Shown piece by piece: positions 1-38,207 of a stretch of 38,207 bases of DNA. The stretch comes from Terriglobia bacterium (lineage in GTDB: Bacteria > Acidobacteriota > Terriglobia > UBA7540). The stretch is taken from contig JAIQEZ010000034.1 in assembly GCA_020073545.1 (NCBI GenBank), positions 1 through 38,207 on the forward strand, given 5' to 3'. Positions within the stretch are counted from its first letter, which is position 1. The number at the start of each line of letters is the position of its first letter. The notes under the pieces are model-generated. The model was not told the origin of the DNA. It was given only the letters and a program-made list of their open reading frames with translations, and did no database searches. Position numbers and translations under genes: made by a program.

Positions 1-2
1 AG

Positions 3-209
3 GTAGAGGGCTTCCGGCGCTGGACGGTGCGGGGACTGGAAAATGTTCGGACGCAGTGGGCGCTGCTGTGCACCGCTTATAACCTGAAGAAGCTTTGGAA
101 GGCGGGCCGACGTTCGCAGGGCCCCTCAACCCGCACCCCGCGCGCCGGGAAACCCGCACCCCTGTCACGCTTAGGCCCAACACCTCTCCCTCACCTCAGC
201 TACGCCTGA
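3..209 (+). pseudogene. C-terminal fragment of a DDE transposase (IS1182/IS5-like), cut by the window edge
   Basis: The open frame enters from the left edge and reads V-E-G-F-R-R-W-T, then R-G-L-E-N-V-R-T-Q-W-A-L-L-C-T-A-Y-N-L-K-K-L-W. This is the usual C-terminal helix of IS1182-like DDE transposases, where a basic residue run, RGLEKVR-type helix and 'hNLKKL' end the protein. After about residue 46 the frame continues into Pro/Arg-rich sequence with no family resemblance, so the natural stop is probably lost or the end is degraded. Only the tail is visible, so I cannot say whether the rest of the gene is intact. Downstream, around 283-310, an A-C-T-T-T-G-T-C-A-G-like end resembles IS right ends, but this is inference. 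Confidence 0.6.
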
Positions 210-267
210 GTTCTGAGACGGACTCCGAGGGGAGAGGGGTGTCCCGCTATGCGGGACGGGGTGCGGG
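153..267. repeat. Long imperfect palindrome next to the transposase remnant
   Basis: The outer arms CCCGCACCCC (153-162) and GGGGTGCGGG (258-267) are perfect complements. Inside them ACACCTCTCCC (180-190) pairs with GGGAGAGGGGTGT (230-242) apart from two extra bases. Near the centre CTCAG (195-199) pairs with CTGAG (206-210). A separate tight hairpin, GTCCCGC-TAT-GCGGGAC, sits at 241-257. There is no coding sequence here. It could be a small non-autonomous element or the folded end of the insertion sequence. Confidence 0.55.
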
Positions 268-388
268 AACAGTCGTCCGCAAGGGGGAGACTTTGTCAGC
301 CAGCTTCTGACTCAGGATACTGGTCTCAGCCAATGGGTTAAGAAAGGGGACATTTCTAAAGAGCTTTGACATTCAAACCGGCCACTCC

Positions 389-418
389 TTGACGCTGCAA
401 CAAGGCGGGCATTAGAAT
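389..418 (+). promoter_or_regulatory. Sigma70-type promoter of guaB
   Basis: A -35 box TTGACG (389-394) and a -10 box TAGAAT (413-418) are separated by 18 nt. The predicted start near 425 gives a leader of about 35 nt ending in a GGGGAG ribosome binding site 5 nt before the guaB ATG. A second TTGACA at 366-371 has no matching -10 box. Confidence 0.6.
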
Positions 419-460
419 GGCCTATTATCTTTCGCACGGCGATGCGGGAAGAGGGGAGCT

Positions 461-1933
461 ATGCTGGACGGCGCGATCCCGGAGGGGCTTACCTTCGATG
501 ATGTCTTACTGATTCCCGGCAAATCCTCGGTCCTGCCCACCGAGGTTGACACCCGCACCCGGCTCACCCGCCATATCACCCTGCACATTCCCATTACCAG
601 CGCGGCCATGGACACGGTCACAGAATCACGCCTGGCCATTGCCCTCGCGCAACAGGGTGGCATCGGAATCATTCACCGCAGCATGTCGATTGCCCAGCAG
701 GCGCTGGAGGTTGACAAGGTGAAGCGCTCGGAAAGCGGCATGATTGTTGATCCCGTCACCATAGGCCCGCAGAACCTGATCGCCGATGCGCTCGAGATCA
801 TGAAGAAGTACAAGATTTCCGGCGTGCCGGTCACGAAGCAGGGCCGCCTGGTCGGCATCCTGACCAACCGCGACCTGCGCTTCGAAGACCGCCTCAGCCT
901 GCCCGTCGAGCAGGTGATGACCAAGGAAAACCTGATCACCGTGCCGGTCGGGACGACCCTGGAAGAGGCCGCCAAGATGCTCCATCGGCATCGCGTGGAA
1001 AAACTGCTGGTGGTCGATGAGGCCTACAATCTCCGCGGGTTGATCACCGTAAAGGATATCCAGAAAAAGCTAAAGTATCCGGATGCCTGCAAAGATGAGC
1101 AGGGGCGCTTGCGAGTGGGCGCCGCGCTCGGAGCCACCGGCGACTACCTGGAGCGCGCGGCGGAGTTGGTGAAGGCCAAGGCGGACTTGCTGGTGGTGGA
1201 TACCGCCCACGGGCATTCCACGCGTGTCCTCGACGCGGTCCGCAACGTGAAGAACAAATTCTCCGGCGTGGAGCTGGTGGCCGGCAACGTAGCCACTTTC
1301 AACGGGGCGCACGACCTGATCGAACTCGGCGTCGACGGCCTCAAGGTGGGGATAGGACCGGGTTCCATCTGCACCACCCGCGTGGTGACGGGCGCGGGCG
1401 TGCCGCAAATCACCGCCATCGCCGAATGCGCGCGCGCCGCACTGAAGGCCGGCGTGCCGATCATCGCGGATGGCGGCATCAAGTATTCCGGCGACATTCC
1501 CAAGGCCATCGCCGCGGGCGCGAGCTCGGTGATGCTGGGCAGCCTTTTCGCCGGCACCGAAGAAAGCCCCGGCGAGACGATTCTTTACCAAAACCGCAGC
1601 TTCAAGTCTTACCGCGGCATGGGATCCATCGCCGCCATGACCGCCGGCTCCGGCGATCGCTACGCCCAGGAACGCGAAGTGACGCGCGGCGAAATCTCCA
1701 AGCTGGTTCCGGAAGGCATTGAAGGGCGCGTTCCCTACAAGGGCCTGCTGGCCGACCTCATCGCGCAACTCGTCGGCGGCTTGCGCTCCGGGATGGGCTA
1801 TTGCGGCTGCGCGACCATCCAAGAACTGCAGCAGCGGGGCCGCTTCCTGCGTATCACCTCCGCCGGCTTGCGCGAAAGCCACGTCCACGACGTCATCATT
1901 ACGAAGGAAGCCCCGAACTACTGGCTGGATTAG
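461..1933 (+). CDS. guaB: Inosine-5'-monophosphate dehydrogenase
   Basis: IMPDH oxidises IMP to XMP with NAD+, the committed step of guanine nucleotide synthesis in the cytosol. The 490-residue length is normal. The catalytic barrel is split by a pair of CBS domains at about residues 95-205 (seen as V-M-T-K...V-P-V-G-T-T-L). The catalytic-loop G-S-I-C-T-T places the nucleophilic cysteine at residue 304. The mobile flap carries the G-D-R-Y motif with Arg400 and Tyr401, the base used in hydrolysis. The ATG at 461 follows a GGGGAG site and a clear promoter at 389-418. The gene stands alone and is convergent with the transporter downstream. Assignment is secure. Confidence 0.98.
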
Positions 1934-2024
1934 CCCTGATTTCTCACCACACGATACCTTTTCCCCGGCGGCCGGGAGGGCGGGGCTTCAGCTGCGCCGA
2001 AAGAGCGGCTTCCAATCTTCTGCT

Positions 2025-2076
2025 CGTCTCGCGCCCCGCGCAGTTTGTCGGAAAGAGCTGCGCGGGGCGCGAGACG
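2025..2076. repeat. 19-bp perfect inverted repeat between convergent guaB and the MFS gene
   Basis: Arms at 2025-2043 and 2058-2076 are exact reverse complements over 19 bp, almost pure G/C, with a 14-nt loop. Neither side is followed by a T-run, so it is not a textbook intrinsic terminator in either direction. Its place between two convergent genes suggests a bidirectional transcription barrier or an extragenic palindrome. Nothing coding is seen in 1934-2170. Confidence 0.75.
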
Positions 2077-2170
2077 TGGAAATAGTTGGGAAGGTCCCTT
2101 AACGGCGGGGTTAAAACCTCCCCCCTCCGTGCTGAGAGATTCGGATTAATCCCCGCGCGGTTCAAATCGC

Positions 2171-3376
2171 TCACGCGAAGAGCAACAGAAGAGCGGCGAG
2201 AAAAGCGAGAAGGCTCGAGAGGGCAAAAGGTGCGGCAGGCGAGTAGTGCTGCCAAATCCACCCGGCGAGCAAGCTCGCTGGAAACGCGGCAACCCCCACG
2301 ACCCAATTAAGAACTCCGAAGACCGAAGCCCGCGAAGCGCTGGGCACAAGGTCGGCGACCCAGGCCTTGATCACACCTTCGGTCAGCGCGTAGTAGCTCC
2401 CGTAAACCGCAAAGAGAAACCAGACCATTTGCGGAGTGTGCAGAAGCGCAAAGCCCGCATAGACAGCCGCGTAGATCAAGTAACCCGCCACAATCAGGCG
2501 CCGCCGCGGAACGCGGTCGGAGAGCTTCCCCGCCGGCCAGCTCAGCGCCGTGTAAACCACGTTGAAAAGAAGGCCCAACGCGGGCGCCATCCACGCGCTC
2601 AGGCCGAGGTTCTGCGCGCGCAAGACCAGAAACAAATCCGAAGAATTCCCGAGTGAGAACAAGCCCACCGCGGCAAGAATCAGCCCTAACCTCGCGCCTG
2701 GGGCTTTGTCCGCGGACCCAGCCGAACTCGTGGAGATGACTACGGTCTTTGCCGGAGGCCGCACTTCCTTCACCGCAAACCAGGCCAGCAAAATGCTGGC
2801 GAGCCCAGGGATCGCGGCCACCCAGAAGACATCTCGAACCTTCCCGGCAAACAGCGGCAACAGGACGATCGCGCTAAGCGGGCCCACAATCGCACCGGCA
2901 GTATCCATCGCCTGGCGCAAACCGAAAGCCGCCCCACGATGCGCGGGATCGACGGAATCGGCAATCAGCGCATCGCGCGGCGCTGCACGAACCCCTTTGG
3001 CGGCGCGATCCACGAAGCGAATCCAGAAAACCTGTCCCCACGACTGCGCCACGGCCAGCAGCGGCTTCACGAGGTTGGCCAGCGTGTAACCCGCCGCGGC
3101 CAGCGGCTTGCGCCGGCGCAGGCGGTCCGAAAGCCAGCCCGAGAGCAGACGACTGAAACTCGAGACGGTTTCCGCCGCGCCTTCGATCAGTCCAAACGCC
3201 ATCGGCTGGGCGCCCAGCACGACGACCAGAAATTGGGGCAGCAGCCAGTAGCCCATCTCCGTGGCGGTATCGTTGAAAAAAGCCACCCAACCGAGTATCC
3301 ACACGTTGCCCGGAAGGCGATAGCCTTGTTTTGCGGGTACCCCTTTCGTCATGGGTGGTTCATTGGCCCTGGCCAT
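2171..3376 (-). CDS. MFS transporter of unknown substrate
   Basis: A 401-residue polytopic protein of the major facilitator superfamily. The N-terminal helix carries F-F-N-D-T-A-T-E. The loop between helices 2 and 3 has the MFS signature G-x-L-S-D-R-L-R-R-R-K-P. A later R-A-A-P-R-D-A-L-I-A-D-S and M-D-T-A-G-A block is typical of a widespread family annotated only as 'MFS transporter', with no assigned substrate. About 11-12 hydrophobic segments can be counted. The open frame extends back to 3712, but that part overlaps rplQ and is Arg/Pro-rich, so I place the start at the ATG at 3376; an ATG at 3352 is the alternative. Both lack a good Shine-Dalgarno. The start lies about 20 nt after the rplQ terminator, so expression may depend on read-through. 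Confidence 0.85.
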   Translation of the reverse strand: MARANEPPMTKGVPAKQGYRLPGNVWILGWVAFFNDTATEMGYWLLPQFLVVVLGAQPMAFGLIEGAAETVSSFSRLLSGWLSDRLRRRKPLAAAGYTLANLVKPLLAVAQSWGQVFWIRFVDRAAKGVRAAPRDALIADSVDPAHRGAAFGLRQAMDTAGAIVGPLSAIVLLPLFAGKVRDVFWVAAIPGLASILLAWFAVKEVRPPAKTVVISTSSAGSADKAPGARLGLILAAVGLFSLGNSSDLFLVLRAQNLGLSAWMAPALGLLFNVVYTALSWPAGKLSDRVPRRRLIVAGYLIYAAVYAGFALLHTPQMVWFLFAVYGSYYALTEGVIKAWVADLVPSASRASVFGVLNWVVGVAAFPASLLAGWIWQHYSPAAPFALSSLLAFLAALLLLFA

Positions 3377-3385
3377 CGAGTTTCT

Positions 3386-3433
3386 CGCAAAAAGAAAATC
3401 CCGACTCGGAGTGAAATCCTTCGAGTCGGGATT
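3386..3433 (-). terminator. Rho-independent terminator after rplQ
   Basis: Arms 3397-3408 and 3422-3433 form a perfect 12-bp stem around a 13-nt loop. On the minus strand the stem is followed by T-rich sequence (TTTTCTTTTT). It lies 41 nt past the rplQ stop and marks the end of the 35-gene ribosomal run. Confidence 0.85.
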
Positions 3434-3473
3434 CTCTAACTCAGGCTTGCACAATCTCCTGTGCCGGCCGCAC

Positions 3474-3950
3474 CTATTTCTTTTCTTCTTCCTCGGGGGG
3501 TGGCGCTTGCTTTTCGGCCTTGGCGGCTTCTTCCTCAGCCTTGCGACGCGCGTCGGCTTTCTTGGCGCGCCTCGCGGCCAGCCGCTGCAGGGCCTCAGTG
3601 CCCACGAGTTCCAATACCGCCAGGTCAGCGCCATCACCACGGCGCCAGCCCGCGTGGACAAGCCGCGTGTACCCGCCCTGCCGCGAGGCGTAACGCTTGG
3701 ACAGATCTTCAAAAAGGAACTTCACCGCGCCGGGATCGAGTAGGTAGCTTGCCGCCTGCCGCCGCGCCTGCAAGTCGCCACGCTTCGCCAGCGTGATCAT
3801 CCATTCCGCCACCGGGCGCGCGGCTTTGGCCTTGGCCACGGTCGTCTCGATGCGCTCCCGCAGGATCAGCGAGGTCACCAGGTTCCGCAGCAACGCTCGT
3901 CGATGCTCCGTGTTCCGGCTCAGCTTTTTTCCGTAATTCCGATGTCGCAT
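3474..3950 (-). CDS. rplQ: 50S ribosomal protein L17
   Basis: L17 sits near the exit-tunnel side of the large subunit. The N-terminus M-R-H-R-N-Y-G-K-K-L-S-R-N-x-E-H-R-R-A-L is diagnostic. The protein has 158 residues. The core ends near residue 117, and a tail of about 40 residues rich in Lys, Ala and Glu follows (ends P-P-P-E-E-E-E-K-K). It is the last gene of the alpha operon, 16 nt after rpoA, and an intrinsic terminator follows. The tail is one of several low-complexity extensions on ribosomal proteins in this window. Confidence 0.97.
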   Translation of the reverse strand: MRHRNYGKKLSRNTEHRRALLRNLVTSLILRERIETTVAKAKAARPVAEWMITLAKRGDLQARRQAASYLLDPGAVKFLFEDLSKRYASRQGGYTRLVHAGWRRGDGADLAVLELVGTEALQRLAARRAKKADARRKAEEEAAKAEKQAPPPEEEEKK

Positions 3951-3966
3951 GTTCGATTACCCATTC

Positions 3967-4974
3967 CTAGACTTGTTGCTGAGGAGGCTCTGGAGCCAGC
4001 GCCACTGCGTTGCCCTTCTCATCGAATTTCATGCCCAAACTCAACCCCATCGCCGTGAGAATCTCCTTAATCTCGTTCAGCGATTTCCGTCCGAAATTTT
4101 TGGTTTTCAGCATTTCCTGCTCGGTTTTCTGAACGAGCTCGCGGATGGTGGTGATGCTAGCGTTCTTCAAGCAGTTGTAAGAGCGCACGGAAAGCTCCAG
4201 TTCCTCCACCGAGCGATCGAGGTTCTCGTTGTAAACTGGCGCCGCCCGCTCTTGCAGAACCTCCTGCACCTCCGGCTCCTCCTCGAAGTTGATGAAAATG
4301 TTCATGTGGTCCTTGAGGAGCTTCGCTCCCAGGCCCACGGCATCCTGCGGAGTTATCGCGCCGTTCGTCCAAACGTCCAGCGTCAGCTTATCGTAGTCCG
4401 TCATCTGCCCCAACCGCGCCGCTTCCACAGTGTAGTTGACTTTGCGCAGTGGCGAATGCACCGAATCGACGGGGATGTACCCGATGGGGAGGTCCTCGTC
4501 AAAGTTCTTTTCCGCTGAAACGTAGCCGCGGCCGATCTTCACCCGCATCTCGATGTGCAGGCTGCCGCCCTCGCTGATGGTGGCGATGTTCACATCCTTG
4601 TCAAGAACTTCGATGTCCGGGTCCTCCTGGATCATCCGCGACGTCACTTCACCCGGCTTGTCGACGTTCAAGTAGAGGGCCTTCGGACCCTCCACGTTCA
4701 TCTTCAGCGGAATCTGCTTCAAATTCAGAATGATGTCCGTGGCGTCCTCGACCACCCCGGGGATGGAGGAGAATTCGTGCATGACGCCTTCGATGCGCAC
4801 GGCAGTAATCGCTGCCCCCTCGATCGAGGAAAGCAGCACGCGTCGCAAGGCGTTGCCGATCGTCGTCCCGAAACCACGCTCAAAGGGTTGGGCAGAAAAC
4901 TGCCCGTACTTGTCCGTCAACGTATCGGTATTCGCTACCAGGCGCTTCGGTTTCTGGAATCCTTTCCAAAGCAT
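3967..4974 (-). CDS. rpoA: DNA-directed RNA polymerase subunit alpha
   Basis: Alpha nucleates RNA polymerase assembly through its N-terminal domain and contacts UP elements and activators through its C-terminal domain. From the chosen ATG it has 335 residues. The N-terminal domain includes [16 protein letters not shown], and the C-terminal domain has [12 protein letters not shown] and [11 protein letters not shown]. The frame is open to a TTG at 4983, but the GGGAGG site sits 1 nt from that TTG and 10 nt from the ATG at 4974, which is preferred. It lies between rpsD and rplQ as in most bacteria. Confidence 0.98.
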
Positions 4975-5037
4975 CGCGTTCAAACCTCCCTGGGAGCCCG
5001 CCTTGACGCGGCCCCCTCTCCTGCACGCCCATCCAGA

Positions 5038-5667
5038 CTACTTCGAGTACAGTTCGACGATCATCTGCTCTTGAATCGGGAAATTCACGTCCTCGCGTTT
5101 GGGCAGCGAAATGACTCTCGCCTTAAGACCCTCGCGGTCCAATTGCAGCCAAGGCGGAATGCTCCGGCCGCCGGAAAGATCCAGCGAGCGCTGCAACCCC
5201 ACCAGGTTGCGGCTCTTCTCACGCACGGCAATTTCCTGCCCCGGGGCGACGGTGAACGAGGGGATATTGACCTTGCGGCCCGAGACCTGAATGTGGCCGT
5301 GGCGGACCAACTGCCGGGCCTCGGCGCGCGAAGCCGCCAATCCCAGGCGGTACACGGCGTTGTCGAGCCGGCGCTCGAGCATGAGCAACAAGTTTTCACC
5401 GGTCACGCCTTTCATCCGCGCCGCCTTCTCAAAGTAGCTGCGGAACTGGTCCTCGAGGATTCCGTAAAGACGTCGCAGCTTCTGCTTCTCACGAAGTTGC
5501 AGCCCGTACCCGATGACCTTTGGCCGCCGGGCCTTCCCATGTTGCCCCGGAGCGAAGTTGCGCTTCTCAATCTCGCACTTGTCCGTCAAGCACCGCTGCC
5601 CCTTCAGGAACAGCTTAATCCCTTCGCGCCGGCACAGCCGACAAACTGCTTCACGATACCTTGCCAA
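5038..5667 (-). CDS. rpsD: 30S ribosomal protein S4, zinc-binding type
   Basis: S4 is a primary 16S rRNA binder that starts small-subunit assembly and in many bacteria represses its own operon. The protein has 209 residues. Cysteines 9, 12, 26 and 31 are placed as in the zinc-binding Thermus S4, so this is the C+ form. The S4 RNA-binding domain is visible in the C-terminal half (L-D-N-A-V-Y-R-L-G and R-Q-L-V-R-H-G-H-I). The start is a TTG at 5667, supported by an AGGAGG site 5 nt upstream; no ATG lies nearby. Confidence 0.97.
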
Positions 5668-5709
5668 ACCAACCTCCTCAGGAACGAAACACCCAATTCC
5701 GGTTTCGTC

Positions 5710-6117
5710 CTAAACTCTCCTGCGCTTGGGCGGGCGGCACCCGTTGTGAGGAATCGGCGTCACGTCCTTGATGTTGCGTACCTCGAGCCCCGCCGTGGCC
5801 AGCGCGCGGATGGCCGATTCGCGTCCGGCTCCCGGCCCTTTCACACGCACTTCCACGCTGCGCATGCCGTGATCGCGGGCCGCGTTGGCCACCCGCATCG
5901 CCGCCTGTTGGGCGGCAAAAGGCGTGCCCTTGCGCGAGCCTTTGAACCCCAGCGAGCCGGCGCTCGACCAGCAGACCACGCGGCCGTCGGAATCCGTCAC
6001 GCTGACGTGCGTGTTGTTGAACGTCGCCTGGATGTGCACAATCCCGGTGGGGACAATGCGCTTTTCTTTTTTCTTGAAGACCTTCTTCTTGCCTGCTTTC
6101 GCTGCCGCTTTCGCCAT
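5710..6117 (-). CDS. rpsK: 30S ribosomal protein S11
   Basis: S11 lines the platform near the E site and helps hold the mRNA path. The 135-residue protein has a Lys/Ala-rich N-terminal tail, then H-I-Q-A-T-F-N-N-T and the conserved end [14 protein letters not shown]. The start is ATG. It lies 37 nt downstream of rpsM and 42 nt before rpsD in the alpha operon order. Confidence 0.97.
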
Positions 6118-6154
6118 GAATCCTCACTCCAGAATTTGGTGCCGCCGTCCCGGG

Positions 6155-6541
6155 CTAGGTCTTGGCCATAGACCGCTTCTTGTTGGCAATGGTGCCTTTC
6201 CGCGGTCCCTTGCGCGTGCGCGCGTTCGTGTGGGTGCGCTGGCCGCGCACGGGAAGGCTGCGCCGGTGCCGCATCCCGCGGTAGGAGCCCACTTCAATCA
6301 GCCGCCGGACGTTCATCGCGGTCTCTTTGCGCAGGTCGCCTTCCACGGCTCCCTCTTCCTCGATGATCTGGCGGATTTTCGTGACCTCTTCTTCAGTCAG
6401 ATCCTTGATCTGCTTGTCCGGGTTGATGCCCGCCCGCATGAGAATGGAAAGTGATCGGGCACGGCCGATCCCGTAGATATAGGTCAGGCCGATTTCCGCG
6501 CGCTTTTTGGGTGGCAGATCCACCCCCGCAATTCTCGCCAT
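6155..6541 (-). CDS. rpsM: 30S ribosomal protein S13
   Basis: S13 sits in the head of the small subunit and contacts the large subunit and P-site tRNA. The 128-residue protein begins [10 protein letters not shown] and includes the G-I-G-R-A-R-S helix-hairpin region and R-G[20 protein letters not shown]. The C-terminal basic tail ends [12 protein letters not shown]. The start is ATG. It opens the alpha operon part after rpmJ. Confidence 0.97.
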
Positions 6542-6615
6542 TTCTACCCTCCCGTCTCACCAACCCTGGGCACCGCGTCCGCAGGGCTCCCGGCTCGCTG
6601 CGCCTTCGAAAGAAT

Positions 6616-6729
6616 TCACCCCTGCCGTTGCTTGTGCTTGGGATTCTCGCAAATCACCCGCACGATCCCACGCCGTCGAACAATCTTGCACTTGGAGCAG
6701 ATCTTTCGGACCGACGAACGCACCTTCAT
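6616..6729 (-). CDS. rpmJ: 50S ribosomal protein L36, zinc type
   Basis: A 37-residue protein, read by hand from the sequence. It begins [11 protein letters not shown] and ends N-P-K-H-K-Q-R-Q-G. The zinc ligands Cys11, Cys14, Cys27 and His32 are all present, so it is the C+ form. The ATG at 6729 is preceded by GAGG about 8 nt away. It is placed between infA and rpmM's usual neighbour rpsM, the standard position. Confidence is high despite its size because every conserved residue fits. Confidence 0.95.
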
Positions 6730-6806
6730 AGGATTTCCTCTCACTTCGCGCGGCGACAACTCCCGCCTGGATACCAGCCGCATCGTGCCCGGGCCGTTCC
6801 TGCCTT

Positions 6807-6821
6807 GCGCTCTCAGAGCGC
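6807..6821. repeat. Perfect palindrome in the infA-rpmJ spacer
   Basis: GCGCTCT and AGAGCGC flank a single C, giving a 15-nt perfect palindrome that can fold as a 6-bp hairpin with a 3-nt loop. It lies 20 nt after the infA stop on the minus strand. No T-run follows, so it is more likely an mRNA hairpin than a terminator. Confidence 0.5.
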
Positions 6822-6840
6822 CTCGGCGCTGATTCCCTGC

Positions 6841-7059
6841 TCACTTGTACCGGAAGACGATCCGCCCCCGCGTCAGGTCGTAAGGAGAAAGCTCCACAGC
6901 GACCCTGTCGCCGGGAAGAATGCGGATAAAATTCTTCCGCATCTTTCCGGAGATGTGGGCCAGGACCCGGTGTTTGTTCTCCAATTCCACTCGAAACATC
7001 GCATTGGGTAGCGATTCCAGCACCGTAGCCGTAACTTCGATTGCGTCTTCCTTCGCCAT
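6841..7059 (-). CDS. infA: Translation initiation factor IF-1
   Basis: IF-1 binds the A site of the small subunit during initiation. The 72-residue length is exact for the family. The OB fold is seen as M-A-K-E-D-A-I-E-V, then [10 protein letters not shown] and [14 protein letters not shown], ending [10 protein letters not shown]. The start is ATG. It lies between map and rpmJ, the common arrangement. Confidence 0.98.
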
Positions 7060-7119
7060 ACTTCTATTAGGCCTCGTTCCCGCCGAAGCGTCCTTCCCGC
7101 CGGACGCCGCGCGGCATAA

Positions 7120-7869
7120 CTATAAACGCGTTAAGACGTCGGGTCCATTCCGGGTGACCGCCACCATGTGCTCGAAGTGCGCGGACAGCCTACCATCCAC
7201 CGTAACGGCCGTCCAGTTGTCGTCCAGGACGCGCACCGCAGGCCCCCCGGCATTCACCATGGGCTCGATGGCGAAAACCATGCCCTCTTTCAGCAGCGGC
7301 CCGTGGCCCGACTGGCCGAAGTTGGGGATCTGCGGTTCTTCGTGCATCGCCTTGCCGATGCCGTGGCCCACAAACTCTCTCACCACGGAGTAGCCGTTTG
7401 TCTCGGCGTGCTGTTGCACGGTCGCCGAAACATCGCCGAGGCGATTGCCCAGCCGCACCTTATCGATCGCCAGTTCCAGGGCTTCTTCGGTCACTTTCAA
7501 CAGGCGCTGGGCGGATTCACAAATGGCGCCCACGGGCACGGTCAGAGCGGAATCACCGTAGTAACCGTCGACGACCACGCCCATATCCAGGCTGAGGATG
7601 TCGCCTCCCTTGAGCGTGCGGCGCTCTGAGGGAATGCCGTGGATGACCTCGTCGTTAATCGACGTGCACAGGCAGCAAGGATAACCGCGATAACCCTTGA
7701 ATGCCGGCCGCGCGCCCAACTCCTTCAACCGCTTCGCCACATACTTCTCAAGTTCGAGCGTCGTGATTCCCGGCCGGACCTGGTCGCGTATCTCCCCAAG
7801 GAGCTGCCGGACCATCCTGCCGCTACGCCGCAGCTTCTCGACTTCGGTCGGTGACTTACAGATAATCAT
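7120..7869 (-). CDS. map: Methionine aminopeptidase, type I
   Basis: Removes the initiator methionine from new proteins using two metal ions. The 249-residue length matches bacterial type I enzymes. The metal ligands are visible: Asp in S-L-D-M-G, Asp in Y-G-D-S-A, His in V-G-H-G-I-G, Glu in A-I-E-P-M and Glu in A-H-F-E-H. The substrate-side His is in E-V-I-H-G-I-P. The ATG overlaps the adk stop by 4 nt (ATGA), so the two are translationally coupled. Confidence 0.97.
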   Translation of the reverse strand: MIICKSPTEVEKLRRSGRMVRQLLGEIRDQVRPGITTLELEKYVAKRLKELGARPAFKGYRGYPCCLCTSINDEVIHGIPSERRTLKGGDILSLDMGVVVDGYYGDSALTVPVGAICESAQRLLKVTEEALELAIDKVRLGNRLGDVSATVQQHAETNGYSVVREFVGHGIGKAMHEEPQIPNFGQSGHGPLLKEGMVFAIEPMVNAGGPAVRVLDDNWTAVTVDGRLSAHFEHMVAVTRNGPDVLTRL

Positions 7870-8522
7870 GCTTGCGATAGAAACTCCAGCAGCCCCTTGG
7901 CGATCGTCTCCGGGTCCTTGTTGCCGTCGACTTCGTGCAACACCCCCTGCGCACGATAATACTCGATGAGGGGGCTGGTTTGCCGGTGGTACGCTTCCAG
8001 CCGCTGCCGGATAGTTGCCTCGTTGTCGTCCGCTCGGTACAGCAGTTTACCGCCGTCCTTGTCGCAAATCCCCTCGACTTTGGGCGGACTGAAATGGACA
8101 TTGTAGATCTCTCCGCACACCGAGCACGTCCGCCGCCCCGTCAAGCGTTTCAAGAGCAGATCTTCATCCACCTCAATGTCCAGCACCTGCGGCCGCCCGC
8201 GCCCCTTCGCCTGAAGCACCCGATCCACAAACTGTGCCTGCGCGATAGTGCGCGGAAAACCATCCAGGATGAAACCCTTCTGACAATCCGGTTCGCCGAT
8301 GCGCTCCTCCACGATCCCGCAGACGACCTCATCCGGAACTAGCGCACCGGCTTCCATCTTGGCCTTAGCCGCCATTCCCAACGGCGTCTGCTTCTTCACC
8401 GCGTCGCGCAGGATATCGCCGGTAGAAATCTGGGGAATCCCAAAGTGCGTGGCGACTTCCCGCGCCTGCGTTCCCTTCCCTGCACCCGGAGCTCCCAGGA
8501 AAATCAAAGCATTGGCTGGCAT
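7866..8522 (-). CDS. adk: Adenylate kinase with a zinc-type lid
   Basis: Interconverts ATP + AMP and 2 ADP in the cytosol. The 218 residues include the P-loop G-A-P-G-A-G-K-G-T near the N-terminus and the D-G-F-P-R-T motif. The long lid contains C-S-V-C-G and later C-D-K-D, a C-C-C-D zinc site as in Bacillus enzymes. It follows secY in the spc operon, as usual, and overlaps map by 4 nt. The start is ATG. Confidence 0.97.
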   Translation of the reverse strand: MPANALIFLGAPGAGKGTQAREVATHFGIPQISTGDILRDAVKKQTPLGMAAKAKMEAGALVPDEVVCGIVEERIGEPDCQKGFILDGFPRTIAQAQFVDRVLQAKGRGRPQVLDIEVDEDLLLKRLTGRRTCSVCGEIYNVHFSPPKVEGICDKDGGKLLYRADDNEATIRQRLEAYHRQTSPLIEYYRAQGVLHEVDGNKDPETIAKGLLEFLSQA

Positions 8523-8546
8523 GCCTTCCCTCCGAACACCCGATCA

Positions 8547-8646
8547 ACCTCGATCCCGAACTTAGCCTTGACCGTCAAGACAGCTTCGCTAAACCTGATA
8601 CAGGCCGAACGTAATCGTCAACATCCCTCAACTTCGGGATCGAGGT
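8547..8646. repeat. 14-bp inverted repeat enclosing 72 nt between adk and secY
   Basis: ACCTCGATCCCGAA (8547-8560) is the exact reverse complement of 8633-8646. The right arm runs into the last base of the secY stop codon. The enclosed 72 nt contain a smaller palindrome TTGAC-C-GTCAA around 8569-8579. The arms share the word GGGATCGAG with the fusA-rpsG spacer. Confidence 0.65.
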
Positions 8647-10070
8647 CAAGAAGCTCGCCGTCCCCGGACCCGTCCCTTTTTCAAGAAGCCCTCATAGTGC
8701 CTCATGATGAGCTGAGCCTCGACCTGTTGCACGGTGTCCATTGCCACACCCACGACGATCAGGAGCGAGGTGCCACCGAAATAGAAGTTCACGTTCATTC
8801 CGTGCAGGAGCCAACCGGGAAAATTGGCGTCGAACCACGCCCCGCCCAACCAAGTGGGCAGGTGGTTCACGCGAAGCCCCGCCAGCATGATCTCAGGTAT
8901 CAAGGCAACCAGGGCCAGGTAAATGCCGCCCACCCAGGTGATTTTCGTCAGGACATCATCCAGGTAATCAGCCGTGCGCTTGCCCGGGCGGATGCCAGGC
9001 ATGAACCCACCCTGCTTGCGGACGTTATCGGCGACCTCGTCGGGGTTGTAGACAATCGAAAGATAGAAGTGTGCAAAGAAGATGATCATCAAGACGTACG
9101 TCAGGGTGTAAAGAGGCTCCCCGTACGCAAACACCTTGGAGAACCAAGCGAGGCCCATGCCGAAATAGCGGGAGATTGCAAAGCTACTTTGATCAAGGCG
9201 AAATAAGCCGAGCGTTTGCGGAAAAGTCAAAATGGAGACCGCGAAGATGATGGGCATCACGCCGCCGCTGTTCACTTTCAGCGGCAGATGGGTTGAGACG
9301 CCACCCATGATTCTCCGCCCCACCACACGTTTCGCATATTGAATAGGAATCCGCCGCTCTCCGCGTTCCACGAGGACGATGAAAGCGACGATCGCCAGCA
9401 TGAACGCGAGCAGAAGCAGGAGAATAGGAAAACTCCAAACGCGCGTGACAAAGACCTTCTCATAGAGGTCGGCCGCAGCGCGCGGCAGGCCCACCACGAT
9501 GCCGGCGAATATCAATAGAGACATCCCGTTGCCGATGCCTCGCGAAGTGATCTGTTCGCCCAGCCACATAATGAAGACCGACCCCGTCGTCAGCGTGAGC
9601 ACGGTGCTGAAAACAAAACCCGGACCCGGGTGGTTCACCAGGGGAACGCCCACCGCCGTCTGCTTCTCGAGGGCAATGGCGATGCCGAAGGCCTGGAAGG
9701 CGCTCAAGCCCACCGTCATCCAGCGCGTGTATTCCGTGATCTTGCGCCGGCCCAACTCACCTTCCTTCTTGAGCTTCTCAAGGTGCGGGGATACCACCGT
9801 GAGCAACTGGAGAATGATCGAGGCCGTGATGTAAGGCATGATCCCCAGCGCGAAGACCGTCAGCCGCCGCAGGCTGCCACCGGAGAACATCGCCAGCAGT
9901 CCGAACAGCGAACCCGCCAATTGTGCAAACGCCTGCTCGAAGACGTCGGCATTGATGCCCGGCGTGGGAATGAACGACCCCAGGCGGTACACGGCGAGCA
10001 TCAGCAACGTAAAGAGGATGCGTTTTCGTAGATCCGGAATCTCGGTGATGCTCTTCAGAGACTCGAACAT
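8646..10070 (-). CDS. secY: Protein translocase subunit SecY
   Basis: SecY forms the membrane channel of the Sec export system with SecE and SecG. The 474 residues give about ten hydrophobic segments. Conserved parts include the N-terminal R-K-R-I-L-F-T-L, the plug region after F-I-P-T-P-G-I, and the C-terminal loop R-P-G-K-R-T-A-D-Y-L. The ATG overlaps the rplO stop by one base (TAATG), so translation is coupled. It is placed between rplO and adk as in most bacteria. Confidence 0.98.
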   Translation of the reverse strand: MFESLKSITEIPDLRKRILFTLLMLAVYRLGSFIPTPGINADVFEQAFAQLAGSLFGLLAMFSGGSLRRLTVFALGIMPYITASIILQLLTVVSPHLEKLKKEGELGRRKITEYTRWMTVGLSAFQAFGIAIALEKQTAVGVPLVNHPGPGFVFSTVLTLTTGSVFIMWLGEQITSRGIGNGMSLLIFAGIVVGLPRAAADLYEKVFVTRVWSFPILLLLLAFMLAIVAFIVLVERGERRIPIQYAKRVVGRRIMGGVSTHLPLKVNSGGVMPIIFAVSILTFPQTLGLFRLDQSSFAISRYFGMGLAWFSKVFAYGEPLYTLTYVLMIIFFAHFYLSIVYNPDEVADNVRKQGGFMPGIRPGKRTADYLDDVLTKITWVGGIYLALVALIPEIMLAGLRVNHLPTWLGGAWFDANFPGWLLHGMNVNFYFGGTSLLIVVGVAMDTVQQVEAQLIMRHYEGFLKKGRVRGRRAS

Positions 10071-10519
10071 TACGAAATGACCTCAGCCTTCCCGCCAGCT
10101 TTCTGGATCTTCTCGCGGGCAGACTTGGAGAAAATGTGTGCCGAAACCTGCAGCGGCGACTTCAGTTCGCCGCCGCCGAGAACTTTCAAGCCGTCGCCGA
10201 GCCGCTTGACCAAGCCCCGCTCGACCAGAACCTCAGGCGTGATCTTCTCTTTGGGTTTAAATTCCTCAAGGTCTTTCAGGTTCACCACGGCGTAATGCTT
10301 GCGGAATATGTTGGTGAAACCCCGCTTGGGCAGCCTGCGGTGGAGCGGCATCTGGCCGCCCTCAAATCCTGGCCGCATACGCATGCCGCTACGGGACCGC
10401 TGGCCCTTCGAGCCACGGGTCGCTGTCTTGCCGTGCCCTGATCCCATTCCCTGCCCGATTCGCTTGGAGCGCTTGTGGGCTCCCACGGGAGGTCGGAGTG
10501 CTCCGATATGTGTCGCCAT
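10070..10519 (-). CDS. rplO: 50S ribosomal protein L15
   Basis: L15 is a late assembly protein of the large subunit. The 149 residues show the N-terminal Gly/Arg/Lys-rich extension [16 protein letters not shown], then [10 protein letters not shown] and a globular C-terminal domain. The start is ATG at 10519. It lies 11 nt after the rpmD stop and overlaps secY by one base. Confidence 0.97.
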
Positions 10520-10530
10520 ATGCCTTCTGC

Positions 10531-11058
10531 CTATTTCTTGCTCGCCTTCGCCGTCTTGCTTACCTTTTGGGGAGCGCCTTTTTTCTTCCCCGCTTTGGAT
10601 TTGGTTTCCGCTGCTGGGGCGGGTTTGACTTTCTTCGCGGCCGCTTTTGCCGGGGCCTTTTCTGCTTTCTTGTGTGCGGTCTTGGCTGGCCTAAGAGGCT
10701 CGGCAGCCTGCGGCTCCTCTTCCTCGGCGGCCGTTTCTACCGTGACCGCCTCACTCGCTGCCTCAGCCCCAACCGCTTCTGCAGCGGGCTTGACGGGCGC
10801 GGCGGGCGCCACCTCCGGCGGGTGCACGGTGTATTCCGGCACCGACGCCCAGGCCGGGGCGGGAGTTTCGGGAACAATGGCCAGCAGGTGCGGCACCGCC
10901 GCCACGATCCCCCGAATCTGGGGAGTATCCGGACGCACGACAATCTGGTTCAGCCGCTTCAACCCCAGGCTGCGCACGATGGTCTTCTGGCGGTAGGTGA
11001 AACCGATCCCGCTGCGCACCCACTTGATGCGAATCGTCTTGTGCGTCTTATCCGACAC
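10531..11058 (-). CDS. rpmD: 50S ribosomal protein L30 with a long C-terminal extension
   Basis: The first 63 residues are a complete L30 ([10 protein letters not shown], then [10 protein letters not shown] and D-T-P-Q-I-R-G-I), which is the whole protein in most bacteria. About 112 further residues follow in the same frame. Residues 64-120 are Ala/Pro/Glu-rich and acidic. Residues 121-175 are Lys/Ala/Pro-rich and resemble histone H1-like tails. The start is GTG at 11058 with GAGG just upstream. The tail ends only 11 nt before rplO, so the extension is part of the gene and not a run-on into another. Its role is unknown. Confidence 0.93.
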
Positions 11059-11073
11059 GGTTCCTCAACCTCG

Positions 11074-11571
11074 CTAGATTTCTTCCGGCGTCTTGCCCCG
11101 GCTATCGGCAACCTCTTGGAAGTCGCGCAACTTGAGCAGCGCATCCATCGTTGCCTTCACCACGTTATGCGGATTGGTCGTTCCCAGAGATTTCGTCAGG
11201 ACATTCTGAATTCCTGCCGCCTCCACCACGGCGCGAACTGCGCCACCCGCGATCACGCCCGTTCCGGGCGGCGCGGGCTTCAGCAAGACCTTGCCTGCCC
11301 CGTAGTGACCCAGCACAGTGTGCGGGATCGACCCCTGCGTGATGTTCACCTTCACCAGCGCTTTCTTCGCGCACTCGATGCCTTTGCGAATCGCCATGGG
11401 AACTTCGCGCGCCTTGCCGGAACCATAGCCGACAATTCCGGCGCCATCACCCACCACGACCAGCGCGGAAAAACTCAGGTTCTTTCCGCCTTTGACCACC
11501 TTGGTGACCCGGTTAATGGAGATCACCTGGTCTTTGAGCTGCAGTGCGTTCGGATCAATCCGATTGGCCAA
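11074..11571 (-). CDS. rpsE: 30S ribosomal protein S5
   Basis: S5 helps decoding accuracy and mRNA unwinding at the entry tunnel. The 165 residues contain the RNA-binding N-terminal domain ([13 protein letters not shown]) and the C-terminal domain with G-S-I-P-H-T-V and [11 protein letters not shown]. The start is TTG at 11571 with GGAGG 7 nt upstream; no ATG lies near. It sits between rplR and rpmD. Confidence 0.97.
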
Positions 11572-11592
11572 ATCTTCCTCCCGCCGTACCCC

Positions 11593-11961
11593 CTAGAATT
11601 TCAGCCCCGCCTCGCGAGCCGCCTCTGCCAGCGCCTTAACGCGCCCGTGATAGGCATAGCCGCCGCGGTCGAACACCACGCGAGGAACGCCCGCAGCGAT
11701 AGCCCGTTGGGCCAGAACCTGCCCCACCACTTTCGCCGCGGCGACGTTGCCGCCGCTCTTGAGCGTCTTGCGAACTTCCTTGTCGCGCGTGGACGCCGCC
11801 ACCAGGGTGAGGCCCCGCGTGTCGTCCACAACCTGGGCGTAGATGTGTTTGAGCGATCGAAAAACGTTCAAGCGAGGCACCGGCGCCCGCCCGCCCATGC
11901 GCGCGCGGATTCGCAGGTGAATCCGCCGGCGTGCCGCATCCTTGGAAACCATCTGTAACAT
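11593..11961 (-). CDS. rplR: 50S ribosomal protein L18
   Basis: L18 binds 5S rRNA with L5. The 122-residue protein has [18 protein letters not shown], the family core, and ends [13 protein letters not shown]. The ATG at 11961 has a GGAGAG site 8 nt away; an internal ATG at 11952 is less well supported. It lies between rplF and rpsE. Confidence 0.97.
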
Positions 11962-11991
11962 CAGGAGCTCTCCGCTTTCCCCAGCTTCAGA

Positions 11992-12549
11992 TTACCCCGC
12001 CTTGCCTGCACCGCCGGCGGCCGCTGCGGCCTTGCCAACTTTCTTCTTCAGGCGCTCGCCAGTGTAGCGAATGCCTTTGTTCTTGTACGGATCCGGGGGC
12101 CGCAAGGCGCGGATTTTCGCCGCGATATGGCCCACCAGTTGCTTGTCCACGCCACGGACGATGAGATGGGTCTGCTTCTCCACGCTGATCGCGATCCCCT
12201 CAGGAACGGGGAATTCGATGGGATGCGAATAGCCCAGCGCGAAAGTCACCGCCTGGCCCTTGGACTCGGCGCGATAGCCAATCCCCACAATATCCAGGTG
12301 TCTCTCGAAACCCTGGGTCACGCCGCGCACGGCGTTCGCCAGCAGGCTCCGCGCCAGCCCATGCAAGGCCGCGTGCTCCTCCGTTGCGCGCTTCAACAGC
12401 AAGTGGCCATCCTGCTTCTCGAACTGGATTCCCGAGGGAAGAGGAATCCGCAAAGTTCCCTTCGGTCCCTTCACCGCCAGCGACGATCCCTCCGCCTGCA
12501 CGGCAACTCCGGAGGGCAAATCAATCGGCTTACTGCCTATTCTCGACAT
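11992..12549 (-). CDS. rplF: 50S ribosomal protein L6
   Basis: L6 lies near the factor-binding site of the large subunit. The protein begins M-S-R-I-G-S-K-P-I and has the family end motif [13 protein letters not shown]. It has 185 residues, including a short Ala/Gly/Lys tail. The open frame reaches an ATG at 12567, but that one has no ribosome binding site, while the ATG at 12549 has AGGA about 10 nt away and gives the normal family start. A heptamer array separates it from rpsH. Confidence 0.96.
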
Positions 12550-12568
12550 AGCTTCAGTTCCTGTCATT

Positions 12569-12637
12569 CAGTCCGGAATCGGACTCCCGACTCGTTCTTC
12601 TGACTCCGGACACCGGACTCCGGACTGCCAGACTCTA
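12569..12637. repeat. Heptamer array A (rpsH-rplF spacer), word GACTCCG
   Basis: The spacer is made of degenerate 7-nt units with consensus GACTCCG on the plus strand, beginning at 12581, 12588, 12601/2, 12609, 12616, 12623 and 12631, with one 6-nt and one 8-nt slip. The last unit contains the rpsH stop codon. The ends are inverted: CAGTCCGGA at 12569-12577 is the exact reverse complement of 12619-12627. Confidence 0.7.
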
Positions 12638-13036
12638 AGAGACGCTGCAGAGCACTTCACCACCCACGCCCGCCTTGCGGGCGGCCTTGCCAGTCATCAC
12701 TCCGTGTGGCGTGGTGAGGATGCTCACTCCCAGTCCTCCCAGGATTCGCGGAACCTCGCGCGCCCCCACGTAGACGCGCCGGCCCGGCTTCGAAACACGA
12801 TCCAGGCTGGAGATGGGACTCGCGCCGTCGGTTCCGTACTTCAGGAAAACCTTCAGCACTTTTTTCTTTCCTTCGTCACCCACCTTGAAGTTGCTGATAT
12901 AGCCTTCTTCCTTCAGGATGCGCGCGACCTCGATCTTGAGCTTCGAGGACGGCATATCGACGCGCGGGTGGCGCGCTCGAATCCCGTTTCGGATCCGAGT
13001 AAGCATGTCGGCAATGGGATCAGTGACGGCTGACAT
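12635..13036 (-). CDS. rpsH: 30S ribosomal protein S8
   Basis: S8 binds the central domain of 16S rRNA and in several bacteria represses the spc operon. The 133 residues begin with D-P-I-A-D-M-L-T-R-I-R-N-G, and end with the conserved I-L-T-T-P-H-G-V-M-T-G-K-A-A-R-K...G-G-E-V-L-C. The start is ATG. It lies between rpsN and rplF. Confidence 0.97.
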   Translation of the reverse strand: MSAVTDPIADMLTRIRNGIRARHPRVDMPSSKLKIEVARILKEEGYISNFKVGDEGKKKVLKVFLKYGTDGASPISSLDRVSKPGRRVYVGAREVPRILGGLGVSILTTPHGVMTGKAARKAGVGGEVLCSVS

Positions 13037-13077
13037 AAGACTCCCGATTCTGCGTTTGCATGACCTCTCGCCCAGGC

Positions 13078-13263
13078 CTACCAGCTCGATTTGATGACGC
13101 CCGGGATTTCACCGCGCAGCGCGAGCTGCCGGAAGCAAAGGCGGCACATCTGAAACTTGCGGAGGTAACCACGCGGCCGGCCGCAAATCAAGCAGCGATT
13201 CCGGTGCCGAATCTTGAACTTCGGCTTCCGGCGTAATTTGGCCATCATAGAAGCACGTGCCAC
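13078..13263 (-). CDS. rpsN: 30S ribosomal protein S14, zinc-binding short form
   Basis: The 61-residue protein is the short zinc form of S14. Two C-x2-C pairs (C-L-I-C-G and C-R-L-C-F) bind zinc, and the end [10 protein letters not shown] is conserved. The start is GTG at 13263, 3 nt after the rplE stop and preceded by a G-rich site; the inner ATGs would cut the family's normal N-terminus. Confidence 0.97.
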
Positions 13264-13266
13264 GTT

Positions 13267-13860
13267 TTACCCCCCGGCCTTTTCACTGGCCTGTCCCACC
13301 GCCTGGCGACGCTGCGCTTCGGACCTGAAAGGCATCCCCAGGTGCCGCAGCAACGCCATCGCTTCGGCGTCGGTCCTGGCATCGGTGACGATCGTGATGT
13401 TCATGCCTTTTACCTTTTCGACCTTCGCGTAATCGATCTCCGGAAACACCAACTGGTCTCGCAGTCCCAGAGTGTAATTGCCCCGGCCATCGAACGCCCG
13501 TGTGGAGACGCCGCGGAAGTCGCGAACGCGCGGCATCGCCACGTTCGTGAGGCGATCGAAGAATTCATACATGCGATCGCCGCGCAGGGTCACCATGGCC
13601 CCGATGGGCATGTTCTTGCGCAGCTTGAAATTGGCGATCGACTTCCTCGCTCGCGTGATCACGGGCTTCTGTCCGGTGATCTGCCCCAGCTCCTGCGCGG
13701 CAGAATCGAGAAGCTTGGCGTTCTGGATGGCTTCCCCCAGGCCCATGTTCACCACGATTTTCCGCAACCGCGGCACGGCGTTGGCGTTGGGGTATGTGAA
13801 TTCCTTCACCAGGGCCGGCACGACCTCCTTCTGATATCGCTCTTTCAGTCTCGGAGCCAT
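13267..13860 (-). CDS. rplE: 50S ribosomal protein L5
   Basis: L5 binds 5S rRNA and forms a bridge to the small subunit. The 197 residues include [15 protein letters not shown], the motif [14 protein letters not shown] and the loop R-D-F-R-G-V. About 15 residues at the C-terminus go beyond the usual end at M-P-F. The start is ATG. Confidence 0.97.
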
Positions 13861-13884
13861 GTTCGCGTTCGGTCCTCCCGGCCT

Positions 13885-14214
13885 TTACTTATCCAGAGAT
13901 TTTTCGCATTTCGCGCAGATGCGCACCTTCTTGCCCCCGGCCATTTCGCGGTGCTGGATGCGCGTCGGCCCGCAATCGCTGCAGACCAGTGCCACGTTGG
14001 AAACGTGAATAGGGCCTTCCTTCTCCAGAATTCCGCCACGAATCTGTTTGGCGGGATTCGGCCGCACGTGACGCTTCACCATGTTCACGTGCTCGACGTA
14101 GATCCTCTGCTTCCGAGGTTCAACTTCCAGAACCCTTCCCCTCGTCGGCTGGCCGGAAGCACCTTTGCTACGCCCCGTGAGCACTTCCACGATATCGTTC
14201 TTGCGAATATCCAT
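13885..14214 (-). CDS. rplX: 50S ribosomal protein L24
   Basis: L24 is an early assembly protein. It has 109 residues, with an N-terminal KOW motif (K-N-D-I-V-E-V-L-T-G-R-S-K-G) and H-V-N-M-V-K-R-H-V-R-P-N. The frame opens at a TTG at 14220, but the GGGGA site is directly abutting it and is 6 nt from the ATG at 14214, which I choose. Confidence 0.96.
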   Translation of the reverse strand: MDIRKNDIVEVLTGRSKGASGQPTRGRVLEVEPRKQRIYVEHVNMVKRHVRPNPAKQIRGGILEKEGPIHVSNVALVCSDCGPTRIQHREMAGGKKVRICAKCEKSLDK

Positions 14215-14225
14215 TGACAATCCCC

Positions 14226-14594
14226 TTACAAAACCTCAGGCGCCAGAGAAACAATCTTCAAGAACTTCTTCTCGCGCAGCTCGCGTGCCACCGGCCCGAA
14301 AACGCGCGTACCGACCGGCTCGCCCACGTCATTGATCAGCACGGCAGCGTTCTCGTCGAACCGGATGTAGCTGCCGTCGCGTCGCCGCTGCTCTTTGCGC
14401 ATGCGCACGATGACGCACTTCACGACTTTGCCCTTAGGTATTGCGCTGTCGGGGGCCGCCTCTTTCACGGCCGCCGTCACCACGTCGCCCAGGCCCGCCT
14501 GCAATCCCACATCACCGCCGAGCGGCAGAATGCAGGAGAGCTTGCGGGCGCCGGAATTATCGGCCACCTGGAGAATGGTTCGCATCCCGATCAT
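14226..14594 (-). CDS. rplN: 50S ribosomal protein L14
   Basis: L14 contacts the small subunit at an intersubunit bridge. The 122-residue length is exact for the family. It has [20 protein letters not shown] and the end [12 protein letters not shown]. The ATG overlaps the rpsQ stop by 4 nt (ATGA). Confidence 0.98.
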
Positions 14595-14908
14595 ACGTCC
14601 ACCTCCAGCACGGGACCGACCAGCGCCGCCTTGGTCAGGATCTCCACCACCCGCCAGCGCTTGCGGCTACTCAGGGGACGAGTCTCCTGGATTCGCACCG
14701 TGTCGCCCACGCGACACTCATTCTTCTCGTCATGGGCCAGAAACCTCTTCGACCGCCGCACCACGCGTTTGTAAAGCGGATGGGTCACTTGTCGCTCCAC
14801 CGTGACCACCACGGTCTTCTGCATCCGGTTGCTGGTCACAACTCCGACTTTTTCCTGCCGCCTCGTCTGCATAGCGCCCTGCGCCTGTCCAACTGCTGTC
14901 TCCGTCAC
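14591..14908 (-). CDS. rpsQ: 30S ribosomal protein S17
   Basis: S17 binds the 5' domain of 16S rRNA. The OB-fold core shows [14 protein letters not shown] and [15 protein letters not shown]. The GTG at 14908, with AGGTGA just upstream, gives 105 residues; an in-frame ATG at 14872 would give 93 and is the alternative. It lies between rpmC and rplN. Confidence 0.94.
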
Positions 14909-14915
14909 CGTTCAC

Positions 14916-15152
14916 CTACTTCGTCTGCGCAGCGCCCACCTGGCGCTCGCGCCGCAATGTTTTTACCCTGGCGATCCCCTTGCGCAGCTCCCGCACGGCG
15001 TTCAGGTGCTCGGACTGGCCGCCCGCCATCCGGAATTTCAACCGAAAGAGCTGGTCTGAAAACTCGCGCTCCCGAGTCGTCAGCTCGTCGTCGGTCCACT
15101 CCCGCATTTTCTCTGCGGGCCACTTCCATCGCTTGTCTTTCTCCAGCTTCAT
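14916..15152 (-). CDS. rpmC: 50S ribosomal protein L29
   Basis: L29 lies at the exit tunnel and is part of the docking site for trigger factor and SRP. The core A-E-K-M-R-E-W-T-D-D-E-L and the helix F-R-L-K-F-R-M-A-G-G-Q are clear. From the ATG at 15152 it has 78 residues, about 12 more at the N-terminus than typical. That ATG has a GGAG site; the inner ATG at 15107 has only a weak one. Confidence 0.93.
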   Translation of the reverse strand: MKLEKDKRWKWPAEKMREWTDDELTTREREFSDQLFRLKFRMAGGQSEHLNAVRELRKGIARVKTLRRERQVGAAQTK

Positions 15153-15172
15153 GCGCTCCGCTCCACGATCCG

Positions 15173-15589
15173 TTAAGCTGCCGCGGCGCGCGCCACGAAC
15201 CGCGTCGCCAAGGGCAGCTTGTGACTGGCCAACCGCAAGGCTTCACGCGCTTCGGCCTCCGTCACACCTTCCATCTCAAACAGCACCCGGCCCGGCTTCA
15301 CCACCGCCACCCAGAACTCCGGCGCGCCCTTGCCTTTTCCCATGCGGGTTTCGGCGGGTTTCTTGGTCACGGGCTTATCCGGGAAAATTCGAATCCAGAG
15401 CTTCCCGCCGCGCTTGATAAACCGCATGATCGCCACGCGGCTCGCCTCGATCTGGCGGTCGGAAATCCAACCCGGCTCGACCACCTTCAAGCCGTAATCC
15501 CCGAAGGAAAGGTCGGAACCGCGCCAAGCCTTGCCACGCATGCGGCCGCGCTGCTGTTTCCGGTACTTGACTTTGCTCGGCATGAACAT
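15173..15589 (-). CDS. rplP: 50S ribosomal protein L16
   Basis: L16 helps position tRNA at the A site. The 138 residues begin with [16 protein letters not shown], then [10 protein letters not shown] and [12 protein letters not shown]. The start is ATG. Heptamer array B separates it from rpsC. Confidence 0.98.
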
Positions 15590-15594
15590 GACTT

Positions 15595-15675
15595 AGTTCT
15601 CAGTTCTCCGTATTCAGTTCTCAGTTGGTGCGTCCAGGCAGCTTCCTCAGATGCCTGTACTGGCGACCGAGAACT
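15595..15675. repeat. Heptamer array B (rplP-rpsC spacer), word AGTTCTC
   Basis: Five units in exact 7-nt phase start at 15595, 15602, 15609, 15616 and 15623. Three are identical AGTTCTC, one is AGTTGGT and one (15609) is divergent. The inverse, GAGAACT, sits at 15669-15675, so the array can fold into a long hairpin. Inside the loop AGGCA and TGCCT (around 15635-15655) form a second stem. Confidence 0.75.
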
Positions 15676-15686
15676 GACGGCTTCCT

Positions 15687-16370
15687 TTACGCCACCGGCG
15701 CCATGGCAACCGGTTCTTCGACCTTCTCAACTCGGTGTTTCTGCTCCAGAATCTCGCCGTTGTAAATCCAGCACTTTACGCCGATCACGCCGTAGGTCGT
15801 CATAGCTTCGGCAAGTCCGTAATCGATGTCTGCCCGCAGCGTGTGCAGGGGCAGACGGCCCTGCAAATACCACTCGGACCGAGCAATTTCCGCGCCGTTC
15901 AATCGGCCGCCGCAACGAATCTTGATGCCTTTGCAGCCGAACCGCAGCGCGGAATCCACAGCCTTGCGCATCGCGCGGCGGAAGGCAACGCGTTTCTCCA
16001 GTTGCAGGCAAATCGCCTCCGCGACAAGCTGCGCGTTCAGTTCCGGCCGGTGAACTTCCTGAATGTTGATGGGCAGCACTTCGCGGCCGGTGCGCTTCTG
16101 GATTTCCTGCCGTAGCCGATCGATTTCCGCACCCTTGCGACCGATGATGATGCCCGGCCGCGCGGTGTGGATGGTGACCTTGAGTTTGTTCCCGGGGCGC
16201 TCGATCTCGATGGACGCCACACCCGCAGCACGCAGCTGGTCCTTGAGCCGCTTCTTAAGCTTGAGGTCTTCGTGGAGAAGGTCAGCGTACTCCTTCTTCG
16301 CAAACCACCGCGACTTCCACGTCTTGTTATATCCCAGACGGAAGCCGTAAGGATGAACCTTCTGACCCAC
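15687..16370 (-). CDS. rpsC: 30S ribosomal protein S3
   Basis: S3 lines the mRNA entry channel. The GTG at 16370 is preceded by a full AGGAGG site and gives the conserved start (M)[12 protein letters not shown] and a 227-residue protein. The frame is open further to 16442, but that stretch is Arg/Ser/Pro-rich with no similarity. The KH domain has I-I-G-R-K-G-A-E-I. The C-terminus is V-K-C-W-I-Y-N-G-E. It lies between rplV and rplP. Confidence 0.97.
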
Positions 16371-16445
16371 CTTAAACCTCCTTGATCTTGCCGGTCGCGC
16401 GCTGCGCTCTGCCCCTTGCGGCGAGCGAGGCGCGGATCCCACGGC

Positions 16446-16787
16446 TTAAGCCTCCGGCGCTTCGACCACGACGGTGATATGGCTGGTCCGGCGCTGGTAA
16501 CGATAGGCCCGACCCATGGGCGCCGGCCGGACGCGCTTCTGCCGCGAACCGTCGTTGACGTAAATCCTGGAAACCACTAGTTCATCCACGTCGAGATGTT
16601 CGGCCTTCTGTTCGGCATTCGAAACGGCCGACCGCAAGACCTTCTCGACCTCACGGGTGATACCCTTCTTGGTGAAATTCAGGATGTTGAGCGCCTCACT
16701 GACGCTCTTGCCGCGGATCAGGTCCACTACCAACCGTGCCTTCTGCGGAGAAACTCGGACGTATTTGTAAGTAGCGCTGGCTTCCAT
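16446..16787 (-). CDS. rplV: 50S ribosomal protein L22
   Basis: L22 lines the peptide exit tunnel. The protein has 113 residues from the ATG at 16787. It has V-R-V-S-P-Q-K-A-R-L-V-V-D-L-I-R-G-K, and the loop P-A-P-M-G-R-A-Y-R-Y tip that reaches the tunnel. A TTG directly before (16790) is also open, but it is too close to the AGGTGA site. Confidence 0.97.
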   Translation of the reverse strand: MEASATYKYVRVSPQKARLVVDLIRGKSVSEALNILNFTKKGITREVEKVLRSAVSNAEQKAEHLDVDELVVSRIYVNDGSRQKRVRPAPMGRAYRYQRRTSHITVVVEAPEA

Positions 16788-16823
16788 CAATTCACCTGGA
16801 TTTCGGGGTCATCGACCCGAAAA

Positions 16824-17183
16824 TTAGCTGCCGCCTCCCGCACCCGCCGGAGGAGGCGTAGCCGCCTTGGGAGCAGCGGAAACCGGCGGGGGCGCCGCTG
16901 CCGCGGCGGCTTTTTCTGCCGCGATCTTCACACCGTGCCCCTTGAAGGTGCGCGTCGGTGAAAACTCGCCCAGCTTCTGTCCCACCATGTTCTCCGTGAT
17001 GTACACGGGAATGAACTTCCTGCCATTGTGGACGGCCACGGTGTGTCCGACCATCTCGGGCACAATCGTGGAGCGCCGCGACCAGGTCTTCACCACTTTC
17101 TTCTCGAACCGTCGATTGAGCAGTTCGATCTTCTTCATCAAGTGATCGTCCACGAACGGACCCTTTTTCAGCGACCTTCCCAA
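16824..17183 (-). CDS. rpsS: 30S ribosomal protein S19 with an Ala/Pro tail
   Basis: S19 sits in the small-subunit head with S13. The core has [23 protein letters not shown] and [10 protein letters not shown]. The normal protein ends near residue 92; here about 27 residues rich in Ala, Pro and Gly follow, for 119 in all. The start is TTG at 17183, with a GGGAGGGG site; no ATG lies near. Confidence 0.96.
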
Positions 17184-17195
17184 GTTCCCCTCCCT

Positions 17196-18023
17196 TTATT
17201 TCTTCTCACGCCGCTTGACAATGAAACGGTCCGTAGACTTGTTGTTCCGCGTCTTGTAGCCGCGGGTCGGTTGGCCCCAAGGGGTCACGGGATTACGGCC
17301 ACCGGAGGTTTTGCCTTCGCCACCTCCGTGTGGATGGTCCACCGGATTCATGGCGACCCCGCGCACCGTGGGTCGGATTCCCATCCAGCGCCTGCGACCC
17401 GCTTTGCCGATGGAAAGGTTCTCGTGATCGAGATTCCCCAGTTGCCCGATAGTGGCTATGCACCCCATGTACACCTTGCGGACTTCGCCCGACGGCAGTC
17501 GCACTTGGGCGTAGTCACCCTCTTTGGCCAGCAACTGCGCCGCACCCCCGGCGCTGCGGACCAACTGGCCTCCCTTCCCGGGGCGCAACTCGATGTTATG
17601 GATCATGGTGCCCGCGGGAATGTTCTTCAGGGGCAGAGCATTGCCGGTGACGATATCCGCTTGCGGACCGGACACCACGCGGTCTCCCACCTTCAGACCC
17701 AGGGGGTAGAGGATATAGCGCTTCTCGCCATCGGCATAGTTCAGCAAGGCCACAAAAGCGGAGCGATTCGGGTCGTACTCAATGGTCGCCACACGCGCGG
17801 GAACACCAACCTTGTCACGCTTGAAGTCGATGCGCCGGTAATGGCGCTTGTGGCCGCCGCCCCGGCGCCAGATGGTAAGTTGCCCTTGGTTGTTCCGCCC
17901 TGAGATGCGGATCTTCGGTTCCAAAAGCGGCTTGTACGGTTCTGAGGAAGTGATTTCCTCAAAGGTCAAGCTGGTCTGGAACCGGCGGGTTTCGGTGTAG
18001 GGTCGGTATGTTTTGATTCCCAT
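17196..18023 (-). CDS. rplB: 50S ribosomal protein L2
   Basis: L2 is essential for subunit joining and peptidyl transfer. From the ATG at 18023 it begins [10 protein letters not shown], the family start, and has 275 residues. The essential histidine lies in [10 protein letters not shown]. The frame is open to a GTG at 18044, but this start would add seven residues not usual for L2. It lies between rplW and rpsS. Confidence 0.97.
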
Positions 18024-18069
18024 AACCTTCATCTTCCGCGGCACGCGCCGCTCAACAAATCAATCTCGC

Positions 18070-18366
18070 CTACGCGCTGTCCACGTCTTCCGGAACTTTC
18101 TCTCCGGCCCGGAGTTTTACATAAGCCTTCTTCCAATCCGGCCGGTGGCCAACTGTGCGGCCCCGGCGCCGCATCTTCCCGCCATAGCTCAAGGTATGCA
18201 CAGATTCCACTTTGACCTTGAAGACGGTCTGTACGGCTTCTTTGATCTCGGTCTTGGTGGCGTGCGGATCGACCTTGAAGCACAAAGTCTGGGTGCGCTC
18301 CTTCACCGCCAAACTCTTCTCGGTCACGATCGGCTTCTGCAGAACCTGGTAAGGGCTCCTGATCAT
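18070..18366 (-). CDS. rplW: 50S ribosomal protein L23
   Basis: L23 is at the tunnel exit and is the trigger factor docking site. The 98 residues include V-L-Q-K-P-I-V-T-E-K-S, F-K-V-D-P-H-A-T-K-T-E-I-K and the L23 loop R-R-G-R-T-V-G-H-R-P-D-W-K-K-A. The ATG overlaps the rplD stop by 4 nt. Confidence 0.97.
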   Translation of the reverse strand: MIRSPYQVLQKPIVTEKSLAVKERTQTLCFKVDPHATKTEIKEAVQTVFKVKVESVHTLSYGGKMRRRGRTVGHRPDWKKAYVKLRAGEKVPEDVDSA

Positions 18367-18986
18367 CGCAGCGCCTCCTGGAGCCGGGTAAGCGCCCCCT
18401 CGGAAATCAGAACCCGGTCGTGGCTCAGCAGGTGGTAAGGATGGAGATCGTGGTGCCGCACCACGTCACACCCTTCGACATTCCGGGAAGAGAGTTCCAG
18501 GTTGCGGTTGGCAGCGTCGTTGACCACTAGCACCGTTTTCTCGACGCCGAGCTTGTGGAGCGCCCCGGAGAACAGGCGCGTCTTGGGCTCGCCGAGATTG
18601 AACTGATCCACCACCGTCAGCTTGTGCTCCTGGAATTTCGCCGCCAGCGCCGCCCGTAGAGCCCCTCGAAGCATCCCTTTCGGAAGCGCGTAGGAGTAGT
18701 CGCGCGGCTGGGGGCCGTGTGCAATGGAACCGTGCCGCCAAAGGGAGCTGCGATTACTGCCCACGCGCGCCCGGCCCGTCCCCTTCTGCCGCCAGGGCTT
18801 CTTGCCGCCGCCGCTCACTTCGCCGCGGCTCTTCGTTTTGTGCGTGCCGCGGCGCTCGCTGGCCAGATACTGCTTCACCGCATCCCAAAGCAGACTCTGA
18901 TTGGGCTTGGCGCCGAAGACTTCATCGGGCACCTGAAGCTCTTTCACCGTCTGCCCTTCGAGGTTTTTGACTTCCAACGTCGCCAT
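18363..18986 (-). CDS. rplD: 50S ribosomal protein L4
   Basis: L4 reaches into the exit tunnel and in enterobacteria represses the S10 operon. The 207 residues include the loop K-P-W-R-Q-K-G-T-G-R-A-R-V-G and the G-P-Q-P-R-D-Y-S-Y block. The start is ATG. It overlaps rplW by 4 nt. No S10-type leader is visible, as rpsJ lies inside a larger run. Confidence 0.97.
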   Translation of the reverse strand: MATLEVKNLEGQTVKELQVPDEVFGAKPNQSLLWDAVKQYLASERRGTHKTKSRGEVSGGGKKPWRQKGTGRARVGSNRSSLWRHGSIAHGPQPRDYSYALPKGMLRGALRAALAAKFQEHKLTVVDQFNLGEPKTRLFSGALHKLGVEKTVLVVNDAANRNLELSSRNVEGCDVVRHHDLHPYHLLSHDRVLISEGALTRLQEALR

Positions 18987-19003
18987 GGTTTCGCGTCCGT
19001 TCT

Positions 19004-19645
19004 CTATTTATGAGGGGCCTTGGCCTTGTGCACAACTACATAACTGCCCTGGGGGCCCGGGACAGCTCCCTGCACCAGCAGCGCGTTCTCGTCAGAGAGA
19101 ACCTGCACGACTCGCAGATTCCGCACGGTCGCCCGCGCATGGCCCATGTGCCCTGCGGCGCGCATCCCCTTCATGACCCGGGAAGGAAACGCCGACGCGC
19201 CGATCGAACCCGGGGCGCGGTGAAACATGGAGCCGTGCGCCCCGCCGCCTCCCCCAAAGTGATGCCGCTTGTGGACTCCCGCAAACCCTCGTCCTTTCGA
19301 AACACCCGTCACATCGACCAAGTCGTTGACGGCGAAAACGTCCACCAGAACCTTGTCGCCGATCTTCAGGTCGCCGGCATCCTGCGCCAGGCGCACTTCG
19401 CGAAGGAAACGGACCGGGTTCGCGCCCGCTTTCTTGAAGTGTCCCTCCCTCGGCTTATTCACGTGCTTGGGAGGAGGCAACTCCACCAAACCGAGTTGCG
19501 CCGCTTCGTAGCCATCCTTCTGCGCCGTCTTGCGCTGCACCACCACGCAAGGTCCTGCTTTCAGCACCGTGACCGGGATCACGTCCCCGTTCTCAGCGAA
19601 GACCTGCGTCATTCCGAGCTTCTTACCGAGAATTCCAGTTACCAT
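19004..19645 (-). CDS. rplC: 50S ribosomal protein L3
   Basis: L3 is a primary assembly protein near the peptidyl transferase centre. The ATG at 19645 gives the typical start [16 protein letters not shown] and a 213-residue protein. The frame is open back to 19741, but this part reads through heptamer array C and into rpsJ. The central loop [11 protein letters not shown] and A-G-H-M-G are visible. Confidence 0.97.
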
Positions 19646-19657
19646 AGCTAATACCCC

Positions 19658-19720
19658 GGGATTCGGGATTCGGGGTTCGGGGCTTGCCGAATCCCTACCC
19701 CCGAGTTCCCAATCTCGATC
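19658..19720. repeat. Heptamer array C (rpsJ-rplC spacer), word GGGATTC
   Basis: Nine units keep exact 7-nt phase from 19658 to 19720. The first four (19658, 19665, 19672, 19679) read GGGATTC or close variants. The rest, from 19686, are best read as reverse complements of the same word, for example GCCGAAT and TCCCAAT. GGGATTCGG on the left pairs with CCGAATCCC (19687-19695). The array fills almost the whole 73-nt spacer. Confidence 0.75.
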
Positions 19721-20048
19721 ACTTCGTGTGCTCCTTGCCAAACGCCTTGATCTCGATGTCCACTCCGGAAGGCAAGTCGAGCTTGGTCAGGGCTTCAATC
19801 GTCCCCGAGGTCGGCTCCAGGATATCCACCAGCCGCTTGTGCGTGCGGATCTCGAACTGCTCGCGCGATTTCTTATCCGTATGGGGCGAGCGGAGCACGC
19901 AGTACTTGTTTTTGATGGTGGGCAAAGGAATCGGCCCCGCCACCTGCGCTCCCGTGCGCTTCGCCGTCGAGACAATGTCTGCCGCCGACTGGTCCAGGAT
20001 CCTGTGATCGTATGCCTTCAAGCGGATTCGAATTTTCTGATGTAGCAT
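19719..20048 (-). CDS. rpsJ: 30S ribosomal protein S10
   Basis: S10 is a head protein of the small subunit and also works as NusE in antitermination. The 109 residues include [16 protein letters not shown] and H-K-R-L-V-D-I-L. The start is ATG. It lies 11 nt after the tuf stop, joining the str and S10 operons. Confidence 0.98.
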
Positions 20049-20059
20049 CAGCCCCTGCC

Positions 20060-21250
<1,191 letters not shown>

Positions 21251-21304
21251 AGCTCATTGCCTCGTCAATCAGAGATTCAACTGCCAAGCACAATGAAGAA
21301 CTCG

Positions 21305-23461
21305 TCACTTCCACACGGTGCGCCCCTGCACGCGGGCGACGACCTCCTCCGAGATTGCTGCCGGGGTTTGTTCGTAGCGCAGGAAGTGCATGGTATACGA
21401 TGCCCGGCCCTGCGTGCGCGAGCGCAGGTCGGTGGCGTAACCGAACATTTCCGCCAGCGGCACCGTGGAGCGAATAACCTGCGTTGAGCCGCGTCGCTCC
21501 ATCCCCTCCACCCTTCCGCGACGGCTGCTCAGATCACCCAGGACATCGCCCATGAATTCTTCCGGAACCACCACCTCCACTTTCATCACCGGTTCCAGCA
21601 GCACCGGCTTAGCCCTTCGCACGGCTTCCTTGAAGCCGAGCGAGCCCGCAATCTTGAAAGCCAATTCCGAAGAGTCCACCTCATGGTAAGAGCCGTCGAG
21701 GAGTGTCACGGAGACGCCATTCATTTCATAGCCGGCCAGCACCCCGGTTTCCATCGCTTCGCGAATGCCCTGATAGGTCGGACCGATGTATTCCCTCGGG
21801 ACCACGCCGCTCACGATTTCGTCGCGGAAGAGCAGGTTCAGCTCAGCGTCAAATTTGTTGGTGGATTTCTTTCGGCTGAGTTCGGCGATGGCGTTGAGGT
21901 CGGGATGCGGCAGAGGTTCGACGCGCAACAAAACGTGACCGTACTGGCCGCGGCCGCCGGTCTGGCGAATATATTTGCCTTCGCCCTCCGCGCTGCCGAG
22001 AATGGTTTCGCGATACGCCACCTGCGGGCGGCCCACGTTGGCGGCCACATTGAACTCGCGCACCATGCGGTCAACCAGGATTTCCAGGTGCAGCTCACCC
22101 ATGCCGGAAATCAGCGTCTGACCCGTGTCGGGATCGGTATGAACCTTGAACGTCGGGTCTTCCTGGGTGAGCTTGGCGAGGGCGTTCCCGAGTTTCTCCT
22201 GGTCGGCTTTGGTCTTGGGTTCGATGGCCACCGCGATGACCGGCGCGGGGAAGTCCATGGCCTCGAGAACGATCGGAGCATCCTCATCGCAGATGGTGTC
22301 GCCGGTGGAGACATTTTTCAGACCCACTGCCGCCGCGATGTCACCCGCGTGCACATCGGAAATCTCTTCGCGCTTGTTGGCGTGCATCTGCAGCAGACGC
22401 GAGACACGTTCGCGCCGGGCGCGGCGCGGATTGTAGACCGTGTCACCCTGCTGGATCTTTCCGGAATAAACCCGCAGGAAGGCGAGTTGACCCACAAAGG
22501 GGTCGGTCATGATCTTGAAAATCAGCGCCGCAAAAGGCTCCTCGTCGTCGGCCTTGCGAGTCAGCGTCTTCTCTTCATTCTCGGGATCAGAACCTTCGAT
22601 GGGCGGGACGTCGACAGGGGAAGGCAGGTAGTCCACCACGGCGTCGAGCAAGGGCTGCACGCCCTTGTTTTTGAAAGCGGCGCCGCAGACCACCGGAAAC
22701 GCCTTCATGGCAATCGTGGCGCGACGGACGGCGGCACGCAGATCCTCCACCGAGATCGCTTCGCCATGGATGTACTTTTCCATGACAGCGTCGTCCACTT
22801 CTCCGATTGACTCAATCAACTGGTCACGATAGTGCCGCGCCTTCTCGGCGTAGGCAGCAGGGATCTCGAGTTCGTCGAAACCCGCCCCGAGAGTTTCTTC
22901 CTTCCACACAATGGCGCGCTGAGCTACCAGATCGATGATCCCTTCAAAGTTGTCCCCCGCTCCCAGCGGGAGCTGGATGACGACCGGGTTGGCGTGCAGC
23001 TTGGAACGTAGCTGGCTGACGCAAGTTTCGAAATCTGCGCCGGTCCGGTCCATCTTGTTGACGAAGACGATGCGCGGGACGCGGTACTTGTCGGCCTGGC
23101 GCCAGACGGCTTCCGTCTGCGGCTCCACACCTTCGACCGCCCCCAAAATAGCAATCGCTCCGTCAAGTACCCGGAGCGACCGTTCAACCTCCGCCGTAAA
23201 ATCCACGTGTCCCGGCGTATCAATGATGTTGATTTGAATGTCCTTCCAAAAACACGTGATGGCCGCGGAGGTAATGGTAATGCCGCGCTCCTGCTCTTGT
23301 TCCATCCAGTCCATGACGGCGGTGCCTTCGTGCACCTCACCCATCTTGTGCGTCCTCCCCGTGTAGTAGAGGACACGCTCCGTCGTGGTGGTCTTACCGG
23401 CATCAATGTGCGCCATGATGCCGATATTCCGATACCTCTCGAGTTGTACCTCGCGCGGCAT
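21305..23461 (-). CDS. fusA: Elongation factor G
   Basis: EF-G drives translocation and, with the ribosome recycling factor, ribosome splitting. The 718 residues are slightly longer than the usual 690-700. The GTPase domain shows [17 protein letters not shown] and [10 protein letters not shown]. Domain IV and V motifs such as G-E-L-H-L-E-I and [10 protein letters not shown] are present. The start is ATG. It lies between rpsG and tuf. Confidence 0.98.
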
Positions 23462-23631
23462 AAATCCCTAAGAACGAACAAACCCGGACCCGATCTCAAT
23501 CCCCGGGATCGAGATCCGAAACCCCCGCAATCAGTTGAGCCAAAATGCCGCCGCAGGCGGCTGCAAAACGGATCGTGGGCCGGGGAGGCGCCACATCCCG
23601 CCTTGCTCAAGGTCATCCCGGTGAAACAGGA
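23462..23631. other. 170-nt spacer between fusA and rpsG with two inverted repeats
   Basis: No gene is seen. GATCTCAATCC and GGATCGAGATC (about 23491-23516) form an 11-bp stem with one mismatch and share the word GGGATCGAG with the adk-secY repeat. At 23547-23561 GCCGCC-GCA-GGCGGC forms a tight hairpin; on the minus strand it is followed by ATTTTGG, so it could act as a weak attenuator. Confidence 0.5.
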
Positions 23632-24102
23632 CTACCAACGGTAATGGGCAAAAGCCTTGTTGGCTTCGGCCATGCGGTGCGTATCGTCCCGCTTCTTGAT
23701 GGCGCCGCCGCGATTGTTCGCTGCGTCCAACAACTCCGCGGCCAACTTCTCCACCATGGACTTCTCGCCCCGCTCACGCGCATAGCCGATGATCCAGCGG
23801 AGACTCAAGGAGGTCTGACGATTCCGATTAACTTCCACCGGCACCTGGTAGTTCGCCCCCCCAACTCGTCGAGTCTTCACTTCCAGGGCTGGCTTCACGT
23901 TGTCAACCGCCTTCTTGAAGACCTTTAGCGGCTCATCGTTGGCTCGCTGTTTGATCATCTCAAAGGCGTCGTACACGATATTCTGGGCAACGCTCTTCTT
24001 CCCTCGGATCATGACGCAATTGACGAGCTTCTGCACCAGAGGATTAGCGTATACCGGATCGGGACCTATTTCTCGACGTTCTACCGTACCTTTACGTGGC
24101 AT
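23632..24102 (-). CDS. rpsG: 30S ribosomal protein S7
   Basis: S7 starts assembly of the small-subunit head and lies close to the E-site tRNA. The 156-residue length is exact. It has [22 protein letters not shown] and the end [14 protein letters not shown]. The start is ATG. It lies between rpsL and fusA. Confidence 0.98.
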
Positions 24103-24153
24103 ATCCTGACCAGAATGATTTTCGCGGAAGAGCCTCCGCTCTTCTTCCTCGTA

Positions 24154-24531
24154 CTAAGCGGCCTTGGGCCGCTTGGCTCCATACTTCGACCGCCCCTGTC
24201 GGCGATCCGTGACACCGGCGGAATCCAATGTGCCCCGGATAACGTGATAGCGAACTCCGGGGAGATCCTTGACGCGTCCGCCCCGGATCAACACGATCGA
24301 GTGCTCCTGCAGATTGTGCCCGACGCCCGGAATGTACGTGGTCACTTCCATGCTGTTGGTCAACCGCACGCGCGCGACCTTGCGGAGCGCCGAGTTGGGT
24401 TTCTTCGGCGTCTGCGTGTAAACGCGAATGCACACGCCGCGTTTCTGAGGGCAACCCTGCAAAGCCGGGCTCGACGTCTTGTAACGTGGCTGCCGCCGAC
24501 CGAGACGAACCATCTGGCTGAACGTGGGCAT
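24154..24531 (-). CDS. rpsL: 30S ribosomal protein S12
   Basis: S12 is at the decoding centre. The ATG at 24531 has GAGG 7 nt upstream and gives [13 protein letters not shown] and 125 residues. The frame stays open to 24579, but those extra residues are not part of the family. The [11 protein letters not shown] loop and [12 protein letters not shown] are unchanged, so no streptomycin-resistance change is seen at the usual lysines. It is the first gene of the 35-gene run. Confidence 0.97.
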
Positions 24532-24618
24532 CCGATAGCCTCGCGCGCTCCCGCACCCAGCGTAGTGTTTTACGGACACATGTACGGGGTGTAATCTGGC
24601 TTATGCCAAATCCTTACA

Positions 24619-24648
24619 AATGTATCAGACCGAACAAAAAACTGTCAA
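24619..24648 (-). promoter_or_regulatory. Promoter of the str-S10-spc-alpha run
   Basis: On the minus strand a perfect -35 TTGACA (24643-24648) is followed after 18 nt by TACATT (24619-24624). Transcription would start near 24612, giving a leader of about 80 nt to the rpsL ATG. No other promoter of this quality is seen within the run. Confidence 0.7.
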
Positions 24649-24679
24649 GGGTTTGCGCGTAGGGGAAGAATCGAAATGC

Positions 24680-25240
24680 TCAGCGCATTTCCAGGATTTC
24701 CCGCTCCTTGCTTTTCGCCTGACCTTCCAGTTTTTCCATGAACTCATCGGTCAACTTCTGAACTTCCTCCAGGCCGCGCCGCTCATCATCCTCGGAGATT
24801 GTCTTGTCTTTCAGAAGCTTCTTCAACGCTTCGTTGGCGTCGCGGCGAATATTGCGGACAGCGGTCCGATGATTCTCCATGACCTTGTGCAGGTGCTTGA
24901 CCAGTTCCTTCCGCCGTTCCTCCGTGAGGGGCGGGATGGGCACCTTTAAGATCTTGCCATCGTTAACCGGGTTCAACCCCAGGTCCGAGGCGCGAATGAC
25001 CTTTTCAATCACCGACAGCAGGCTGGGATCCCAGGGTTGGACGGTGAGCAGCGAGGGCTCGGGAACTCCCAGCGTGGCCACCTGATTCAAGGGCGTGGGC
25101 GTCCCGTAGTACTCCACCTTCAGATGGTCGAGCAAGGCCGTGGACGCGCGCCCGGTTCGCACCGAAGCAAGTTCCACCCGCAAATCCTCCAGGGCCTTGA
25201 TCATGCGGGTTTTGGCCTGCGCAATCGTCTCTTTGATCAT
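24680..25240 (-). CDS. frr: Ribosome recycling factor
   Basis: RRF splits post-termination ribosomes with EF-G. The ATG at 25240 gives M-I-K-E-T-I-A-Q-A-K-T-R-M and 186 residues, the normal length. Conserved parts are S-V-R-T-G-R-A, G-T-P-T-P-L-N-Q-V-A and I-R-R-D-A-N. The frame is open to 25297, but that part overlaps the end of pyrH's downstream region and is Trp/Arg-rich. It is the last gene of the rplM run. Confidence 0.97.
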   Translation of the reverse strand: MIKETIAQAKTRMIKALEDLRVELASVRTGRASTALLDHLKVEYYGTPTPLNQVATLGVPEPSLLTVQPWDPSLLSVIEKVIRASDLGLNPVNDGKILKVPIPPLTEERRKELVKHLHKVMENHRTAVRNIRRDANEALKKLLKDKTISEDDERRGLEEVQKLTDEFMEKLEGQAKSKEREILEMR

Positions 25241-25265
25241 CGTACCCGCCTTTCCTGCCCGGCCC

Positions 25266-25982
25266 TCAGCGGCCCACCAACGAGCCCACCTTTTCACCCA
25301 ACACCACGCGCTTGAGGTTGCCCGGGACGTTCAGGTTGAACACAATAATGGGCAGGCTGTTGTCCATGCACAAGGAGATCGCCGTCGTATCCATCACCGC
25401 CAGACCACGCGAAAGCACCTCCAGATAACTGATGCGAGCAAACATCTTGGCATCCGGGACCTTCTGGGGGTCGGCGTCGTAAACGCCATCCACCTTGGTG
25501 GCCTTTAGGATGACCTCCGCCTTGATTTCCATGGCCCGTAGTGCGGCAGCGGTGTCGGTCGAAAAATACGGATTCCCCGTCCCCGCGGCAAAAACCACGA
25601 CCCGCTTCTTTTCCAAATGACGGATCGCGCGGCGGCGAATGAAGGGCTCGGCAATCGCGCGCATTTCAATAGCGGTGACCACGCGCGTGTATGACCCCAA
25701 TTTCTCGAGCGCGTCCTGCAGGGCCAAGGCGTTGATCACCGTCGCCAGCATGCCCATGTTATCGGCGACGACCCGGTCAATCCCCAACGCCGAAGCTGCC
25801 ACGCCGCGAATGAAGTTGCCGCCGCCCACCACGATGGCGACTTCCACGTCCATGCTTCGCACTTCATGAATTTCCTGGGCAATGCGCGCGGAAACCTCCG
25901 GGTCAACACCGAACCCCTGGGAGCCCATCAGGGCTTCACCACTCAACTTCAGCAGGATGCGATGAAAGGCAGGCTGGCTCAT
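25266..25982 (-). CDS. pyrH: Uridylate kinase (UMP kinase)
   Basis: Phosphorylates UMP to UDP; a hexamer of the amino-acid kinase fold. The 238 residues include [18 protein letters not shown] and [12 protein letters not shown]. The start is ATG. The tsf-pyrH-frr order is standard in bacteria. Confidence 0.98.
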
Positions 25983-26117
25983 GTCTTAGCTGGTTGCGAC
26001 CTGACCGGAGCTCTTACACGCGGGACGTTCCTCCCGAGCAGCGCAAACCCCGGTCCGCCTCCCCATTCCGGTCCCGAGCGCCACACTGTGCGCCCGACGC
26101 GACGCCAATGGGCCGGC

Positions 26118-26753
26118 CTAAGCCGGTGATGGCTCCGAGCCCGGCTTTGCCGCTTTCTCACCGACTTTGAATCGCGAGAACCGGGGCACGGTGATGTTCT
26201 CACCAAACTTGGCGATCTTGGAAGCGATCAACTCGCCCACGGTCAGGCTACTACCGCTGTCCTTGATGAAGTGTTGTTCGTAAAGGCAGTAGTCCTCGTA
26301 GAACTTTCCAAGCTTCCCTTCCACGATCCGATCCAGCACGGCGGGTGGCTTTCCGGAGGCCGTAGCTTGCGCGCGCAACACTTCCTTTTCGCGATCCAAC
26401 ACTTCCGCTGTCACGTCTTCCTTGCGAACGAAGCGCGGGTCAGTGGCGCAGATCTGCATGGCCAGGTCATGGGCCAGTTGCTGGAACTCCTCGTTACGCG
26501 CCACGAAGTCCGTTTCGCAGTTGACCTCGACGAGCACGCCAATCTTCCCGCCGGCATGGATATAAGAACCCACCACACCTTCGGAGGTAGCGCGCCCGGC
26601 CTTTTTTGCCGCCGTCGCCACGCCCCGTTTGCGCAGCACGGTGAACGCCTGTTCCAGGTCACCCTGGGCCTCCTCGAGGGCCCGCTTGCACTCCATCATA
26701 GGAGCGCCACTAATCTCACGCAATTTCTTGACTTGCTCCGGAGAAACACTCAT
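26118..26753 (-). CDS. tsf: Elongation factor Ts, short form
   Basis: EF-Ts recycles EF-Tu by nucleotide exchange. The 211 residues have the N-terminal UBA-like part (V-K-K-L-R-E-I-S-G-A-P-M-M-E-C-K) and the core with N-C-E-T-D-F-V-A-R-N. It is shorter than the 283-residue E. coli protein and lacks the second half of the dimerisation core, as in Thermus and several other phyla. The start is ATG. Confidence 0.97.
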   Translation of the reverse strand: MSVSPEQVKKLREISGAPMMECKRALEEAQGDLEQAFTVLRKRGVATAAKKAGRATSEGVVGSYIHAGGKIGVLVEVNCETDFVARNEEFQQLAHDLAMQICATDPRFVRKEDVTAEVLDREKEVLRAQATASGKPPAVLDRIVEGKLGKFYEDYCLYEQHFIKDSGSSLTVGELIASKIAKFGENITVPRFSRFKVGEKAAKPGSEPSPA

Positions 26754-26839
26754 TCTCGCTCAAATCCTCCCGACACGAAAAAGCTAGGTGTCCTCACCAC
26801 CGCGCCTACCTCAAGGGTCCCGATCTGAATTCGCGGGTA

Positions 26840-27820
26840 CTACGCAGGGTCCGGCGTGGTCTCTCCCCCGTCCTCGGGTTTACGTCCGCGGGGCTTGAGT
26901 TCGCCCGGCTTCCGCTTCAGTTTCGGCACACGCACGCGCCCGTCCGCTACGTCCTCCGCGGCCAGCACGGCAGAAGACAGGCCGTCCCCGCCCTCCACCG
27001 CCAACGCTTCCTCCTCCCCCGCATGCTCCGGGGGCGGTATCTCACCCGCCGCGATGGCGGCGGCCAGGCGCTGTCGTTCAAGTTCCTCCGCAGCCTTCTC
27101 GGCCGCAACCTTCTCTTCCTCGAGCCGTTTCTCCTCGGCCGCCTGGCGGCCTTCCAGAATTGCATCGGCGATGCGCGAGGTGAAGAGACGGATGGCGCGC
27201 AGAGCGTCGTCGTTTCCGGGAATCACATGGTTCACCAGATCCGGGTCGCAGTTGGTGTCGACAATGGCCACCACCGGGATCCCCAGCTTGCGCGCTTCCT
27301 TAACGGCAATCTCCTCGTTGTGGGAGTCCACCACAAACAAGACGTCCGGCATCCCCGGCATCTCCTTGATGCCCGCGAGGTTCTGTTCCAAGTGCTTCCG
27401 CTCGCGCTCCAGCCGTTGCACTTCCTTCTTGGTGAGGAGATCGTAGCGGCCGTCGCGGCTCATATCGTCCAGCTCCCTCAGCCGCTGGATCGATTTCTGG
27501 ATCGTGGCGTTATTGGTCAGCAACCCACCCAGCCAACGATGATTCACATAGAACATCCCGCAGCGCGTGGCTTCTTCGGCGATAGCCTCCTGGGCCTGTC
27601 GCTTCGTGCCCACAAAGAGGACCGTCTTCCCCTCGCGGGAAAGATCGGACACAAAGCGGGCAGCTTCTTTGAACAGTTTAAGGGTCTTCTGCAGGTCGAT
27701 GATGTAAATCCCGTTGCGCTCCCCGTAGATGTAATCCTTCATCTTGGGGTTCCATCGGCGGGTCTGGTGGCCGAAGTGAACGCCGGCCTCCAGGAACTCC
27801 TTCATGGTTATATTTGACAA
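26840..27820 (-). CDS. rpsB: 30S ribosomal protein S2 with a long C-terminal extension
   Basis: S2 joins late in small-subunit assembly and helps bind S1. The core shows [19 protein letters not shown] family sequence and V-D-T-N-C-D-P. The core ends near residue 230. About 95 more residues follow, first a charged Glu/Lys/Arg helix-forming stretch and then a Pro/Gly-rich part. The start is TTG at 27820, with AGGTGA 4 nt before it; the ATG at 27805 is 19 nt from that site. Confidence 0.96.
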
Positions 27821-27844
27821 AACCTCACCTCGCTTTGCAGGCCT

Positions 27845-27921
27845 TCAGCCGTCAGCGCTCAGCAGTCAGCCCAACCTCTGTGGGCAGGCGCTGAAAGCCG
27901 ATCGCTGAGTGCTGAGAGCTT
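27845..27921. repeat. Heptamer array D (rpsB-rpsI spacer), word TCAGCNN, with inverted half
   Basis: This is the clearest array. Four units TCAGCNN start at 27845, 27852, 27859 and 27866. After a 14-nt centre, units in the same 7-nt phase at 27887, 27894, 27901, 27908 and 27915 carry the reverse complement, with GCTGA or GCCGA inside. The eleven units run without a slip over 77 nt. The halves can pair into a hairpin. Confidence 0.8.
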
Positions 27922-27923
27922 CT

Positions 27924-28319
27924 TCAACGCTTCGAGAACTGGAACCTCTTGCGTGCGCCCTTTTGACCGTACTTCTTCCGCTCCTTGGCGCGCGGATCGC
28001 GCGTCAGGAAGCCAGCCTGGCGCAAGCGCGCCCGGAGCTCCGGGTTGAAAAGCACCAGGGCGCGCGCGATCCCCAGCCGCGCGGCTCCCGCCTGGCCATG
28101 GATGCCGCCGCCGCAGGCGTTCACCAGAATGTCGAACTTGCCCACCAGCTCGGTGGCCGCCAGCGGTTGCTGGACCTCGGCCCGCAGGGCTTCCGAAGGG
28201 AAATAAACGTCCAGCGCTTGCCGGTTGACCAACATCTTGCCTCCACCCGGACGCATAATCACTCGCGCCACCGCAGTCTTCCGACGACCTGTTGCCGTAT
28301 ATTGAAGCAGCTCAGCCAC
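27924..28319 (-). CDS. rpsI: 30S ribosomal protein S9
   Basis: S9 contacts P-site tRNA with its C-terminal tail. The protein has 131 residues from a GTG at 28319 that gives (M)[18 protein letters not shown]. A GTG two codons earlier (28325) is equally possible. The frame stays open to 28454, inside rplM. The C-terminus ends with the conserved R-K-R-F-Q-F-S-K-R. It lies 38 nt after rplM. Confidence 0.96.
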
Positions 28320-28357
28320 AGTCACTCCGCTCTTCTTTGGATTCTGAGGGATTCCAA

Positions 28358-28792
28358 CTAGCGCGCCAGGGAAAGCGCCTGCGGGGACTGCCCCGCATGG
28401 GGGTGGGTCGATCCCACATACACCTTTAGCCGCCGAGCCAAGCGGTCGCGCCACCGATTCTTGGGCAGCATGCCGTAAATCGCCTCGCGAATCAGCTTCT
28501 CCGGTTGCGTTTCAAAGAGCTTTCGCGCCGTGATCTCCCGGAGCCCTCCCGGATAACCCGTGGTATGGCGGTAGACTTTCTCGTCGAGCTTCTTCCCTGT
28601 CAGCCGAACTTTTTCGGCGTTGATGACGATCAAACCGCGGCGATGATCGACGTGCGGGGTGTAATCCGGCGCATCCTTGCCGGTTAGAACCCGCGCGGCG
28701 CGCGCGGCCAGTCGCCCCAGCACCCAACCTTCAGCATCTACCACGCGCCAGTGAATCTGTCCTCGACGCGCTCTAGCCAGGTAAGTCCCCAC
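28358..28792 (-). CDS. rplM: 50S ribosomal protein L13
   Basis: L13 is an early assembly protein. The 144 residues include [28 protein letters not shown] and M-L-P-K-N-R. The start is GTG at 28792, with GGAG 6-7 nt upstream. It opens the rplM-rpsI-rpsB-tsf-pyrH-frr run. Confidence 0.97.
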
Positions 28793-28830
28793 TCTACTCT
28801 CCGTTTGAACCCTCAGACTGCAAACTTCTA

Positions 28831-28860
28831 TTTGTACTTGAGAAGGCCCTTTCTTGTCAA
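28831..28860 (-). promoter_or_regulatory. Promoter of the rplM run
   Basis: On the minus strand a perfect TTGACA (28855-28860) is followed after 18 nt by TACAAA (28831-28836). It lies about 40 nt before the rplM GTG. The same 18-nt spacing occurs in the rpsL and guaB promoters. Confidence 0.65.
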
Positions 28861-28955
28861 TCGACTTTCCCCGAAAGGGTTCCCCGCAGCGATCGACCCA
28901 CCCACGCGCTGAACGGCCACTTCCCCACCGCTCGCGAACGCGGGCCCAATTTAAG

Positions 28956-28972
28956 TCACATTGTGATATAAT
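28956..28972 (+). promoter_or_regulatory. Promoter and palindromic operator of the MarR-type gene
   Basis: A perfect -10 box TATAAT (28967-28972) ends 8 nt before the ATG, so the transcript would begin at or next to the start codon. Directly before it is a perfect palindrome TCACA-T-TGTGA (28956-28966). The -35 region is weak. The palindrome is a good candidate operator for the MarR protein itself. Confidence 0.6.
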
Positions 28973-28980
28973 CTCGCGCT

Positions 28981-29439
28981 ATGGGGCGCCAAAAGCGATC
29001 CGGTGGAAACCATCCCCTCCAGTCCGAGACGTTGCGCCGCCTGGCATGGTTTCGCTATCGGGTCCGCCGTTTTCTCCGTTTCAGCGAGAGAGTGGCGCGC
29101 TCTTGCGGCATCACACCGCAGCAGCACCAACTCTTGCTGGGAGTGGCCGGCTACACGGGCCGCGGCTGGGCAACCATTTCCGAACTCGCGGAGTTCCTGC
29201 AGGAACGGCACAACGCAGTCGTGGGCTTGGTGCAGCGTGCCGCCGAACGGGGACTGGTCCGAAAGCTCCAAGGCCAACGGGACCGGCGCTTCGTCAAGGT
29301 CCACCTCACACGCCGTGGCGTTACGATTCTTGAAAAGATTTCGCGAATGAACATCGCGGAGCTCCGGGACCTTCAGTTCGAGATCTTGAGGAGTCCCCAG
29401 AGCCGCCCGCGCGACATCCCCGCTGCTCAGGGCGCTTGA
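28981..29439 (+). CDS. MarR-family winged-helix transcriptional regulator
   Basis: A 152-residue protein. A basic N-terminus is followed by a helix (R-Y-R-V-R-R-F-L-R-F-S-E), then L-T-P-like P-Q-Q-H-Q-L-L-L-G-V and the winged helix I-S-E-L-A-E-F-L-Q-E-R-H-N-A-V-V-G-L-V-Q-R-A. The wing is G-Q-R-D-R-R-F-V-K-V-H-L-T. This is the MarR layout. There is no ribosome binding site before the ATG, which fits a leaderless mRNA. It lies 108 nt upstream of the CLC gene in the same direction and may control it and itself. The ligand is unknown. Confidence 0.85.
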   Translation: MGRQKRSGGNHPLQSETLRRLAWFRYRVRRFLRFSERVARSCGITPQQHQLLLGVAGYTGRGWATISELAEFLQERHNAVVGLVQRAAERGLVRKLQGQRDRRFVKVHLTRRGVTILEKISRMNIAELRDLQFEILRSPQSRPRDIPAAQGA

Positions 29440-29454
29440 TCACATCCGAAGCTG

Positions 29455-29533
29455 TCAGCGAGATCGGCGATCAGCTCTCGGCTAAGGCATTAGCTGACTG
29501 CTGACTACTGACTACTGATCGCTGAAAGCCTCA
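29455..29533. repeat. Heptamer array E (MarR-CLC spacer), words TCAGCNN and NNCTGAN
   Basis: Units NNCTGAN in exact 7-nt phase start at 29492, 29499, 29506, 29513 and 29520. On the left TCAGC units lie at 29455 and 29471, with one 2-nt slip. TCAGCGA (29455-29461) pairs with TCGCTGA (29519-29525). It uses the same word as array D although it lies outside the ribosomal runs and on the other strand. Confidence 0.75.
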
Positions 29534-29547
29534 AAAAGGCACATTCC

Positions 29548-31377
29548 ATGGGACCTAATCCATCGCATGCTTCCCGCTGGTTTCGGGAGTACGGGAAGGC
29601 TCTCGATCCCGACATCCTCAAGACCTCCGCTTTCGCGGTTCTCGTAGGGTTCATCGGCGGCTTGGTCGCGCAGGGCCTGCTCGAACTGATCTACCTCTTC
29701 ACCAACATTTTCTTTTACGGGAAGTGGTCGTTCGCGATCACTTACCCGGTCCATCATCATCTGGGAGCGTGGGTGATCCTGATTCCGCCGGTCGGCGCGA
29801 CGCTCGTGGGAATCATGATCCACTTCTGGGAGCCGACCCTGAAAGGCCACGGCATTCCGGAAGCGATGGAGGCGGTGTTGATCGGCAAGAGCAAGGTCCG
29901 CATGCGCGTCGGCATTCTGAAACCTCTGGCCACGGCGTTCGCTATCGGCACCGGGGGACCGTTCGGCGCGGAAGGTCCTATCATTCAAACGGGAGCGGCC
30001 TTAGGTTCCATCTTCGCGCAATTCACCAACCTCACCCCTTACCAGCGCCGGGTCTTGCTGGCGGCTGGCGCCGCGGCCGGCATGGCCGCCACCTTCGTCG
30101 CGCCCTTCGCCGGAATCCTGGTGGCGGTCGAACTCCTGCTCTTCGAGTTTCGGGCGCGCTCCTTCATCCCCGTGGCGATTTCCTCCGTCGTCGCCACCGC
30201 CGTGGCCGTGCACTTCCGCGGCTGGGCTCCGCTGTTCCCGACACCCGCCTTTTCGCTCGTCAGCATGCAGGAACTCTGGCTCTTTGCCCTGATGGGAATT
30301 GTGATGGGACTGATCGGGATCGCCATGATCCGTGTGCTTTTCTTTCTTGAAGACGCCTTCGACCGGTTTCCGCTCAAACCCGCGGCTATTTGGGCGCCGG
30401 TAGCAGGAGCTCTGGTACTGGGTCTGATCGGTTATCTTTACTCCCAGGTTTTCGGGACAGGATACGACACGATCCGCGACATGCTGAACGACAAGCTGGG
30501 AACGCAAACCCTGCTGGGGGTTTCGGCCGCCAAGTTTGCGGCGCTGGTGATCTCGCTGGGCTCCGGCACGACCGGCGGCGTCTTCGCGCCCTCGCTGATC
30601 GTGGGCGGCGGAGTGGGAGCCGTGTACGCCGACGTCTGGCGCCACTTCTTCCCACACCTCGTGAGCGACCCGGCTTTCTATTCACTCGTCGCCATGGCCG
30701 CGGTGTTTGGCGGAATTGCGCGCGCGCCGTTCACCTCCATCGTTTTCCTGTTCGAACTCAGCCGGAACCCCAACGCGTTGCTTCCGCTGGTGGTCTGCTG
30801 CGTGGTGTCAGACGGCTTCGTACGGCTATTCAGTGCGGAATCCATCATGACCGGGAAACTCCTCAAGCGCGGACTGATCGTGCGACAAGACTATACGGTT
30901 CCGATTCTTATGCGCGGCCGCATCGAACAGGTCATGCGCAAGAACTTCACGGTGGTCAAAGCGGATGACGATGTCCAGCCGATTGTGCGCGAGGTCTCGC
31001 CCGAACAGGCAGGCGTCATCCCGGTCACCGAATCGGATGGCAGCCTGGCCGGCATCATTGAGGCACACGACCTCCTCAAGGGCTTCGACCGCAACCTGAA
31101 AGCGCGCGAGATCATGCGGAAAGACTACGTCGTGGCGCATCCAGGTGAGACCGTGGACGAGGTCACTCGCGACATGGTCATTCACAACGTCGAGAACATC
31201 GTCGTGATCGAAGGCAATGGCCAGTCGAAGCCCATCGGCGTGGCCCGCGCCGCAGACATCCTGCGCTTGCGACGCTGGGTCATTGAAGAAGAAGGATTCG
31301 GGAATCAACCGGTCCGCGCCAAGGCCTCCCCACCTGCTGCCTCCGGAGCGAAAGCCTCACCCCCCAGCCGTGGCTAG
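29548..31377 (+). CDS. CLC-family chloride transporter with two CBS domains
   Basis: A 609-residue membrane protein. The selectivity motifs are G-H-G-I-P at 100-104, G-A-E-G-P with the gating glutamate at 142, and G-V-F-A-P at 344-348. Two CBS motifs follow in the cytosolic tail (I-E-Q-V-M-R-K-N-F and A-R-E-I-M-R-K-D-Y). The residue aligned with the proton glutamate Glu203 of E. coli ClC appears to be Leu196, next to Glu195 (by-eye alignment). It may therefore be a channel or a differently coupled exchanger. The C-terminal tail has a repeated K-A-S-P-P motif. The ATG has only a weak AAGG site. It is downstream of the MarR gene. Confidence 0.92.
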   Translation: MGPNPSHASRWFREYGKALDPDILKTSAFAVLVGFIGGLVAQGLLELIYLFTNIFFYGKWSFAITYPVHHHLGAWVILIPPVGATLVGIMIHFWEPTLKGHGIPEAMEAVLIGKSKVRMRVGILKPLATAFAIGTGGPFGAEGPIIQTGAALGSIFAQFTNLTPYQRRVLLAAGAAAGMAATFVAPFAGILVAVELLLFEFRARSFIPVAISSVVATAVAVHFRGWAPLFPTPAFSLVSMQELWLFALMGIVMGLIGIAMIRVLFFLEDAFDRFPLKPAAIWAPVAGALVLGLIGYLYSQVFGTGYDTIRDMLNDKLGTQTLLGVSAAKFAALVISLGSGTTGGVFAPSLIVGGGVGAVYADVWRHFFPHLVSDPAFYSLVAMAAVFGGIARAPFTSIVFLFELSRNPNALLPLVVCCVVSDGFVRLFSAESIMTGKLLKRGLIVRQDYTVPILMRGRIEQVMRKNFTVVKADDDVQPIVREVSPEQAGVIPVTESDGSLAGIIEAHDLLKGFDRNLKAREIMRKDYVVAHPGETVDEVTRDMVIHNVENIVVIEGNGQSKPIGVARAADILRLRRWVIEEEGFGNQPVRAKASPPAASGAKASPPSRG

Positions 31378-31760
31378 CCTTGAGTCATTCCCACGAAAGC
31401 GGGAATCCACGACGTTCACTGAACCGTGCGTCGCCAACGCGCGCGTAAGGGTGCGCCAGTGCTTCGACTTCGCTCAGGCCCCTGGGCCTGCCGAAGGACG
31501 TGTGCGCCCGCAACGGTGGTAAGCACGGCGAGCGCTCGTCTCGGCGTGGACTTTGCGGGCCGACGCGCGGCCCTGCCCTTACGCGGCCCATTCGGGAATC
31601 GCTAACCCGCACCGCAGCAGTCAGCCCGCTGACGCATTGCGCACAGACTACACGATCCCAAGGCGCAAACCTCCATGGATTCATTTCTCTCGCTCGGCCT
31701 CCGTATTGTGCATGAGTGGTCAGGCGGTCGGGCGAGTCAAAGAAGATCCGAGGCGCCTCC
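31378..31760. other. Gene-free spacer rich in short extragenic palindromes
   Basis: No credible gene is seen in these 383 nt. Palindromes are dense: ATTCCC/GGGAAT at 31387-31406 (a sequence type common as dispersed extragenic repeats), CAGGCC/GGCCTG at 31475-31490 within a CTTCG...CGAAG frame, CGAGCGCTCG at 31529-31538, GGGCC/GGCCC at 31557-31573, and GTCAGC/GCTGAC at 31620-31633. It lies between two convergent genes. Confidence 0.6.
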
Positions 31761-32807
31761 CTACGCAGTCAAACGGCTTGAGTAGGCCAAAACTCCAATG
31801 GCCAGCATCAGGAGACATACTCCATAGACCATGACCTTCTTGGCGGCGCCGGATGTGGCTCTCCATTCGCCGGTCAGAACGCCCAAAGCGTTGCCGGTGA
31901 GGATCGAGCAGATCAACATCATGGGGTAGCCCAGGAAAGCTCCGAAGCGTCCGATGCGGGTCGCTCCCATCCCGTAAACGACTATGCCCACAGCCCAAAG
32001 GACTCCCATAACAACCGCTCCCAGCCAGTACAGACCCGTTCCTCCCGCCAGAAACTTCTTGAGCGTCATGTTCCGCCGACCGAGATAAATACAATAGCCA
32101 ACGTTTACGAGGTAATTTGAAGTGAATACTAACGCCCAGATGGCATTGGTGGCATTCGTCGGGCTGACGCCCTGCTGGATCGCGGCGTCCGCGATATTCT
32201 GGCCAAAGATAAAACCGAAGTTCACGAGCGCAGACAGAACTCCCGAGGCAAGGCAAAAGAAAAGCCCTATTTTGAAAGGAGTGCGCGGAGAGGAAGCCGT
32301 CAAGTCCCTCAGCCCGGCGGGTTTGAGCGATTCTTCCTTGAGGCTTCCTGCTTTGGCGCACGCCCAAAGTCCCAAAATCATCACCACAATTCCGGCCATC
32401 AGAACAAGCCCGGCGGGTCGCAACAACTGCTCAGGGTACTTCATCAAGAGAGGGACAATGGAGCCGCCAATCGCGACGATGCCCATGATCAGGGAGAGGC
32501 CCAGAGACATTCCGACAGCGGCGATGCCCAACCCGAAGAACACTCCGCCAATTCCCCAACCTGCACCAAAAAGAATGGCGTTGATGATCGCCGTCGAGGA
32601 CGAATGTCCGTAAACGTTAAACAGACCCGGCACCGTGATGATCGCCAGCGGCCAAGGCACAAGAAGAAGCGCCATCAGCGAGCCCGCTCCCCAGGTATTT
32701 TCCCATTGCCACCTGGGCGTGTATTTTAGAAGCAGAGAGTAGCCGCCCTCCATGACTCCGCCCAGGATGATGAGTATCAATCCGATTCCAAGAGAGCTCT
32801 CGGCCAT
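31761..32807 (-). CDS. RhaT-family sugar-proton symporter
   Basis: A 348-residue membrane protein with about ten hydrophobic segments. The blocks K-Y-T-P-R-W-Q-W-E-N-T-W, L-F-G-A-G-W-G-I-G and G-M-S-L-G-L-S-L-I-M-G-I match the L-rhamnose-proton symporter RhaT at the same places. Many homologues are annotated for rhamnose, but the actual sugar cannot be read from sequence. The ATG at 32807 has GGAGG 9 nt upstream. It is separated by 320 nt from the activase gene and may have its own promoter. Confidence 0.85.
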   Translation of the reverse strand: MAESSLGIGLILIILGGVMEGGYSLLLKYTPRWQWENTWGAGSLMALLLVPWPLAIITVPGLFNVYGHSSSTAIINAILFGAGWGIGGVFFGLGIAAVGMSLGLSLIMGIVAIGGSIVPLLMKYPEQLLRPAGLVLMAGIVVMILGLWACAKAGSLKEESLKPAGLRDLTASSPRTPFKIGLFFCLASGVLSALVNFGFIFGQNIADAAIQQGVSPTNATNAIWALVFTSNYLVNVGYCIYLGRRNMTLKKFLAGGTGLYWLGAVVMGVLWAVGIVVYGMGATRIGRFGAFLGYPMMLICSILTGNALGVLTGEWRATSGAAKKVMVYGVCLLMLAIGVLAYSSRLTA

Positions 32808-33127
32808 TTTGGAACCCCTCCTCTCAGCAAGATTTGGTCATCTACAACCCTTGGCTTTGTTTCCACCGGGAGGATGTCCCAACCAGGCCCGGCTGGCGTG
32901 CCTGGCAGATTCCCGCCGTTTCGCGGTTGCGAACTGATTGGCAGGAATCCCGCTGCGCGTGATTGAATCGTGGCGCCGCGCTTGCGTAAACCTGCGTAGC
33001 GCATTCAACAGAGTGATCGCTGCGCACGACTAAGGCCGTCCCGATGTGGCCGCCATGAAGAACGAATTAAATGATCCAGACTGAAACCGGCGGCTTCCTC
33101 GGACCTGCTTGCATGCCCTCTGATCAT
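32808..33127. other. 320-nt spacer between the symporter and the activase
   Basis: No supported gene is seen. A CCAGGC/GCCTGG inverted repeat lies around 32893-32922. I find no clear -35/-10 pair, though a promoter for the symporter would be expected here. Confidence 0.4.
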
Positions 33128-33919
33128 TCACGCCGGAACCGGCTTTCGGATAGGCATATCCGATGCGGCGATGCGCACGGGCACCCTATGTCTCTCGAAA
33201 GGTTCAGCGTTCAGCCGAAGTTCGCGTTGCTCGTCATACAAGGGGCAGAATTTGAGGCCAAGGTTACTGTATTTGCCTCCAGCCGCCCGATTGTAAGGCA
33301 ACAGGTCAACACGCACCAGGCCCGGCAGGTTGCGGACCGTCTCAGCAATTGCGTTCAGGTTCTCATCTGTATCTGTCACCCCCGGCACAAGGGGAACTCG
33401 GATGACAAAGGACGCTCCCAGAGAACTTAACAACCGCAGATTCGAAAGAATCGGCGCGTTGTCTGCGCCCGTGAAATGCCTGTGCGCGGTACTGTCAATG
33501 AGTTTGAGGTCGTAATAGAAGAGATCAACCTTCTCTGCCACTAGACGAAGTGCCGTCTCGGTTCCATCCCCTGAGGTATCGAAAACTATGTGGAGGTTAT
33601 CGAGCCGGTCACACACCTCCGTGACGAATTCCGCCTGTTCTAAGGGCTCTCCACCTGAAAACGTGACGCCACCTTCGTTGGCACGAAGTATGTCCGCCTG
33701 CTCGTTCAGGAGGGCCGCAAGCTCTTCCGAAGTGTAGTCCTTCCCGATAAGCCGATCGCCTGCCTGTCCGTGGATGATCTGCGGATCTCGAATCCAGCCG
33801 TCGGGGTTGTGGCACCACGAACAACGAAGCGGACATCCCTTGAGGAATACGGTGGTTCGGATTCCTGGCCCGTCATGAAGGGCAAATTCCCTGATGTCGA
33901 ACACCACGCCGGACTTCAT
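33128..33919 (-). CDS. Glycyl radical enzyme activase (radical SAM), compact PflA-like type
   Basis: A 263-residue radical SAM protein that would install the glycyl radical on the enzyme encoded just upstream. The start M-K-S-G-V-V-F-D-I-R-E-F leads to H-D-G-P-G-I-R and the cluster motif C29-x3-C33-x2-C36. The SAM-binding G-G-E is in V-T-F-S-G-G-E-P-L. No cysteines lie between C36 and this motif, so the extra ferredoxin-like domain of most GRE activases is absent. The frame is open to 34090, but that part overlaps the GRE gene and is not family-like. It lies 79 nt after the GRE stop. The ribosome binding site is weak. Confidence 0.93.
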   Translation of the reverse strand: MKSGVVFDIREFALHDGPGIRTTVFLKGCPLRCSWCHNPDGWIRDPQIIHGQAGDRLIGKDYTSEELAALLNEQADILRANEGGVTFSGGEPLEQAEFVTEVCDRLDNLHIVFDTSGDGTETALRLVAEKVDLFYYDLKLIDSTAHRHFTGADNAPILSNLRLLSSLGASFVIRVPLVPGVTDTDENLNAIAETVRNLPGLVRVDLLPYNRAAGGKYSNLGLKFCPLYDEQRELRLNAEPFERHRVPVRIAASDMPIRKPVPA

Positions 33920-33998
33920 GGTTCGCCTATGTAAACCTGCGCTCTCCCAACTCTCCCGGGCGCGTATTCCAGCAGCCGGTAAGTCGGGATTTGAAATA

Positions 33999-36149
33999 CT
34001 ACATCGCGTAAATGTGGCGGGCGATAACGTGATCCTGATATTCCGGCCCAAGTTCACAGAAATAGCCGCTCCAACCCCAGACGCGCACAATCAGGTTCTT
34101 GTGCTTTTCGGGATGCTTCTTGGCGTCGAGTAGCGTCTCGAGATTCACGGTGTTGAGCTGGAGTTGTTGACACCCGAGCTGTGCGAAGGTCCGTACCAAC
34201 ATTGCGACTTTGCCGACCGCCTCAGCATCGCTGAAGACACTCCCCGAGAGCTCCATGGTGATAGGCCCGCCATTGAACACTCGGCGGTAGGGAATTTTCG
34301 CGAAGGATTGTAGGACGCTTATAGGTCCTCGTATCGGTGCATTGTTCGATGGTGCGAGATTCGCGCTCAAAAACTCGCCCTTCCTCCTCCCCTCGGCGGT
34401 CGCTCCGACGGCCGGCTCCCGCATGCCTTCCTTGCCGCGGGCCAGCCACACGTAATACATCGCCGAACCTGTGCCTGGTCGCACGCGCCCTCCTCGGCCG
34501 TTGTCCTGGATCGCCTCGCAGGCATCGGCGAACCACTCAAACAACTTGGTCATCAGGGCATCAGCCGCTGCATCATTATTGCCGACCTTCGGCCCGTCCT
34601 CTGCGAGCTTGCGGCGAAACGGCTCATATCCCTCGAAGTTCGCCTCCAGCGCCGCGAGCAGTTCCTGCGGCTGCACCGACTTGTCTTCGAAGACGAACCG
34701 GCGGACTGCCGCCAGCGCATCAGCGGCGTTTGCCGAGCCCGCTCCGTGCACGCCGAAATTGTTGTACTTGAGGCCGTGAGAGAGGTCCCGTGCCCGTTCG
34801 AGGCAGCCGTCCATCAACACCGAGTAATAAGGAGCAGGCGGAAGAAACAGCTTGCGGTAAGCGTCGACAAGCTGCTGCAACTGCTGACGAATATCCTCCG
34901 CGGTTCTCTGGCAGATTTGTTCAAAATTCTCGCCCTGACCGAGCCCCTTCCGGATGCCGGCATCAACCGCGGCAGGCATCGACACCGCCCCGATGTTGAC
35001 TACCTCCATACCCTTCCCCGGAATCAAAAATTCCCAGCACGCAGCCACAGCATAGTCCCGCGCGTCCTCCAGTTCATAGCCGTGCTTGACTAGGGCGGGG
35101 ATGATTACGGCATCATTCGAGTATTGCGGGAAGCCGAGTCCCTTGCGCGTGAGCTGGGTCGCCAAGGTCAGCAGCGACAAGTCCGTGTGGGGAGTGAATC
35201 GAAGATTGATTTTCGGATCGATCATGTTCGTATAATGAGCAACCCTGATCGCCATCCAGGTCAACTCATTCACGGCATCGGCGCCATCTCTGCTCGTACC
35301 GCCCAGCATCAGGGATTGCCCGTTGTCACCCTGCTGGACGCCGGGATAAAGGTCGCTGTCTTTGTTGAGGCTTATGAAAAACTCGGCAAGCAGTTCCTCG
35401 GCCGCGGCAAGCGTCAGGCGCCCACTATCGAGGTCCTGTTTGAGATACGGCCACATGTATTGATCAAACCTACCCAGGCCCACGTGATAGTGCCCGCCCA
35501 TCCAGACGACAGCGTGGAGGATCCGCAAGGCCTGCAAGGCCTCGTGGAAGCAACGCGGGCGGTGAGCCGGAACATGCGCCAGTATATCGGCAAGATCGTT
35601 TCGGCCCTGTCTACGGGCTTCCTGGACGTAGCTGTTCGCCAGCGCCAGGACAGCCTCGATCGTTTCAATTGCGCAGTCGAGGAATTCCAGGCTGTCCGGG
35701 TCGTCCTGGACTGACTCCCGAGCTTTCGCTGCCGCCTGCCTTCGACCCTCGAGGCCTTGCGACAACACCATCCCCCAGTTCGCACAAATGTTGCTGATCG
35801 GCCCCAGCTCGTGGAGGGTTCGGTCCTTTGTCAGTTGAGACCAAGTTTGCGGGTCATAGATTGGTGGAACCGTCCTGATTGTGCGCAGAACGACAATGCG
35901 GTCGTCGGACTCAATAACTGGATGTTGCCCCTCCGCCTCGCACATACGGCGAACGAGCCGCGCTGCGCGACGAGGCCACGAGAGTCCGTCCCGGTCGCAT
36001 TCAGATAGCACATCCGGAACTGTGTCTTTCCGGAACCGCTTGTGTTCGCCGTCTCGCACCCGGCTCTTCATTCGATCGAGCCTGTTGGTGTCGAACGCAA
36101 CCAACCAGGGCTCCGCCGCCCCTAACGGCACATCCGACGTCTGTCTCAT
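33999..36149 (-). CDS. Glycyl radical enzyme of unassigned substrate (PFL-like superfamily)
   Basis: A 716-residue GRE. The PFL-like domain contains Q-G-D-N-G-Q-S-L-M-L-G-G at about 273-284. The active-site cysteine is Cys371 in A-A-C-W-E-F, with Glu373 two residues on, the thiyl and base positions of the dehydratase/lyase GREs (usually G-C-V-E). The C-terminal glycyl loop is V-R-V-W-G-W-S-G-Y-F, with Gly692 as the radical site; most GREs have G-Y-S-A or similar. The ATG at 36149 has GAGGAG 8 nt upstream; the open TTG at 36215 lacks one. PFL itself is unlikely, as it has two adjacent cysteines. The substrate cannot be named. It requires anoxic conditions by family. Confidence 0.92.
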   Translation of the reverse strand: MRQTSDVPLGAAEPWLVAFDTNRLDRMKSRVRDGEHKRFRKDTVPDVLSECDRDGLSWPRRAARLVRRMCEAEGQHPVIESDDRIVVLRTIRTVPPIYDPQTWSQLTKDRTLHELGPISNICANWGMVLSQGLEGRRQAAAKARESVQDDPDSLEFLDCAIETIEAVLALANSYVQEARRQGRNDLADILAHVPAHRPRCFHEALQALRILHAVVWMGGHYHVGLGRFDQYMWPYLKQDLDSGRLTLAAAEELLAEFFISLNKDSDLYPGVQQGDNGQSLMLGGTSRDGADAVNELTWMAIRVAHYTNMIDPKINLRFTPHTDLSLLTLATQLTRKGLGFPQYSNDAVIIPALVKHGYELEDARDYAVAACWEFLIPGKGMEVVNIGAVSMPAAVDAGIRKGLGQGENFEQICQRTAEDIRQQLQQLVDAYRKLFLPPAPYYSVLMDGCLERARDLSHGLKYNNFGVHGAGSANAADALAAVRRFVFEDKSVQPQELLAALEANFEGYEPFRRKLAEDGPKVGNNDAAADALMTKLFEWFADACEAIQDNGRGGRVRPGTGSAMYYVWLARGKEGMREPAVGATAEGRRKGEFLSANLAPSNNAPIRGPISVLQSFAKIPYRRVFNGGPITMELSGSVFSDAEAVGKVAMLVRTFAQLGCQQLQLNTVNLETLLDAKKHPEKHKNLIVRVWGWSGYFCELGPEYQDHVIARHIYAM

Positions 36150-36255
36150 GACTGAGCTCCTCGCATATGGGATCACGGCATTCAAGCTTCGGGAGGGAAA
36201 GACAATCTCGTGCAAGAAATTGCCACTTTCTGAGCCTGTTAAAGACTATCAATTA

Positions 36256-36551
36256 TAGACTACGGACCTCGAGGATCTTGCGGTAGTCCTCCTTGTTGAG
36301 CTTGGTTACATACGTTCCCCTTTGGGGGTGTTCCTTACAAACCCTTGGTATTCGAGCTCTTTCAAGGCCTCTCGCAAAGTCGGTTGGCCAATTCCTAGCT
36401 TCGAGGCGAGTCGCTGCTCAACCAGGCGTTCTCCCGGCGAGAGAGCCCCGCTGATTATGGCCTTTCGCAGCATGTCACCGGCAGCGTCTGCAGCTGAACG
36501 AACATCAATGCGTCTTAGTTCCCCAATTGATCCCTCTTTGGGCGGAGCCAC
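36256..36551 (-). pseudogene. Truncated, frameshifted GntR/FCD-family regulator
   Basis: The frame from a GTG at 36551 (GGAGG 10 nt upstream) encodes a GntR winged helix: L-R-K-A-I-I-S-G-A-L-S-P-G-E-R-L-V-E, then Q-P-T-L-R-E-A-L-K-E-L-E. It stops after 81 residues in a changed frame at T-P-K-G-E-R-M. One base of shift at about 36316 restores G-T-Y-V-T-K-L-N-K-E-D-Y-R-K-I-L-E-V-R, the normal linker and start of the FCD ligand domain, which then stops at 36256. So both a one-base loss and a deletion of the FCD domain are seen. An 81-residue DNA-binding stub might still be made. Confidence 0.8.
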
Positions 36552-36605
36552 GGCGTTGGAACCTCCTCGTGTGGCGGTCGCATCGATTGCCTTACCGCCA
36601 TCTCT

Positions 36606-36638
36606 AGTATAAATACTCTATAATATGACAACTTTCAA
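36606..36638 (-). promoter_or_regulatory. Promoter and palindrome upstream of the broken GntR gene
   Basis: On the minus strand TTGAAA (36633-36638) is followed after 17 nt by TATTTA (36610-36615). The -10 region overlaps a palindrome AGTAT-AA-ATACT (36606-36617), the size and place expected for an autoregulatory operator. This is suggestive only. Confidence 0.4.
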
Positions 36639-36666
36639 GGGTACGCTTTCGGCGGAACAGGGGGCA

Positions 36667-36695
36667 TTGTCGGTGGGCAATAAGTTATCTATAAT
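36667..36695 (+). promoter_or_regulatory. Promoter of the GH127 gene
   Basis: TTGTCG (36667-36672) and a perfect TATAAT (36690-36695) are separated by 17 nt. The leader would be about 48 nt and ends with AGGAGG (36741-36746) 4 nt before the ATG. Confidence 0.7.
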
Positions 36696-36750
36696 CGCTG
36701 TGCAGAATGTTTCTTCAGCCTGATCACTGTTACGCAAGCAAGGAGGTCCG

Positions 36751-38207
36751 ATGGATTATTCACGTAGGGAATTCATGCGGGGTCTGTCTGCCCTGGGTAT
36801 GACTTCGCTGGCTCCGTCTGCGGCCTTGGCCAAGCCCGCCGCAACCGCCTTGGGGAAAGCTCCCTCGACGTCGACTTTCGCGGAATGCCATTCACTGCTG
36901 CCAATCCCACTGTCGCAAGTAGTCCTAGAAGACGAGTTCTGGAGCCCTAAGAGGAAGGTCTGGCAGGAAGTGACGATCCGCGACTGTTTCCAGAAATTTG
37001 AGAATGACCGCGGCGGGGCTCTGAACAATTTCGATAAAGTGCGGGATGGTGTCCGGGGTGGACATGCCGGACCGCCCTGGTATGACGGTCTGATCTACGA
37101 AATGATCCGTGGCGCCTCGGACTTCCTCGCCACGCAACCTGATCCGGAGCTTGACCGGCAACTGGATGGGTACATTGCGCGCATTGCAGCCGCGGCGGCC
37201 AAGGATCCGCATGGGTATCTCAATACCTTCACCCAGCTTGACGAGCCAACCCACCGGTGGGGGCTGAACGGCGGATTGCAGTTGTGGCAGCATGAAGTCT
37301 ACAACGCAGGCGCGCTGGTGGATGCGGGGGTGCATCACTATGAAGCCACCGGCAAGACGACTCTTCTGGCGGTCGGGGTGAAATTCGCCAATCATATGAC
37401 TGAGATCATGGGCCCGCCACCCAAGAAAGCCATTGTCCCCTGCCATCCGCTTCCAGAGGAAGCCCTGGTGGGGCTCTACGAACTGTTCCGCGACGAACCC
37501 GGTCTGAAGCATAAGGTTCCGCTGCCGGTGGACGAAACCGCGTATCTGCGGCTTGCCGAGTTCTGGATCGACGACCGCGGTCACAACATTGGAAAGCCGG
37601 ATTGGGAAAAGGACCGGCACGCCGCGGAGGAGTTCATCCGCAACCAAGAGTATGGGGATGGCCGGCCCTCCTGGGGAGCCTATGCCCAGGACGATAAGCC
37701 TGTCGTGGAGCAGATGGATATCCACGGGCACGCGGTCCGAGCGGCGCTGCTTTGTGCCGGATTATCAGCCGCGGCCAGAGTTGACCACCGGGAAGATTAC
37801 TCCCAAGCCGCGCTGCGCCTCTGGGAAAGTATGGTCTTGCGGAGAATGCATGTTACCGGCGGTGTGGGAGCCTTCGCGCAGGAGGAGAAGTTTGGAGCAG
37901 ATTACGTCCTGCCCAACGACGCGTATTTGGAAACCTGCGCAGCCGTGGGCGCTGGCTTCTTCCATCAGAACATGAACCGACTGTTCGGAGAGGCGCGTTA
38001 TGCCGACGAGCTGGAGCGCACCCTGTATAACGGAGCTCTGGCGGGAGTCTCCCTGAAAGGCGACACCTATTTCTACGAGAACCCGTTGGAATCTGGACCG
38101 AACCGCACGCGCTGGGTTTGGCATGAGTGCCCATGCTGTCCACCGATGTTCCTGAAGCTGATGGGTGCAATGCCCGGGTACATCTACGCCGCGGATTACG
38201 ACAGCGT
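36751..38207 (+). CDS. GH127 family glycosidase (beta-L-arabinofuranosidase-like) with Tat signal, partial
   Basis: The first 485 residues are visible; the gene runs off the right edge. The N-terminus has a twin-arginine motif S-R-R-E-F-M-R-G-L, a hydrophobic stretch and an A-L-A cleavage site near residue 27, so export through Tat is likely. The catalytic layout of GH127 is complete: Glu379 in E-E-K-F-G, Glu394 and Cys396 in Y-L-E-T-C, and Cys460, Cys462 and Cys463 in H-E-C-P-C-C-P-P. These match Glu322, Glu338, Cys340, Cys415, Cys417 and Cys418 of Bifidobacterium HypBA1, with Cys462 as nucleophile and zinc bound by the Glu/Cys group. Substrate is inferred from the family. It is divergent from the GntR/GRE operon. 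Confidence 0.92.
   Translation, partial: MDYSRREFMRGLSALGMTSLAPSAALAKPAATALGKAPSTSTFAECHSLLPIPLSQVVLEDEFWSPKRKVWQEVTIRDCFQKFENDRGGALNNFDKVRDGVRGGHAGPPWYDGLIYEMIRGASDFLATQPDPELDRQLDGYIARIAAAAAKDPHGYLNTFTQLDEPTHRWGLNGGLQLWQHEVYNAGALVDAGVHHYEATGKTTLLAVGVKFANHMTEIMGPPPKKAIVPCHPLPEEALVGLYELFRDEPGLKHKVPLPVDETAYLRLAEFWIDDRGHNIGKPDWEKDRHAAEEFIRNQEYGDGRPSWGAYAQDDKPVVEQMDIHGHAVRAALLCAGLSAAARVDHREDYSQAALRLWESMVLRRMHVTGGVGAFAQEEKFGADYVLPNDAYLETCAAVGAGFFHQNMNRLFGEARYADELERTLYNGALAGVSLKGDTYFYENPLESGPNRTRWVWHECPCCPPMFLKLMGAMPGYIYAADYDS

Follow-up and report, generated by a model that had tools for sequence, protein, structure and literature searches.

A glycyl radical enzyme family with a predicted eliminase active site and recurrent arabinofuranosidase-family neighbors

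Contig JAIQEZ010000034.1 of a Terriglobia bacterium (Acidobacteriota; assembly GCA_020073545.1), analyzed here as a window of 38,207 nucleotides, encodes an oxygen-sensitive glycyl radical enzyme (GRE) that, as judged from alignments and trees, represents a separate, long-stemmed family in anaerobic bacteria of many phyla, with no characterized member among the GRE groups compared. We assign a probability of about 0.5 to its being an eliminase with which anaerobes use L-arabinose derived from plant arabinofuranosides, where the substrate is deduced from gene neighborhood and co-occurrence and bond, product and pathway are proposals. The family and its arabinose setting appear to be new, whereas the C-x-E eliminase motif and sugar-acting GREs were already known.

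The GRE gene is intact, extending on the minus strand from an ATG at position 36149, which is preceded by the ribosome-binding (Shine-Dalgarno) site GAGGAG, to a stop codon ending at 33999, and encoding 716 residues (Table 1). The product exceeds the Pfam cut-offs for the PFL-like (3e-94) and Gly_radical (6e-19) domains. Its AlphaFold2 model (pLDDT 91.8, pTM 0.92) is matched best by PflD (Z 40.4, rmsd 2.3 Å over 673 residues), the other best fits being glycerol dehydratase (Z 39.9), propanediol dehydratase, and CutC; the solved GREs are approximately 17–28% identical to the window enzyme. Both domains, the barrel fold, the invariant C371 and G692, and a cognate radical-SAM activase assign the protein to the GRE superfamily. 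The fold, thiyl cysteine, paired glutamate (E373), and C-terminal glycine that the first-pass annotation had read from the sequence are confirmed by these domains and residues and by superposition of the model on PflD.

Table 1. Features of the window around the GRE gene
Feature	Position	Strand	Evidence
Glycyl radical enzyme, CWEF/WGWS family, 716 aa	33999..36149	-	Pfam, AlphaFold2 model, clade
Cys loop C371-W372-E373 (thiyl Cys and predicted eliminase Glu, C-x-E)	35031..35039	-	Invariant in alignment A1
Thiyl Cys371 codon	35037-35039	-	Sequence
Glu373 codon	35031-35033	-	Sequence
Gly692, glycyl radical site, in VRVWGWSGYF	34074..34076	-	Invariant column; aligned to Gly loop of solved GREs
GRE activase (radical SAM), 263 aa, CPLRCSWC cluster	33128..33919	-	TIGR02494 213.6 bits, cut-off 174
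RhaT-like sugar/proton symporter	31761..32807	-	PF06379 9e-27; below NCBIfam RhaT cut-offs
GH127 beta-L-arabinofuranosidase-family protein, Tat-like N terminus	36751..38205	+	PF07944 1.6e-82
GntR/FadR-like regulator remnant, helix-turn-helix part	36258..36600	-	Reading frames; assigned by eye

The active site places the enzyme, by prediction, among the GRE eliminases. In these enzymes C-x-E is the conserved signature of the Cys loop, and its glutamate usually deprotonates a substrate hydroxyl (PMC8473560, PMC7077986); the loop found here, C371-W372-E373, carries this signature, and C371, E373, and G692 are invariant in alignment A1. Since C-x-E is a known eliminase signature, the motif marks elimination and does not call for a new kind of reaction. 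The motifs had been described as unusual, which holds for the Trp at x, for the residues around it, and for the W-G-W-S glycyl loop of the clade (in place of A-G-Y-S), but not for Cys-x-Glu itself, which is standard for eliminases.

The residues lining the pocket differ more widely. Profile alignment puts Asn120 (invariant) and Asn385 (nearly invariant) at the positions of His164 and Asp447 of glycerol dehydratase, which we take to be substrate-binding residues of its active site; the loss of this pair would at any rate fit a leaving group unlike that of diol dehydratases. H222, at the His281 position of glycerol dehydratase, is kept in the window and in most members, with Q in L088 and L in L163. 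The loop that bears the packing residue Phe333 in glycerol dehydratase (PMC7077986) is shortened to GVQQGDNGQS, in which Q272, G274, D275, G277, and Q278 are invariant in alignment A1. Because the GDNGQS stretch is rich in invariant polar residues and replaces the Phe loop, it would suit a polyhydroxylated substrate. K313, T631, and E633 are clade-specific, the reference GREs having Asn/Ser, Asn, and Lys/Arg, respectively, at these positions. Modeling and pocket comparison, which the first-pass annotation had proposed as a check, gave a fold like that of PflD and glycerol dehydratase and a pocket that appears distinct from that of every GRE family compared.

In a profile search, every NCBIfam GRE equivalog model scored at less than half of its cut-off. 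The rejected assignments include HypD (NF043068, 258.5/1100 bits), CutC (TIGR04394, 253.2/1050 bits), the sulfopropanediol dehydratases HpsG/HpfG (251.8 and 237.7 against 1000 bits), HPAD and indoleacetate decarboxylase (both far under the cut-offs), and formate C-acetyltransferase (PFL; TIGR01255, pyr_form_ly_1, 56.5/994 bits), for which A-C-W-E also stands where a Cys-Cys pair is expected. Assignment to PflD/YbiW was rejected as well, since both E. coli proteins lie outside the clade and the PRK09983 formate C-acetyltransferase model reaches 265/1109 bits. The profile match to the isethionate sulfite-lyase IslA (PDB 7kq3, 301 bits), an enzyme marked by the pocket residues Arg189, Gln193, Trp374, and Arg678, ranks below those to glycerol dehydratase and PflD; the X-succinate synthases (BSS, MasD), which carry out radical addition to fumarate, match more weakly (205–236 bits), and none of their accessory subunits was seen near the gene.

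The B12-independent glycerol/1,2-propanediol dehydratases score highest of the solved structures in the profile comparison (405.7 bits) and share with the window enzyme C-x-E and, mostly, the His281 position. They differ from it in the longer loop replaced here by GDNGQS, in the Gly loop (W-G-W in the clade), and in the His164/Asp447 pair, the feature on which this assignment failed; no microcompartment or diol genes were seen near the clade GREs. The trans-4-hydroxy-L-proline dehydratase HypD is likewise a C-x-E eliminase, and HypD-like proteins are the nearest GREs in the search of the host phylum (up to 38% identity), but the HypD-like pocket-column residues are not common to the clade. The Cys loop of two HypD-like GREs (L006 and L009, in genomes G006 and G020) reads C-V-T (GCVTISAFGKES) where C-x-E is expected, so that the eliminase Glu is lost, and a separate GRE group from Planctomycetota and Clostridia (L099, L106, L110) has a GCDE Cys loop (GCDEITVHGQWGRCNGG).

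PflD and YbiW are described, in PMC12441222 on Ma et al. 2024 and in the titles of PDB 8id0 and 8id7, as GREs of E. coli and Streptococcus that cleave anhydrohexitol phosphates by ring opening (1,5-anhydromannitol-6-P and 1,5-anhydroglucitol-6-P). Sugar-acting GREs therefore already have a precedent on that account, and the earlier view of a sugar setting as atypical of these enzymes does not stand. Both share with the window enzyme the GRE fold, C-x-E, sugar-uptake neighbors, and a sugar substrate, the last being deduced for the window enzyme. On the other hand, PflD (27% identity) and YbiW (26%) have the AGYS glycyl loop, keep an active-site His where the clade has Asn, and act on a phosphorylated hexitol; their genes have those of a PTS or of FsaA aldolase as neighbors, where the clade has arabinofuranosidases.

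A scan of genome contigs recovered approximately 60 relatives at 38–75% identity in Planctomycetota, Lentisphaerae/Victivallales, Chloroflexi, Verrucomicrobia, Spirochaetes, Synergistaceae, Clostridia, and Bacteroidales, together with one further Acidobacteriota relative (Bryobacterales, 68% identity); the phylum-wide ortholog search had returned just the HypD-like GREs. The window GRE and 82 full-length relatives (38–72% identity) form one clade (83 members, support 0.986) on a stem 1.13 substitutions per site long, in a tree that took in HypD-like proteins, PflD, YbiW, and GREs other than IslA, BSS, and HPAD. No characterized enzyme of the groups compared fell within this clade; such a placement would have overturned the earlier proposal of a new class. 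Across an 87-sequence alignment, AACWEF and VRVWGWSGYF show almost no exceptions (locus L044 reads AGCWEP), and because of this conservation the A-C-W-E and G-W-S motifs are neither a local mutation nor the result of a frameshift or sequencing error. A literature search, with most subscription journals outside its coverage, found no paper on a GRE of this clade and no GRE tied to arabinose.

The distribution of the clade is sparse, which suggests spread by horizontal transfer. Its GRE occurs in 1 of 301 genomes of a Chloroflexota sample, in 2 of 248 genomes of the class of L037 (Sedimentisphaerales), and in 33 of 198 genomes of Lentisphaeria, the class of L038. Within the window's own order it is confined to this genome among 40, and none of the eight other genomes of the genus has it.

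The arabinose link comes from the neighborhoods of the relatives. A GH51 alpha-L-arabinofuranosidase gene lies within approximately 6 kb of the GRE in 9 of 50 genomes (0.35 expected), and GH51 or GH127 in 11 of 50 loci (0.94 expected), with expectations derived from the GH51/GH127 counts of the 50 GRE genomes and loci treated as independent; the loci concerned are spread over four or more separate branches of the tree. Both families include members with other specificities. GH51 adjoins the GRE at L037, L040, L049, L055, L087, L162, L164, L167, and L169, and GH127 is near it in the window and at L051, L087, L073, and L074; in three genomes (G1017, G1026, and G1041) the GRE-adjacent GH51 is the sole clear one. 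The arrangement at L087 reads GH127, CUT2 ABC transporter (binding protein, ATPase, permease), activase, GRE, GH51, GH51, where the best-scoring model for the ATPase is AraG (535 bits, below the cut-off of 689). L037 and L040 share this order with a LacI regulator added and GH127 missing; L055 has the transporter and GH51, L051 has GH127 and LacI, and L049 has GH51 directly upstream. The four Lentisphaeria loci (L162, L164, L167, and L169; 40–43% identity) have an intracellular-type GH51 immediately before the GRE, which at L167 exceeds the cut-off for "arabinosylfuranosidase ArfA" (660.6 against 625). The check on homologous neighborhoods proposed earlier thus returned repeated arabinofuranosidase-family genes, along with recurring AraG-like sugar ABC transporter genes.

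Against the arabinose reading, approximately three-fourths of the loci lack arabinose genes in the surroundings of the GRE. Relatives from the rumen and from Victivallales often have it alone or amid housekeeping genes, and no downstream enzyme is common to the loci compared. Uroporphyrinogen-decarboxylase-like or B12-binding corrinoid proteins were observed near the GRE at L034, L039, L044, L046, L047, and L061, mostly in Chloroflexi; they would suggest methyl transfer, but their occurrence is scattered. Another sugar-linked GRE was noted on a Chloroflexota plasmid (L178, CP069395.1), where a different GRE and its activase lie in an operon with an allose-type ABC transporter and a ROK gene.

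In the window itself, the sugar symporter and the glycosidase named in the first-pass annotation were both verified, as a RhaT-like and a GH127-family protein. The GH127 gene (36751-38205) is divergent from the GRE and cut by the contig end; an aceric acid/rhamnogalacturonan-II theme was discarded for it (aceric acid hydrolase model, 188/950 bits). Between GRE and GH127, the GntR/FadR-like remnant has a frameshift near 36320, is cut short at 36258, and misses its ligand-binding domain, which points either to decay or to truncation combined with an assembly error.

The activase gene lies 79 bases downstream of the GRE, with the RhaT-like transporter gene next after it, and an activase adjoins the GRE in most relative loci. 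Activases of the clade (the window, L062, L064, L065, L071, L073, L076, L079, L080, L094, L101, and others were compared) come in two builds: one has approximately 76–89 residues with 7–10 Cys between CxxxCxxC and GGxTFSGGE, so that an auxiliary [4Fe-4S] domain is present, and the other has 34–46 residues with 0–2 Cys and lacks it. The window activase (46 residues, no Cys) is of the second build, without the auxiliary [4Fe-4S] ferredoxin insert. The auxiliary domain seems to have been lost more than once among the clade activases.

Genome content was compared in Lentisphaeria by tests that count genomes as independent and ignore kinship. GH51 is present in 23 of 33 genomes with the GRE and in 38 of 165 without it (P = 5e-7). 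Among the GH51-positive genomes, AraA occurs in 1 of 23 with the GRE vs. 13 of 38 without (P = 0.01); over all 198 genomes the exclusion is not significant (2/33 vs. 30/165, P = 0.12). Because kinship is ignored and many of the genomes with both AraA and GH51 may belong to one lineage, we treat the AraA contrast as a lead. On the opposing side, a strong AraA match was found in 5 of 33 GRE genomes, and an isomerase route could be provided by the FucI-like isomerases that show up as weak matches to AraA. The window's genome has 6 GH51 and 10 GH127 matches and no AraA match. Compared with the AraA-AraB-AraD route and its AbfA (GH51), the clade clusters share an arabinofuranosidase, an arabinose-type ABC transporter, and LacI/AraC-type regulators, but hold a GRE and activase and no AraA.

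Since the GRE is found repeatedly beside genes that release arabinose from plant cell walls, its reaction is probably a deoxygenation of arabinose or of a closely related compound, along a hitherto undescribed route. In the proposed mechanism, the neighboring radical-SAM activase would place a radical on Gly692, which would generate a thiyl radical on Cys371; this would abstract hydrogen from a hydroxyl-bearing carbon of L-arabinose (likely the furanose) or of an immediate derivative. Deprotonation of that hydroxyl by Glu373 would give a ketyl radical, and the adjacent C–O bond would break, either releasing water or opening the ring ether in the manner of PflD/YbiW. The product radical would retake hydrogen from Cys371, yielding a deoxy-keto or deoxy-aldehyde sugar. 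Activation, thiyl formation, and deprotonation rest on conserved residues and knowledge of the superfamily, and the link to arabinose on neighborhood and co-occurrence. A more specific version, which we advance tentatively, would make this an undescribed first step, a radical dehydration or ring opening of free, unphosphorylated L-arabinofuranose that replaces the AraA route in anaerobes of several phyla.

Several other readings were weighed against an arabinose eliminase. The enzyme might be a dehydratase of an open-chain, arabinose-derived polyol (arabinitol, xylitol) or a short diol, forming a deoxy-aldehyde that is then reduced as an electron sink. Glycerol dehydratase as top profile match, C-x-E, the H222 retained in the window, and a glycerol kinase gene with a glycerol-1-phosphate-dehydrogenase-like gene near L043 point this way; yet Asn120 and Asn385 replace the His/Asp pair, H222 is not strictly kept, microcompartment genes were not seen, the loci have no alcohol dehydrogenase in common, and the L043 locus is interrupted by a transposase, so that we consider this reading doubtful. 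An eliminase for another furanose or plant-wall sugar, with arabinofuranosidases nearby since the same polysaccharides carry arabinose, would agree with the GH4, GH32, GH2, GH20, GH28, and GH123 family genes near some members and with transporters that vary by locus (CUT2, CUT1, sugar porter, RhaT-like). It appears unlikely given that no other hydrolase is repeated as often as GH51, which recurs in distant sub-clades (59–66% and 40–43% identity).

The 38% identity to a HypD-like protein, the best in the phylum search, could point to a divergent member of a characterized family (HypD, PflD/YbiW, CutC, or another), which the separate clade, the differing family-specific residues, and the low NCBIfam scores render quite improbable. 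A C–C lyase similar to PFL or to the decarboxylases, instead of an eliminase, is scarcely to be expected: pyruvate formate-lyase and the arylacetate decarboxylases belong to the same superfamily, but the PFL Cys-Cys pair is missing, the corresponding models score far under their cut-offs, and C-x-E is present. The earlier suggestion of a sugar-derived substrate and a new functional class is thus upheld in part: the separate clade, the scores below cut-offs, the distinct pocket, and the arabinose linkage speak for it, whereas the standard C-x-E does not imply a new type of reaction.

A function has yet to be assigned to many of the GREs that are abundant in the gut (PMC11574389). The present analysis delineates one coherent GRE family of more than 80 members, recognizable by the signature AACWEF...N and VRVWGWSGYF, with a testable substrate class. 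The mixed activase builds within this single family offer a natural comparison for the role of the auxiliary domain. If the arabinose reading is true, the label "pyruvate formate lyase" on such genes would be wrong, and anaerobes of plant-fiber habitats would possess a radical pathway for a pentose that ranks among the most common in plants.
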